DNA from: an uncultured Pseudomonadota bacterium
GTDB taxonomy: Bacteria > Pseudomonadota > Gammaproteobacteria > Methylococcales > Methylomonadaceae
DNA: 47,921 nucleotides
NCBI GenBank assembly: GCA_903876445.1
Contig: CAIQZX010000007.1
Span: 1 to 47,921, forward strand
Direction of reading: 5' to 3'
Position 1 is the stretch's first letter; each line of letters opens with the position of its first letter. Positions 1 to 47,921 of this stretch are shown here, one piece after another. Below the pieces are notes generated by a model. That model was not told where the DNA came from. It was given only the letters and a program-made list of their open reading frames with translations, and searched no databases. The position numbers and the translations under genes were made by a program.

Positions 1-41
1 TGCTGACGGCATTACCGCACCGTTCACTTCACAGACTAGCC

Positions 42-72
42 CCCGATAGACCTCGGGTTGTTTTTGATTTTT
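42..72 (+). terminator. Possible rho-independent terminator at the window edge
   Basis: A 5-bp stem, CCCGA (42-46) with TCGGG (53-57), encloses a 6-nt loop and is followed by a T-rich stretch from 58 to 72. The only open frame before it (bases 2-49, ending in TAG) is too short to identify. It is either the terminator of a gene lying left of the window or part of a mobile-element end. The stem is short, so confidence is moderate. Confidence 0.4.
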
Positions 73-250
73 GTGGCGAATCCTAACACTGTTCTCTTGG
101 TTTTCGATGAATGTGTTTTATTGGTCTCGAGCCTAAAAGAGCTATGTCACCATGGTACTAACACTCGCTACTGGTCACATTTTGAATGGATTTTAACACA
201 GGATAGATTTTTTGCAGACTACGAAAAATTTGAAATTGAGCCGCTTACAT

Positions 251-275
251 CCTCGCCCTGAACGGCGAGGTTTTT
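251..275 (+). repeat. GC-rich hairpin plus T-tract, IS200/IS605-end-like
   Basis: A perfect 7-bp stem, CCTCGCC (251-257) with GGCGAGG (264-270), has the loop CTGAAC and is followed directly by five T. This is the style of the subterminal hairpin found at the right end of many IS200/IS605-family elements, just after tnpB/orfB. It would also work as an intrinsic terminator. No transposase can be read in the window. The rest of 1-298 holds no convincing gene: one 67-codon frame crosses the hairpin but has no recognisable motif. Confidence 0.4.
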
Positions 276-298
276 CGCTACTAGAGGATAAAAAAATT

Positions 299-976
299 AT
301 GGGTATAAATGAGTTTTATTCATCAACACAATTAAGTGTTTTATCGGTAACAGGTGACGATGCCGCCTCATTTTTGCAGGGACAAACCACCTGTGACATG
401 AACAACATTGGAGAAAAAGAAAGCCGTTTAGGCGGGTTTTGTAATCCAAAAGGGCGCGTAATTTCAACGTTTATCTTACTTAAATCTGACAATGGATTTT
501 TAGTTGTTCTTCCAAAATCACTGTTACAAACCATTCAAGAACGTTTGCAACGCTACAAATTACGCGCAAAAGTTGAAATCACAGAAACAGACTTACCCGA
601 ATTTGATGCCCCGAAAAATATGCCTTGGCTTTGTCCAGAAACCAGTGAAGAATTTATCCCACAATGGTTAAATTTGGATTTATTAAACGGAATTAGTTTT
701 ACAAAAGGCTGTTACACGGGACAGGAAATTGTGGCGCGAACCCATTATTTAGGAGAAGTAAAACGACGTTTGTTTTTAGCGCGTGGTGAAATTGAAATGA
801 ATAATGACGTTGCCCCTAATTGCTCGATTATTAACGAGTTAGGCGCAACGGTTGGCAATGTTTTAAATGTAGAAAAGGATTTATTGCAATGTGTTTTGAA
901 TCTTGAAGCCGCAAATTCAATTTTGCGGCTAGATAAATCTTTTCAAGAAATTGAAATTTTTACGGATATTTTATGA
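299..976 (+). CDS. ygfZ: YgfZ/GcvT-fold folate-binding protein
   Basis: A 225-residue tetrahydrofolate-binding protein of the YgfZ family, which supports assembly and repair of Fe-S clusters in the cytoplasm. The family signature KGCYTGQE lies at residues 136-143 and is followed by the usual arginine-rich strand. The N-terminal part has the typical FLQGQTTCD motif and the 'NPKGRV' turn. ATG 299 was chosen because AGAGGA lies at 283-288 with good spacing, and the in-frame upstream codons would run through the hairpin at 251-275. The protein is about 100 residues shorter than E. coli YgfZ; the middle section between the two conserved blocks is compact rather than interrupted. Its stop overlaps the start of the next gene (ATGA), so the two are probably co-translated. 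Confidence 0.85.
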   Translation: MGINEFYSSTQLSVLSVTGDDAASFLQGQTTCDMNNIGEKESRLGGFCNPKGRVISTFILLKSDNGFLVVLPKSLLQTIQERLQRYKLRAKVEITETDLPEFDAPKNMPWLCPETSEEFIPQWLNLDLLNGISFTKGCYTGQEIVARTHYLGEVKRRLFLARGEIEMNNDVAPNCSIINELGATVGNVLNVEKDLLQCVLNLEAANSILRLDKSFQEIEIFTDIL

Positions 977-1941
977 ACGAAACAGCAGCGTTACGTTTTA
1001 GACGTTTAGGAATGTTGACTATTTGTGCGGTTTATTTTGTCATTTTAGTTGGTGGAATTGTACGCGCCTCTGGAGCGGGCATGGGTTGTCCTGATTGGCC
1101 AACGTGTTTTGGACAATGGGTTCCTCCAACATCGGAATCACAATTACCAACAAATTATCACGAAATTTACGCTCAACGTGGTTATGAAAACACCGAATTT
1201 AATCCCGTTAAAACATGGACGGAATATACAAATCGCTTAGTCGGAATGACGATTGGCTTCTTAATTTTTGCAACCGCATGGTCGTCACGAATTTATTTGA
1301 AAACGGATAAACCGGTTTTTTATTTAGCTGTCACGGCGTTTTTATTAGTCGGTTTTCAAGGCTGGCTAGGTTCAACAGTTGTGGCAAGTAATTTAAATCC
1401 AATCAAAATTACGATTCACATGGTCGTCGCGCTTCTAATTGTCGCGTTACTGATTTATACGATTACTCGCTCACAACGAAATACGTTTGCGCCGATTGAT
1501 TTAAACGTTTTACCACCAAAATTCAAAACCGTTTTATTTGTCGTAATGGGAATGTCTTTGCTACAAATTGCAATGGGAACTCAAGTGCGCGAAGCCGTAG
1601 ATTTTATTTCACATGAACACGCTTACATTGGACGCGAATTTTGGCGTGAAGATTTTCCAATAATTTTTTATGTCCACCGTTCGTTTTCGTCCTTGATTTT
1701 GTTTACAAATGCGTGGTTAGTTTGGCGACTTTGGCAAAATATAACGCGAAATCATCCAATCGTAAAAGCAGGCGTTTTATTATTTGGTTTGATAGTGACA
1801 GCGATTTTAGCGGGTGTGAGTTTAGACCGTTTAGGAATGCCCCCCGTTGCTCAACCAATTCATTTATTGATGGCGAATTTAATTTTAGGTACACAATTTT
1901 TTATGTGGATGGTATTACGTTACAGCACGTCTAAAAGTTAA
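973..1941 (+). CDS. ctaA: Heme A synthase (CtaA/Cox15 family)
   Basis: A 322-residue polytopic inner-membrane protein of the COX15/CtaA family, which converts heme O to heme A for aa3-type terminal oxidases. The N-terminal membrane segment is followed by the diagnostic RASGAGMGCPDWP loop and then by the EYTNRLVGM segment, which carries the conserved glutamate and arginine. Candidate heme-ligand histidines are in the TIHMV, HEHAY, YVHRSF and QPIHLL segments, giving the usual repeat of two histidines per half. Around seven or eight hydrophobic helices are visible. It overlaps the ygfZ-like gene by four bases and is followed without a gap by the RND pseudogene. No cytochrome oxidase subunits or ctaB are in the window, so its usual partners must be elsewhere. 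Confidence 0.88.
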   Translation: MNETAALRFRRLGMLTICAVYFVILVGGIVRASGAGMGCPDWPTCFGQWVPPTSESQLPTNYHEIYAQRGYENTEFNPVKTWTEYTNRLVGMTIGFLIFATAWSSRIYLKTDKPVFYLAVTAFLLVGFQGWLGSTVVASNLNPIKITIHMVVALLIVALLIYTITRSQRNTFAPIDLNVLPPKFKTVLFVVMGMSLLQIAMGTQVREAVDFISHEHAYIGREFWREDFPIIFYVHRSFSSLILFTNAWLVWRLWQNITRNHPIVKAGVLLFGLIVTAILAGVSLDRLGMPPVAQPIHLLMANLILGTQFFMWMVLRYSTSKS

Positions 1942-2564
1942 ATGACAGAAACACCATTTATCGAAAATAAAGGAATTATCAGTTGGTTTGCGCGACACAC
2001 TGTTGCGGCAAATTTATTGATGCTTGTGTGTTTGTTGGGCGGCATATTATTTATGACCCGCATTCAACAAGAAGTGATGCCTGATTTCGCACTAGACAAA
2101 ATTAGCATCACGACAATTTATGCGGAAGCTAGTCCAGCCGGAAATTGAAAGCGGTGTTTTATTAGCAATTGAAGATGCTATTAGCGGATTAACAGGCATC
2201 CATGATGTCACGTCGGCAGCAAAAGAAAGCAAAGGCGTTGTGGTGGTTGATATTGTCGAAGGCACAAATACCAAAAAACCTTGAAAAATTTCAATCTTAA
2301 ATTACACTTCAACCCACTTTCGATTTGATTGCGAAAGGAGCATTGAGAGTTGGCAATGCTATACGAACGCAGAGCTTATGTGAGACTAATCCAATTTATT
2401 GGGGCAGCAATTGGCGTTGAAGCGTTTAGATGAACATGGGATACTTTTCTATGGAATTCACAACTATTTTCGCCACGTTAATTACACTGGTTTTAATTCC
2501 GTAATTGTATGTCGTGATTGATGATGTAAGGAAATGGAAAATTTTAGCTAAAACTAAAAACTAA
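1942..2564 (+). pseudogene. Decayed RND-family efflux transporter (N- and C-terminal remnants)
   Basis: The frame opening at ATG 1942 encodes a typical RND permease start: cytoplasmic lead, first membrane helix ending in LLGGILFM, then QQEVMPDF and a truncated ASPA motif. A single extra G near 2140-2141 shifts the frame and gives a stop at 2146-2148. The next stretch in the other frame reads EIESGVLLAIEDAISGL and on to about 2280, exactly as expected for the pump's porter domain. After a scrambled stretch, 2451-2561 reads as the RND C-terminal helix (FATLITLVLIP, stop, LYVVIDD) with an in-frame TAA at 2502-2504. An intact RND protein is about 1000 residues, so roughly 80 percent is missing. 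The gene is dead. It was presumably the third gene of the ygfZ-ctaA unit. Confidence 0.85.
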
Positions 2565-4567
2565 AATAAATCAACCGGATCAACATCAATCGACCAATGT
2601 ACTTTTGCCGCAAGTTTTAGTGTACCAATTTGCGGTATAAGTTGTTTTAGTAAATGATGCAACGCTGAACGATTAGTATGCTGAAATAATAATTGGAAAC
2701 GATACTGCCCTGCCCTTCTCGCCATCGGCGCAGGAATTGCACCTAAAATTTGTACCTGTTCCGAATTAAAACTTTTTGCCAACTCTGCGACAGCTTGTAA
2801 AAATTGAGCTGGCAACTCTTCCTTTTCAGCATGAGCGCGAAGCAAAGCCTGATAACTGAATGGAGGCAACATCGCTGTTTCACGCTCCGCTAATTCTAAT
2901 TTTGCAAATTTTGCATAGCCAGCGCGTAACAATTCGGTTAATAAAATGTGTGTTGGTTGACGTGTTTGTAACAAAACTTTGCCTTGTTTTTTTTCTCGTC
3001 CAGCTCGCCCTGAAACTTGCACAATCAATTGGGCTAACTTTTCACCCGAATGAAAATCAGTGCTAAATAAACCACTGTCTACATCTAAAATTGCTACCAA
3101 CGTAACGTTAGGAAAATGATGACCTTTTGCTAATAATTGCGTTCCTAAAATAATGTCTACACTACCAGCATGAATTTGCGCTAAAAAATCTTCTAACGCG
3201 CCTTTTTTTTGCACAGAATCGTAATCTAAACGCAAAACCGTTTTGTTCGGAAACAAACGGTTCAAAATAGATTCGAGTCGCTCTGTTCCTAAACCTAATG
3301 ACGTTAATTCTTTCGATAGACACATTGGACACGATGAAATTAAACAATGTTCTGTACCGCAATGATGGCAACGCAACAGATTTTTATTTCGATGAACGAC
3401 TAAATTTGCATCGCAATGAATGCAACGCGCCACCCAACTACAATCATGACAAATCAGTGTCGGTGCAAAACCACGCCGATTTAAAAATAATAAAACTTGC
3501 TCATTTTTTTTCAAAACCGTTTGAATTTCTGCAATCAAACGTTCTGATAAACCTTCTTGCAATTTTTTACGACAAATATCAATAATTTGAACCAAGGGCG
3601 GCAACGCATTTCCCGCACGCTCAGGCAACGGCAAATGCTGATAACGTTGTTGTTTGACATTGTATAAACTTTCAAGCGATGGTGTTGCCGATCCTAAAAC
3701 GACAGGGATATTCACTAATTTTCCACGCATAACAGCTACATCTCGCGCGGAAAAACGAAAACCTTCTTGTTGCTTAAATGAACTATCGTGTTCTTCGTCC
3801 AGAATAATCAGTCCGATATTTGGTAAGGGCGTGAATAATGCCGAACGTGTACCTAATAATAATGAACACCCCACACTTTGCATTAAAAGCCACGCATTTT
3901 TGCGTTGTAAATCCGTTAATTTAGAATGTGAAATGGCAATGTGGGTGCTAAAACGCGCCTGAAAACGTTGTTGTAATTGTGGTGTCAGCGTAATTTCCGG
4001 AACAAGAACAAGCACTTGTTGACCGCGATTCAAAACAATTTGAATCAATTGCATATAAACTTCTGTTTTTCCGCTACCCGTTACGCCATCAAGCAAAAAA
4101 ACGTTGAATTTATCTAACGACGCATGGATTAAATCCACTGCATTTTGTTGCCCTTCATTACAAACTAATTGACTGGTTTTAATTTCATTGTCATCAATTT
4201 TAGGCAATTTTTTAATAATCGCTTCTTTGCCTTGTCGTAACGCGACAGGAAACGCCGCACTCATCACTTCACCAATCGGATGATGGTAGTAATTTGCTAC
4301 CCAATGCAGCAGTTTCAAATCGATTTCTGCTAATAGTGGTGTATCGTCAATGAAACGTATAATCGATTTTAACTTCTCAATCGGATAATCACTTTTTGTA
4401 CTGGTTGCAATTAAAAAACCGATTTTTGAACTTTTACCAAACGGCACTTCAAGACGAATTCCAGCCTGAAAATCTCCGTTTGGACAATCTTCAGGCACCA
4501 GATATTCAAATAATTTAAAAAAGGGAACGGAAGGAATTGCGACTTTTAAGATTTGCGGTTTAATCAT
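2561..4567 (-). CDS. priA: Primosomal protein N' (PriA), replication-restart helicase
   Basis: PriA is the 3'-5' superfamily 2 DNA helicase that recognises stalled forks and reloads the replisome. The 668-residue protein has the N-terminal fork-binding domain, a Walker A motif (GVTGSGKTEVY), the DEEH Walker B motif, and a zinc region with paired cysteines (CHDC, CIHC, CHHC, CPMC). Helicase motifs follow, including LLAKGHHFPNVTL and QVSGRAGR. It is slightly shorter than E. coli PriA (about 730). ATG 4567 begins the conserved sequence; an in-frame ATG at 4585 would add six residues. The start overlaps the end of dsbB by eight bases, so translation is probably coupled. It is the last gene of a minus-strand cluster, and its 3' end overlaps the tail of the RND pseudogene. 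Confidence 0.93.
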   Translation of the reverse strand: MIKPQILKVAIPSVPFFKLFEYLVPEDCPNGDFQAGIRLEVPFGKSSKIGFLIATSTKSDYPIEKLKSIIRFIDDTPLLAEIDLKLLHWVANYYHHPIGEVMSAAFPVALRQGKEAIIKKLPKIDDNEIKTSQLVCNEGQQNAVDLIHASLDKFNVFLLDGVTGSGKTEVYMQLIQIVLNRGQQVLVLVPEITLTPQLQQRFQARFSTHIAISHSKLTDLQRKNAWLLMQSVGCSLLLGTRSALFTPLPNIGLIILDEEHDSSFKQQEGFRFSARDVAVMRGKLVNIPVVLGSATPSLESLYNVKQQRYQHLPLPERAGNALPPLVQIIDICRKKLQEGLSERLIAEIQTVLKKNEQVLLFLNRRGFAPTLICHDCSWVARCIHCDANLVVHRNKNLLRCHHCGTEHCLISSCPMCLSKELTSLGLGTERLESILNRLFPNKTVLRLDYDSVQKKGALEDFLAQIHAGSVDIILGTQLLAKGHHFPNVTLVAILDVDSGLFSTDFHSGEKLAQLIVQVSGRAGREKKQGKVLLQTRQPTHILLTELLRAGYAKFAKLELAERETAMLPPFSYQALLRAHAEKEELPAQFLQAVAELAKSFNSEQVQILGAIPAPMARRAGQYRFQLLFQHTNRSALHHLLKQLIPQIGTLKLAAKVHWSIDVDPVDLF

Positions 4568-5066
4568 GGTTCCAAATTTGCACAAAGCTCAATGTTGCTA
4601 ACATTAAAAATGCAACCAAAGTCCAAGCCGGCATACTAAAACCGAACATCGTCCAATCAACTTTTGCACAATCGCCGGTTCCTGAAAGCATCAGTTTTAA
4701 TGTATCGAGCAACGGAAAATTTTCCAACATATACTCCAACGGCGGTTTACATTCTGGTACTTGATCAGGCGGTAAATGTTGAATCCAAACATGGCGAATT
4801 GAAATGGAAGCTCCTCCCAATGCCGTTAATGCACCGGAAATTGCATAACGATTTATAACGGAATGCAGTGGATTATGCACCGCTGCTATTAACAAAACTA
4901 AACCTGTTAAAAAAATCGCTAGACGTTGTGAAATACATAATGGACACGGCTCTAAACCTTGCCCAAACTGAAAATAGGCTCCCATACTCAACAAAAAAAC
5001 ACAGCCAAGACTGCCTAAAAAGAACCAAATTCTGGGTGTAAATTTAATCATGTTAATTAACTTCAT
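4560..5066 (-). CDS. dsbB: Disulfide bond formation protein DsbB
   Basis: DsbB is the inner-membrane quinone reductase that re-oxidises DsbA in the periplasm. The 168-residue protein has four hydrophobic helices. The first redox pair is Cys41-x-x-Cys44 in the PCPLC motif after helix 1, followed by the conserved QR that contacts quinone. The second pair is Cys106 and Cys133 in the long periplasmic loop between helices 3 and 4. Both pairs sit almost exactly where they do in E. coli. The gene lies 15 bases downstream of the RCK gene and overlaps priA. Its place directly after two exported, cysteine-rich proteins suggests, by inference, that the cluster supplies oxidising capacity for their folding. 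Confidence 0.93.
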   Translation of the reverse strand: MKLINMIKFTPRIWFFLGSLGCVFLLSMGAYFQFGQGLEPCPLCISQRLAIFLTGLVLLIAAVHNPLHSVINRYAISGALTALGGASISIRHVWIQHLPPDQVPECKPPLEYMLENFPLLDTLKLMLSGTGDCAKVDWTMFGFSMPAWTLVAFLMLATLSFVQIWNHD

Positions 5067-5081
5067 CTTTTTCTACGCAAA

Positions 5082-5774
5082 TTATTGCGTAACCTCATTT
5101 CTAAATAATCGACAACCGCGACTAGGTCCCATTACTACAAGAACATCGCCGGCATTTAATTCATGATCTGACTCACCATTCGTAAAATGTAATTGATCGC
5201 CTAACTCCCGATCAACCACGCCAATTAAAATCAGATTATATTTTTCATTTCGTAAATTTAACTGACTAACCATAACGCCTTCTAAATATGAATCAGGGGG
5301 AATCTCAATTTGAGCCATATTTAAATCATGTCGCCCGAAAACAGTATGATCTAAAATGTTACTAATGTCTGGTTTTGTAAGCATCTCGTGTACTTTTCGC
5401 CCACAAATTTCATACGGATCGATAATTTTATTTGCCCCTGCTGCAATCAATTTTTCTTCGGATTCAGAATCATCCACAATGGCAATAATCGTCAGGTTTT
5501 TATCTAAAGACCTTGCTGAAATTGTCAAAAATACATTATCAGAATCTTTCGGATAAAAACAAAAAATAATATCAATCGATGAGCCGATTCCAATTGAAAT
5601 TAAATCATCGTCATTACGAAAATCGATTATTCGCACGTCGAAACCGCTTTCAGACACTAACGTCGCTTCGGTTTCATTTCCGGCAATAAACAAAATGTTG
5701 CAATCGTCTTTAGGTAATCGATTCATCGACTCTAATGACATTACGCTATAACCAAAAACGGCTATTTTCTTCAT
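5082..5774 (-). CDS. RCK-domain (TrkA-N + TrkA-C) protein
   Basis: A 230-residue cytoplasmic protein with a Rossmann-like RCK_N/TrkA_N domain (about residues 1-140) and a TrkA_C domain (about 145-228). Features include the alternating hydrophobic strands, a strand-4 segment ending in AIVDDSE, then AAGANKIIDPYEI, which is typical of K+-channel RCK domains, and the VVMGP strand near the end. In this family the domain binds nucleotide or ion and gates a K+ channel or transporter. No membrane segment is present and no channel gene is adjacent. The usual glycine-rich GxGxxG loop is replaced by FGYSVMS, so NAD(H) or ATP binding may be altered. The start overlaps the stop of the upstream 689-aa gene by four bases, so it belongs to that transcript. 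TrkA-like function is inferred from fold only. Confidence 0.75.
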   Translation of the reverse strand: MKKIAVFGYSVMSLESMNRLPKDDCNILFIAGNETEATLVSESGFDVRIIDFRNDDDLISIGIGSSIDIIFCFYPKDSDNVFLTISARSLDKNLTIIAIVDDSESEEKLIAAGANKIIDPYEICGRKVHEMLTKPDISNILDHTVFGRHDLNMAQIEIPPDSYLEGVMVSQLNLRNEKYNLILIGVVDRELGDQLHFTNGESDHELNAGDVLVVMGPSRGCRLFRNEVTQ

Positions 5775-7840
5775 TTAAAAAAGGGTTTAATTTTTGTCGG
5801 CGTTAGTGTTTTACAATCCACACCAAAACAAGGTTTTATCGATTCATTCTCAACTACTTGCGCTGATGAAATACGTTTAATTTCATATTGCGATTTATCG
5901 ATTAGACAAGTCGTATCGTTATTTTCACAAACCGATTTCATCACAACATAATAGGTTGGTGAATCTTTCGTTAACGATATTAAATACGCGCCTGTGTCGC
6001 CGATTTTTCCAATTCCGCAGGAACTTCCGTTAATCAAGGTGTTGGATTTTAATGTTTTTTCGCTGTCATAAATCAACATTTTCCAATCATTTTGATAGCG
6101 GACGGAATTTAAACAGCCAAAGGTTAAATTAGCATCTGCTGTACCTGTATCGACTTGATAAACCTGAACATCTGTTAACGAGCTGATTTGTCCTGTTTGC
6201 ATCATGCCAAGATTTTTCTTTATTGTGAGCCAACTCGAATCAAAACTTTCTGCTTTCTTGGTGGCTGAAATTTCTGTATTTTTTGGAACAGCCGAACCGC
6301 TGACACGATTTAATCGATTACTGTAAGTTTTATCACCGACATTTGGTTTGTCGTTATCAACGTAAAATGCGTCTTGGCCTTCGCAATGAAAATCGCCAAT
6401 ATCCACTTTAATTGGAATAACGACTGAATTAGTTGAAGGTATTTCCGTTGGATTTAAATTTTCTAAATCTAATTTCACACCCGACAATGTAATTTTACTT
6501 TCAACTTCTGGTTTATTGCTACTTATACACTCACTTAATGTTGCTGTTGCGCTGTCTTTTGCAATAAATGGCGTATCAATAATTTCAGCATTTTCGATAA
6601 TGCTTCCCAACATAATTTCAGAAGGTGAAAATGATTGCGGGGTTAAAACTTGGCAAGCCATTGTGCCGATTTGGATTTTTATCGGTATTTTCGTTTTAAA
6701 TGTGGCTCGCAAATCCGCGTTTTCAACTTTTACCAAAATTGTTGAATTACTATTCAAACCGCATCTTGCGAGTTTAAAACTTGTCGCTGTAGCGGTGATA
6801 TTTTTTGTCGCGGTAAGTAAACTTCCGGTATAAATTTTCGTAACATCACGCACGATATTGTATTGCGAAGTTTCAACCGTACAATTCTTTTTCGATTCCA
6901 AATCACAGATGGATTGCACCGATACAAAATAACGAGGTGAATCTTTTGGTAATGTAAACTTAAAACCGCCTTTATCATCTACTAATGTAGAACCACAGTC
7001 ACTACCGTTTATAAATCGAGGATAACCCGTAACCAAAACATTGTTGTCATCATAAACCGTTAATTTCCAATCATTCGTTTGACGCGCGGCGGCGGCTGTA
7101 CATGAAAAAAGTAACGGAACTTCACTTTTTCCATTTGTATTTTGTTCGGTATACGTTTCAACAGAGTAAATGTTTTTGTCTGTCATCGACAAAATCTTAC
7201 CCGTTTTGATTGAACCTAGTGGAATGGAATTTTTGAGTTCGTTTTCCGTTAGCGTGTTTGCATCCAACCTAATTTCCTTTGGAATTAAACCCAGTTTTAA
7301 TTTGTAATCTGAACGGTCGCATGGAATAGGAGCGGAAACAGAATTTGTGTCGTAATATCGCGTTAAATCTGGAAAACGTGAACAACCCGATTGAACGCTA
7401 ATGTAATAAGAACTACCAACATCATTTGCATCGTCATTTTGACCGATAGTCATTGAAAAATTCTTATCCGTACAATGTTTGGCTGATACGTCATATCCTT
7501 TTAGCTGTACATCTGGATTCGTCGAATCATGCTTCCAAAGACCGACATACCAACCGTATGAATTATTATCGCTTTGCGGACATGAAAATTGTAATTCTAC
7601 ATCAGCGATCGGGAAGGGTATTTTCGATTCGGGCGTTGGATTAAGCACCGAAAAAAAATCAACGTCATTGAAATCTGAAATTTGCCCTGTTCGACTGGTG
7701 TTTTCCTTTAACACTTTTGGATTTTTTTTGCTAATATCGTAGTACGGTGAGGTCAAAGGATAATCCGCATTTCCAACTGCCCAAACAAATTTAACAAAAA
7801 TTAACAAAATAAGAGCTGATAAAATTCTGTAACGCTTCAT
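5771..7840 (-). CDS. Exported Cys-rich repeat protein, smaller paralogue (PPC-like domains)
   Basis: Function unknown. The 689-residue protein starts with a signal peptide (MKRYRILSALILLIFVKF, probably cut near Ala21-Val22). It has three repeats resembling bacterial pre-peptidase C-terminal (PPC) beta-domains at about residues 45-185, 205-335 and 540-660. Each repeat shares a D-x-Y/F strand, a central cysteine after a beta-strand, an NDW-x-L-x-x-Y/F-D strand in two of the three, a second cysteine (GSxCG or similar) and a final S-x-C...C pair. Between repeats 2 and 3 lies a different beta-domain (about 340-500) with four cysteines and an IGDFHCE motif. The tail carries PCFGVDC. All 18 mature cysteines form pairable sets. 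One base separates it from the larger paralogue upstream. A surface or periplasmic structural or adhesive role is plausible but not shown. Confidence 0.7.
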   Translation of the reverse strand: MKRYRILSALILLIFVKFVWAVGNADYPLTSPYYDISKKNPKVLKENTSRTGQISDFNDVDFFSVLNPTPESKIPFPIADVELQFSCPQSDNNSYGWYVGLWKHDSTNPDVQLKGYDVSAKHCTDKNFSMTIGQNDDANDVGSSYYISVQSGCSRFPDLTRYYDTNSVSAPIPCDRSDYKLKLGLIPKEIRLDANTLTENELKNSIPLGSIKTGKILSMTDKNIYSVETYTEQNTNGKSEVPLLFSCTAAAARQTNDWKLTVYDDNNVLVTGYPRFINGSDCGSTLVDDKGGFKFTLPKDSPRYFVSVQSICDLESKKNCTVETSQYNIVRDVTKIYTGSLLTATKNITATATSFKLARCGLNSNSTILVKVENADLRATFKTKIPIKIQIGTMACQVLTPQSFSPSEIMLGSIIENAEIIDTPFIAKDSATATLSECISSNKPEVESKITLSGVKLDLENLNPTEIPSTNSVVIPIKVDIGDFHCEGQDAFYVDNDKPNVGDKTYSNRLNRVSGSAVPKNTEISATKKAESFDSSWLTIKKNLGMMQTGQISSLTDVQVYQVDTGTADANLTFGCLNSVRYQNDWKMLIYDSEKTLKSNTLINGSSCGIGKIGDTGAYLISLTKDSPTYYVVMKSVCENNDTTCLIDKSQYEIKRISSAQVVENESIKPCFGVDCKTLTPTKIKPFFK

Positions 7841-7841
7841 T

Positions 7842-10800
7842 TTATTTCGCGCTAAATACAGGGAAATCGATTTCTTTCACGACATCGCAATCGGCATGAA
7901 AACATGGTGCAGGTGTTGCCGTTGTATTTGATAAATCGGAAATAAGACGTTTAATTTCGTAATTTGATTTATCGACCACACAGGTTTTATCCAACACGTC
8001 ACACGCCGATGTAATGACGATATATGAACGAGTCGAATTAGTAGGCAATGAAAAACCGAACACGCCACTATCTCCAACTTTACCAGTTCCACAGTCACTG
8101 CCGTTAATTATGTGCGAATCAACAAATTTTTTTGAATTATCATAAATCGATAATATCCAATCGTTAGCAAAACGGGTTGATGAAGGACAACTAAACGTGA
8201 AATTCACCGCTGCTTTTGAACCGGTATCAACATAATAAGCCTGAACATCTGTTGCCGTTTTAAGTTGATTTGTCTGAGATGCGCCAATGTTTTTAGACGC
8301 AGATAACGTTGCAAGAATCGGATCAATAACTGGCGCGACAAATGGCGCGACAAATGGCAAAATTTCGGGAAAATTACTATACGTTATTGTGCCTGTTTTT
8401 GTGTTGTTGATCGTAAATACATCTTTCGTTTCACAATGAAAATCACCGATATTAACTTTAATTGGAATCACAACTTCATTTGCAGAATGATCAGAATTTA
8501 AACTTTCTAAATCTAATTTTGAACCTGTTATCGTTACTTTCGATTTAGCGGTTCCACAATCACCAAGCGTTATTTTTACGCTATCTTTTGCTATTGAAGT
8601 GGTATCGCTAATTTCAGAAGAATCCGCAACTGACCCAATAATTGCATTTTTTGTAGATAATTCTGGCGTTAAAATTCGACACGCCGTACTACCAATTTGC
8701 ACGTTAATCGGTAATTTTGAAAGTTTTGCCGCTTCAGCCAAATCTACATTTTCAGCTTGGACTGAAATCACGGCATTATTATTCAAACCACAGTTGGTTA
8801 ATTTTAGATTTGCTGTCGTGGCATCAATTTTTTTAGTGGCTAATTTTCCAGAATAAACTTTGTTTACGTCACGCAAAATACTGTATTCAGATGTATCTAC
8901 AACACAATCTTTTTTGGTCGATGAGACACACGCTGATTCCACTGACAAATAAAAACGCGGTGAGCCTTTTGGTAATTTAAAACTGTAACCGCCTTTATCA
9001 CCAATAAAACTTGAACCACAAGTGCTACCATTGATAATTGTTGAATTAACTAAACCATTCGCATCATTGAAAATGCTTAATTTCCAATCATTCGTTTGAC
9101 GTGCCGCCATCGCCGAACAAGCAAAAACTAATGGAACATCCGCTGTAACATCGGTTTCGACAACGTAAATATCATTGTCCGTTAACGAACTGATTTGTCC
9201 CGAGCTTTCTAAACCTAAATTCTTTTGGGGTTGCGATGAAATATCCTCAATCCTTTTCATTTCGTTATCTGGATTATCTTTAATTGTATAAATACCTGCG
9301 TTGTAATTATTTTTACACGCTAAATCAAAACGTTTACTGAAATTTTCAGCGGTGTTTGTAGCAATCGCATTATCACTGACAGTTTTATTTAAAAATATAA
9401 CTGCGTCATCGACCGCTTTTAACGCTTCAGTTAATTTATCGCCGGCTAATTTATCCTCTGATTTTGCATTATCAACATCTCGTTGATATTTATCTGTAGT
9501 TAATTTTTCTTTATCTGCGGCTTGTTTTGTAGTGATTGCAGCATCTCTAATTGCTTTAGCCGCATTTAAGGCAATTTCTGATTTTGAATCAACAACTTCA
9601 GCATCGATTTTATCCGCTGCGGCTTTATCTGCGGCACTTTGAGCATCAGAATAGGTTTTGCTTGCCGCATCTTTTTCGGTTTGAGCGGTTTTTTGTGCTG
9701 TCTGCGCGACATCTAATTTTGCTTGTGCATCCGCTTTTTTATCAGCAGTCGCTTTATCAACAACATTGTGTGCCGTTGTTAAATCTATCACGGCATTTGT
9801 TAAATTTTCTGTCGCCGTATCTAGCTTATTTTTTGCGGTTGTCGCCGCTTTATCCGCTGTCGTTTTTTCTTTTGTTGCGAGTCGTAAATTATCTGCCGCA
9901 TCTTTTCTTGCGGTCGATGCGGTGGAAAAATCCGCCTCTGCATTCGTCAATGTTTTAGCTGCATTTGTTACGGCTAACTCTTTTTCTGCAATTTCACTTA
10001 TTTTTGATTTGTAAGTGGTGTCGCTCACTAAAAATTGCCCATAAGTGTAAATCGAATAACGCATTGCAAAACCGGCAATGCTAATTGCTTTAGATGTCGA
10101 AAGTGCAGCGGTGATATTTGTCGCTGGCGTTAAAGTTGATGAAGCTGAATTTACAACATCATTCGTTAATGCAAGCGCGTCCGAAAGTTTTTGAATGTTC
10201 GCATTTGAGTTAATCACAGCAAAACTGGCAGCACTTAATGATTCGTTTGCTTTATCGATGGAGGTTTGCGCGTTAAGAATTTCTGTTTTCGCAATATCGA
10301 TTTCTTTTTGTGTCGTGAGCGCAGCAGTGATGAATTTATTTACACTAACAATCGTTTTTGTGGGATCTTTCGGATCCGTAATGGTGTTATAAATCGGGGC
10401 TTGGCAATCGGATACAACCGAAATATAGTAATTAGGACTATCTAAACTTGGAAATCTGAAACTGAAAGGTTGTTGAGATTTTTCGTCAATCATGCAATCA
10501 GACGGTGAAACGGGATACGTTTCTTGTAATTCGCCATTTGCATCGTGAATACCTAAAAACCAACCTGTTGTAGCGGAAACACGGCTGTTACAAGTAAATG
10601 AAAGCACAATTTCTTCGCGTCTAACTTCAGTGCCAGCCTTGTTTAAAGGATTTAATTTCTCATCCGCTGCACTATACTTTACGCATTGTTTTTTATTATC
10701 TTTGAGGCAAGAATCAATTGAGAAGAAATCGACATCACTAGCGCGATTGAGTTTTCCGACATTTTCTGTGCTGAGTTTATTAGCCAGTTTAGAATCGTTA

Positions 10801-10880
10801 TTTGATTCGACTTCAATTGCCAAAGCGGGTTTCGCTAAAATCAGCAAAATAGCTGCTGACAATATCTTTTTATCGTCCAT
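7842..10880 (-). CDS. Exported Cys-rich protein with long coiled coil, larger paralogue
   Basis: Function unknown. The 1012-residue protein is a paralogue of the 689-aa neighbour, with the same order: signal peptide (cut near Ala21), PPC-like domain 1, PPC-like domain 2 (about 555-670), four-cysteine beta-domain (about 680-830, ending in IGDFHCE), PPC-like domain 3 (about 865-980) and a PCFHADC tail. The difference is an Ala/Lys/Asp/Thr-rich heptad region, about residues 190-515, with almost no aromatic or proline residues, predicted to be coiled coil. It lies between Cys159 and Cys522, the residues equivalent to the closely spaced final cysteine pair of the other domains. A short hydrophobic stretch near 265-285 could be the hairpin turn or a membrane contact. 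The 20 mature cysteines are an even number. It is the first gene of the cluster with dsbB and priA. Confidence 0.72.
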   Translation of the reverse strand: MDDKKILSAAILLILAKPALAIEVESNNDSKLANKLSTENVGKLNRASDVDFFSIDSCLKDNKKQCVKYSAADEKLNPLNKAGTEVRREEIVLSFTCNSRVSATTGWFLGIHDANGELQETYPVSPSDCMIDEKSQQPFSFRFPSLDSPNYYISVVSDCQAPIYNTITDPKDPTKTIVSVNKFITAALTTQKEIDIAKTEILNAQTSIDKANESLSAASFAVINSNANIQKLSDALALTNDVVNSASSTLTPATNITAALSTSKAISIAGFAMRYSIYTYGQFLVSDTTYKSKISEIAEKELAVTNAAKTLTNAEADFSTASTARKDAADNLRLATKEKTTADKAATTAKNKLDTATENLTNAVIDLTTAHNVVDKATADKKADAQAKLDVAQTAQKTAQTEKDAASKTYSDAQSAADKAAADKIDAEVVDSKSEIALNAAKAIRDAAITTKQAADKEKLTTDKYQRDVDNAKSEDKLAGDKLTEALKAVDDAVIFLNKTVSDNAIATNTAENFSKRFDLACKNNYNAGIYTIKDNPDNEMKRIEDISSQPQKNLGLESSGQISSLTDNDIYVVETDVTADVPLVFACSAMAARQTNDWKLSIFNDANGLVNSTIINGSTCGSSFIGDKGGYSFKLPKGSPRFYLSVESACVSSTKKDCVVDTSEYSILRDVNKVYSGKLATKKIDATTANLKLTNCGLNNNAVISVQAENVDLAEAAKLSKLPINVQIGSTACRILTPELSTKNAIIGSVADSSEISDTTSIAKDSVKITLGDCGTAKSKVTITGSKLDLESLNSDHSANEVVIPIKVNIGDFHCETKDVFTINNTKTGTITYSNFPEILPFVAPFVAPVIDPILATLSASKNIGASQTNQLKTATDVQAYYVDTGSKAAVNFTFSCPSSTRFANDWILSIYDNSKKFVDSHIINGSDCGTGKVGDSGVFGFSLPTNSTRSYIVITSACDVLDKTCVVDKSNYEIKRLISDLSNTTATPAPCFHADCDVVKEIDFPVFSAK
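8331..8354 (-). repeat. Two perfect 12-bp tandem copies inside the larger paralogue
   Basis: TGGCGCGACAAA occurs twice head to tail at 8331-8342 and 8343-8354, followed by a partial third copy. On the coding strand it encodes a repeated PFVA unit in the linker between the four-cysteine domain and PPC-like domain 3. The 12-bp unit keeps frame, so copy number can change without breaking the protein. Confidence 0.85.
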
Positions 10881-10918
10881 AAATACGTTAATAATTTTTA
10901 TTTAGAATTTCTTTCTTA

Positions 10919-10945
10919 TGCGGACAACTTTAGAAACTGCCCGCA
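10919..10945 (-). other. Hairpin between hinT and the Cys-rich cluster
   Basis: Arms TGCGGACA (10919-10926) and TGCCCGCA (10938-10945) form an 8-bp stem with one G-U pair and an 11-nt loop. There is no T-run on either side, so it is a weak terminator at best. It may separate the dnaX-ybaB-hinT transcript from the downstream cluster or act as a processing site. The rest of the 87-base gap is AT-rich. Confidence 0.35.
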
Positions 10946-10967
10946 CAAAAGTTGCATTTTTAATTGT

Positions 10968-11306
10968 TCAACCCGCTGGCCACAACATTTGTCGCCCTGC
11001 CAATAAATGAATATGTAAATGATAAACCGCCTGTCCACCCTGTTCGTTACAATTGATAACAGTGCGATAACCGGTTTCAGAAAAACCCAAATTTTTCGCT
11101 AATTGTGCAGCAGTTTGCATTAACTTCCCCAATAAAGAAGCGTCGTCAGCGTCATTTAACGTTGAAATATGCCGCTTAGGAATAATCAAAATATGAGTGG
11201 GTGCCTGTGGTTGTATGTCATTAAATGCCAAAACATCATCATCTTCAAAAACAACGCTTGGCGTAATTTCACCGGCTGCCATTTTACAAAACAAACAATC
11301 GCTCAT
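10968..11306 (-). CDS. hinT: HIT-family purine nucleoside phosphoramidase (HinT-like)
   Basis: A 112-residue cytosolic histidine-triad hydrolase that cleaves AMP-lysine-type phosphoramidates. The catalytic triad H96-L-H98-I-H100 is followed by LLAGR. An N-terminal Cys4...Cys7 pair (SDCLFC) matches the zinc-binding branch of the family. The conserved strand HILIIPKRHI is present at about 38-47, and length is normal. It lies 11 bases downstream of the ybaB stop on the same strand, in the position where many gammaproteobacteria carry recR. Confidence 0.9.
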   Translation of the reverse strand: MSDCLFCKMAAGEITPSVVFEDDDVLAFNDIQPQAPTHILIIPKRHISTLNDADDASLLGKLMQTAAQLAKNLGFSETGYRTVINCNEQGGQAVYHLHIHLLAGRQMLWPAG

Positions 11307-11317
11307 TTTTACTCCGA

Positions 11318-11641
11318 TTAAAACGGTAAACTAAAACCAGCAGGTAATGGCATCCCAGCAGTAACACTCGACATTTTTTCTTTCTTCATTTTATCGGCTT
11401 TGTGAACAGCATCGTTAATTGCCGCCGCGACTAAATCTTCCAACATATCTCTATCTTCACCCACTAATGACGGATCAATGGTTACTTTTCGCGCTTCACG
11501 TTTTCCAGTCATTACAATACTTACTAAACCGCCACCAGACTCACCAGTGACTTGCATTAACGCTAATTCGTCTTGAACGGCTTTTAAATCTTCCTGCATT
11601 TTTTGAGCTTGTTGCATCAAATTACCTAATGCGTTTTTCAT
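11318..11641 (-). CDS. ybaB: YbaB/EbfC nucleoid-associated protein
   Basis: A 107-residue DNA-binding protein of the YbaB/EbfC family, which binds DNA as a dimer and helps organise the nucleoid. The N-terminal methionine/glutamine-rich helix (NLMQQAQKMQEDL) and the conserved core with the VTIDPSLV strand and DLVAAAINDA helix are clear. Size is typical. It follows dnaX by 141 bases, the standard dnaX-ybaB order, and precedes hinT by 11 bases. An in-frame purine-rich ribosome site (GAGAGGATAAA on the coding strand) supports the start. Confidence 0.92.
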   Translation of the reverse strand: MKNALGNLMQQAQKMQEDLKAVQDELALMQVTGESGGGLVSIVMTGKREARKVTIDPSLVGEDRDMLEDLVAAAINDAVHKADKMKKEKMSSVTAGMPLPAGFSLPF

Positions 11642-11691
11642 TCGTTTTTATCCTCTCTTTGAACGCTATGTTTGTATAAAAAATTTTAAAT

Positions 11692-11755
11692 CGTTTGTCG
11701 TTAACTTATTCAATCACTTTTTATAAATAAGTTTTTGATAAATTTCCGACAAACG
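11692..11755 (-). repeat. Nested inverted repeats in the dnaX-ybaB gap
   Basis: An outer perfect 9-bp inverted repeat, CGTTTGTCG (11692-11700) with CGACAAACG (11747-11755), encloses an inner perfect 8-bp inverted repeat, AACTTATT (11703-11710) with AATAAGTT (11726-11733). The centre is AT-rich. As RNA this would be a two-tier stem-loop just after dnaX and about 50 bases before ybaB. It could be an operator, a processing site or a partial terminator. No coding frame explains it. Confidence 0.55.
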
Positions 11756-11782
11756 GTTAGTTTTTGAACTTCCTAAAAATCT

Positions 11783-13348
11783 CTAAATCGGTTGTATCGA
11801 TTCAGGTAAAACTTGCGCGTCGAAATGCGTTTTCATGTATTCCACATTAGGATCTTGATGAATCGCTTCAACGGCAGCTTGTTGACGATTTTCCTGCGCG
11901 TGTATAAATTGTTGCGCCGGTGTTTGTGTCATTAACGGTTTAACATCAACACGAAGTTTTAGTGGTTTATTTAACAGTTCCTGCAACATTTTTTCCAGCT
12001 TTGCTAACGAATCTCGATCAAGCAAACTTTCATATTCAGACGCTAAATTCAATTGGCACTTCGTTTCATCTAAAAACACTAACGCACAATTACTGGCAAA
12101 CTGTTTTGTCATTCCATTTTTCATTCGTGAAACAATCGTTTCCCAGCTATCGGTAATAAGTGTTTTTTCTAAAATTGGTGCCGCTGCCACCGCCTCTATT
12201 TGAGGGCGAACTTCTGGAATTGGCGCAGGCGTTTGATTCGGTGAAGAAGCCGTCATATTTTCAAATTTTACGGGTCTAAATGTCAGCATTCGTAACATGA
12301 CCATTTCAAAACCGCTGCGTGGATCCGGCGCAAGTTCTAAATCTTTTTGCCCCAGCAAACCAATTTGATAATAAAGCTGTACATCTTCAGGCGATATTAT
12401 TTTTGCCAACTGCGCGACAAATTCAACATTCAAATCATGCACAATCATGGTTGGAACGTGCTGAACCAACGCGATACGATGCAAAAATTGCAAAAGCTGT
12501 TGTAATAAATCGCTGAAATCAGGACTAATCTGACTTAACTCATCTATATGATTCAAAATCGCTGGTGCGTCGGCATTTGCCAAAGCTAGTAAAATTGATT
12601 CAACCGGTTGTTGTGCAATCGACCCTAGCATTGCCTGAACGTCTGCAAGCATAACTTGTCCATTACCATAAACAATGGCTTGATCAAGCAAACTCAATCC
12701 ATCACGCATACTGCCGTCGGCAGCATGAGAAATCAGCTTTAGCGCGTCACCTTCAAAAGGAATGTTTTCTTTACCCAAAATAAAACCCATTTGGATAAAA
12801 ATTTCGCTAGGCTGCAAACGTTTCAAATTGAATTGCAAACAACGTGATAAAACTGTAACCGGTATTTTTTGCGGGTCAGTTGTTGCAAGTAAAAATTTTA
12901 CATGCGGTGGAGGTTCTTCGAGGGTTTTAAGCAAGGCATTAAAACTATGCCCTGACAACATGTGAACCTCGTCGATTAAATAAACTTTGTATCGCCCTTG
13001 ATTTGGCGCATATTGCGCGTTATCAAGTAAATCGCGGGTATCTTCGACTTTCGTCCGCGAAGCGGCATCGACTTCAATCAAATCTAAAAAACGACCTTCG
13101 TCTACCGCACGGCAAATATCACATTGACCGCAGGGATTGAAATCTTGCAAATTCTCACAGTTCATAGCTTTCGCTAAAATTCGCGCGAGCGTTGTTTTTC
13201 CTACGCCGCGAGTACCTGTAAATAAATAGGCTTGATGAAGACGATTGTGTTTTAAAGCGTTGGTGAGCGATGTAATAACGTGGGTTTGTCCGACAACTTC
13301 TGTGAAATTATGCGGTCGCCACTTTCTAGCAAGCACCTGATAATTCAT
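11783..13348 (-). CDS. dnaX: DNA polymerase III subunits gamma/tau (DnaX)
   Basis: The AAA+ clamp-loader subunit of DNA polymerase III. The 521-residue protein begins MNYQVLARKWRP, the standard DnaX start. It has the Walker A GTRGVGKTTLA, the four-cysteine zinc module (C...CGQC..C), Walker B DEVHMLSGHSFNALLKTLEEPP and sensor 1 LLATTDPQKIP, then the domain III lid and a shorter C-terminal tau-like part. It is shorter than E. coli tau (643) but longer than gamma (431). The frame is open to codons near 13411, but ATG 13348 is preferred: the upstream in-frame ATG at 13390 lies inside the SRP RNA gene, and homology begins at 13348. I found no clear A-AAA-AAG frameshift site in the right frame. Confidence 0.93.
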   Translation of the reverse strand: MNYQVLARKWRPHNFTEVVGQTHVITSLTNALKHNRLHQAYLFTGTRGVGKTTLARILAKAMNCENLQDFNPCGQCDICRAVDEGRFLDLIEVDAASRTKVEDTRDLLDNAQYAPNQGRYKVYLIDEVHMLSGHSFNALLKTLEEPPPHVKFLLATTDPQKIPVTVLSRCLQFNLKRLQPSEIFIQMGFILGKENIPFEGDALKLISHAADGSMRDGLSLLDQAIVYGNGQVMLADVQAMLGSIAQQPVESILLALANADAPAILNHIDELSQISPDFSDLLQQLLQFLHRIALVQHVPTMIVHDLNVEFVAQLAKIISPEDVQLYYQIGLLGQKDLELAPDPRSGFEMVMLRMLTFRPVKFENMTASSPNQTPAPIPEVRPQIEAVAAAPILEKTLITDSWETIVSRMKNGMTKQFASNCALVFLDETKCQLNLASEYESLLDRDSLAKLEKMLQELLNKPLKLRVDVKPLMTQTPAQQFIHAQENRQQAAVEAIHQDPNVEYMKTHFDAQVLPESIQPI

Positions 13349-13381
13349 GACGGGATATTTTAGAATTGGAGAGGAATTGGT

Positions 13382-13491
13382 GGTAGTCATACAAGCTACA
13401 TCTCGGCACACGAATCTGCTGTTACCGTTGCTTACTTCCGTACCTGGCGGAGTTCACAGCGTATCGTTGCGAGAGAACCAATACAACTACC
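13382..13491 (-). ncRNA. ffs: Signal recognition particle 4.5S RNA
   Basis: The minus strand contains the bacterial small SRP RNA, which pairs with Ffh to target membrane proteins. The 5' part matches the E. coli stem (TTGGTTCTCTCGCAACG), the conserved apical loop reads GGTACGGAAGTAAGCA, and the 3' part reads GTGTGCCGAGATGTAGC, all in the right order. The closing helix is visible as GGTAGT at the 5' end (13486-13491 on plus) pairing with ACTACC at the 3' end (13382-13387). That gives about 110 nt, the usual size. It lies 33 bases upstream of the dnaX start on the same strand, so the two may share a promoter. Confidence 0.93.
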
Positions 13492-13500
13492 ATAATGCTG

Positions 13501-13515
13501 TCAGCCACTGGCTGA
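13501..13515 (-). promoter_or_regulatory. 15-bp palindrome upstream of ffs
   Basis: TCAGCCA-C-TGGCTGA is a perfect inverted repeat with 7-bp arms around one base. It lies just 5' of the 4.5S RNA and between it and a possible promoter. It may be an operator, or a stem in the SRP RNA precursor used in 5' processing. It has no T-tract and is too tight to be a normal terminator. Confidence 0.4.
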
Positions 13516-13525
13516 AGACGGCGTA

Positions 13526-13553
13526 TTATTATCTAAAAATGACACGATGACAA
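13526..13553 (-). promoter_or_regulatory. Candidate sigma-70 promoter for ffs-dnaX
   Basis: On the minus strand a -35-like TTGTCA (13548-13553 on plus) is followed, after 16 bases, by a -10-like TAATAA (13526-13531). Transcription would start some 25-30 bases upstream of the 4.5S RNA. The call rests on motif match and position only. Confidence 0.35.
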
Positions 13554-13592
13554 CAGAATTTGCAATTTTTATTATTTTTACAGTCAAACACT

Positions 13593-15179
13593 TCATTTTT
13601 CAGTCACTAACATTCGACCTAACGTGCTATTTTTATCTATCTCGACCGGCGTTTTCGTTATCGATTCGCATAACGCGAGCAATGTTTTTGCATTTTGTAA
13701 TTGTGTTATTCGTTGTTTTTGGAATTCATCAATTACAGCACTAACTTCGTGATTTAAACTTGCTAAACTTTGCGAAACACCTTTATTTAAACCCCGTAAA
13801 GCACATTTTTCGAGTGATGGTTGGCATTTTTTTAAAATAAAAAATGGTATTAACCACGATAAAATACAGACTAATGTACTGTGAATCGCAAAATCTATAC
13901 TCAAATAATGTTCGTGCGTTTGATTGCTTTCGTAATAACCATTAAAAACTTGAAAACCCACCCAACTCATTGCAGTTAACGGAAATATAATTTCAGCAAC
14001 GGCGGCGAATTTTAAAAATGAACGTTGCACTAAATTTCCACGTTGCGCGAGAGCTTGACGAGTCTGAAGTTCAACTTGTGAATTAAACTGTTTTTGCGCT
14101 TTTTCTCGCAATTGTAAAAGTTGTATTTCTAACGGCACAATCGGTAAATTCAATGTTTGCGCGTCGATTACCATTGTATTTAGCGCATCATTAAAACGAT
14201 TTTGCGCCCAATCATCCCAAAGAAAATTTTTCCCCTCTTTATTTTCAAACGGCAAAAGTTGAGCAAAATTTTCTGCTAAAGGTTGAAATCGCCATTTAAA
14301 ACCTTGTTGTAATTGATGTTCAGTATGATTCCAATTTTTCAGCCAATGCCCGCGCAGTTTTTTTAACGCAATTTCATTTCCGAACTGTAATAAATAATCT
14401 TGCATTTGATTCTGTAAAGCACGAAAACGAATATGATGCCCGCGTTTTTCCAATTGCTCTATTGTTTTTTGGGTTGCAAGTGACGTTAATGTTTCGGATA
14501 AATCGTTAAATTCGTCATTCTCGATAGATGTTACGCAACTTGTTTTAAAAATAAGCGGCGCATTAAAGATAAGCTTTACTTGTTTTTCGAAATCATCGGC
14601 TTGTTCAATTTGCCCAATATCCCACTGATTCATAACAAATAACCAAGCGTGTGTTCCCGCCTCGGAAAGTAATAATTGCCATGCTTTTTCATCCCGATAA
14701 CGTTCCGGACTCACCACATAAATCAACACATCAATATGTGGCAAACAATTTAATACTAATTCTTTGTTGCGCTCATTTGTACTATCAAAATCCGGCATAT
14801 CAATCCAGATAACATTTTTCTGTACTTCATTATCATGACTTTCAACATGAATATCTGTTAAAGGAAAAGTTGGTAACGTCACGTCACGATGATGAAAAAG
14901 CGTCACTTCTTTTGAAGTTGGACGCGCTACGCCTGATTTTGCAATCGGTTTACCTGCTAATCGATTTAATAACGAACTTTTACCAACGCCGGTTCCGCCC
15001 ATAAAAGCAACGATTAACGGACGTGCGGAAATTAAATTTACCCAACCTTCCTCGAAAAATAGATTTTTTTCGCCTGCGGTAAAAATGGGAATGGGGGAAT
15101 TTTTTAACCAACCTAATTCGTGAGCTTGTTGCGCCCAATCTTCAATATGCTGTGATAATTCAGAGTAATCGTAAGCCAT
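13593..15179 (-). CDS. Dynamin-like GTPase, downstream member of a tandem pair
   Basis: A 528-residue large GTPase. The G1 loop GGTGVGKSS is at residues 61-69, followed by a switch threonine in RPTSKEVT, G3 as DMPDFDS (127-133) and G4 as NQWD (184-187). The C-terminal half is helical and holds two hydrophobic stretches (around FAAVAEIIFPLTAMSWVGF and LVCILSWLIPFFIL), a membrane-binding layout seen in bacterial dynamin-like proteins. Start ATG 15179 begins the sequence that looks conserved; an upstream ATG at 15236 lies deep inside the neighbouring gene. It overlaps the upstream GTPase by 20 bases, so the two products are probably made together. Exact function is unknown; membrane remodelling or division-related work is inferred from fold. 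Confidence 0.7.
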   Translation of the reverse strand: MAYDYSELSQHIEDWAQQAHELGWLKNSPIPIFTAGEKNLFFEEGWVNLISARPLIVAFMGGTGVGKSSLLNRLAGKPIAKSGVARPTSKEVTLFHHRDVTLPTFPLTDIHVESHDNEVQKNVIWIDMPDFDSTNERNKELVLNCLPHIDVLIYVVSPERYRDEKAWQLLLSEAGTHAWLFVMNQWDIGQIEQADDFEKQVKLIFNAPLIFKTSCVTSIENDEFNDLSETLTSLATQKTIEQLEKRGHHIRFRALQNQMQDYLLQFGNEIALKKLRGHWLKNWNHTEHQLQQGFKWRFQPLAENFAQLLPFENKEGKNFLWDDWAQNRFNDALNTMVIDAQTLNLPIVPLEIQLLQLREKAQKQFNSQVELQTRQALAQRGNLVQRSFLKFAAVAEIIFPLTAMSWVGFQVFNGYYESNQTHEHYLSIDFAIHSTLVCILSWLIPFFILKKCQPSLEKCALRGLNKGVSQSLASLNHEVSAVIDEFQKQRITQLQNAKTLLALCESITKTPVEIDKNSTLGRMLVTEK

Positions 15180-16863
15180 GTTGTTTTTCTGCCTTGTTGG
15201 CTTCAATAGCTGCAAATTGTTCAGATGAAATCGCAAAATGCGTTTCTGTTTTTATGTGTTTTGGTAAATCATACAAGCGTTGCCTAAGTTGTTCAAAAAT
15301 TTGTACTTTTACGGATTCGAGTTGTTTAATTTTCAAATCTTCCTCAACTTTTTTCATGTAACTACCAATTGCACTTTCTGTAAGTAAATTCGTCAACATT
15401 AACATCGCCGGTGCAATGACCAAATCAGATAAACCAATACCACCGGTATACAACGTCAAAGCAATCACAGCGGCATCGGTTGTAATACGAGTAGCGCGTA
15501 ACGCATTTAAAACAAGTGGCAATTCTTCTAACTTCGCATACAGTCCACGCGCCGCACTTTCGACATCTTGCTGGAAATTTTGATGATAATTTTCAGCAAC
15601 AACATGAAATTCTTTTAAAATTTCGTTACGATTTTGACGTAACTGCTCGTTTAATTCACGCCATAACAATAACATATTTTTATCTAATAACTGATGTTGA
15701 ATGTCAGTTAAAGCATGGTTAATCAATTGCGTTAAAACATTCATTTCATGGCTTGTTGCGGCTAAATGTTTTCGACTAAATAAACGCCTTAATTCTTTAA
15801 ATGGATAAAGTAAAATTGTGCGAGCCGTCATCATGATTTTTGCAACACTCGGAATTTCCAACAACAATAACAATCCAGCAATCGCTTGCTGAAAGGTTTC
15901 GTAGTGACGTGGATGATTTAAATAATTACGTTCATAATCATTCAATACTTGTTTAATCACCGAGTCAACTAATGTTTGCCACGCTTGATAAATTTCGTGT
16001 TCATCGCGCAAAGGTTGTGTCCATTCTTGCCAATGTGTTTGCAATAATTTTTGTTCACGTCGTTGATGTTTTTCGCGATGCACTTTTTTAGTTAATTCAA
16101 ATAAGACGTGCTGTTGTGAAATTGGAATTTCGGGCAATCTTGTTTGTTTATAAAAAAATGGTATGACTTCTGGAAAATTATCGCGCCGATAATCGCGCCA
16201 TTTTTCTTTAAGCGATTCTAAAATAATCGTTTCAGAATCTTCACTCAATTTATTCACACAAATCAACGTCGGTTGACGCAATGGTTCAATAAGTTTCAGT
16301 GTATTCCAAACCGTTTGATCGGCATATTTTTCTTTACTGACCGCTAAAATAATCACATCCGCTAACGCAATCGTTTTTAAAACTCCTTCGCGATAATCAC
16401 GAGAATCAATCGAATCAAAATCGGGCGTGTCCCAAAAAATAGATGTTGGTAAATGTTCAGATAAATTTTCAGTTAGCGTTAGCGTATAACAGCTGTAACT
16501 ATTTTTGTTTAATTTTTCGGGTTCAATTTGAATAAATGGAGCGAAATAGGCGGCTAAATTATTACCTATTTCTAATTCAACAGAATGGCAAAAACCTTGT
16601 GGATGAATTGTATAACCCGCTAATGGACTAACACCTGCACTTCGTGATTGCAGAAAAACATTCGTTAACGAACTTTTTCCCGCTTGCGTTGGACCAATAA
16701 TCGCTATTTGTAACGGCAGCACATTAAGAAATTTACCTTTTCGGAAAAAGGCCTCTGTAAGCGTTAATTGTTCAATAATTTGCTGATAATTTTTATTATT
16801 CGGCGAATTCGCCTTTAAAACCGCTTGATAACGCTCTCGAAGTAGCGTGATAAATGTCAGCAT
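15160..16863 (-). CDS. Dynamin-like GTPase, upstream member of a tandem pair
   Basis: A 567-residue GTPase with G1 GPTQAGKSS (57-65), G3 DTPDFDS (145-151) and G4 NKLS (204-207). The G4 Asp is replaced by Leu-Ser, so guanine selectivity may differ. Long helical segments follow, then a hydrophobic hairpin-like stretch (VIALTLYTGGIGLSDLVIAP and the next helix) before a charged C-terminal coil. It shares the rare D-x-PDFDS G3 form with its downstream partner, which suggests an old duplication. Paired bacterial dynamin-like proteins that form hetero-oligomers are known in other bacteria, so a two-component complex is plausible here. The first Met at 16863 is used; sequence resembling the family begins close to it. 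Confidence 0.7.
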   Translation of the reverse strand: MLTFITLLRERYQAVLKANSPNNKNYQQIIEQLTLTEAFFRKGKFLNVLPLQIAIIGPTQAGKSSLTNVFLQSRSAGVSPLAGYTIHPQGFCHSVELEIGNNLAAYFAPFIQIEPEKLNKNSYSCYTLTLTENLSEHLPTSIFWDTPDFDSIDSRDYREGVLKTIALADVIILAVSKEKYADQTVWNTLKLIEPLRQPTLICVNKLSEDSETIILESLKEKWRDYRRDNFPEVIPFFYKQTRLPEIPISQQHVLFELTKKVHREKHQRREQKLLQTHWQEWTQPLRDEHEIYQAWQTLVDSVIKQVLNDYERNYLNHPRHYETFQQAIAGLLLLLEIPSVAKIMMTARTILLYPFKELRRLFSRKHLAATSHEMNVLTQLINHALTDIQHQLLDKNMLLLWRELNEQLRQNRNEILKEFHVVAENYHQNFQQDVESAARGLYAKLEELPLVLNALRATRITTDAAVIALTLYTGGIGLSDLVIAPAMLMLTNLLTESAIGSYMKKVEEDLKIKQLESVKVQIFEQLRQRLYDLPKHIKTETHFAISSEQFAAIEANKAEKQHGLRLL

Positions 16864-16950
16864 AAAAAGTTACTCAGTACATGGCACATGATAGGAAAAT
16901 AAATTCCGATTATTTTAGCCGCCATTACCCAAATGCGTTAATTGTGTTGC

Positions 16951-18471
16951 TTATTCTAACGGTAAATTAGCCGTTTTTTCTTTATTAACCTTATTCAAAA
17001 GCGGCGCAAGCAACACAGCAAAAAAGAAAATAAACGAAATAATTTGAAATAAATTATTAAACGTCATCACTTCAGCTTCACGCCACGCTAAACTCGTCAA
17101 ACGCGCTAACTCGATTTGCGTTAAATGTTGTCCGATTTCATCCGTTGCACTAATCGATTCACGCAATCCAGCGTAATGCGATTTGTTTAATATCAGCATT
17201 AACGTATTCGCCACTGCCAATCCCATCGCACCACCTAAATTACGCATTAAATTATATAAACCACTCGCATTTTTCACTTCTTCAATTGGCAATAAACCTA
17301 ACGCTAACGTGTTAATCGGTAAAAAACACAACATCAATGCACTTCCGCGAATCGCTTGCGGCAAAAAGAATTCCCAATAACCCGATTCCGCTGTCAGATT
17401 TCCGTTTAACCATGAACCCAAACCAAACAAACTCATCCCTAAACAAAGCATTAAACGTAAATCGATTTTCTTTTCGAGAGGACCTGCAATAAATGCAGAT
17501 ACCAACTGAAACAGCCCGACAACCATTAAATAATAACCAATCTGTAAACTGTTTAAGCCCTTCACGCTTCCTAAATAAATCGGTGTTAAATAAATAATCG
17601 TATAAAGCCCAATACCTAAAACAAAACTAAATGCACACCCAATCGCAAAGTTACGATTTCTAAACGCATACAAATCAATAATGGCGTGCGGATTCGTCAA
17701 CTCCCACCAAAACATCGCCGTGCCACTTATTGTCGCCACAACACTTAACATTAAAATTAAATCATCTTCAAACCACTGATCGCGTGCGCCTTCTTCGAGA
17801 ACATATTGCAAACTGCCTAAAAAAATTGCAATCAATGCAATGCCGATAAAATCAATTTTTTTGAGTAAATCCCAATTTGGTTTATCAATGTCTAAAAACG
17901 TAAACACCATAAAACAAACGATAAAACCTGGAATGATGTTGATTAAAAATAATAATTGCCAACTATAGGCATCGGTTAAATAGCCACCCAAAACAGGACC
18001 AATTGTTGGAGCCATCGTGACAATTAAACCCAAAACAATACTCATCGTCGGTTGTAATCGGGGCGGAAACAAAATGAAAATAATCGTAAATGTCATCGGA
18101 ATCATCGCGCCACCGAAAAAACCTTGAATGCAACGAAATACAATCATCGACGGCAAATTCCACGCAAACGCACACGCTAAACTCGACAACGTAAATCCGC
18201 CCGCTGACAAAACATACAAATAGCGCGTGGAAAAAACACGCCCAAGCCAACCCGATAACGGAATAATGATAACTTCGGCGATTAAATACGATGTTTGTAC
18301 CCACGCAATTTCATCTTGCGTTGCGGATAAACCTGCTTGAATTTCTTGCAATGAACTGGCGACAATTTGAATGTCTAACACCGCCATAAATACGCCAATC
18401 GCCATACTGAAAAAGCCAATCCATTCGCCTGTCGTTAAAATGCGTTCGCCTCTTTCATTAACAGCGGTCAT
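16951..18471 (-). CDS. emrB: DHA2-family MFS multidrug exporter (EmrB-like)
   Basis: A 506-residue inner-membrane drug:H+ antiporter of the 14-helix DHA2 group. Motifs include the helix-1 sequence FMAVLDIQIVASSLQEI, the helix-2/3 loop GWLGRVFSTRYLY and the antiporter motif C-like GPVLGGYLTDAYSWQLLFLINIIPG at the end of helix 5. It exports hydrophobic compounds together with an EmrA adaptor and a TolC channel, both encoded next door. The start codon overlaps the stop of the EmrA-like gene (ATGA), so translation is coupled. It is not followed by a clear terminator in the 87 bases before the GTPase genes. Confidence 0.9.
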   Translation of the reverse strand: MTAVNERGERILTTGEWIGFFSMAIGVFMAVLDIQIVASSLQEIQAGLSATQDEIAWVQTSYLIAEVIIIPLSGWLGRVFSTRYLYVLSAGGFTLSSLACAFAWNLPSMIVFRCIQGFFGGAMIPMTFTIIFILFPPRLQPTMSIVLGLIVTMAPTIGPVLGGYLTDAYSWQLLFLINIIPGFIVCFMVFTFLDIDKPNWDLLKKIDFIGIALIAIFLGSLQYVLEEGARDQWFEDDLILMLSVVATISGTAMFWWELTNPHAIIDLYAFRNRNFAIGCAFSFVLGIGLYTIIYLTPIYLGSVKGLNSLQIGYYLMVVGLFQLVSAFIAGPLEKKIDLRLMLCLGMSLFGLGSWLNGNLTAESGYWEFFLPQAIRGSALMLCFLPINTLALGLLPIEEVKNASGLYNLMRNLGGAMGLAVANTLMLILNKSHYAGLRESISATDEIGQHLTQIELARLTSLAWREAEVMTFNNLFQIISFIFFFAVLLAPLLNKVNKEKTANLPLE

Positions 18472-19490
18472 AGCGGTTTCACTTGCACTTTCACAGTTGT
18501 AGATAAACCTGATTTGAGCAACGCCGTATTTTCATTGGTATCAAAAACTATTTTCACAGGTACGCGACGCACAATTTTAGTGAAATTCCCCGTCGCATTT
18601 TCGGCTGGCAAAAGACTAAATTCTGAACCACTTGCAGGTGAAAAACTTTCGACTTTTCCTGTGAAATGGATATTTGGATAGGCATCAATATGAATTTTAA
18701 CGGGTTGCCCAATTTTCATATTTTCGATTTGTGTTTCTTTGAAATTGGCTTCTGCCCAAATTTTTTGGGTTTCAAGCAAATACGCTAAATTTGTTCCTGC
18801 TTGCACAAATGCCCCAAGTTGCACCCCACGATGCCCAATTACGCCATCAAACGGCGCACGAATTTTGGTATTTTCTAAATCAATTTTCGCCAACGCGACT
18901 TGCGCTTGTGCTTGTTTTACACGCGCTTGAGCCTGTTCAATTTCATGTTCAAAACTGGAAATTTGTTTATGTTGCGCCGCCACGGTCGATTTTGAACCCT
19001 GTAATTGCGCCGTCGTTTCTCTGGATTGCGAAAGCATTTTATCGAGCATTTGCGCTGGAGCTGCGCCACTTTCAACTAAGTGCATAAATCGCTGCAAATC
19101 TTTCTCAACATTATGTTGCCTCGCTTCAACGGCTGAAACATCGGCATTTGCCGTAGCAACATGAGCGTGTTGCGTATTTTTTGCCGCTTGCACACGCGCA
19201 ATATCTGCTTGTGCTTCAATCACTTTTGCCTGTGCTAAATCGAGTTTAGCTTGATAATCGCGGTCATCAATCACAGCAACAATTTCACCTTGTTTTACAC
19301 TTTGATTATCATCAATTCGTAAATCGGTAATGTAACCCGCTACTTTTGGTGTAATCAAAACGCTGTTAGTTTTTAAATAGGCGTTATCCGTGCTTTCGTA
19401 ATGTTGGCGTTCTTCAAACCATGAAAAACCCGCCCAACCTGCGTAAGCCAGTGCTGAAATTAAAAAAGAAAATGTAATAAGACGCTTCAT
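18468..19490 (-). CDS. emrA: Membrane-fusion protein (EmrA/HlyD family)
   Basis: A 340-residue periplasmic adaptor anchored by one N-terminal helix (residues about 4-20). A beta-barrel/lipoyl segment with DNAYLKTNSVLITPKVAGYI is followed by a long coiled-coil hairpin (about 80-200), the second lipoyl half (NTKIRAPFDGVIGHRGVQLG) and a C-terminal beta-barrel. It bridges the EmrB pump to an outer-membrane channel. It is transcribed divergently from the TolC-type gene, so all three parts of the exporter lie together with a shared control region at about 19491-19566. Confidence 0.9.
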   Translation of the reverse strand: MKRLITFSFLISALAYAGWAGFSWFEERQHYESTDNAYLKTNSVLITPKVAGYITDLRIDDNQSVKQGEIVAVIDDRDYQAKLDLAQAKVIEAQADIARVQAAKNTQHAHVATANADVSAVEARQHNVEKDLQRFMHLVESGAAPAQMLDKMLSQSRETTAQLQGSKSTVAAQHKQISSFEHEIEQAQARVKQAQAQVALAKIDLENTKIRAPFDGVIGHRGVQLGAFVQAGTNLAYLLETQKIWAEANFKETQIENMKIGQPVKIHIDAYPNIHFTGKVESFSPASGSEFSLLPAENATGNFTKIVRRVPVKIVFDTNENTALLKSGLSTTVKVQVKPL

Positions 19491-19566
19491 AAATCTGCCA
19501 CTGATGTTAAATTTGCTTTATTCTAACCGAATGCACAACTTACTCACTCACGGTAATTCCAACTTA

Positions 19567-20838
19567 ATGACACATTTAAAATTTTCCTTCACATTTTATT
19601 TATTATTCACAATCAATGCTCACGCTGAAACTTTAGACGATGCGTGGGCAACCGCATTAAATACCAATCATCAAATTAAAGCCGCACAAGCCAACACAGA
19701 TGTTTCACAAGAACAATTACAAGCGGCGGAAGGTCAGAATTTACCCGATTTGAACGTCGGTTCAAGTTACACGCAATACAATGAAACGCCGTCAGCAAAA
19801 ACCAGTATTGGCGGAAAATCCGCCCAATTTGCCATGCAACAAATGGGAAATGTGAAAGCGCAAGCCATGGCGACGTTACCAATTTATACTAGCGGCAAAA
19901 TCACTCATAACATCAATGCAGCACAAGCCAATTTAGATGCGACACAAGCCAACGAAAAAGTCGCCGCATTGAACTTAAAAATGCAGGTTGCTGACAGTTA
20001 CGTTGCCGTTTTACGTTTGGACGATGCGGTGCAAGTCGCCCAAAGTCATATTCAAAGTTTAGAAAGTCATGCCAAAGATGTGAAAAATTTGTTTGGACAA
20101 GGTGTGGTGGCAAAAAATGATGTGTTGGCAGCGGATGTTGAATTACTGAATGCAAAACAACTTTTGTTACAAGCTGCAAATGTTTATGACAATGCCAAAG
20201 CGCGTTATAACCAGTTATTAACACGCCAGTTAACAGCAAAAGTAGAACTCGCTAAAAATTTTCCTGAACCATCAAAAGCAACGTTAGAAAATTTAAATCA
20301 AAGCGCGTTGAATCAACGTCCTGAATTATTAGTTTTGAATGAACAAATCGAAGCGTTACATGAACAAATGCAAGCCATGAAGGCTAATTTAATGCCGCAA
20401 GTTGCCTTGAATGGGGGCTATCAATATCAACAAAACCGTTATCAGGCTTACGAAGGTTTGTGGCAGGCAAATGTGGGTGTGGATTGGAAATTGTACGACG
20501 GCAGCACAAATCACAAAGGCGAAGCCTTAGAAAAACAAGCACTAACTTTAAAAGAACAACATGAAGAATTATCGGGACAGATTTTATTGGAAGTTCGTCA
20601 AATTTGGTTAGATACGCAAGAAGCACAACAACGTTTACAAGTCGCGAAACAAGCGATTATGCAAGCGAATGAAAATTTGAAAGTGTCTACAGACCGCTAT
20701 CAACAAGGTTTAGCAACACATACGGAAGTCATTCAAGCCGAAGATTTACGAACGAAAACACACAATAATTTAAACAATGCGACGTATGATGTTGCGTTAG
20801 CGACTTTGCGATTGAAACGCGCCAACGGCGATTTGTGA
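19567..20838 (+). CDS. TolC-family outer-membrane efflux protein
   Basis: A 423-residue outer-membrane channel of the OEP/TolC family. After the signal peptide MTHLKFSFTFYLLFTINAHA, the mature protein starts with ETLDDAWATAL, the usual first helix of this family. Two OEP repeats follow, each with long Gln/Ala-rich helices and a Y-x-Q-N/Y beta-strand region (QYQQNRY, and VGVDWKLYDG in the second half). ATG 19567 is chosen because it gives a clean signal peptide and leaves 76 bases for divergent promoters. In-frame ATGs at 19504 and 19531 would add polar residues in front. It completes the EmrAB-type exporter. Confidence 0.87.
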   Translation: MTHLKFSFTFYLLFTINAHAETLDDAWATALNTNHQIKAAQANTDVSQEQLQAAEGQNLPDLNVGSSYTQYNETPSAKTSIGGKSAQFAMQQMGNVKAQAMATLPIYTSGKITHNINAAQANLDATQANEKVAALNLKMQVADSYVAVLRLDDAVQVAQSHIQSLESHAKDVKNLFGQGVVAKNDVLAADVELLNAKQLLLQAANVYDNAKARYNQLLTRQLTAKVELAKNFPEPSKATLENLNQSALNQRPELLVLNEQIEALHEQMQAMKANLMPQVALNGGYQYQQNRYQAYEGLWQANVGVDWKLYDGSTNHKGEALEKQALTLKEQHEELSGQILLEVRQIWLDTQEAQQRLQVAKQAIMQANENLKVSTDRYQQGLATHTEVIQAEDLRTKTHNNLNNATYDVALATLRLKRANGDL

Positions 20839-20872
20839 AAAACCGATTTGTATCAATACAAACCGGTTTTTT
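20839..20872 (+). terminator. Strong rho-independent terminator after the TolC-type gene
   Basis: AAAACCGATTTGTAT (20839-20853) pairs with ATACAAACCGGTTTT (20856-20870) with one mismatch and a 2-nt formal loop, followed by more T. The A-rich left side means it could also end transcription from the opposite strand, where the multicopper oxidase gene converges. Confidence 0.85.
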
Positions 20873-20912
20873 ATAACGAAAATTTAGTGAATCCTAAAAC
20901 GCTTTTTGGCAA

Positions 20913-22616
20913 TTATTCAACTGAAAATTCACGCATCATTCCCATGTCTTCGTGTTCCAAATTATGACAATGATATAAAAATAAGCCTTTGAAATCTTGA
21001 AATGGCTTGATAATTTTAATGCGTTCCATCGGCATGATTAACACGGTATCTTTTAAACCGCTGTCAATAAAACCTTCTCGCACCGTGTCATAAGCCGTTG
21101 AATCGCCACTGAAACTCCGACTAGCAATTTCAAACGATTGACCGTGCAAATGAATTGGATGTGCCATCGATAAATCCATCATACCACCGCCCATCATTCC
21201 CATGCCGCCACGTTTCATTTCACCGCCACTTTCATGTTTTTCGTGTTCATTAGCGTTATTGTCCATTTTCATGCCTTTCATATCGCCGCCGTGAGCATGA
21301 AAAATTTCAATCAATTGCACACTTCCCATTTTTACCCGTTCAGACGGTAACGGATTATTAAATTCATAAGGGCGACCGTTAATCAACATTGCCATCGGAG
21401 CTTCTGAAATTCCAATCGGCAGCGGATTATTCGGGTTTGCGGTATCGCTAATTTCATGACGTTTAATTTTCGCCAATTGCATTGGTAATTTATGACTTTC
21501 GCTGACTTTGTGTTTTACGCGAATTGTGCAAATTGGGTATTCGCTACCAACAGGAATTTCGCCTTTGTGCATTCCCATCATACCCATTTTTGGTAACACG
21601 CCGGCAAACGCTAAACTTTTTAGCGTAATAGAAGAGCCTTCATTACGTCCACTGAAATCTGCCCACACATCCAATCGTTCACCCGGTGCTAACATAACAT
21701 AAGGTTTCACTTCGGGTTGCTCAAGCAATCCACCATCGACTCCAATAACTGTAACGGGCATTCCATCATCCCACGCCAGTTTATAAATGCGTGATGTTGA
21801 ACCATTCATCACTCGGAAACGATACGCACGACTTGAAACATCTAAACCGAAATTTGCAATGCCATTGACCAAAATTTTATCACCGACAAAGCCGGTCATT
21901 TTGCTGTGCATCATTGGCGAATAAACAAGCTGATTATCACTATCAAATTGTTTGTCTTGAATGACGAGCGGAATTTCAAATTCACCCGATGGCAATTCTA
22001 AAGCGGCTTCTTCCGCATCGTTCACAATAATCGCGCCACCCAAACCCAAATAAAATTGTTTTGCTGTTGCGCTGTGTTGATGTGAGTGGTAGATATTCAT
22101 ACTAGCGCGATTCATAACTTCAAATTCATACACGCGCACTTCACCCGAATCAATCGAGTACATAGGATGACCATCCATATTTTGCGGGACGTGCAGACCA
22201 TGCCAATGCGTTATAGTCGGGACAGATAAACCATTATGCAAATTGATTCGAACTTTCTGTCCTTTTTGAAGACGAATAATCGAACCTAAAAACGAATTTG
22301 GAATATCGGTAATCGTGTCTTTTGAACCTTTAACCAATTTCGCGGTGTATTGCAAAACGCTGGTTTTTGAACCATCTAAAATTGGAATTGATGCGGGTTT
22401 GCAAAATAAATCAATTTCAACGTCAGGATGAAAATTGGGTGAGGCTTTTGTCGGCGTTAATTTTGGCATTTCCATTTCTGCGGAATGCCGATTGTGCATT
22501 CCGCCCATTCCCATTCCTTCCATTGCTTTGGCAAGAGTTGGTAAAGCTGTTAAGCCAGCGACCCCTAAACCGGTTTGCTTCAAAAAACGACGGCGTGATT
22601 CATTAAAATTACTCAT
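20913..22616 (-). CDS. cueO: Tat-exported multicopper oxidase (CueO/CopA type)
   Basis: A 567-residue three-domain multicopper oxidase, probably a periplasmic cuprous oxidase in copper defence. A twin-arginine signal (SRRRFLK at 7-13) precedes the hydrophobic stretch, so the protein is exported folded. The four copper-binding blocks are HWHG (137-140), HSHQH (177-181), HPIHLHG (486-492) and HCHNLEHEDMGMM from 549. The type 1 site therefore has a Met ligand, as in CueO. A Met/His-rich insert (about 445-480, with runs such as GGMGMMGGGMM) resembles the Cu(I)-binding loop of CueO. Another Met/His-rich patch follows the signal. It stands alone between two convergent or separate units; no copper regulator is adjacent. 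Confidence 0.9.
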   Translation of the reverse strand: MSNFNESRRRFLKQTGLGVAGLTALPTLAKAMEGMGMGGMHNRHSAEMEMPKLTPTKASPNFHPDVEIDLFCKPASIPILDGSKTSVLQYTAKLVKGSKDTITDIPNSFLGSIIRLQKGQKVRINLHNGLSVPTITHWHGLHVPQNMDGHPMYSIDSGEVRVYEFEVMNRASMNIYHSHQHSATAKQFYLGLGGAIIVNDAEEAALELPSGEFEIPLVIQDKQFDSDNQLVYSPMMHSKMTGFVGDKILVNGIANFGLDVSSRAYRFRVMNGSTSRIYKLAWDDGMPVTVIGVDGGLLEQPEVKPYVMLAPGERLDVWADFSGRNEGSSITLKSLAFAGVLPKMGMMGMHKGEIPVGSEYPICTIRVKHKVSESHKLPMQLAKIKRHEISDTANPNNPLPIGISEAPMAMLINGRPYEFNNPLPSERVKMGSVQLIEIFHAHGGDMKGMKMDNNANEHEKHESGGEMKRGGMGMMGGGMMDLSMAHPIHLHGQSFEIASRSFSGDSTAYDTVREGFIDSGLKDTVLIMPMERIKIIKPFQDFKGLFLYHCHNLEHEDMGMMREFSVE

Positions 22617-22708
22617 ATAAAGCCTCTGGAATTTAAAAAATGCGACAACATGTCACAGGTTGATTTTAAGTTTAGGTCAGATTTTATGTCTACACAAGGT
22701 TAAATTAT

Positions 22709-24274
22709 TTACAGTACACAACATTGATTTCGACCTTTATTTTTTGCTTCATAAAGTGCTTTATCCGCGCGTTCAAATAGCGTTTCTTCTGTGTCGTCTT
22801 CGTTAATTTCAGTGATGCCGCACGAAATCGTAATCGGCACAGATTTTCCGTTCGCATTAAATCCCGTTTTACTAATCAATTCACGCAATTGATCGGCTAA
22901 ACCTAAACCGGCTTCCTTGCTTGTACTGGACAATAACATCACAAATTCTTCGCCTCCAAAACGCCCAATAAAATCGGTATCTCGCGTATGTTCTTGTAAT
23001 TGTTGCGCGGTTAAAACCAGAACTTTATCGCCCGCTTTATGTCCAAATGTATCATTGATTTTTTTGAAATAATCAATATCCCAAATGGCTAACGCAAACG
23101 GTGACCCGTAACGTTTATAACGCGCAAATTCATCACGCAAACGTTGGTTATAAGCGTTACGATTGAACAAACCGGTCAATGTATCCAGCGATGCTTGTGT
23201 ATGAACAACTTTGAGTTCTTTTTTCAAGGCTTCTGTTTCAACTTCCAACTCAATCATTTTATTGAGCATTTCTGCCATACTATCTTGAAATTTTTGTTGT
23301 TGTTCTTTGTCTTGTTGATGATGGGATTTAAGATCGGCGGCAATTGTTTTAAAACATTCATTAACCATTCCTTTCAAAGAATCTAATGAAGTCGTTTTTA
23401 TAGCTTGAACTTGTAATTCACGGATTTGCGTGAAAACGGCTTGATCCAATTTATTACGATTTTTTGTTGTATCGTTCGCTGTCGTATTTGTTTCCGTAAC
23501 GATAGTATTTAATTCAGATAATTGTGTCGCAACATGAATTAAAAATTGATCAATATCTTGCTGTTCTGCTTCACTAAACTCTTTAATTTTTAATAATAAT
23601 TCAATTAAATCATTTAATACTTCTTCAAACGCTTGCAGCGATTGTTCAGGATTAAGTAATGCGTTTTTAACGGCGGCTGTCTGAGCTTCAAAAACCGCTG
23701 GAATCGGAAGCGACGATACATACTGTAATAATTGCTGTGTTACCATTCGAACATCAACTAAAACAACATCTGAAGCGATATTTTTATCTTCATTGACTTC
23801 TAATTCTAATGCTATCTCCGGTTCGATAATGTTTGTTATTTCAATGAATAAATCTGTTAATTGTTCAGCGGTTCTTTCTTCACTATTTACTAACCCTTTT
23901 AATTCGCGTAATGCAGCTTGTTGCACGGGATCTGGATATTGACGGATTAAGAAATCAAACAATAAATCAGCTTCTAACTTTTTCTTTTTCGGGGGAAGAT
24001 TTTTGACGGATTCATTAAATATCTTTAACTCATTTTTTAATGTTGTGACATCGACTTCATTTTTTACATGATTGCGGGCGTTTAATAAAATTGGATCGAG
24101 ATTTTTGTCACTACCTTCACAAAGTATTGAGATTTGAATAATAAATTGACGCAATAACCGTTGTTTTTCTTGATTCTCATGTTCAATTTTATTTTGTTCA
24201 TCAAAAAGGTTTAAGTATTTTTTACGCCACTGTTCGCTAAGATCTTGATTCTGTTTAGTATTAAAAAACCCCAT
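22709..24274 (-). CDS. Diguanylate cyclase with long helical N-terminus
   Basis: A 521-residue cytoplasmic enzyme that makes cyclic di-GMP from two GTP. The C-terminal GGDEF domain (about 365-521) has the active-site motif GGEEF (440-444) and the inhibitory RxxD site (RDTD, 431-434), so product inhibition is likely retained. The first 360 residues are charged and mostly helical, with coiled coil near 310-360, and carry no recognised sensor or membrane helix. The N-terminus may dimerise the protein or bind a partner. An AGGAG ribosome site lies just upstream of ATG 24274. The 91 bases downstream to the oxidase gene carry no obvious terminator. Confidence 0.88.
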   Translation of the reverse strand: MGFFNTKQNQDLSEQWRKKYLNLFDEQNKIEHENQEKQRLLRQFIIQISILCEGSDKNLDPILLNARNHVKNEVDVTTLKNELKIFNESVKNLPPKKKKLEADLLFDFLIRQYPDPVQQAALRELKGLVNSEERTAEQLTDLFIEITNIIEPEIALELEVNEDKNIASDVVLVDVRMVTQQLLQYVSSLPIPAVFEAQTAAVKNALLNPEQSLQAFEEVLNDLIELLLKIKEFSEAEQQDIDQFLIHVATQLSELNTIVTETNTTANDTTKNRNKLDQAVFTQIRELQVQAIKTTSLDSLKGMVNECFKTIAADLKSHHQQDKEQQQKFQDSMAEMLNKMIELEVETEALKKELKVVHTQASLDTLTGLFNRNAYNQRLRDEFARYKRYGSPFALAIWDIDYFKKINDTFGHKAGDKVLVLTAQQLQEHTRDTDFIGRFGGEEFVMLLSSTSKEAGLGLADQLRELISKTGFNANGKSVPITISCGITEINEDDTEETLFERADKALYEAKNKGRNQCCVL

Positions 24275-24289
24275 ATTCTCTCCTAAAAA

Positions 24290-24529
24290 TTAAAATTTTC
24301 GAATCCGTAGATTCATTTTTGTGTTGTCAATCATTAAAGTTAAGTTGTATTGACCATCCTTGAAAAAACGATAATTCGAATTTAAACGAAACTTTATTTG
24401 TTTTTCTGCGCGATATTCCACTAAATTTTTTGGTAAATCAATCTACATTTTGCTATTCTCAAAACCGTAAAGTAGCACTGTAGCATTATTAGGAACACAA
24501 ATTACGACTGATAGTGTGACGCGCTTACG
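24290..24529 (-). pseudogene. Decayed C-terminal fragment of an unknown protein
   Basis: The gap upstream of the diguanylate cyclase is not random. On the minus strand one frame reads about 28 codons (RKRVTLSVVICVPNNATVLL...), hits an in-frame TAG at 24442-24444, and then continues for about 49 codons (IDLPKNLVEYRAEKQ...NTKMNLRIRKF) to a TAA at 24290-24292. The composition has alternating hydrophobic and charged residues, like a beta-rich domain, and looks protein-like on both sides of the stop. There is no start codon with a ribosome site. I do not recognise the family. It looks like the 3' end of a gene lost by deletion, ending 16 bases before the cyclase start. Confidence 0.5.
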
Positions 24530-24587
24530 CTAGCCATTTATTTAAGGTTAGTAAAATTTTTATTCCTCTAAACTTTTGGAAAAATCC

Positions 24588-25283
24588 ATGACTACTATTT
24601 TAATTACAGGTGCAAATCGCGGTTTAGGTTTGGAATTTTGTAAACAATACGCACAAGATGACTGGAATGTCATTGCTTGTTGTCGTGAACCTAAAAATGC
24701 TGTGGAATTAACAGCATTAGCCACAGAGTTTTCTAACATTTCCGTTTTTGCGTTGGATGTTGCCGATTTAGGGCAAATTGAAAACTTGGCAAAACAATTA
24801 GATAACACCGCGATTGATGTGTTACTTAATAATGCCGGTATTTACGGCGATGTATCGGGGCGTGGTTTTGGTAATTTGGATTATGAACAATGGCAAAAAA
24901 ATATGACGGTAAACGTTTTTGCACCTGTAAAAATGACGGAAGTATTTTTGCCGCATTTGAAACTAGGTAAAGCAAAAACTGTTGTTGCAATGAGCAGTTT
25001 AATGGGCAGTATTGCTGACAACACCAGTGGTGCGAGCATTTTGTATCGTTCAAGTAAATCTGCGTTAAATGCCGCAATGAAAAGCGTCGCGATTGATAAG
25101 CATCATGAAGGAATTGCGGTGTTAATTCTGCATCCAGGTTGGGTCAAAACCGATATGGGCGGTTCAAATGCGCCAATGGAAATTCCTGAAAGCATTACAA
25201 AAATGCGTGAAACAATTGCCAATTTCACACTTGAAAAAAGTGGTGAATTCTTAAATTACAACGGGAAAACGTTACCTTGGTAA
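24588..25283 (+). CDS. Short-chain dehydrogenase/reductase (C-factor-like SDR)
   Basis: A 231-residue classical SDR, an NAD(P)-dependent oxidoreductase of unknown substrate. The cofactor loop TGANRGLG is at 7-14, NNAG at 81-84, the catalytic serines at 136-137 and Y153-x-x-x-K157 in [22 protein letters not shown] follows, the usual segment after the active site. The pattern, especially [10 protein letters not shown] and the C-terminal [10 protein letters not shown], is closest to the C-factor/CsgA-like branch. ATG 24588 begins MTTILITG; an alternative TTG start at 24576 would add four residues. It stands alone, 76 bases before argH. Confidence 0.85.
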
Positions 25284-25359
25284 ACAAAATTTTTTCGTGA
25301 ATTGTGAAAACAAAATTCTTAAATTATCCCCTTCCCTTTTTAGTCACTTACTTTTTTCT

Positions 25360-26742
25360 ATGAACATCAATTCTCAAAAACTTTCTAGCGCACGATTCGC
25401 GCAAGCTACCGACGCATTTGTCGAAATTTTTACGGCTTCGGTTGATTTCGATAAACGCATGGCAAACCAAGACATTCAAGGTTCCCTTGCCCACGCAAAA
25501 ATGCTTTGCAAAGTCGGCGTTTTAACCGAAGAAGAACGCGATTTAATCATTCAAGGTTTAACGCAAATTCACGGTGAAATTGAACGTGGTGAATTTGAAT
25601 GGTCGATTCAACAAGAAGATGTTCACATGAATATCGAAGCGCGTTTGACGCATTTAATCGGTATTGCCGGTAAAAAATTACACACAGGACGTTCTCGAAA
25701 TGACCAAGTGGCGACGGATATTCGCTTATATTTGCGTGATGAAATTGGCGCGATTAGTGTTGAATTGAAACGTTTGCAAACGTCGATTTTAGATTTAGCT
25801 GAACAACACACTGAAACGATTATGCCAGGTTTCACGCATTTGCAAGTCGCGCAACCCATCGTTTTTGGACATCATTTAATGGCGTGGTTTGAAATGTTAG
25901 CGCGTGATGCTGACCGTTTGCGGGATTGTGCTAAACGCTTGAATGTTTCACCACTTGGCGCGGCGGCTTTAGCTGGAACAAGTTATCCCATTGATCGTCA
26001 TTTCAGTGCAGAATTATTAGGTTTTTCAAGTCCAACAGCGAATTCATTGGATTCGGTCAGTGACCGCGATTTTGCAATTGAATTTACCGCCGCCGCCAGT
26101 ATTTTGATGATGCACTTGTCACGTTTTTCGGAAGAATTGATTTTATGGGCTTCGGCTCAATTTGATTTTATTGATATTCCTGATGCGTTTTGCACGGGTT
26201 CGTCGATTATGCCGCAAAAGAAAAATCCCGATGTGCCGGAATTAGTACGCGGAAAATCGGGACGAGTGACGGGGCATTTGGTCGCATTATTGATGCTGAT
26301 GAAAAGTCAGCCGCTTGCATACAATAAAGACAATCAAGAAGATAAAGAACCGCTTTTTGATACCGTCGATACATTATTAAATTGCTTGCGTGCTTATGCG
26401 GACATGGTGCCGCATTTGACCGCGAAAAAAGAAGCTATGTATCGCGCTGCAAAACAAGGTTTTGCGACTGCAACGGATTTGGCGGATTACTTAGTTCGCA
26501 AAGGGTTAGCGTTCCGAGATGCACATGAAATTGTCGGTTTAGCGGTGCGTTTGGGTGTGGAAACAAAACGCGATTTATCCGAAATTTCATTAAATGAATT
26601 GCAAACCTTTTCGCCTTTGATTGGTGAAGAAGTCTTTGATGTTTTATCGCTTGAAGGTAGCGTAGCAGCACGTTCTCATATCGGCGGTACAGCTCCTAAA
26701 ACAGTGAGAGCCGCGATTTCGACAGCACGTCAAAGTTTATAA
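25360..26742 (+). CDS. argH: Argininosuccinate lyase
   Basis: The last enzyme of arginine biosynthesis, which splits argininosuccinate into arginine and fumarate. The 460-residue protein has the fumarase/aspartase-superfamily signature [12 protein letters not shown], the [12 protein letters not shown] motif and the catalytic segment [11 protein letters not shown] with its active-site threonine and histidine. The family start (SSARF, in place of the usual WGGRF) comes soon after ATG 25360. The frame is open further upstream to 25297, but those 21 codons are not part of the family. There is no strong Shine-Dalgarno site. Only argH of the arginine pathway is in the window. A 10-bp hairpin follows the stop. 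Confidence 0.95.
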
Positions 26743-26751
26743 ATTTTTGGT

Positions 26752-26784
26752 TGCAGCGTTTGGGGTTTTTCGCTAAACGCTGCA
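26752..26784 (+). terminator. Hairpin after argH
   Basis: TGCAGCGTTT (26752-26761) pairs perfectly with AAACGCTGCA (26775-26784) around a 13-nt loop that itself contains TTTTT. There is no T-run after the stem, so it is an atypical terminator. It marks the boundary between argH and the restriction-modification gene. Confidence 0.5.
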
Positions 26785-26829
26785 GATACTTAAAAAAAAC
26801 GAAGTTAAACATTTATTCAAAACTAAATC

Positions 26830-29800
26830 ATGATAGAAACCACCTTTGAACAATTACTACTCATCCTTAATTTCACCCAAAAGGCAAAAAAATTTAGCAA
26901 AACCTTTCCAAATGGCGCGATTTTAGCGGCTGATTTTGATAAACAAGAACTAATTTATCCCAAATCGCAAGGCTTAATCGTCCACGATGCGACCACCAGC
27001 AACTTTTCAGCCGCTGAAAATTTCGTGGTATTTGAATGTGTGCATCGTTTGCTTGAGAAAGGTTACGCACCGGAATCGATTGAACTTGAGCCTAAATGGA
27101 AAGTCGGACACGGGGCAAGCGGTGGCAAAGCTGATATTTTAGTCAAAGATAGACAAGGCGATTCTTTGCTGATTATCGAATGCAAAACCGCAGTCAAAGA
27201 ATTCAACAAAGCATGGCAAGACACGTTAGAAAATGGCGGACAGTTATTCGGTTACGCAGCAAATGAAGCTCCTGAATTTTTATGTTTGTATGCGTCAGAT
27301 TTTGTTAATGAAGGCGTTAAACACAATTACTATTTAATCAGTCTAAAAGACAGCGACGATTATTTAGCCAAAAACTCCAATACCGAATCCGCTCGTTTTA
27401 GCAACGCCCGAACTCGTGAACAATTGTTTGAAGTTTGGAAAAATAGCTACGATCAAGATGCTATGACTAAAGGCATTTTTGAGCATAGCGTTCAAGCCTA
27501 CATTTTGGGTAAGCAAAAAGTCTATCTCGAAGATTTACAAACGTTAAGCGGTGAAGATATTCAACCCAAATATCACGAATTCGCCACAATCATGCGCCAA
27601 CACAACATTTCAGGGCGTGAAAATGCGTTTGATAAATTAGTAAATTTATTTTTGTGTAAAATTTTGGATGAATTCAATAATGAAAATATCGAAGTCGAAA
27701 AACAAGATTTAAAATTTTATTGGGGCGGTTACGCGCAAGATTCGTATTTCAATTTGATTGACCGTTTGCAAGAGCTTTATCAAAAAGGCATGGATAAGTT
27801 TTTAGATGAACCTGTGACGTATGTTGATAATACGGCGGTCGATAATGCGTTTCGTTATTTTCAAAATAAACCCGATGCGACACGCGACACGGTCAAAGAA
27901 TTATTTAAACAACTCAAGTATTTTACCAACAGTGATTTTGCGTTTATCGATGTGCATAACGAAACCCTGTTTTATCAAAATTCGACCGTTTTGTTAAAAA
28001 TCGTCAAGATGTTGCAAGACATTAAATTGTTGCAAAAAGACAGTAATAATCAATTTTTAGGCGATTTATTTGAAGGCTTTTTAGATAACGGCGTAAAACA
28101 ATCCGAAGGGCAATTTTTTACTCCGATGCCGATTTGTCGCTTCATTATGCAGTCGTTGCCACTCAAAACACTTTTCACAAATAGCGAAGAACCACAGAAA
28201 GCGATTGATTATGCGTGTGGTGCGGGGCATTTTTTAAACGAACTCGCCATGCAAATCACGCCCTTTATTCACGATAAAGCCGCGCATTATTCCCAATTTT
28301 ACGGCATTGAAAAAGAATATCGCTTGTCAAAAGTCGCTAAAGTTTCGGCGTTTATGTACGGTCAAAATGAAATTAACATCATTTATGGCGATGCCTTAGC
28401 CTCACACGCAAAAATCGAAAATGACAGTTTTTCATTATTAGTCGCAAATCCACCGTATAGCGTGAAAGGTTTTTTAGCGACTTTAGACAAAAAAGAACGT
28501 GCCAAATATGAATTATTCAAAACTATCAATGACAAAAGCATTGAATCCAACAATTCGATTGAAACTTTTTTTATTGAACGCGCAAAACAATTATTAAAAG
28601 TGGGTGGTGTGGCGGCAATTATTGTCCCGTCGTCAATTTTGTCCAACAGCGACAGCACTTACACCGCCACCCGTTCATTATTACTCGCGTATTTTGACAT
28701 CGTGGCGATTGTTGAATTTGGCTCTGGCACATTCGGCAAAACAGGCACAAATACCGTCACATTATTTTTACGTCGTAAGAAAAGAATGCCCGAAGTCGCG
28801 CATCATTACGCTTGCCGCGTGAAATGTTGGTTTGATTTTCAAGATTTAGAAAACAAATGTTACGAAGACGCGCATTTGATTCATAAATACTGCGAACACA
28901 TTGGCATTCCATTTGAGCAATACGAAACGCTTTTAAATGGCAAACCATCTGCGGATTTACTTGCCCATGAAATGTTTGTCGATTATCAAAAACAATTCGA
29001 CGGTTCGAGCGAAATTATCAATTTAAAAAAACAAAAATCGTTTTTGGCAAAAAGCCACGTTGAAAAAGAAGTCGAATTGAAAAAGCGTTTAATTGCTTAT
29101 TTAACGGAAATTGAAAAAGATAAATTACTGTATTTCGTATTGGCTTATGAAAACCCACAAAAAGTTCTCGTCATCAAAAGTCCGTCCGACAACAAAGAAC
29201 AAAAAGCGTTTTTAGGTTATGAATGGAGCGGTCGAAAAGGTGACGAAGGCATTAAATTAACTACCGATTCAAACGGCACGCATTTAACGCCACTTTATGA
29301 CGAAACCAACCGCGATAATCCCGAAAAAATTAACGCTTTAATCACGCAAAACTTTTTAGGCGAATTATCAGCGATTCCCGAAGTGTTACAGCCTTTCGCA
29401 TCGTTGGTGAATTTGGTTGATATGCTTGATTTTTCACGCAAAGATTTTGATAAAACGATTTCGTCGAACGTAAGAAAAGCAGAATTTGAAATCAAATCAA
29501 AATGGGAAATAAAAAGACTTTCCGATTTAATTCAAATTATTGGTGGCGGAACACCTGATACAAAAATTGCAGATTATTGGGGCGGTGATATTCCTTGGTT
29601 AAGTGTGGTTGATTTTAATGGCGATAGCCGATTTGTAAGTACGAGTGAAAAAACAATCACCGAATTAGGTTTAAAAAATAGCAGTACAAAATATCTTCAA
29701 AAAGGTGATTTAATTATTTCAGCTCGTGGAACAGTTGGAGCGTTAGCACAATTAGCTATTCCAATGACTTTTAACCAATCTTGTTATGGATTGAGAGCAA

Positions 29801-30084
29801 AAACAGAAATTATTGATGCGGGTTATTTGTTTTACGTTTTGAAACAAGAAATTCAACAATTCAAATCAAATGCTTACGGCACTACATTTGGTTCAATCAC
29901 AACAAAAACATTCGATATTATTAAAATCCCACTCCCACCTTTAGAAATTCAACAGCAAATCGTGAGTGAAATTGAGGAATTAGAAAAAAACAAAAGTGAG
30001 TTGTTGAAAGAAGGCATGACGATGAAAGATTTTGAAATCGCCATTAAAGAAGCGAAACAGACGGTTTTGAAGAATTATTTATAA
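26830..30084 (+). CDS. Single-chain restriction-modification-specificity enzyme (type IIG-like)
   Basis: A 1084-residue fusion of nuclease, methyltransferase and specificity parts. The N-terminus has a type I HsdR-N-like PD-(D/E)xK nuclease: GGKADILV with Asp102, then IIECK with Glu117 and Lys119. A helical linker leads to an N6-adenine methyltransferase with motif I DYACGAGHF (from 460) and motif IV NPPY (540-543), preceded by the GQFFTP segment typical of HsdM. From about residue 890 to the end is one HsdS-type target-recognition domain (IIGGGTPDTKIADYWGGDIPW, LISARGTVG, PLPPLEIQQQIV) with its coiled coil. There is no helicase motor, so ATP-driven type I cleavage is not expected. Only one recognition domain is present, so it probably binds a split site as a dimer. 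It is alone, between argH and a FAH gene. Confidence 0.85.
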   Translation: MIETTFEQLLLILNFTQKAKKFSKTFPNGAILAADFDKQELIYPKSQGLIVHDATTSNFSAAENFVVFECVHRLLEKGYAPESIELEPKWKVGHGASGGKADILVKDRQGDSLLIIECKTAVKEFNKAWQDTLENGGQLFGYAANEAPEFLCLYASDFVNEGVKHNYYLISLKDSDDYLAKNSNTESARFSNARTREQLFEVWKNSYDQDAMTKGIFEHSVQAYILGKQKVYLEDLQTLSGEDIQPKYHEFATIMRQHNISGRENAFDKLVNLFLCKILDEFNNENIEVEKQDLKFYWGGYAQDSYFNLIDRLQELYQKGMDKFLDEPVTYVDNTAVDNAFRYFQNKPDATRDTVKELFKQLKYFTNSDFAFIDVHNETLFYQNSTVLLKIVKMLQDIKLLQKDSNNQFLGDLFEGFLDNGVKQSEGQFFTPMPICRFIMQSLPLKTLFTNSEEPQKAIDYACGAGHFLNELAMQITPFIHDKAAHYSQFYGIEKEYRLSKVAKVSAFMYGQNEINIIYGDALASHAKIENDSFSLLVANPPYSVKGFLATLDKKERAKYELFKTINDKSIESNNSIETFFIERAKQLLKVGGVAAIIVPSSILSNSDSTYTATRSLLLAYFDIVAIVEFGSGTFGKTGTNTVTLFLRRKKRMPEVAHHYACRVKCWFDFQDLENKCYEDAHLIHKYCEHIGIPFEQYETLLNGKPSADLLAHEMFVDYQKQFDGSSEIINLKKQKSFLAKSHVEKEVELKKRLIAYLTEIEKDKLLYFVLAYENPQKVLVIKSPSDNKEQKAFLGYEWSGRKGDEGIKLTTDSNGTHLTPLYDETNRDNPEKINALITQNFLGELSAIPEVLQPFASLVNLVDMLDFSRKDFDKTISSNVRKAEFEIKSKWEIKRLSDLIQIIGGGTPDTKIADYWGGDIPWLSVVDFNGDSRFVSTSEKTITELGLKNSSTKYLQKGDLIISARGTVGALAQLAIPMTFNQSCYGLRAKTEIIDAGYLFYVLKQEIQQFKSNAYGTTFGSITTKTFDIIKIPLPPLEIQQQIVSEIEELEKNKSELLKEGMTMKDFEIAIKEAKQTVLKNYL

Positions 30085-30099
30085 CGGAGAAAATGAAAG

Positions 30100-30945
30100 A
30101 TGAAATTAGCAACATTTACTTATGAAAATCAAACGCGCGTTGGCGCGGTTATCGAAAACCAAATTATTGACGGTTTAGGCGACACAAGTTTGCCAACCGA
30201 TATGATTGAGTTTTTAGAACAAGGCGACAGTGCATTGCAAAAAATGCAGGCGTTGATTTCGTCTCAAAAAAATCGAATTCCGTTAGCGGATGTTCAATTA
30301 CTTGCTCCTATTCCACGTCCCCGAAAATTTTTAGGTATTGGTTTAAATTACGCCGACCACGTTAATGAAACAGGTTTAGAAAAACCTGAATATCCGATGT
30401 TTTTCACAAAACAAAGCAGTTGCGTAATTGGTCACAACGACACTATTCAAATGCCGCCTATTTCTGAAAAAGTGGATTATGAAGGTGAACTTGCGTTTGT
30501 AATTGGCAAAAAATGCAAAAATGTTTCTATCGAAAATGCACATGATGTGATGGCGGGTTTTACGATTGTGAACGATGTTACGGTGCGAGATTGGCAATTT
30601 AGAACCCCAACATGGACGATTGGAAAATCCTTTGATACACATGGACCAATGGGTCCTTGGATTGTAACGGCTGATGAAATACAAAATCCGCACGCTTTGA
30701 GTTTAAAAACATGGGTGGACGATGAATTGCGTCAAAATTCAAATACTTGTTACATGATGTTTAATTGTTATGAAATGATTGCTTATTTATCACAAGCGAT
30801 GACGCTTGAAGTCGGCGACGTGATTTCAACAGGAACACCAAGCGGCGTAGGTGTAAAAATGAAACCGCGTGGTTATTTGAAATCCGGACAAACAGTAAAA
30901 ATTGAAATCGAAGAAATTGGAACATTGGTTAATTTCGTGAATTAG
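30100..30945 (+). CDS. Fumarylacetoacetate hydrolase family protein
   Basis: A 281-residue metal-dependent enzyme of the FAH superfamily, whose members cleave or isomerise beta-dicarbonyl compounds, or decarboxylate oxaloacetate. The conserved block KFLGIGLNYADHVNETG, the metal-ligand segment DYEGELAFVIGK with its two glutamates, the following DVTVRDWQ aspartate, and the C-terminal VGDVISTGTPSGVGVKMKPRGYLKSG are all present. Length is typical of the bacterial 2-hydroxyhepta-2,4-diene-dioate isomerase-like group. The substrate cannot be told from sequence. It starts 15 bases after the R-M gene with a GGAG site but is probably unrelated in function; miaA follows 44 bases later. Confidence 0.85.
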   Translation: MKLATFTYENQTRVGAVIENQIIDGLGDTSLPTDMIEFLEQGDSALQKMQALISSQKNRIPLADVQLLAPIPRPRKFLGIGLNYADHVNETGLEKPEYPMFFTKQSSCVIGHNDTIQMPPISEKVDYEGELAFVIGKKCKNVSIENAHDVMAGFTIVNDVTVRDWQFRTPTWTIGKSFDTHGPMGPWIVTADEIQNPHALSLKTWVDDELRQNSNTCYMMFNCYEMIAYLSQAMTLEVGDVISTGTPSGVGVKMKPRGYLKSGQTVKIEIEEIGTLVNFVN

Positions 30946-30989
30946 GCTAATGTTAAACTGACGCAAAACATACTTTTCATTGGAAAATC

Positions 30990-31937
30990 ATGCAAAAAAA
31001 TCTTGAAATGGAATCATTGCCACCCGCTGTTTTTTTAATGGGTCCAACAGCATCAGGCAAATCGGCATTAGCTGTAGAGCTAGCACAAGCATTACACGGT
31101 GAAATTATTAGCGTTGATTCGGCGTTAGTGTTCAAAGACATGGACATCGGAACAGCAAAACCCACTTTAGCTGAACGAGGCGGAATCGAACATCATTTAA
31201 TTGATATTCTCGATGTAAGTGACTCTTTTTCAACCGGACAATTTCGCAATGAAGCCTTGCGTTTAATGGCGGATATTACAACGCGAGGGAAATTACCGAT
31301 TTTAGTCGGTGGAACGATGCTTTATTTCAATGCCTTAACACAAGGACTGGCGGAATTACCGCCGGCTAACACTGAAATTCGCGCAAAGTTGGAAGCAGAA
31401 TTGGAACGCGATGGCAATATCGCATTACATCGCCGATTGGAAAAAGTAGACATTCGGGCTGCAAAACGCATTCATCCTAACGACCCACAACGTGTGCAAA
31501 GAGCGTTAGAAGTGTTTGAACTGACGGGGAAAGCAATGAGCGATTTTTTTGCGGATAATCAACAAACGCTGCCGTATCGGATTCAAAAATTCGTTATCGC
31601 CCCTGAAGATAGAAAAGTGTTGCACGAAATTATCGCGCAACGCTTTCATAAAATGTTAGAACAGGGTTTTTTATCTGAAGTGGAAAAGTTGTATTTGCGT
31701 GGTGATTTACACGATAAATTACCGGCGATTCGCGCGGTAGGTTATCGAGAAGCATGGTCGTATTTTCAAGGCGACTACGATTTACCGACGATGACAGAAA
31801 AAGCTATTATTGCTACCCGACAACTCGCCAAGCGTCAATTTACTTGGCTTCGCCGTGAAACAGACGCGCATTCGTTAATCACTGGACAGAAAAATATGTT
31901 AGCCCAAATTCAAGCCATTTTAACTGCTGCACCCTGA
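30990..31937 (+). CDS. miaA: tRNA dimethylallyltransferase
   Basis: MiaA adds the dimethylallyl group to N6 of A37 in tRNAs reading UNN codons. The 315-residue protein has the P-loop GPTASGKS (18-25), ISVDSALVF with the catalytic aspartate, MDIGTAKP, the substrate-binding PILVGGTMLYFNAL segment, HPNDPQRVQRALEVFELTGK and the C-terminal ATRQLAKRQFTWLR. It is close to the E. coli protein throughout. Its last 28 bases overlap the 3' end of trmL on the other strand. Both genes of this convergent pair modify the anticodon loop of tRNA. Confidence 0.96.
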   Translation: MQKNLEMESLPPAVFLMGPTASGKSALAVELAQALHGEIISVDSALVFKDMDIGTAKPTLAERGGIEHHLIDILDVSDSFSTGQFRNEALRLMADITTRGKLPILVGGTMLYFNALTQGLAELPPANTEIRAKLEAELERDGNIALHRRLEKVDIRAAKRIHPNDPQRVQRALEVFELTGKAMSDFFADNQQTLPYRIQKFVIAPEDRKVLHEIIAQRFHKMLEQGFLSEVEKLYLRGDLHDKLPAIRAVGYREAWSYFQGDYDLPTMTEKAIIATRQLAKRQFTWLRRETDAHSLITGQKNMLAQIQAILTAAP

Positions 31938-32383
31938 AAATCGACTTGCCGCCATGCTTCATAAAGCAAAATCGCCACTGTATTCGATAAATTCAAACTT
32001 CGACTTTCTGGCTGCATTGGTAAATACAAACAATTTTCACCAATCATTTCTAGCGTTTCTTTTGGTAAACCGCGTGTTTCGCAACCAAACAAAAATGTAT
32101 CGCCCGCTTCAAATTTCGCTTCGGAATAAATTTTCGTTCCTTTCGTTGTTAATGCAAAAAGACGTTTTGGTTGTACGGTCGATAAAAAATCGGGCAATGA
32201 TTCATGTAATTGAATCGTTGCCCATTCATGATAATCCAAACCGGCACGACGCAATTTTTTATCATCCAATTCAAACCCTAATGGTTTAATTAAGTGCAAT
32301 TGCACACCTGCATTTGCACTTAATCGAATGATATTGCCCGTATTGGCTGGAATTTCCGGCTCAAATAGAACAATGTTGAACAT
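31910..32383 (-). CDS. trmL: tRNA (cytidine/uridine-34-2'-O)-methyltransferase
   Basis: A 157-residue SPOUT methyltransferase that 2'-O-methylates position 34 of leucine tRNAs. The N-terminal MFNIVLFEPEIPANTGNIIRL is diagnostic. AGLDYHEWA follows, and then the knot motifs FGCETRGLP and LYLPMQPESRSLNLSNTVAI. It starts 2 bases after the stop of glgP and is probably co-transcribed with it. It ends inside the 3' end of miaA with no room for a separate terminator. Confidence 0.95.
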   Translation of the reverse strand: MFNIVLFEPEIPANTGNIIRLSANAGVQLHLIKPLGFELDDKKLRRAGLDYHEWATIQLHESLPDFLSTVQPKRLFALTTKGTKIYSEAKFEAGDTFLFGCETRGLPKETLEMIGENCLYLPMQPESRSLNLSNTVAILLYEAWRQVDFQGAAVKMA

Positions 32384-32385
32384 AA

Positions 32386-34896
32386 TTAAAAATTATTATC
32401 GATTTGAACGGGCGTTAACTTCCAAATATCGTTGTTGTAATCGCTAATCGTGCGATCCGTCGAGAATTTTCCGCTCGCGGCACAATTTAAAATACTCATT
32501 TTTGTCCAACGTTCTTTGTCTTGATACGCAATTTCAACTTGGCGTTGCGCGTCAATAAAGCTGCGGAAATCGGCAATCGTTTTCCAAGGATCATTACCGC
32601 TTTTAACGGAATTGATAATGTCATCAAAAATACCGGGTTCAAATTGATTGAAATGTCCACATTCCAACAGTGCCAACGTGCGTTGTAAATCTTCGTCCGC
32701 ATCAATATAGGCTTGTGGATTATAATTTCCGTTCAGAGCTTGCACTTCTGCTTCCGTTAAACCGAATAGGAAGAAATTGTCGTCGCCGACTTCTTCACGA
32801 ATTTCAATGTTCGCGCCATCCAACGTTCCAATGGTAATTGCGCCGTTCATCATAAATTTCATGTTGCCAGTTCCAGAGGCTTCTTTACCCGCAGTTGAAA
32901 TTTGTTCTGATAAATCCGAACCCGGACAAATTTTTTCCATCGCGGATACCCGATAATTAGGCAAGAACACCAACTTTAATTTTCCACCAACATCCGGATC
33001 ATTGTTAATCACATTACTGACATTGTTAATCAATTTAATGATTCGTTTCGCCATGTAATAACCGGGTGCTGCTTTACCGCCAATTAACACACAACGGTCT
33101 ACCCAGTTTGCGGTGTCACCACGTTTAATGCGGTCGTACAAATGAACGACGTGTAACACATTCAATAACTGACGTTTGTATTCGTGAATTCGCTTCACTT
33201 GCACGTCAAAAATCGCATTTACATTGAAATCAACATCGTGATCCAGTTTTTTGAAATCAATCAATTTCTGTTTTGCAATTTGTTTTAATGTCGCCCATTT
33301 TTCTCGGAATGCTGCATCATCCGCATAAGGCACTAACAATTGCAATTGCGATAAATCTGTAATCCAACCATTGCCAATTGTTTGGGTAATCAACTCGGCA
33401 AGTTCTGGATTACAAGCCGCTAACCAACGACGCGGCGTGACACCGTTAGTTTTATTGTTAAATTTTTGTGGTGTGAATTCGTAGAAATCACGGAACAAGC
33501 CTTCTTGCAATAATTTTGAATGCAATTCCGCCACGCCGTTAACCGAATAACTGCCAACAATCGCTAAGTATGCCATGCGAATATATTGTCCACCGTGACC
33601 TTCTTCGATGATAGACATACGCGATAAACGATCTTTGTCGCCCGGCCAACGAGATGAAACTTGCGACATAAAGTGCATATTGATTTCAAAAATGATTTCT
33701 AATAAACGTGGTAACAATTCACGGAATAAACCGACCGACCAACGTTCTAACGCTTCAGGTAACAACGTGTGGTTTGTATATGCCATTGTGTGACTGGTGA
33801 TATTCCACGCTTCATTCCAAGGTACTTCATAAACGTCAACCAATAAACGCATCAATTCCGCCACCGAAATACTCGGATGCGTATCGTTTAATTGAAAACA
33901 ATTTTTCGCTGCAAATTCTTTGAAATTATTACCGTGTCGCCCAACCCATGTTGAAATCACATCTTGTAAACTTGCTGATGCCAATAAATACTGCTGACGT
34001 AAACGTAAGGCTTTGCCGTTTTCGCTGGAATCATTCGGATATAAAACCATTGTGATGTTTTCAGCGGTGTTTTTTGCCGCTACCGCGTCAGCATAATCCC
34101 CAGCATTGAAGTCTTCTAAATCGAATTCTTCTGTCGCAGTAGCTTTCCATAATCGCAATGTATTAACCGTCCCATTTTGATAGCCCGGAACAGGCGTGTC
34201 AAAAGGTACAGCTAAAATATCATGCGTATCAACCCAACACACTTTGCGTTTGCCGTGTTCATCAGTACGCACTTCAGTATGACCGCCAAATTTCACTCGC
34301 TGCACATATTCCGCGCGTTCAATTTCCCATACATTACCGTTACGCAACCAATGATCCGGTTTTTCAACTTGTTCGCCGTTAATAATTGCCTGCGAAAACA
34401 TACCGTATTCATAACGCAAACCATAACCCGTAACAGGTAACTGCAATGTCGCACAACTATCAATGAAACAAGCGGCTAAACGTCCCAAACCGCCATTTCC
34501 TAAACCTGCATCTGGCTCACTTTCAACCAATTCTTCGAGATCTAACCCTAAATCGTACATGGCATTTGCAACAACGCCATCTAAATTCAAATTGAGCATC
34601 GCATTACTCAATGCTCTGCCCATTAAAAATTCCATAGATAAATACGACGCACGACGTGAATCTTGCTCTTTATAAGTCGTGTAAGTGCGTTTCCAGCGTT
34701 CGACTAAACGATCGCTGATGGCTAATGAAAGGGCTTCATAAGCATAATGTGGCGAACGGCAACTTGCATCACGCCCCAACCGGTGTCCGTAATAACGCTT
34801 GAAATCATTTTCAATGTGCGTTTCATCCATGCCTAAATCGGGCAAGGTTGTAATTGTTGAACTTGGCTTACTGGTTTTAAAAATTCTAAATGGCAT
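32386..34896 (-). CDS. glgP: Glycogen/starch/alpha-glucan phosphorylase
   Basis: An 836-residue PLP enzyme (GT35) that releases glucose-1-phosphate from glycogen or maltodextrin. Conserved stretches include RRASYLSMEFLMGR, NGGLGRLAACF, QLNDTHPSISVAELMR, the motif NVKVNP-like VQVKRIHEYKRQLLN, the KAAPGY segment and the PLP-lysine region EASGTGNMKFMMNGA. Length matches the family (about 800-840). No other glycogen genes are in the window, but trmL follows immediately. The 140 bases upstream to the divergent SOR-like gene are AT-rich and must hold both promoters. Confidence 0.95.
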   Translation of the reverse strand: MPFRIFKTSKPSSTITTLPDLGMDETHIENDFKRYYGHRLGRDASCRSPHYAYEALSLAISDRLVERWKRTYTTYKEQDSRRASYLSMEFLMGRALSNAMLNLNLDGVVANAMYDLGLDLEELVESEPDAGLGNGGLGRLAACFIDSCATLQLPVTGYGLRYEYGMFSQAIINGEQVEKPDHWLRNGNVWEIERAEYVQRVKFGGHTEVRTDEHGKRKVCWVDTHDILAVPFDTPVPGYQNGTVNTLRLWKATATEEFDLEDFNAGDYADAVAAKNTAENITMVLYPNDSSENGKALRLRQQYLLASASLQDVISTWVGRHGNNFKEFAAKNCFQLNDTHPSISVAELMRLLVDVYEVPWNEAWNITSHTMAYTNHTLLPEALERWSVGLFRELLPRLLEIIFEINMHFMSQVSSRWPGDKDRLSRMSIIEEGHGGQYIRMAYLAIVGSYSVNGVAELHSKLLQEGLFRDFYEFTPQKFNNKTNGVTPRRWLAACNPELAELITQTIGNGWITDLSQLQLLVPYADDAAFREKWATLKQIAKQKLIDFKKLDHDVDFNVNAIFDVQVKRIHEYKRQLLNVLHVVHLYDRIKRGDTANWVDRCVLIGGKAAPGYYMAKRIIKLINNVSNVINNDPDVGGKLKLVFLPNYRVSAMEKICPGSDLSEQISTAGKEASGTGNMKFMMNGAITIGTLDGANIEIREEVGDDNFFLFGLTEAEVQALNGNYNPQAYIDADEDLQRTLALLECGHFNQFEPGIFDDIINSVKSGNDPWKTIADFRSFIDAQRQVEIAYQDKERWTKMSILNCAASGKFSTDRTISDYNNDIWKLTPVQIDNNF

Positions 34897-35036
34897 TTAA
34901 TTTACCTTTATTGAAAATGGGATTTTAAGAAGTAGTGCTATTTTAGTCTATATCACGCAAAATATGAGTAGTAATTGGCTAAAGCACTTAGATACCATAA
35001 CTAAATGACGGTTTAATTTAATGTGAGGAGAAAAAA

Positions 35037-35471
35037 ATGAAAAGACGTGATTTTATGCGTTTAGGTTTAGTTGGCGCAGGTTTAATGACTTTACAAGCCG
35101 CCCCTTCATTGGCGACAGAAACAAAAAATACACCACTTGTTGGCGCAGGCGGACTTTTTTACACCAAAGAAAATACTGGTCGTTGGGTAGGCAAAGAAGG
35201 CACGCATTTTCCAACAGCTGAAATTCAAAAATTAGCTGGCGGCGTGTCTATAAAAGTCACCACAGCTCATGAAATGAATGGTTTTGAGCATTACATTGTT
35301 AAACACGTTTTGCTTGATAAAAACTTCCAATTTTTAAATGAACATTTCTTTAATCCAAATGTTGATAAAGCCGCAATTTCAACTTTCGCGCTTCCAAATT
35401 ACACTGGCACATTACACATTTTAAGTTTGTGCAATAAACACGATTTGTGGCTCAACTCGATTGAATTGTAA
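35037..35471 (+). CDS. Tat-exported superoxide-reductase-like (desulfoferrodoxin family) protein
   Basis: A 144-residue protein with a twin-arginine leader (MKRRDFMRLGLVGAGLM, probable cut near Ala27). The mature part resembles the neelaredoxin/desulfoferrodoxin iron-binding domain. His57 (EGTHFP), His78 and His85 (AHEMNGFEHYI) and Cys132/His135 (LCNKHDLW) match the His4Cys ferrous site that reduces superoxide to peroxide without making oxygen. The spacing between His78 and His85 is one residue longer than in the classical HPMxxxHYI form, so activity is not certain. Tat export would place it in the periplasm, loaded with iron in the cytoplasm. It has a good GAGGAG ribosome site and is monocistronic. 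Confidence 0.72.
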   Translation: MKRRDFMRLGLVGAGLMTLQAAPSLATETKNTPLVGAGGLFYTKENTGRWVGKEGTHFPTAEIQKLAGGVSIKVTTAHEMNGFEHYIVKHVLLDKNFQFLNEHFFNPNVDKAAISTFALPNYTGTLHILSLCNKHDLWLNSIEL

Positions 35472-35480
35472 ACCTACAAC

Positions 35481-35506
35481 GTGGCGCGTATTAACTTATG
35501 CGCCAC
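35481..35506 (+). terminator. Hairpin after the SOR-like gene
   Basis: GTGGCGC (35481-35487) pairs with GCGCCAC (35500-35506) around a 12-nt loop. There is no T-run, so termination would be weak. The right arm overlaps the start of a 40-codon frame. Confidence 0.4.
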
Positions 35507-35620
35507 ATTCAGCAACAAATACAGCCGTTTTTAACGATTTTAGACAACGCATTTATCGAAGAAATAGGTAAAATGAAAACGGTTGATGAAAAATTAAACC
35601 TTGCGATGCAACGATTATAA
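35498..35620 (+). CDS. Possible 40-residue small protein or gene remnant
   Basis: ATG 35498 opens 40 codons (MRHIQQQIQPFLTILDNAF...KTVDEKLNLAMQRL) ending in TAA at 35618. The sequence would form amphipathic helices and has no proline after residue 10, so it reads like real protein. There is no Shine-Dalgarno site, the start codon is buried in a hairpin arm, and I recognise no family. It may be a fragment of a lost gene between the SOR-like gene and aguA. Confidence 0.25.
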   Translation: MRHIQQQIQPFLTILDNAFIEEIGKMKTVDEKLNLAMQRL

Positions 35621-35664
35621 AAAGCCAACCAAATCATTAACGTTAAATAAACAAGGAAAAATCA

Positions 35665-36684
35665 ATGATCAGATTTCCAGCAGAGTGGGAAAAACAAGCC
35701 GCCGTTTTAATCGCGTGGCCACACGAAACGGGTGATTTTAGCGATAGATTAGAATCTGTCGAAGAAACTTACAGCATCATTGCTGACACAATTACCGAAT
35801 ATCAACGTTTGTTGATTGTTTGCCGCGATGAAGTACATCAAAAACACATCGAAAAATTGGTCGAACGTCACGAAGACATTCAATTTATTCACGCACCCGT
35901 CAACGATATTTGGGTACGCGACACGGCATTTTTAACCGTTGAAAAAGAAGGCGTGTTGCAATACCTGAATTTTCAATTTAATGGCTGGGGCGAAAAATAC
36001 GATTTCGCTAATGACAACGCACTCAATCATAAATTAGCTAACGCCAAATTTTTTAAAGGCAAAACACACCACGACATCGATTTTATTTTGGAAGGCGGAA
36101 GCATTGAGAGTGATGGTCAAGGTACAATTTTAACAACAGCCCATTGTTTATTAAATCCAAACCGAAATAATGCGTTAAATAAAGAACAAATCGAACAAGA
36201 ATTAAAAACGCATTTAGGCGCAAAACAAATTTTATGGCTCAAACAAGAAAACTTAGCGGGCGATGATACTGACGCACATATCGATACGTTAGCACGTTTT
36301 TGCACGCCAACAACGATTGCTTATACCAGTTGTGACAATCCACGCGACCCACATTTTGAAAGTTTGCACAGAATGAAAATGCAGCTCGAAATGTTCAGAA
36401 CCAACGACAATGAACCGTATAATTTAGTGGCGTTACCGCTGCCAACGCCTATTTTTGATGAGGATGATGAGCCGTTGCCAGCAAATTATTCGAACTTTTT
36501 GATTATCAATCACGCGGTTTTAGTGCCGGTTTATGGTGATGAAAATGATAAAATTGCATTAGAGCGTTTAGCGAAAGTTTTCCCTGAACATAAAATCCTG
36601 CCAATTCCTTGCCGTCCATTGGTGCATCAATATGGCAGTTTGCATTGCATGACGATGCAATTTCCAGAGCAAGCACGAGGTTAA
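35665..36684 (+). CDS. aguA: Agmatine deiminase (agmatine iminohydrolase)
   Basis: A 339-residue enzyme of the peptidyl-arginine-deiminase fold that converts agmatine to N-carbamoylputrescine and ammonia. Family motifs are FPAEWEKQAAVLIAWPH at the start, NDIWVRDTAF, ILEGGSIESDGQG, the acidic/histidine active-site segment GDDTDAHIDT and the catalytic Cys328 in GSLHCMTMQFP. ATG 35665 follows an AAGGAAA site. It is three bases before aguB, so the two enzymes form a two-step route from agmatine to putrescine. No arginine decarboxylase is in the window. Confidence 0.95.
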   Translation: MIRFPAEWEKQAAVLIAWPHETGDFSDRLESVEETYSIIADTITEYQRLLIVCRDEVHQKHIEKLVERHEDIQFIHAPVNDIWVRDTAFLTVEKEGVLQYLNFQFNGWGEKYDFANDNALNHKLANAKFFKGKTHHDIDFILEGGSIESDGQGTILTTAHCLLNPNRNNALNKEQIEQELKTHLGAKQILWLKQENLAGDDTDAHIDTLARFCTPTTIAYTSCDNPRDPHFESLHRMKMQLEMFRTNDNEPYNLVALPLPTPIFDEDDEPLPANYSNFLIINHAVLVPVYGDENDKIALERLAKVFPEHKILPIPCRPLVHQYGSLHCMTMQFPEQARG

Positions 36685-36687
36685 CTT

Positions 36688-37575
36688 ATGACAAAAAAGT
36701 TAATTGTTGCAGCCGTTCAACAACCTTGTGGCGACGATGATTACGGTGTGAATTTAGCGTTTTCGATTGCAAAAATTCGTGAAGCGGCGGCAGAAAAAGC
36801 TGATTTAGTGGTGTTGCCTGAATTGCACTTGGGTAAGTATTTTTGCCAAACTGAAGACCATTCTGTTTTTGATTTGGCACAACCTATTCCGTGCGAAACG
36901 ACAGGCATTTTGTCAGCGTTAGCAAAAGAATGTCAGATTGTGATTGTTTCAACGATTTTTGAACGTCGTGCGGCTGGGCTTTATCACAATACAGCCGTGG
37001 TTTTCGATAAAGACGGAAGCATCGCGGGTAAATATCGCAAAATGCACATTCCCGACGATCCTGCGTTTTACGAAAAGTATTATTTCACACCAGGTGATTT
37101 GGGTTTTACACCCATTCAAACGTCGATTGGAAAATTGGGCGTATTGATTTGTTGGGATCAATGGTATCCCGAAGCGGCACGTTTAATGGCTTTGGCAGGT
37201 GCGGAAATGTTGATTTATCCAACCGCGATTGGCTGGGATAAAAACGACACAAAAGCGGAACATGCTCGCCAACTCGATGCGTGGATTACGGTGCAACGCG
37301 GTCATGCGGTGGCAAATGGGCTGCCTGTGATTTCGTGTAATCGAATTGGTTTTGAATTCGCACCAAATTCTGAAAATGGCATCGATTTTTGGGGAAATAG
37401 TTTTATCACGGGAGCGCAAGGCGAATTCTTGGCGCAAGCGAACTCATCGGAAACCAAATTATTGGTAGCTGAAATCGATAAAAAACAAAATGAAACCGTG
37501 CGTCGGATTTGGCCTTTTTTACGCGATAGACGTATTGATGCGTTTAGCGATGTAACGAAGCGATTTATTGATTAG
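36688..37575 (+). CDS. aguB: N-carbamoylputrescine amidase
   Basis: A 295-residue nitrilase-superfamily enzyme that hydrolyses N-carbamoylputrescine to putrescine, CO2 and ammonia. The catalytic triad is Glu45 (LPELHLG), Lys118 (KYRKMHIPDD) and Cys155 (LICWDQWYPEAAR). The sequence DPAFYEKYYFTPGD after the lysine and PTAIGW after the cysteine are typical of the plant-like AguB group. The gene is co-transcribed with aguA and ends 17 bases before a clear terminator. Confidence 0.94.
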   Translation: MTKKLIVAAVQQPCGDDDYGVNLAFSIAKIREAAAEKADLVVLPELHLGKYFCQTEDHSVFDLAQPIPCETTGILSALAKECQIVIVSTIFERRAAGLYHNTAVVFDKDGSIAGKYRKMHIPDDPAFYEKYYFTPGDLGFTPIQTSIGKLGVLICWDQWYPEAARLMALAGAEMLIYPTAIGWDKNDTKAEHARQLDAWITVQRGHAVANGLPVISCNRIGFEFAPNSENGIDFWGNSFITGAQGEFLAQANSSETKLLVAEIDKKQNETVRRIWPFLRDRRIDAFSDVTKRFID

Positions 37576-37592
37576 ATGTTCGAGTGATAGTG

Positions 37593-37625
37593 AAATCACC
37601 GTTTGAATTTTTTAAGCGGTGATTT
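37593..37625. terminator. Bidirectional terminator between aguB and the NlpC gene
   Basis: AAATCACCG (37593-37601) pairs with CGGTGATTT (37617-37625), followed by TTT on plus and preceded by A on the left side. It separates two converging genes and can serve both. Confidence 0.8.
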
Positions 37626-37627
37626 TT

Positions 37628-38143
37628 TCAATTCTTTACTGGGCGACGAGCATCGATAAACCGTTCACGCCAATAATTATTTTTCAAACTCGATACCGTT
37701 ACTTTTCCCGTTTTAGAACTTGGTGCATGAATAAAATTACTGCCATTTACATAAATGCCAACGTGCGACACAGAATCGCCAGACGTATTAAAAAACACTA
37801 AGTCACCAGAATGAATGTTTTCATTCGGCACTGGCGTTAAAACATTCGCCATTTCTTTGACTGTTCGTGGTAAATGTACGCCATTTTGATCATAAACGTA
37901 TTTCACAAATCCACTGCAATCAAAACCTTTTTCAGGTGTTTCATTGCCATAGCTATAAGGTGCGCCTTGAAATTGCAACGCATAATCGACGACCGGCGCA
38001 TTCATACTTTTTTTGACGATATGACGTGGTGCAACCGGCGGTTCAGGTTTAATATCAATATCTCCTGCACAACCCGTTAAAACAAGCATTATCGACAAAA
38101 CTAGTGGTAAAACGTTTATTGAAAATAAATTTAATTTTTTCAT
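37628..38143 (-). CDS. NlpC/P60 lipoprotein, probable peptidoglycan endopeptidase
   Basis: A 171-residue lipoprotein. The leader ends in the lipobox LTGC, so Cys25 would be lipidated. The mature part is an NlpC/P60 cysteine peptidase with Cys76 (FDCSGFV), His127 (SHVGIYV) and His139 (NFIHAPS). Such enzymes cut the D-Glu/mDAP stem-peptide bond, as E. coli MepS/Spr does. ATG 38143 gives a clean leader; an in-frame ATG at 38161 would add MAIDCV before it. It is followed by a shared terminator, and upstream lies another terminator, so it is a single-gene unit. Confidence 0.9.
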   Translation of the reverse strand: MKKLNLFSINVLPLVLSIMLVLTGCAGDIDIKPEPPVAPRHIVKKSMNAPVVDYALQFQGAPYSYGNETPEKGFDCSGFVKYVYDQNGVHLPRTVKEMANVLTPVPNENIHSGDLVFFNTSGDSVSHVGIYVNGSNFIHAPSSKTGKVTVSSLKNNYWRERFIDARRPVKN

Positions 38144-38170
38144 AACACAATCAATAGCCAAATTTTAGTC

Positions 38171-38210
38171 AAAAAAAAGACGCTGCCGCGTCAGATAAAA
38201 CGACAGCGTC
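38171..38210 (-). terminator. Terminator after the small 67-aa gene
   Basis: On the minus strand GACGCTGTCG pairs with CGGCAGCGTC (one G-U pair) and is followed by eight T (plus-strand A run 38171-38178). It lies 10 bases downstream of the small gene's stop. Confidence 0.88.
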
Positions 38211-38220
38211 GGTAATCGAT

Positions 38221-38424
38221 TTACACATAAGCGCGAACGTAATCACGAGCAAAATGGCGAATCGGAGCTTGATGTTGCTGAAATTCTTTATAAACATGGT
38301 GAACATCAAGCGGCGTAATGTGAGCATAAATCCCGAATCCCGTTTGATTGATGAATTCATCACTTAATGCTTCGATGAAATTCCACCAGATAGAATCATT
38401 TTGTGTTTCTTGTTCCGTTTTCAT
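38221..38424 (-). CDS. Small conserved-looking hypothetical protein (67 aa)
   Basis: A 67-residue cytoplasmic protein (MKTEQETQNDSIWWNFIEAL...RHFARDYVRAYV), rich in aromatic residues and histidine, with no membrane segment. ATG 38424 has AGGT a few bases upstream, and a strong terminator follows the stop, so it looks like a real monocistronic gene. A longer frame to 38475 has no ribosome site. The middle (FINQTGFGIYAHITPLDVHHVYKEF) may form two helices. I do not recognise the family. It is divergent from nadE. Confidence 0.6.
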   Translation of the reverse strand: MKTEQETQNDSIWWNFIEALSDEFINQTGFGIYAHITPLDVHHVYKEFQQHQAPIRHFARDYVRAYV

Positions 38425-38559
38425 TTTAGTTACCTGTGTCAACAATAAAGAATAGTCATTAAATCGTCGGTTCAAAACGCGATTAGGTTATGATTGTTCG
38501 GCGGTTCACACGAACCTTTCACCTTTAATTTTTACCTTCTAAAAACACTTATAAAAACC

Positions 38560-40179
38560 ATGTTTCTAAAAATCGCGCTTGTTCAAACTGACAGTATAAT
38601 CGGCAATCTTGCCGCTAACTTTAAACAAATTGTTAAAAATGTGACCGAAGTCCGAAATTCATTTAACGCTGATTTAATTATTTTTCCAGAGCTTATTACG
38701 ACCGGATACCCACCCGAAGACTTATTATTTCGACGGGATTTTATTGCTCAAGCGAACAACCTTTTGTATGACGTAGCAAACATTGCGCCAGATATGGGAA
38801 TTGTGATTGGTTTTCCTGAATTTGACGGTGAAAAATGCTACAACAGCGCGGCAGTTTTATCGGAAGGAAGTATTTTGGCGATTTATCGGAAACAAAAATT
38901 ACCCAATTATGGCGTGTTTGATGAACAGCGTTATTTTGTTGCAGGTGATAAACCTTGCGTGTTTGAATTCAAAGGTCAATTTATTGGCTTGAGTATTTGT
39001 GAAGATGTCTGGAATTTTGACACTGTAAAAGAAACTAAAGAAGCGGGGGCTGAAATTTTACTGACACTCAATGCGTCGCCGTTTCATGCAGGCAAAAAAC
39101 AACAACGTGAAAACTTAATTTGTTCACACGCAAAAAACGCGCAAATTCCCATCGTTTATGTCAATGCCATTGGTGGACAAGATGAATTAGTGTTTGATGG
39201 CGCGTCATTTGTAACAAATTTCGATGGAGAAATCGTTTTCCGAGCAGAAGAATTTATTGAACAAATTAGCGTGGTTGAATTTGAAAATGGTAAGCCGTTA
39301 CAAAATATGCCCCTTTTACCCGCGTCAAATACCGGAAACATTGCATCAATTTACAAGGCATTGGTGCGCGGTACATCGGATTACGTTCGCAAAAACGGTT
39401 TTAACGGCGCAATTTTAGGACTTTCTGGCGGCATTGATTCTGCTTTAGTTTTGGCGTTAGCGGTTGATGCGTTGGGCGCAAATAATGTTGAAGCGGTTTC
39501 ATTACCGTCAAAATATACGCTTGAAATGAGTAACGATGACGCAAAAATACAAGCTGAAAACCTGGGCGTAAAATATCACGTTATTCCGATTGAACCTGCT
39601 GTGAATGCTTTCACGGAAATGTTAGCAGCGACATTTGCTAATACACCGCACGATACAACGGAAGAAAATATCCAAGCGCGTTGTCGAGGTGTCATTTTAA
39701 TGGCGTTATCAAATAAACAAGGAAAATTACTTTTAACAACGGGAAATAAAAGTGAAATGAGCGTGGGTTATGCAACCTTATACGGTGATATGTGCGGAGG
39801 ATTTGCGCCAATTAAAGATGTGCCGAAATTGCTGGTTTATGAATTAGCGCGTTATCGCAATTCACTTTCAGCTGTAATTCCAGAGCGCGTTTTAACTCGT
39901 CCACCGTCAGCAGAACTCTCACCAAATCAACAAGATTCCGATTCATTGCCACCTTATGAAATACTCGATCCGATTTTGGCGCGTTATATTGAACAAGACC
40001 AATCAGCCGACGAAATTATTGCTGCCGGTTTTTCACTCGAAGATGTGAAGCGTGTGATTTCGTTAGTAGATCGAAGTGAATATAAACGTCGTCAATCCGC
40101 CGTTGGAATTAAAATTAGCGAACGGGCTTTCGGACGTGATAGGCGTTATCCAATTACGTCAGGTTATCGGGGAATTTAA
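38560..40179 (+). CDS. nadE: Glutamine-dependent NAD+ synthetase
   Basis: A two-domain enzyme that amidates nicotinic-acid adenine dinucleotide to NAD+. The N-terminal nitrilase-type glutaminase has Glu44 (FPELITTGYP), Lys113 (KQKLPNYGVFDE) and Cys147 (LSICEDVW). The C-terminal synthetase has the PP-loop LSGGIDSALV (288-297) and TTGNKSEMSVGYATLYGDM. The 539-residue length is normal. ATG 38560 begins MFLKIALVQTD; the 22 codons before it in the open frame are not family-like. It is transcribed divergently from the 67-aa gene and is 42 bases before serC. Confidence 0.95.
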   Translation: MFLKIALVQTDSIIGNLAANFKQIVKNVTEVRNSFNADLIIFPELITTGYPPEDLLFRRDFIAQANNLLYDVANIAPDMGIVIGFPEFDGEKCYNSAAVLSEGSILAIYRKQKLPNYGVFDEQRYFVAGDKPCVFEFKGQFIGLSICEDVWNFDTVKETKEAGAEILLTLNASPFHAGKKQQRENLICSHAKNAQIPIVYVNAIGGQDELVFDGASFVTNFDGEIVFRAEEFIEQISVVEFENGKPLQNMPLLPASNTGNIASIYKALVRGTSDYVRKNGFNGAILGLSGGIDSALVLALAVDALGANNVEAVSLPSKYTLEMSNDDAKIQAENLGVKYHVIPIEPAVNAFTEMLAATFANTPHDTTEENIQARCRGVILMALSNKQGKLLLTTGNKSEMSVGYATLYGDMCGGFAPIKDVPKLLVYELARYRNSLSAVIPERVLTRPPSAELSPNQQDSDSLPPYEILDPILARYIEQDQSADEIIAAGFSLEDVKRVISLVDRSEYKRRQSAVGIKISERAFGRDRRYPITSGYRGI

Positions 40180-40221
40180 ACGGTAAAATACCAATTTTTT
40201 ATTATTGAGAGAATTTAAAAC

Positions 40222-41301
40222 ATGAGTAGAATTTTTAATTTTAGTGCGGGTCCTTCTTCGTTACCTGAAGTGGTTTTAGAACAAGCAAAAAATGAATTAC
40301 TGGATTGGCGCGGAAGTGGTATGTCAGTCATGGAAATGAGTCATCGAGGCAAACAGTTTTCAAGTATCGCCGAAGAATTAGAAGCTGATTTACGCGCGTT
40401 AATGCGTATTCCAGAAAATTACCGTGTGTTGTTTTTACAAGGTGGCGCGTCAGCACAATTTTCGTTTATTCCCCAAAATTTATTAGGCGATAAAACAAAA
40501 GCCTGTTACGTCAAAACAGGCGCGTGGTCAGAAAAAACAATTAAAGATGCGAAACCGTATTGCGACGCTATTGTCAGTGCAAGTTCAGAAAGCAGTCATT
40601 TCACGACAATTCCCGATGTTTCGAGTTGGGAAATTGATACTGATGCCGCCTATTTGCATTACACGTCAAATGAAACGATTCACGGCGTAGAATTTAATGT
40701 AACACCTGATTCAAAAGGCTTACCTTTAGTTTGTGATATGTCATCAAACATTCTTTCACGTCCGGTTGATGTCAATGAATTCGGTTTGATTTACGCAGGC
40801 AGTCAAAAAAATATGGGCGCGGCGGGCGTAACCGTTGTGATTGTGCGTGAAGATTTATTAGGAAAATGCTCAAAAATCGTGCCGCCTGTTTTCAATTACG
40901 CAGAACAAGCTAAAAATCAATCTATGTTAAACACGCCAACAACCTATAGCTGGTATTTAATGGGTTTAGTGTTGAAATGGGTTCAAGCGCAAGGTGGCGT
41001 TAGTGCAATGGAACAACGCAATATCGCCAAAGCCGCTAAACTTTATCAAGCAATTGATACGTCAGATTTATACCATAATCCGGTTGATTTAGCGTTTCGT
41101 TCACGCATGAATGTACCGTTTATTTTAGCGGATGAATCGTTGGATAAAGCATTTTTAACTGCCGCTGAAGCAGCCGGTTTAAATGAATTAAAAGGTCATC
41201 GTTCAGTCGGTGGAATGCGAGCAAGTATTTATAATGCGATGCCAGAAAGTGGCGTTGATGCGTTGATTTCGTTTATGCAGGAATTTGAACGCACACGTTG
41301 A
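40222..41301 (+). CDS. serC: Phosphoserine aminotransferase
   Basis: A 359-residue class V PLP aminotransferase that makes 3-phosphoserine from 3-phosphohydroxypyruvate, and also acts in pyridoxal-phosphate synthesis. The start IFNFSAGPSSLPEVVLEQ is diagnostic. The PLP lysine is Lys196 in AGSQKNMGAAG. GGASAQF and the C-terminal HRSVGGMRASIYNAMP match the family. It lies after nadE and before a terminator. With fhs nearby it contributes to serine and one-carbon supply, although this is pathway inference rather than operon evidence. Confidence 0.96.
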   Translation: MSRIFNFSAGPSSLPEVVLEQAKNELLDWRGSGMSVMEMSHRGKQFSSIAEELEADLRALMRIPENYRVLFLQGGASAQFSFIPQNLLGDKTKACYVKTGAWSEKTIKDAKPYCDAIVSASSESSHFTTIPDVSSWEIDTDAAYLHYTSNETIHGVEFNVTPDSKGLPLVCDMSSNILSRPVDVNEFGLIYAGSQKNMGAAGVTVVIVREDLLGKCSKIVPPVFNYAEQAKNQSMLNTPTTYSWYLMGLVLKWVQAQGGVSAMEQRNIAKAAKLYQAIDTSDLYHNPVDLAFRSRMNVPFILADESLDKAFLTAAEAAGLNELKGHRSVGGMRASIYNAMPESGVDALISFMQEFERTR

Positions 41302-41310
41302 AAAATGCGT

Positions 41311-41339
41311 ACTGCGTTGTGATGCAATTACAACGCAGT
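41311..41339. terminator. Terminator between serC and the cytochrome gene
   Basis: ACTGCGTTGT (41311-41320) pairs perfectly with ACAACGCAGT (41330-41339) around a 9-nt loop. Short T and A stretches flank it, and it sits between two convergent stops, so it may act in both directions. Confidence 0.72.
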
Positions 41340-41642
41340 TTAGTTTGGTTTTCGTAATAATTGAACTAACCACACAATTTCATCTCTATTTAAAAATGGT
41401 TTCCACGGCGGCATTGCCGTTCCTTTTCGTCCATTCATAATGGTTTCGATTAAATAATCGTCAGATTTTTGAATTAAATCTTGGGGTTGTAACGGTGAGC
41501 CTAAACCACCTTGCAACAATAAACCATGACACGCGCCACAATCATTTTTCAATAATAAACGTAATTCTGTTTGTCGTTCAGATGATGGTTCGACAGCAAA
41601 ACAAGTGCTGCTAACAAGGAATAAAACCAATAATTTTTTCAT
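41340..41642 (-). CDS. nirC: Cytochrome c55X-like (NirC-type) periplasmic c-type cytochrome
   Basis: A 100-residue single-heme cytochrome c. A signal peptide (MKKLLVLFLVSSTCFA) is followed by the heme site Cys35-G-A-Cys38-His39, the QGGLGSPL loop and Met77 in GTAMPPWKPF as the likely sixth ligand. This pattern matches the cytochrome c55X/NirC group, which helps mature or donates electrons to cytochrome cd1 nitrite reductase. No nirS or heme d1 synthesis gene is in the window, so the gene is an orphan here and its role may differ. It converges on serC and is divergent from the PIN-like gene. Confidence 0.78.
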   Translation of the reverse strand: MKKLLVLFLVSSTCFAVEPSSERQTELRLLLKNDCGACHGLLLQGGLGSPLQPQDLIQKSDDYLIETIMNGRKGTAMPPWKPFLNRDEIVWLVQLLRKPN

Positions 41643-41734
41643 GAAGTCACTGTGATTGCTTAATGTGTTTGGCTATTGTAACGATTGCTGATAAATTTAT
41701 CGCCATTCGAAAACCGGATCGGAGCGGAAATTTT

Positions 41735-42382
41735 ATGAAAATTTTGCTAATCGATTTAGAAAATTGCCCTAGTCAATTAAATGAGCTATTGGAAAATTTA
41801 GCAAATTATTCACAAGTTGTGATTTGTTACGCTATGAGTGGTGCGAAAGTGCCGATTGATTGGATTTTGCCGCTTACAAAAGTTGTGAGTAATGACCGTT
41901 TAAAAATAATCAAAATGCCAACCGTTGGAAAAAATGCCGCCGATTTCGGTATTGCTTTTTTGGCGGGTGTTTTGATGGAGAAAGCGACTAAAAAAACGCA
42001 TTTCGACATTATTTCTAACGACACAGATTTAGATTTTGTTGTCGATTTGCTTAAATTACACAAAAGAAGCGCGAATCGAATTGGAAAATTGCTAAAAGAA
42101 AAAATCGAAAAAATTCCCGCAATACCAGAATCTAAGCCTGTTGAAATTCCAGAACCCGCAACGATTACACCGTTTCAAATTTATTGCTCACATTTAGCTA
42201 AATATCCCAACAAACCTGCAAGAAAAACGACCTTGTTAAATAGCATCAAAAGTAAATTTCAAGGGAACAGCGTTCCAGAGGAATTGTTGACCGAATTGTT
42301 AAAGAAGAACGTTATTACAATAAACAACGAAAAAGTTAGTTACAATCAGCAGAAAATAAACACTTTTAAAATTCAGGAGTAA
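41735..42382 (+). CDS. PIN-like/NYN-type putative ribonuclease
   Basis: A 215-residue protein. Residues 1-115 look like a PIN-like nuclease of the LabA/NYN type: [12 protein letters not shown] gives Asp7/Glu9, Asp70 lies in AADFGIAF, and the acidic SNDTDLDF segment supplies Asp96 and Asp98. A proline-rich linker ([15 protein letters not shown]) leads to a C-terminal lysine-rich domain (about 145-215) that may bind nucleic acid, as winged-helix tails do in related proteins. ATG 41735 follows GGAGCGG; the in-frame frame upstream to 41663 is not family-like. The stop is 2 bases before fhs, so both are probably on one message. Target RNA is unknown. Confidence 0.62.
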
Positions 42383-42384
42383 AA

Positions 42385-44058
42385 ATGTCAGACATCGAAA
42401 TCGCGCAACGCGCCAATATGAAACCGATTATTGAGCTTGCTCAACAAAACTACCGCATTGCGTCCGAACATTTAGACCCGATTGGGCATTTCAAAGCGAA
42501 ACTTTCACTCGAATATGTGAACAGTTTAGAAGGGAAAAAAGACGGAAAATTGATTCTCGTCACGGCAATTAGTCCAACGCCAGCAGGTGAAGGTAAAACC
42601 ACGACAACCGTTGGTTTGGGCGATGCAATGAATCGTTTAAATAAAAAAACGATTATGTGTTTGCGTGAACCTTCGTTAGGGCCTTGCTTCGGTGTGAAAG
42701 GTGGCGCGGCGGGTGGTGGCTACGCGCAAGTTGTGCCAATGGAAGACATCAATTTGCATTTCACAGGCGATTTCCACGCAATCGGCGTGGCGCATAATTT
42801 GTTATCGGCGTTAATCGATAACCACATCAATCACGGCAACGAACTCGACATTGACCCGCGTAGAATTCAATGGAAGCGCGTTGTCGATATGAACGACCGC
42901 GCGTTGCGAAATATCGTTGTCGGCATGGGTGGCGCGGCAAACGGTTATTTGCGTGAAGATGGTTACGATATTGTTGTGGCTTCGGAAGTGATGGCGATTT
43001 TATGTTTAGCTACTAGCCGCGCGGATTTAAAAGAACGTTTAGGTCGCATTGTTATTGGTTACAAATCCGACAAAGTTACGCCAGTTTATGCACGCGATTT
43101 AAAAGCACAAGGCGCAATGGCGGCATTGTTGAAAGATGCAATTAAACCGAATTTAGTGCAAACGCTTGAAAACAACATTGCGATTATTCACGGTGGCCCT
43201 TTTGCGAATATCGCGCACGGTTGCAACACTGTGACCGCTACGAAAACTGCGTTAAAACTGGCGGATTACGTTATCACCGAAGCGGGTTTTGGTGCGGATT
43301 TAGGTGCAGAAAAATTCATCGACATCAAATGCCGAATGTCAGGTTTGAAACCATCAGCGGTTGTTTTAGTTGCCACGATTCGCGCCTTGAAATTCCACGG
43401 AGGCGTTGCGAAAGACGATTTGAATCAAGAAAATTTAGCCGCTGTTGAAAAAGGTTTTGAAAATCTTGAACGTCATTACAAAAATATCACTGAACATTAC
43501 GGCTTGCCATGCGTCGTTTGCGTGAATCATTTTACGTTTGATACCGAAGCAGAAATTGCCTTATTACAAAAAAAATGTGCGGATTTAGGCGCAAAATGCG
43601 TCGTTTCAAAACATTGGGCAAATGGCGGCGCGGGAGCAGAAAATTTAGCAAATGCCGTTGCTGAAATCGTTGACAATCGTGAACCTGAATTTAAATTTGT
43701 TTATGACGAAAATTTGAGTTTGTGGGAAAAAATTGAAACGATTGCGACCAAACTTTATGGTGCTGGTAGTGTTACAGCAAGTGCGAAAGTAAAATCACAA
43801 CTCGCTGCGTGGAATACGGATTACGGTACATTTCCGATTTGCGTGGCAAAAACCCAAATGTCATTTTCAACTAATCCTGCCTTGAAAGGCGCACCATCTG
43901 GACACACAATTGAAATTCGTGATGTGCGTTTAGCAAATGGCGCAGGATTTATCGTGGCGATTGCAGGCGATATGATGACAATGCCCGGTTTGCCAAAAGT
44001 CCCCGCCGCTGAACGTATCGATATTGACGATAACGGTAAAATTACTGGCTTGTTTTAG
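42385..44058 (+). CDS. fhs: Formate-tetrahydrofolate ligase
   Basis: An ATP-dependent enzyme that makes 10-formyl-tetrahydrofolate from formate, feeding C1 units into purines and serine. The 557-residue protein has the P-loop [11 protein letters not shown] (from 65), [24 protein letters not shown], the FTGDFHAI segment, and the C-terminal KTQMSFS and [13 protein letters not shown]. Length is typical. A GGAG site lies 6 bases before ATG. It follows the PIN-like gene by 2 bases. In methylotrophs this enzyme (ftfL) carries formate carbon into the serine cycle; whether that holds here is inference. Confidence 0.96.
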
Positions 44059-44074
44059 GCTACAATACAACGCC

Positions 44075-44100
44075 CCGTAATTATTACGGATGTCCTTTTT
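44075..44100 (+). terminator. Weak hairpin plus T-run after fhs
   Basis: CCGTAA (44075-44080) pairs with TTACGG (44084-44089), loop TTA, followed by ATGTCC and then TTTTT. The stem is short, so termination is probably partial and may allow read-through into the DHH gene. Confidence 0.45.
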
Positions 44101-44127
44101 ACACTTGAATAATTGAGGTACAGAATC

Positions 44128-45057
44128 ATGACAGAAAAGAAATTTAGATTAGTCACCCGCAGCGATTTTGATGGGCTGATTTGTGCGGTACTTTTAAAAG
44201 AAATGAATTTGATTGAAGAAATTAAATTCGTTCATCCAAAAGATATGCAAGATGAAATTATCGATGTTACCGACAATGACATCACAACCAATTTGCCGTA
44301 TGTAAAAGGCGTGCATTTGGCATTCGATCATCATTTAAGTGAAACAGTTCGTAACAAAAAAGAAGACAATCACATCATTGATCCTGACGCGCCATCGGCA
44401 GCTCGCGTGGTTTATGATTATTACGGTGGTGCATCACGTTTCCCTGCAAATTGGGATGTCATGATGGCAGCGGTTGATAAAGGCGATGCGGCTCAATTTA
44501 GTAAAGAAGAAATTTTAAATCCAGATGGTTGGGTTTTGATGAATTTCTTAATGGATGCGCGTACCGGTTTGGGACGTTTTAGAGATTTCACGGTGTCAAA
44601 TTATCAATTGATGATGAATTTAATTGATTGCTGCAAAGATAACGACATTGACTACATTTTGGCGTTACCAGATGTTCAAGAACGTGTGACATTATTTAAA
44701 GAACACGAAGCGGCGGCAAAAGAACAAATTAAACGTTGTTCAACCGTTCACGGTAATTTGGTTGTTTTGGATTTGCGTCACGAAGAAACCATTTACGCAG
44801 TAAATCGTTTTATGATTTACGCGCTGTATCCTGATTGCAACATTTCAATCCATGTTATGTGGGGCGTGAAACAACAAAATACGGTTTTCGCTATCGGCAA
44901 ATCAATTTTAAATCGCACCTCAAACACAAATATCGGTGAATTATGTTTGAGTTATAACGGTGGCGGACATTTGAACGCGGGAACTTGCCAAGTGGCTAAC
45001 GAAGGTTGCGAACAAGACTTGTTAGACATCATTGCTAAAATCAATGCAGACGGCTAA
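44128..45057 (+). CDS. DHH-family phosphoesterase
   Basis: A 309-residue DHH/DHHA1 protein with the metal-site motifs DFDG (13-16) and DHH (67-69), an Asp near KGDAA, and the C-terminal substrate-binding GGGHLNAGTC motif. Members act as exopolyphosphatases, oligoribonucleases (NrnA) or cyclic-dinucleotide phosphodiesterases. The sequence alone does not decide among these. ATG 44128 follows a GAGGT site; an in-frame ATG at 44113 has none. A strong terminator ends the unit. Confidence 0.83.
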   Translation: MTEKKFRLVTRSDFDGLICAVLLKEMNLIEEIKFVHPKDMQDEIIDVTDNDITTNLPYVKGVHLAFDHHLSETVRNKKEDNHIIDPDAPSAARVVYDYYGGASRFPANWDVMMAAVDKGDAAQFSKEEILNPDGWVLMNFLMDARTGLGRFRDFTVSNYQLMMNLIDCCKDNDIDYILALPDVQERVTLFKEHEAAAKEQIKRCSTVHGNLVVLDLRHEETIYAVNRFMIYALYPDCNISIHVMWGVKQQNTVFAIGKSILNRTSNTNIGELCLSYNGGGHLNAGTCQVANEGCEQDLLDIIAKINADG

Positions 45058-45082
45058 TTAGTGCGTTTTTAATTTGTTCAAC

Positions 45083-45116
45083 ACGGCGTATTGTATTTTG
45101 CAATGCGCCGTTTTTT
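45083..45116 (+). terminator. Strong terminator after the DHH gene
   Basis: ACGGCGTATTG (45083-45093) pairs with CAATGCGCCGT (45101-45111) with one mismatch, followed by a T run to 45116. The arms end 26 bases after the DHH stop. Confidence 0.88.
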
Positions 45117-45188
45117 ATTTTGAGCGCAATTGGTGTAAAAACTGCCCTGAAAATGGGCTTATACAAATTATTGAGGAGATAAATCATC

Positions 45189-46322
45189 ATGACACAATCT
45201 AAAAATACACTTTCTTACAACACAGAAAGTAGGTTGAGTTTAAAAAAACAAATTCGTATTGCTATTGGTTCAGCGGCTTTGATTTGCTCGTTGGGTTTTG
45301 CAGGCAATACTTATGCGGCAACTTCTGCAACCAATGCCAACATTTCCACTCAAGAAAGCATTGTTGATGCCTGTCAATTTTTGCCAAGTTGTTTGACTTT
45401 TATCATTCAAAAAACGTCCGAAAACAGATTAGACGACGCGCTTAGTGCGTTACCTACCATGTTAGGCTTCATTGCAAAACATGATTATTTTAAAAATACG
45501 CTGACCACAAAAATCAGCACTAAAGTCGCGCAAGGCTTGCAAAAAAGTATCCAAGATAAACTCACGATACAACTTAATGGAACGGGACTTGCCAAATTGG
45601 GAATTGATGTTGCCGCTGGCATCATTATTGACGAAGTCAGTATGGCTATAAAAAATGCAACAGGTAGTAATAATTATGCAGGAGCGGCTTGGTTTTTAAT
45701 GACGCAATCTTACGCTTTGGGAAATGTGTGGATTGATAGTAAAGAAATGCCTGTGCCAGTTGCGTTCCTTAAAAATCAAGCGGGTTTGTTGGTTGCTGTG
45801 GTCAAAAAAGACATTGAAGCCTACAAAGGGCTGAAAAAAGATGTCTCAGATGCCACCGCGTCAGAAATTCGCGGTTTCATTATGACGCACAGAATCGGTA
45901 AGTTATCGGCGGATTATCAAAAGTATTTTCAATCTGAAAATCTTACTGAAAAAAATAAATTACGAACCAACATCATCAACAGCGAAAAGAAATTGCTGGA
46001 AAATTACCTGAATGGCAGTTATTACAACGCATTCACTTCTGCCAAAAAACAAACTGCAAATGCTGTGTTTAACACTTGGAAAAGTGAATTAGCGGGTAAT
46101 CTTGTAAAAGACGAAGCGACAGCCCGTGCAAATATTTCGGCTCTTGTTTTAGCGGGCAAATACGATGAAGCGAAAAAAGTATCAAAGTCGTTCTTTGGTT
46201 TGGAATCTTATGCACTCAGTTTAATAACAGCAGCCGAATCAACTGGTGGTGAGATTACATTTGGTGGAGGTGTTGGCGCAACATCTAGTCATATTGTTGA
46301 TACTTCAAATGGCGATAGCTGA
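45189..46322 (+). CDS. Exported protein of unknown function (377 aa)
   Basis: I do not recognise the family. The N-terminus has an unusually long charged lead (about 23 residues) before a hydrophobic core (IAIGSAALICSLGF) and a likely cut after AGNTYA at residue 43. Mature residues 44-377 are mostly helical and polar, with Cys62 and Cys68 close enough to form a disulfide. Residues 95-150 contain a KISTKV...GLAKLGIDVAAG helix region, and 230-330 is Lys/Ala-rich with several N-x-x-K repeats. The C-terminal 30 residues are Gly/Ser/Thr-rich (GGEITFGGGVGATSS). A GAGGAG site precedes ATG 45189. It is a single gene between a terminator and the HicBA pair. Confidence 0.65.
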   Translation: MTQSKNTLSYNTESRLSLKKQIRIAIGSAALICSLGFAGNTYAATSATNANISTQESIVDACQFLPSCLTFIIQKTSENRLDDALSALPTMLGFIAKHDYFKNTLTTKISTKVAQGLQKSIQDKLTIQLNGTGLAKLGIDVAAGIIIDEVSMAIKNATGSNNYAGAAWFLMTQSYALGNVWIDSKEMPVPVAFLKNQAGLLVAVVKKDIEAYKGLKKDVSDATASEIRGFIMTHRIGKLSADYQKYFQSENLTEKNKLRTNIINSEKKLLENYLNGSYYNAFTSAKKQTANAVFNTWKSELAGNLVKDEATARANISALVLAGKYDEAKKVSKSFFGLESYALSLITAAESTGGEITFGGGVGATSSHIVDTSNGDS

Positions 46323-46397
46323 AACGGCAAGAGAAAACATGAGCATTGAAACGACATATTTGCATATTTATTCCAACGTTTTGAATTGAGGTTTTAA

Positions 46398-46628
46398 ATG
46401 CGTTACACGATTAAAGTACAGATTTATGTCGGTGAAGAATCGGGATTTGTGGCGGAATGTTTAGATTTACCTGTTGTGACACAAGGTCAAACACTCGATG
46501 AGGTTGTGCGAAATTTGCGCGAAGCCATTGAATTGCATTTGGAAGATGAGGATTTGGAAACATTAGGTTTTTCTCCAAATCCGCCGATTGTGGTGAATTA
46601 TGAAATGGCGGCAATATGCCGAAATTGA
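46398..46628 (+). CDS. hicB: HicB-type antitoxin
   Basis: A 76-residue HicB antitoxin: the family core (IKVQIYVGEESGFVAECLDLPVVTQGQTLDEVVRNLREAI, shown here only by its key parts GFVAECLDLP and QGQTLDEV) forms the partial RNase H fold that blocks HicA. There is no C-terminal helix-turn-helix or ribbon-helix-helix domain, so autoregulation may need the complex or another factor. A TTGAGG site lies upstream. It overlaps hicA by 13 bases, giving coupled expression. Confidence 0.85.
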   Translation: MRYTIKVQIYVGEESGFVAECLDLPVVTQGQTLDEVVRNLREAIELHLEDEDLETLGFSPNPPIVVNYEMAAICRN

Positions 46629-46858
46629 AACGATTAACCGCAAAAGAAGTTTTAGCGATTTTGGCAAGTTTTGGTTTTATTAGCGCGTCGCAAAAAGGCA
46701 GTCACATCAAACTGGTGCGTCAACTGGCAAATCAAAAACAAGTTTTAACCATTCCGAATCATTCATCACTGGATACAGGAACTTGCAAAGCCATTTTGCG
46801 ACAAGCAAGCCGTTACGTTAGTTTTGATGAACTTGCGGCGCATTTTTATTGTGAATAA
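46616..46858 (+). CDS. hicA: HicA-type mRNA interferase toxin
   Basis: An 80-residue toxin with a double-stranded-RNA-binding-like fold. The conserved catalytic His30 is in the QKGSHIKL strand, preceded by KEVLAILASFGF and followed by LTIPNHSSLDTGTCKAILRQA. In this family the toxin cuts mRNA when HicB is degraded. The gene order is hicB before hicA, the less common arrangement in textbook examples but frequent in genomes. The ATG lies within the hicB frame. Confidence 0.87.
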   Translation: MPKLKRLTAKEVLAILASFGFISASQKGSHIKLVRQLANQKQVLTIPNHSSLDTGTCKAILRQASRYVSFDELAAHFYCE

Positions 46859-46939
46859 GGGAAGACGAGTTTGCTGTTTTACCTAAACGATAGGCTCCAG
46901 AGTTATTGTCAGATGCTGAAAAATGAGAGGAAATGAAAA

Positions 46940-47344
46940 ATGTATGCAGACAAACTTCAACAATTTGAAAACGTCGAAAACTTAGGTGGCAAAGCATGGG
47001 AACACGCTACTGCCATTGATTTAATTAGTAATTCTAAAATTACACACTGTTCGATGCACTGTTTTCATTATCAGCAAATGTTTGAATTGCTCTTGAAACA
47101 TTTACTGGAAACAAAAACTAAATCAGGCGCGTTCCCTCGCTCACACAAATTAAACCATTTGTTTAGTTTGTTAGTGGAAAGTTTAGAGTTAGAGTTAGAT
47201 GCAGAAAAGTATTTTGATGCACTTGGAACAATAACGACCTGTGCCGAAGCCTATCGTTATGATTTTTCGCTAGATTGTGAAACGTACAAACACGCGGTGT
47301 CATCGCTTGATGTATTACTCGACGATGTAATCAAGCTCTCTTAA
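46940..47344 (+). CDS. HEPN-domain protein
   Basis: A 134-residue all-helical HEPN protein. The first helices show the family pattern (HCFHYQQMFELLLKHLL, then PRSHKLNHLFSLL), which carries the substrate-contacting His/Arg region of HEPN RNases and scaffolds. A GAGAGGAAATG site precedes the ATG. HEPN proteins usually pair with a nucleotidyltransferase (MNT) antitoxin, but none is adjacent in the window. It lies 81 bases after hicA, so it may be a separate defence or stress gene. Confidence 0.7.
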   Translation: MYADKLQQFENVENLGGKAWEHATAIDLISNSKITHCSMHCFHYQQMFELLLKHLLETKTKSGAFPRSHKLNHLFSLLVESLELELDAEKYFDALGTITTCAEAYRYDFSLDCETYKHAVSSLDVLLDDVIKLS

Positions 47345-47403
47345 TTTGCCCAGCTGTAGAGGTAATCTTTTGTGGTTGCTTTATTTTCTGTTATGGAATT
47401 TTT

Positions 47404-47921
47404 ATGAAAAAATTTTTATTGTTGTTACTATTTTTACCAGCGACCAGTTTCGCCGCGCCACAAATTTCAGAACATATTTTGTCGAACGGCTTAAAAATCT
47501 TGGTTCAAGAAGACCACCGTTCGCCTGTTGTCGTGTCGCAAGTTTGGTATAAAGTCGGCTCAAGTTACGAACCAAATGGCATCACTGGCATTTCACACAT
47601 GCTTGAACACACGATGTTCAAAGGCACAGACAAACATCCAGCGGGTGAATTTTCGCGCATCATTGCGGAAAATGGTGGCGAAGAAAATGCGTTCACTGGA
47701 CAAGATTACACCGCGTATTTTCAAACAATGGCAGCATCAAAATTAGCGGTAAGTTTTGAACTTGAAGCCGACAGAATGCGTTATTTACACATTTTGCCCG
47801 AGGAATTAAAGAAAGAACTCGAAGTTGTCACCGAAGAACGCCGAATGCGTACCGAAGATAATCCGCAAGCGAAAATGGCAGAACAATTTGCCGCGATGGC
47901 ATACACGAGTAGCCCATACAA
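47404..47921 (+). CDS. M16 zinc peptidase, 5' part only
   Basis: The reading frame from ATG 47404 stays open to the window end (172 codons and 2 bases). A signal peptide (MKKFLLLLLFLPATSFA) precedes an M16 (pitrilysin/insulinase-like) domain with the zinc motif H-M-L-E-H in GISHMLEHTMFKG, and the downstream acidic segment VVTEERRMRTEDNP that carries the third zinc ligand glutamate. This is a periplasmic YmxG/PqqL-like M16B peptidase; usually a second, inactive M16 protein follows it. Only the N-terminal third is in the window. Confidence 0.9.
   Translation, partial: MKKFLLLLLFLPATSFAAPQISEHILSNGLKILVQEDHRSPVVVSQVWYKVGSSYEPNGITGISHMLEHTMFKGTDKHPAGEFSRIIAENGGEENAFTGQDYTAYFQTMAASKLAVSFELEADRMRYLHILPEELKKELEVVTEERRMRTEDNPQAKMAEQFAAMAYTSSPY

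Follow-up and report, generated by a model that had tools for sequence, protein, structure and literature searches.

A cysteine-bracketed helical insert with a predicted hairpin of variable length in a putative exported PPC-like protein of uncultured Methylococcales

The window analysed here, a stretch of 47,921 nucleotides from an uncultured gammaproteobacterium of the Methylomonadaceae, carries on its minus strand two adjacent paralogous genes that we call A and B; all of the features described below lie on this strand. Gene A (7842..10880) encodes a putative exported protein of 1012 aa with three PPC-like domains, one of which contains a helical insert. Gene B (5771..7840) begins one base downstream of A and encodes a 689-aa paralogue without the insert; it overlaps the following TrkA-like gene by four bases, and DsbB and PriA come next. 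Both reading frames and all of the cysteine positions are as a first-pass annotation of this DNA had reported them. Residues 1-21 of A (10818..10880) have, by eye, the appearance of a signal peptide with an AxA-type end, and the N-termini of the homologues are similar; no membrane anchor or lipobox was seen in A by eye. The part of PPC-like domain 1 that precedes the insert comprises residues 22-159 (10404..10817) and ends with Cys159 (codon 10404-10406). Further along the protein, the domain profile places PPC-like domain 2 at residues 553-674 (8859..9224) and domain 3 at residues 863-982 (7935..8294); between them lies a middle four-cysteine module (residues 675-832; 8385..8858) for which Pfam and PDB sequence searches gave no match. 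As whole proteins, A and B returned no Pfam family at E up to 1, nothing above the cut-off in NCBIfam and no significant relative among PDB sequences (for A, at E up to 1, only RipA and Bud6 appeared, with E of 0.1 or weaker), which agrees with the annotation's statement that it knew of no named family with this layout.

Within the genome of origin the only matches are A and B themselves. Eleven of the 61 genomes near the source have a match; all belong to the same Methylococcales genus, of which 18 genomes (own included) were examined. A search of 311 genomes of the order gave 15 matching genomes, four of which are outside the genus, and a search of 369 genomes of the class gave a single one, the genome of origin. 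Complete copies of A are found in eight genomes (the source, G010, G015, G004, G012, G003, G002 and G001); in a ninth, G017, the contig ends inside the insert. The intact A and B proteins contain from two to six PPC-like copies. In the 10 loci compared in 10 other genomes, together with a second G017 contig, the flanks of A/B are DnaX-YbaB-HIT upstream and TrkA-like-DsbB-PriA downstream wherever the contig reaches. The site is empty in two relatives: G009 has 50 bases between the matched ends of the HIT and TrkA-like genes, and G005 has 70 bases from HIT to DsbB. Only B is present in G008 and G011, and only A in G004, G003 and G002. Seven genomes of the genus have neither A nor B, G009 and G005 among them. 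In another of these, G007, HIT and the TrkA-like gene are on separate contigs, the latter at a contig end. In the remaining four, G006, G013, G014 and G016, the sole HIT match (75%) has different neighbouring genes, and no TrkA-like gene was detected.

The two genes also appear to have exchanged sequence. The A proteins of G004 and G012 are 93% identical over residues 1-876; the last 162 residues of the G004 protein, however, are 94% identical to the end of the G012 B protein (158 aligned) and only 48% identical to the G012 A protein (120 aligned). Likewise, the end of the G002 A protein is B-like, with 83% identity to B of G015 versus 50% to A of G003. On these comparisons A/B is a cassette at one conserved site, and chimeras of A and B occur. 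Carriage on known mobile elements was considered and set aside: domain 2 with the middle module (278 aa), searched at E 0.01 against 72,556 records of plasmids and 50,697 of phages, had no match, nor did an alignment (A3) match any of the viral contigs searched.

The β-domain is, on profile and model evidence, a remote relative of the bacterial pre-peptidase C-terminal (PPC) domains, as the first-pass annotation had proposed when it called the domains PPC-like. The Pfam PPC profile (PF04151) has no match in the genome of origin, A and B included, and it scores the distant homologue G093 at 25.5 bits, or 26 with in-frame neighbours, against a cut-off of 25.9. When compared by hhalign with 30 PPC hits of the order, the own and the distant domains together gave a probability of 91.6 (score 39.8), the distant domains alone 96.2 (52.0) and the own domains alone 36.5 (25.7). 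Among the 30 column-shuffled controls made for each set none exceeded a score of 12.9, the maximum being 12.9 for the combined set and 11.9 for the own domains alone. The Pfam and hhalign lines of evidence overlap and are not independent, because the distant set contains the G093 domain. The fold supplies a further comparison: of the two AlphaFold2 models of domain 1 with its insert that are described below, model 2 superposes on the collagen-binding domain of ColH (3jqw) with Z 11.0 and an rmsd of 2.5 Å over 106 of 117 residues at 20% identity, the first and last aligned model residues being 3 and 516. It also matches ColG (5iku, Z 10.9; 1nqd, Z 10.4; 4hpk, Z 10.4; VIA-align) over a range from 3 or 4 to 516. 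Since the insert occupies model residues 139-500 and the alignment ends at 516, the strand that follows Cys522 superposes on the end of the PPC domain. In the clostridial collagenases the PPC domains are described as collagen-binding domains (PMC6168687). Domain 1 as modelled thus shares the fold of ColG and ColH, with a profile similarity to PF04151 above that of the shuffled controls; A and B differ in having no Pfam PPC match, in being cystine-rich and in the 362-residue helical insert of one copy. No peptidase family was found in A or B with Pfam at E up to 1.

The annotation had noted that the last two cysteines are 7 to 21 residues apart in five of the six domains, and the spacings are indeed 8 and 7 in domains 2 and 3 of A and 21, 8 and 7 in domains 1 to 3 of B. 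In domain 1 of A the spacing is 363 (159 to 522); what had been given as 363 intervening residues is this spacing, and the residues between number 362. That Cys159 and Cys522 are the equivalent pair, i.e. the third and fourth cysteines (C3 and C4) of a four-cysteine PPC-like domain, is borne out from both sides of the insert. A domain profile that was built from eight other copies and includes no domain 1 gives 33.7 bits with domain 1 of A and ends at position 100 of 120, just past Cys159. On the far side, the column of Cys522 (9315..9317) holds a cysteine in 47, 47, 54 and 54 of 55 rows under four unguided MAFFT settings, and in 47 of 55 rows of the alignment used for folding; after it comes the domain's usual last strand (Y-x-I). 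This 55-row alignment omits two of the 57 domains of the genus, domain 2 of the G012 A protein, which has all four cysteines, and a contig-end fragment from G017.

C1 and C2 are present in all 55 aligned genus domains, and C3 and C4 in 54 each (C4 in the exact column in 47 and shifted by 2-3 columns in 7). C3 and C4 are, moreover, jointly present or jointly absent in 55/55, the third domain of the G001 A protein being the one without both; such a co-loss counts as one event and the co-gain possibly as one. In the distant relatives G161, G093, G060 and G086, C1 and C2 are kept and C3 and C4 are absent in 10/10 domains; G093 has two further cysteines (547 and 554), beyond the final strand of domain 3. 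The cysteine count is even in each of the 14 intact A/B proteins. This joint presence and absence fits C1–C2 and C3–C4 bonds, with C3–C4 as a later gain, and hence Cys159 and Cys522 probably form a disulfide that closes off the insert. The adjacent DsbB was considered as specific support for this bond and discarded, as DsbB is also found at the empty sites. With 20 cysteines in the protein other pairings can be envisaged, in which Cys159 and Cys522 would be bonded elsewhere or reduced; given the joint behaviour of C3 and C4 in the genus and the lack of both in the distant domains, we find this the least probable of the alternatives considered here.

The annotation described the insert as an Ala-rich coiled coil. 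Alanine is its commonest residue (71/362) and its hydrophobic periodicity is of the helical, heptad type (z = 5.5 at a period of 3.5, relative to 60 shuffles); residues 160-190 (10311..10403), however, are a linker, predicted with low confidence (pLDDT about 47-56 over most of it), and not coil. A helical stretch between the terminal cysteine of the "SVVxDC" strand and the next cysteine occurs in all eight complete A proteins, own included, with spacings between these cysteines of 363, 333, 323, 395, 395, 216, 220 and 217. The periodicity peaks, among the periods tested, at 3.5 or 3.4 in 8/8 copies; it is weaker in three short copies (z of 1.7 to 3.7 at 3.5). The absence of cysteine within the insert holds by construction, as the insert was defined to end at the next cysteine; what does not hold by construction is that this next cysteine aligns with C4 and, in all seven homologues anchored, follows a conserved anchor by 26 or 27 residues. 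The annotation had also suggested a check on homologues, and the coil is outside the cysteine pair in none of the eight complete copies. Its occurrence in eight separate genome assemblies disposes of an assembly artefact as the source of the insert.

Domain 1 with its insert was modelled twice with AlphaFold2. Model 1, built from 9 rows, has a mean pLDDT of 71 and a pTM of 0.47 (its five models range in mean pLDDT from 71.3 down to 52.5); model 2, from 55 rows, has a mean pLDDT of 77 and a pTM of 0.44. The strengths of the two are complementary. In model 1 the arms are confident (blocks of 79-92) and the β-domain is poor; this model, made without insert-free rows, does not predict the final strand, with pLDDT under 50 there. 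For model 2, the block values of the β-domain (fragment residues 11-140) are 78-93, and the arms, with blocks of 52-77 over fragment residues 301-440, are below those of model 1. The final strand of domain 1 (residues 530-535; 9276..9293) falls in model 2 in blocks of 84 and 74; the closure of the β-fold in this model leans on the alignment, since the strand is missing from model 1. In protein numbering the predicted helices are 191-217, 225-245, 253-376 and 379-519 in model 1, and 191-217, 225-248, 253-376 and 379-522, followed by the strand 530-535, in model 2. In a comparison with the SMC hairpin 5xg2, the two long helices correspond to both of its arms (Z 12.6 for model 1; Z 11.5, rmsd 3.0 over 237 residues for model 2), and the hairpin matches PrgA (6z9l) with Z 13.9 and 13.4 and rmsd 8.3 and 4.3, only the helices being covered. 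Model 2 also matches designed helical proteins over a range of about 169 to 480 with Z up to 13.9; Z values of 11-14 for long helices or hairpins can reflect shape only, without kinship. A Foldseek search with model 2 again matched SMC arms and gave no match to the β-domain in the best 50 of 924; in the structure search, no PPC structure was among the 50 matches listed for model 1, and four were for model 2.

Both models thus predict an antiparallel hairpin of two long helices set on a β-fold that model 2 closes. The annotation had anticipated a long helical hairpin, and one is predicted in each case; the insert is nevertheless more than a bare hairpin, since two shorter helices precede the long ones. 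The matches to designed helical proteins suggest that these two helices pack with the roots of the long pair as a four-helix base, of whose packing we speak with caution because the aligned range gives only the ends. The clamp that had been imagined at the foot of the hairpin is lopsided: the descending helix does end at or just before Cys522, while on the ascending side the first insert helix starts 32 residues after Cys159, beyond the poorly predicted linker.

A feature that the annotation had not described is the division of the insert, which on the homologue alignments is a conserved base carrying arms of variable length; the segment borders and anchors used here were picked after the alignment and model had been seen. 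The base consists of the helices 191-217 and 225-248 and the start of the long helix at 253 (10023..10310), and, on the return, of the end of the descending helix, residues 477-521 (9318..9452), conserved and of near-fixed length (44-46). Between them lie the coiled-coil arms, residues 287-476 (9453..10022), with a break predicted near 377-378; their length varies and their conservation is weak. Measured over aligned pairs against the protein of the window, identity stands at 0.63 for the linker, 0.68 for the segment reaching from Cys522 to the end of the last strand, and 0.40 to 0.53 for the base helices; in the two arms it falls to 0.26 and 0.32. The arm residues between the two anchors number 219, 189, 162, 156, 156, 75 and 75 in seven homologues, versus 26 or 27 residues from the second anchor to C4 in all seven (the G001 A protein was not anchored). 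Counted from the equivalent of Cys159, the first anchor comes after 115-119 residues in four homologues; G015 has 134 and both G004 and G012 have 213, these three having extra segments after helix 1. The base helices are near constant in length, apart from additional residues after helix 1 in G015, G004, G012 and G001 (7 in the last) and from 3 to 5 residues in helix 3 of G002 and G001. The variable part is therefore mainly the arms, with the cystine end fixed. Short diverged DNA repeats occur in the arm region; those in two- and three-copy families may be due to chance.

We consider it slightly better than an even chance that A is built of exported, two-cystine PPC-like sandwiches, one of which bears an insert with a disulfide-closed base and a variable hairpin that acts as a spacer. 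A would then be an exported chain of β-sandwiches, each with C1–C2 and C3–C4 cystines, in which the C3–C4 loop of domain 1, a loop whose length varies in other domain copies too, would carry the conserved helical base. Two helices would extend from this base and pair as an antiparallel coiled-coil hairpin whose length varies, and the Cys159–Cys522 bond would make the entire insert a single covalent loop on the β-domain. The hairpin would serve as a spacer that holds its tip, or a partner bound to its helices, about 13 to 15 nm beyond the base (90 to 100 residues at 0.15 nm each); the PPC-like domains would putatively bind something polymeric, and the hairpin would set the distance. A is most likely an exported spacer or display protein: export is indicated by the signal peptide seen by eye and the many paired cysteines, and the spacer role by the conserved base, the variable arms and a tip without conservation. 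The turnover of domains and the exchange between paralogues suggest a surface location. A would thus probably lie at the cell surface, and close relatives would differ there in the number of domains, the length of the arms and the exchange between paralogues. The bolder version, a disulfide-closed telescoping stalk rooted in the C3–C4 loop of a PPC fold, whose arms change length from species to species with base and cystine intact, on a surface protein that swaps domains with its tandem paralogue at one chromosomal site, we hold tentatively, at somewhat less than an even chance.

The main rival to the surface reading retains the architecture and lets the hairpin act within the periplasm, where it would serve between the membranes for spacing or docking, like that of the efflux adaptors. 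Adaptor hairpins such as those of AcrA, MacA and HlyD are coiled-coil α-hairpins too, differ in length and also interrupt a loop of a β-domain, in their case a lipoyl domain (PMC4446572). The signal peptide, with no anchor or lipobox seen by eye, and the paired cysteines would also suit the periplasm. But the host domain of A is PPC-like and not lipoyl, cysteines flank its insert, whose base has additional helices, and neither HlyD, lipoyl nor any other Pfam family was found for A or B at E up to 1, with a library that does detect a HlyD-type protein encoded at 18468-19490 of the window. An almost threefold range of arm length within one genus would, moreover, be odd for a part spanning a fixed gap, and in two relatives the site is empty; we judge the periplasmic arm rather unlikely.

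Still less probable is that the insert is a tolerated expansion of the loop, a helix rich in Ala, Thr, Lys and Asp grown by slippage with no selected function. The varying length and low identity (26% and 32%) of the arms and the repeats in their DNA (of which few-copy families may be chance) would be expected of it, and the same loop is, by eye, nearly 40 residues long in domain 1 of G093 and G060; the base helices, however, are 40-53% identical with near-constant lengths, and the long copies keep their periodicity. Just as improbable, in our estimation, is a pairing of the helices between molecules, as a parallel or domain-swapped coiled coil with no hairpin. Many long Ala-rich coils oligomerise, and the models cover monomers only; against this, both AlphaFold2 models break the helix at residues 377-378 and match the two arms of the SMC hairpin.

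If A is the exported spacer that we favour, it would be a naturally occurring rigid rod, adjustable in length and inserted into a small exported β-domain, and a possible engineering scaffold; with the length series of 75 to 219 residues in one genus, the effect of stalk length on function could be tested. The finding further indicates that uncultured Methylococcales have a variable, possibly surface-exposed system without a name in Pfam or NCBIfam. A description of such a layout did not surface in searches of the open-licence PMC literature. A would work in the manner of the adaptor hairpins and of surface stalks such as PrgA, but sequence searches place it in neither family; it is distantly related to the PPC domains, and its insertion is new. 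The enterococcal PrgA presents a domain on a stalk of ~40 nm (PMC10588982), and the predicted hairpin of A superposes on its long helices; A, however, has no sequence relation to it in the PDB search and no visible tip domain. An intra-domain insertion is also described in the 6-Cys protein Pf41 (PMC4587554), the 6-Cys domains being β-sandwiches with conserved disulfides (PMC7886318); this is a parallel only, Pf41 being eukaryotic.

The last feature of A is a C-terminal tail with CxxxxC and P-x-F (7845..7934), recognised in an alignment of 14 of the 16 A/B C-termini. We considered it as a general sorting tag and abandoned the idea: in six searched genomes the clear matches are the A/B genes, and the next match after them has E of 0.001 and a stop inside. 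The G011 tail was not found in this search, in line with its missing CxxxxC; the two C-termini left out of the alignment, those of B from G011 and of the G017 fragment, both lack CxxxxC and keep K-P-F-F.

The cassette formed by the insert-bearing gene A and its insert-free paralogue B is a presence/absence locus, because its site is empty in two of the genomes compared. In G009 (empty site at L069, 3164-3215) the TrkA-like gene lies about 50 bases after HIT, the conserved upstream neighbor, and in G005 (empty site at L078, 1862-1933) DsbB lies about 70 bases after it; no match to the TrkA-like gene was found in G005. The A proteins of G004 (L033, 3583-6708) and G002 (L036, 2867-6019) both have a B-type C-terminal end, with 94% and 83% identity, respectively, to a B protein, which makes them A/B chimeras, generated by paralogue exchange or by deletion. 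In G010, gene B is broken up into a pair of overlapping reading frames (L031, 6902-8431 and 8391-9053), as a result of either pseudogenization or an assembly error.

The C-terminal tails of A (window 7845-7949) and B (window 5774-5878) carry a CxxxxC motif, common to 14 of the 16 A/B C-termini and absent from B of G011 and the G017 fragment, and a P-x-F close to the end. Outside the A/B genes, no clear case of such a tail was found in the six genomes searched. The middle module of A (window 8385-8858, minus strand) consists of two similar halves with four cysteines; it matched no named family in Pfam or among PDB sequences, and a stretch resembling one of its halves is present in distant relatives.

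Domain 1 of A contains a second cysteine-bracketed loop (Cys58 to Cys66, window 10683-10709, minus strand), whose length varies, the cysteines being 8 to 23 apart in all nine A copies (the G017 fragment counted). By eye, the first domain of the homologue in G093, a distant relative (L063, 2932-4902), has a cysteine-free stretch of nearly 40 residues before its last strand, in the same loop as the insert of A.

Elsewhere in the window, a single polypeptide of 1084 aa (26830-30084) combines N6-methylase and type I specificity domains and is a fused restriction-modification type protein. An overlapping pair of ORFs of 547 and 567 aa occupies 13593-16863, and by eye both look like P-loop GTPases.
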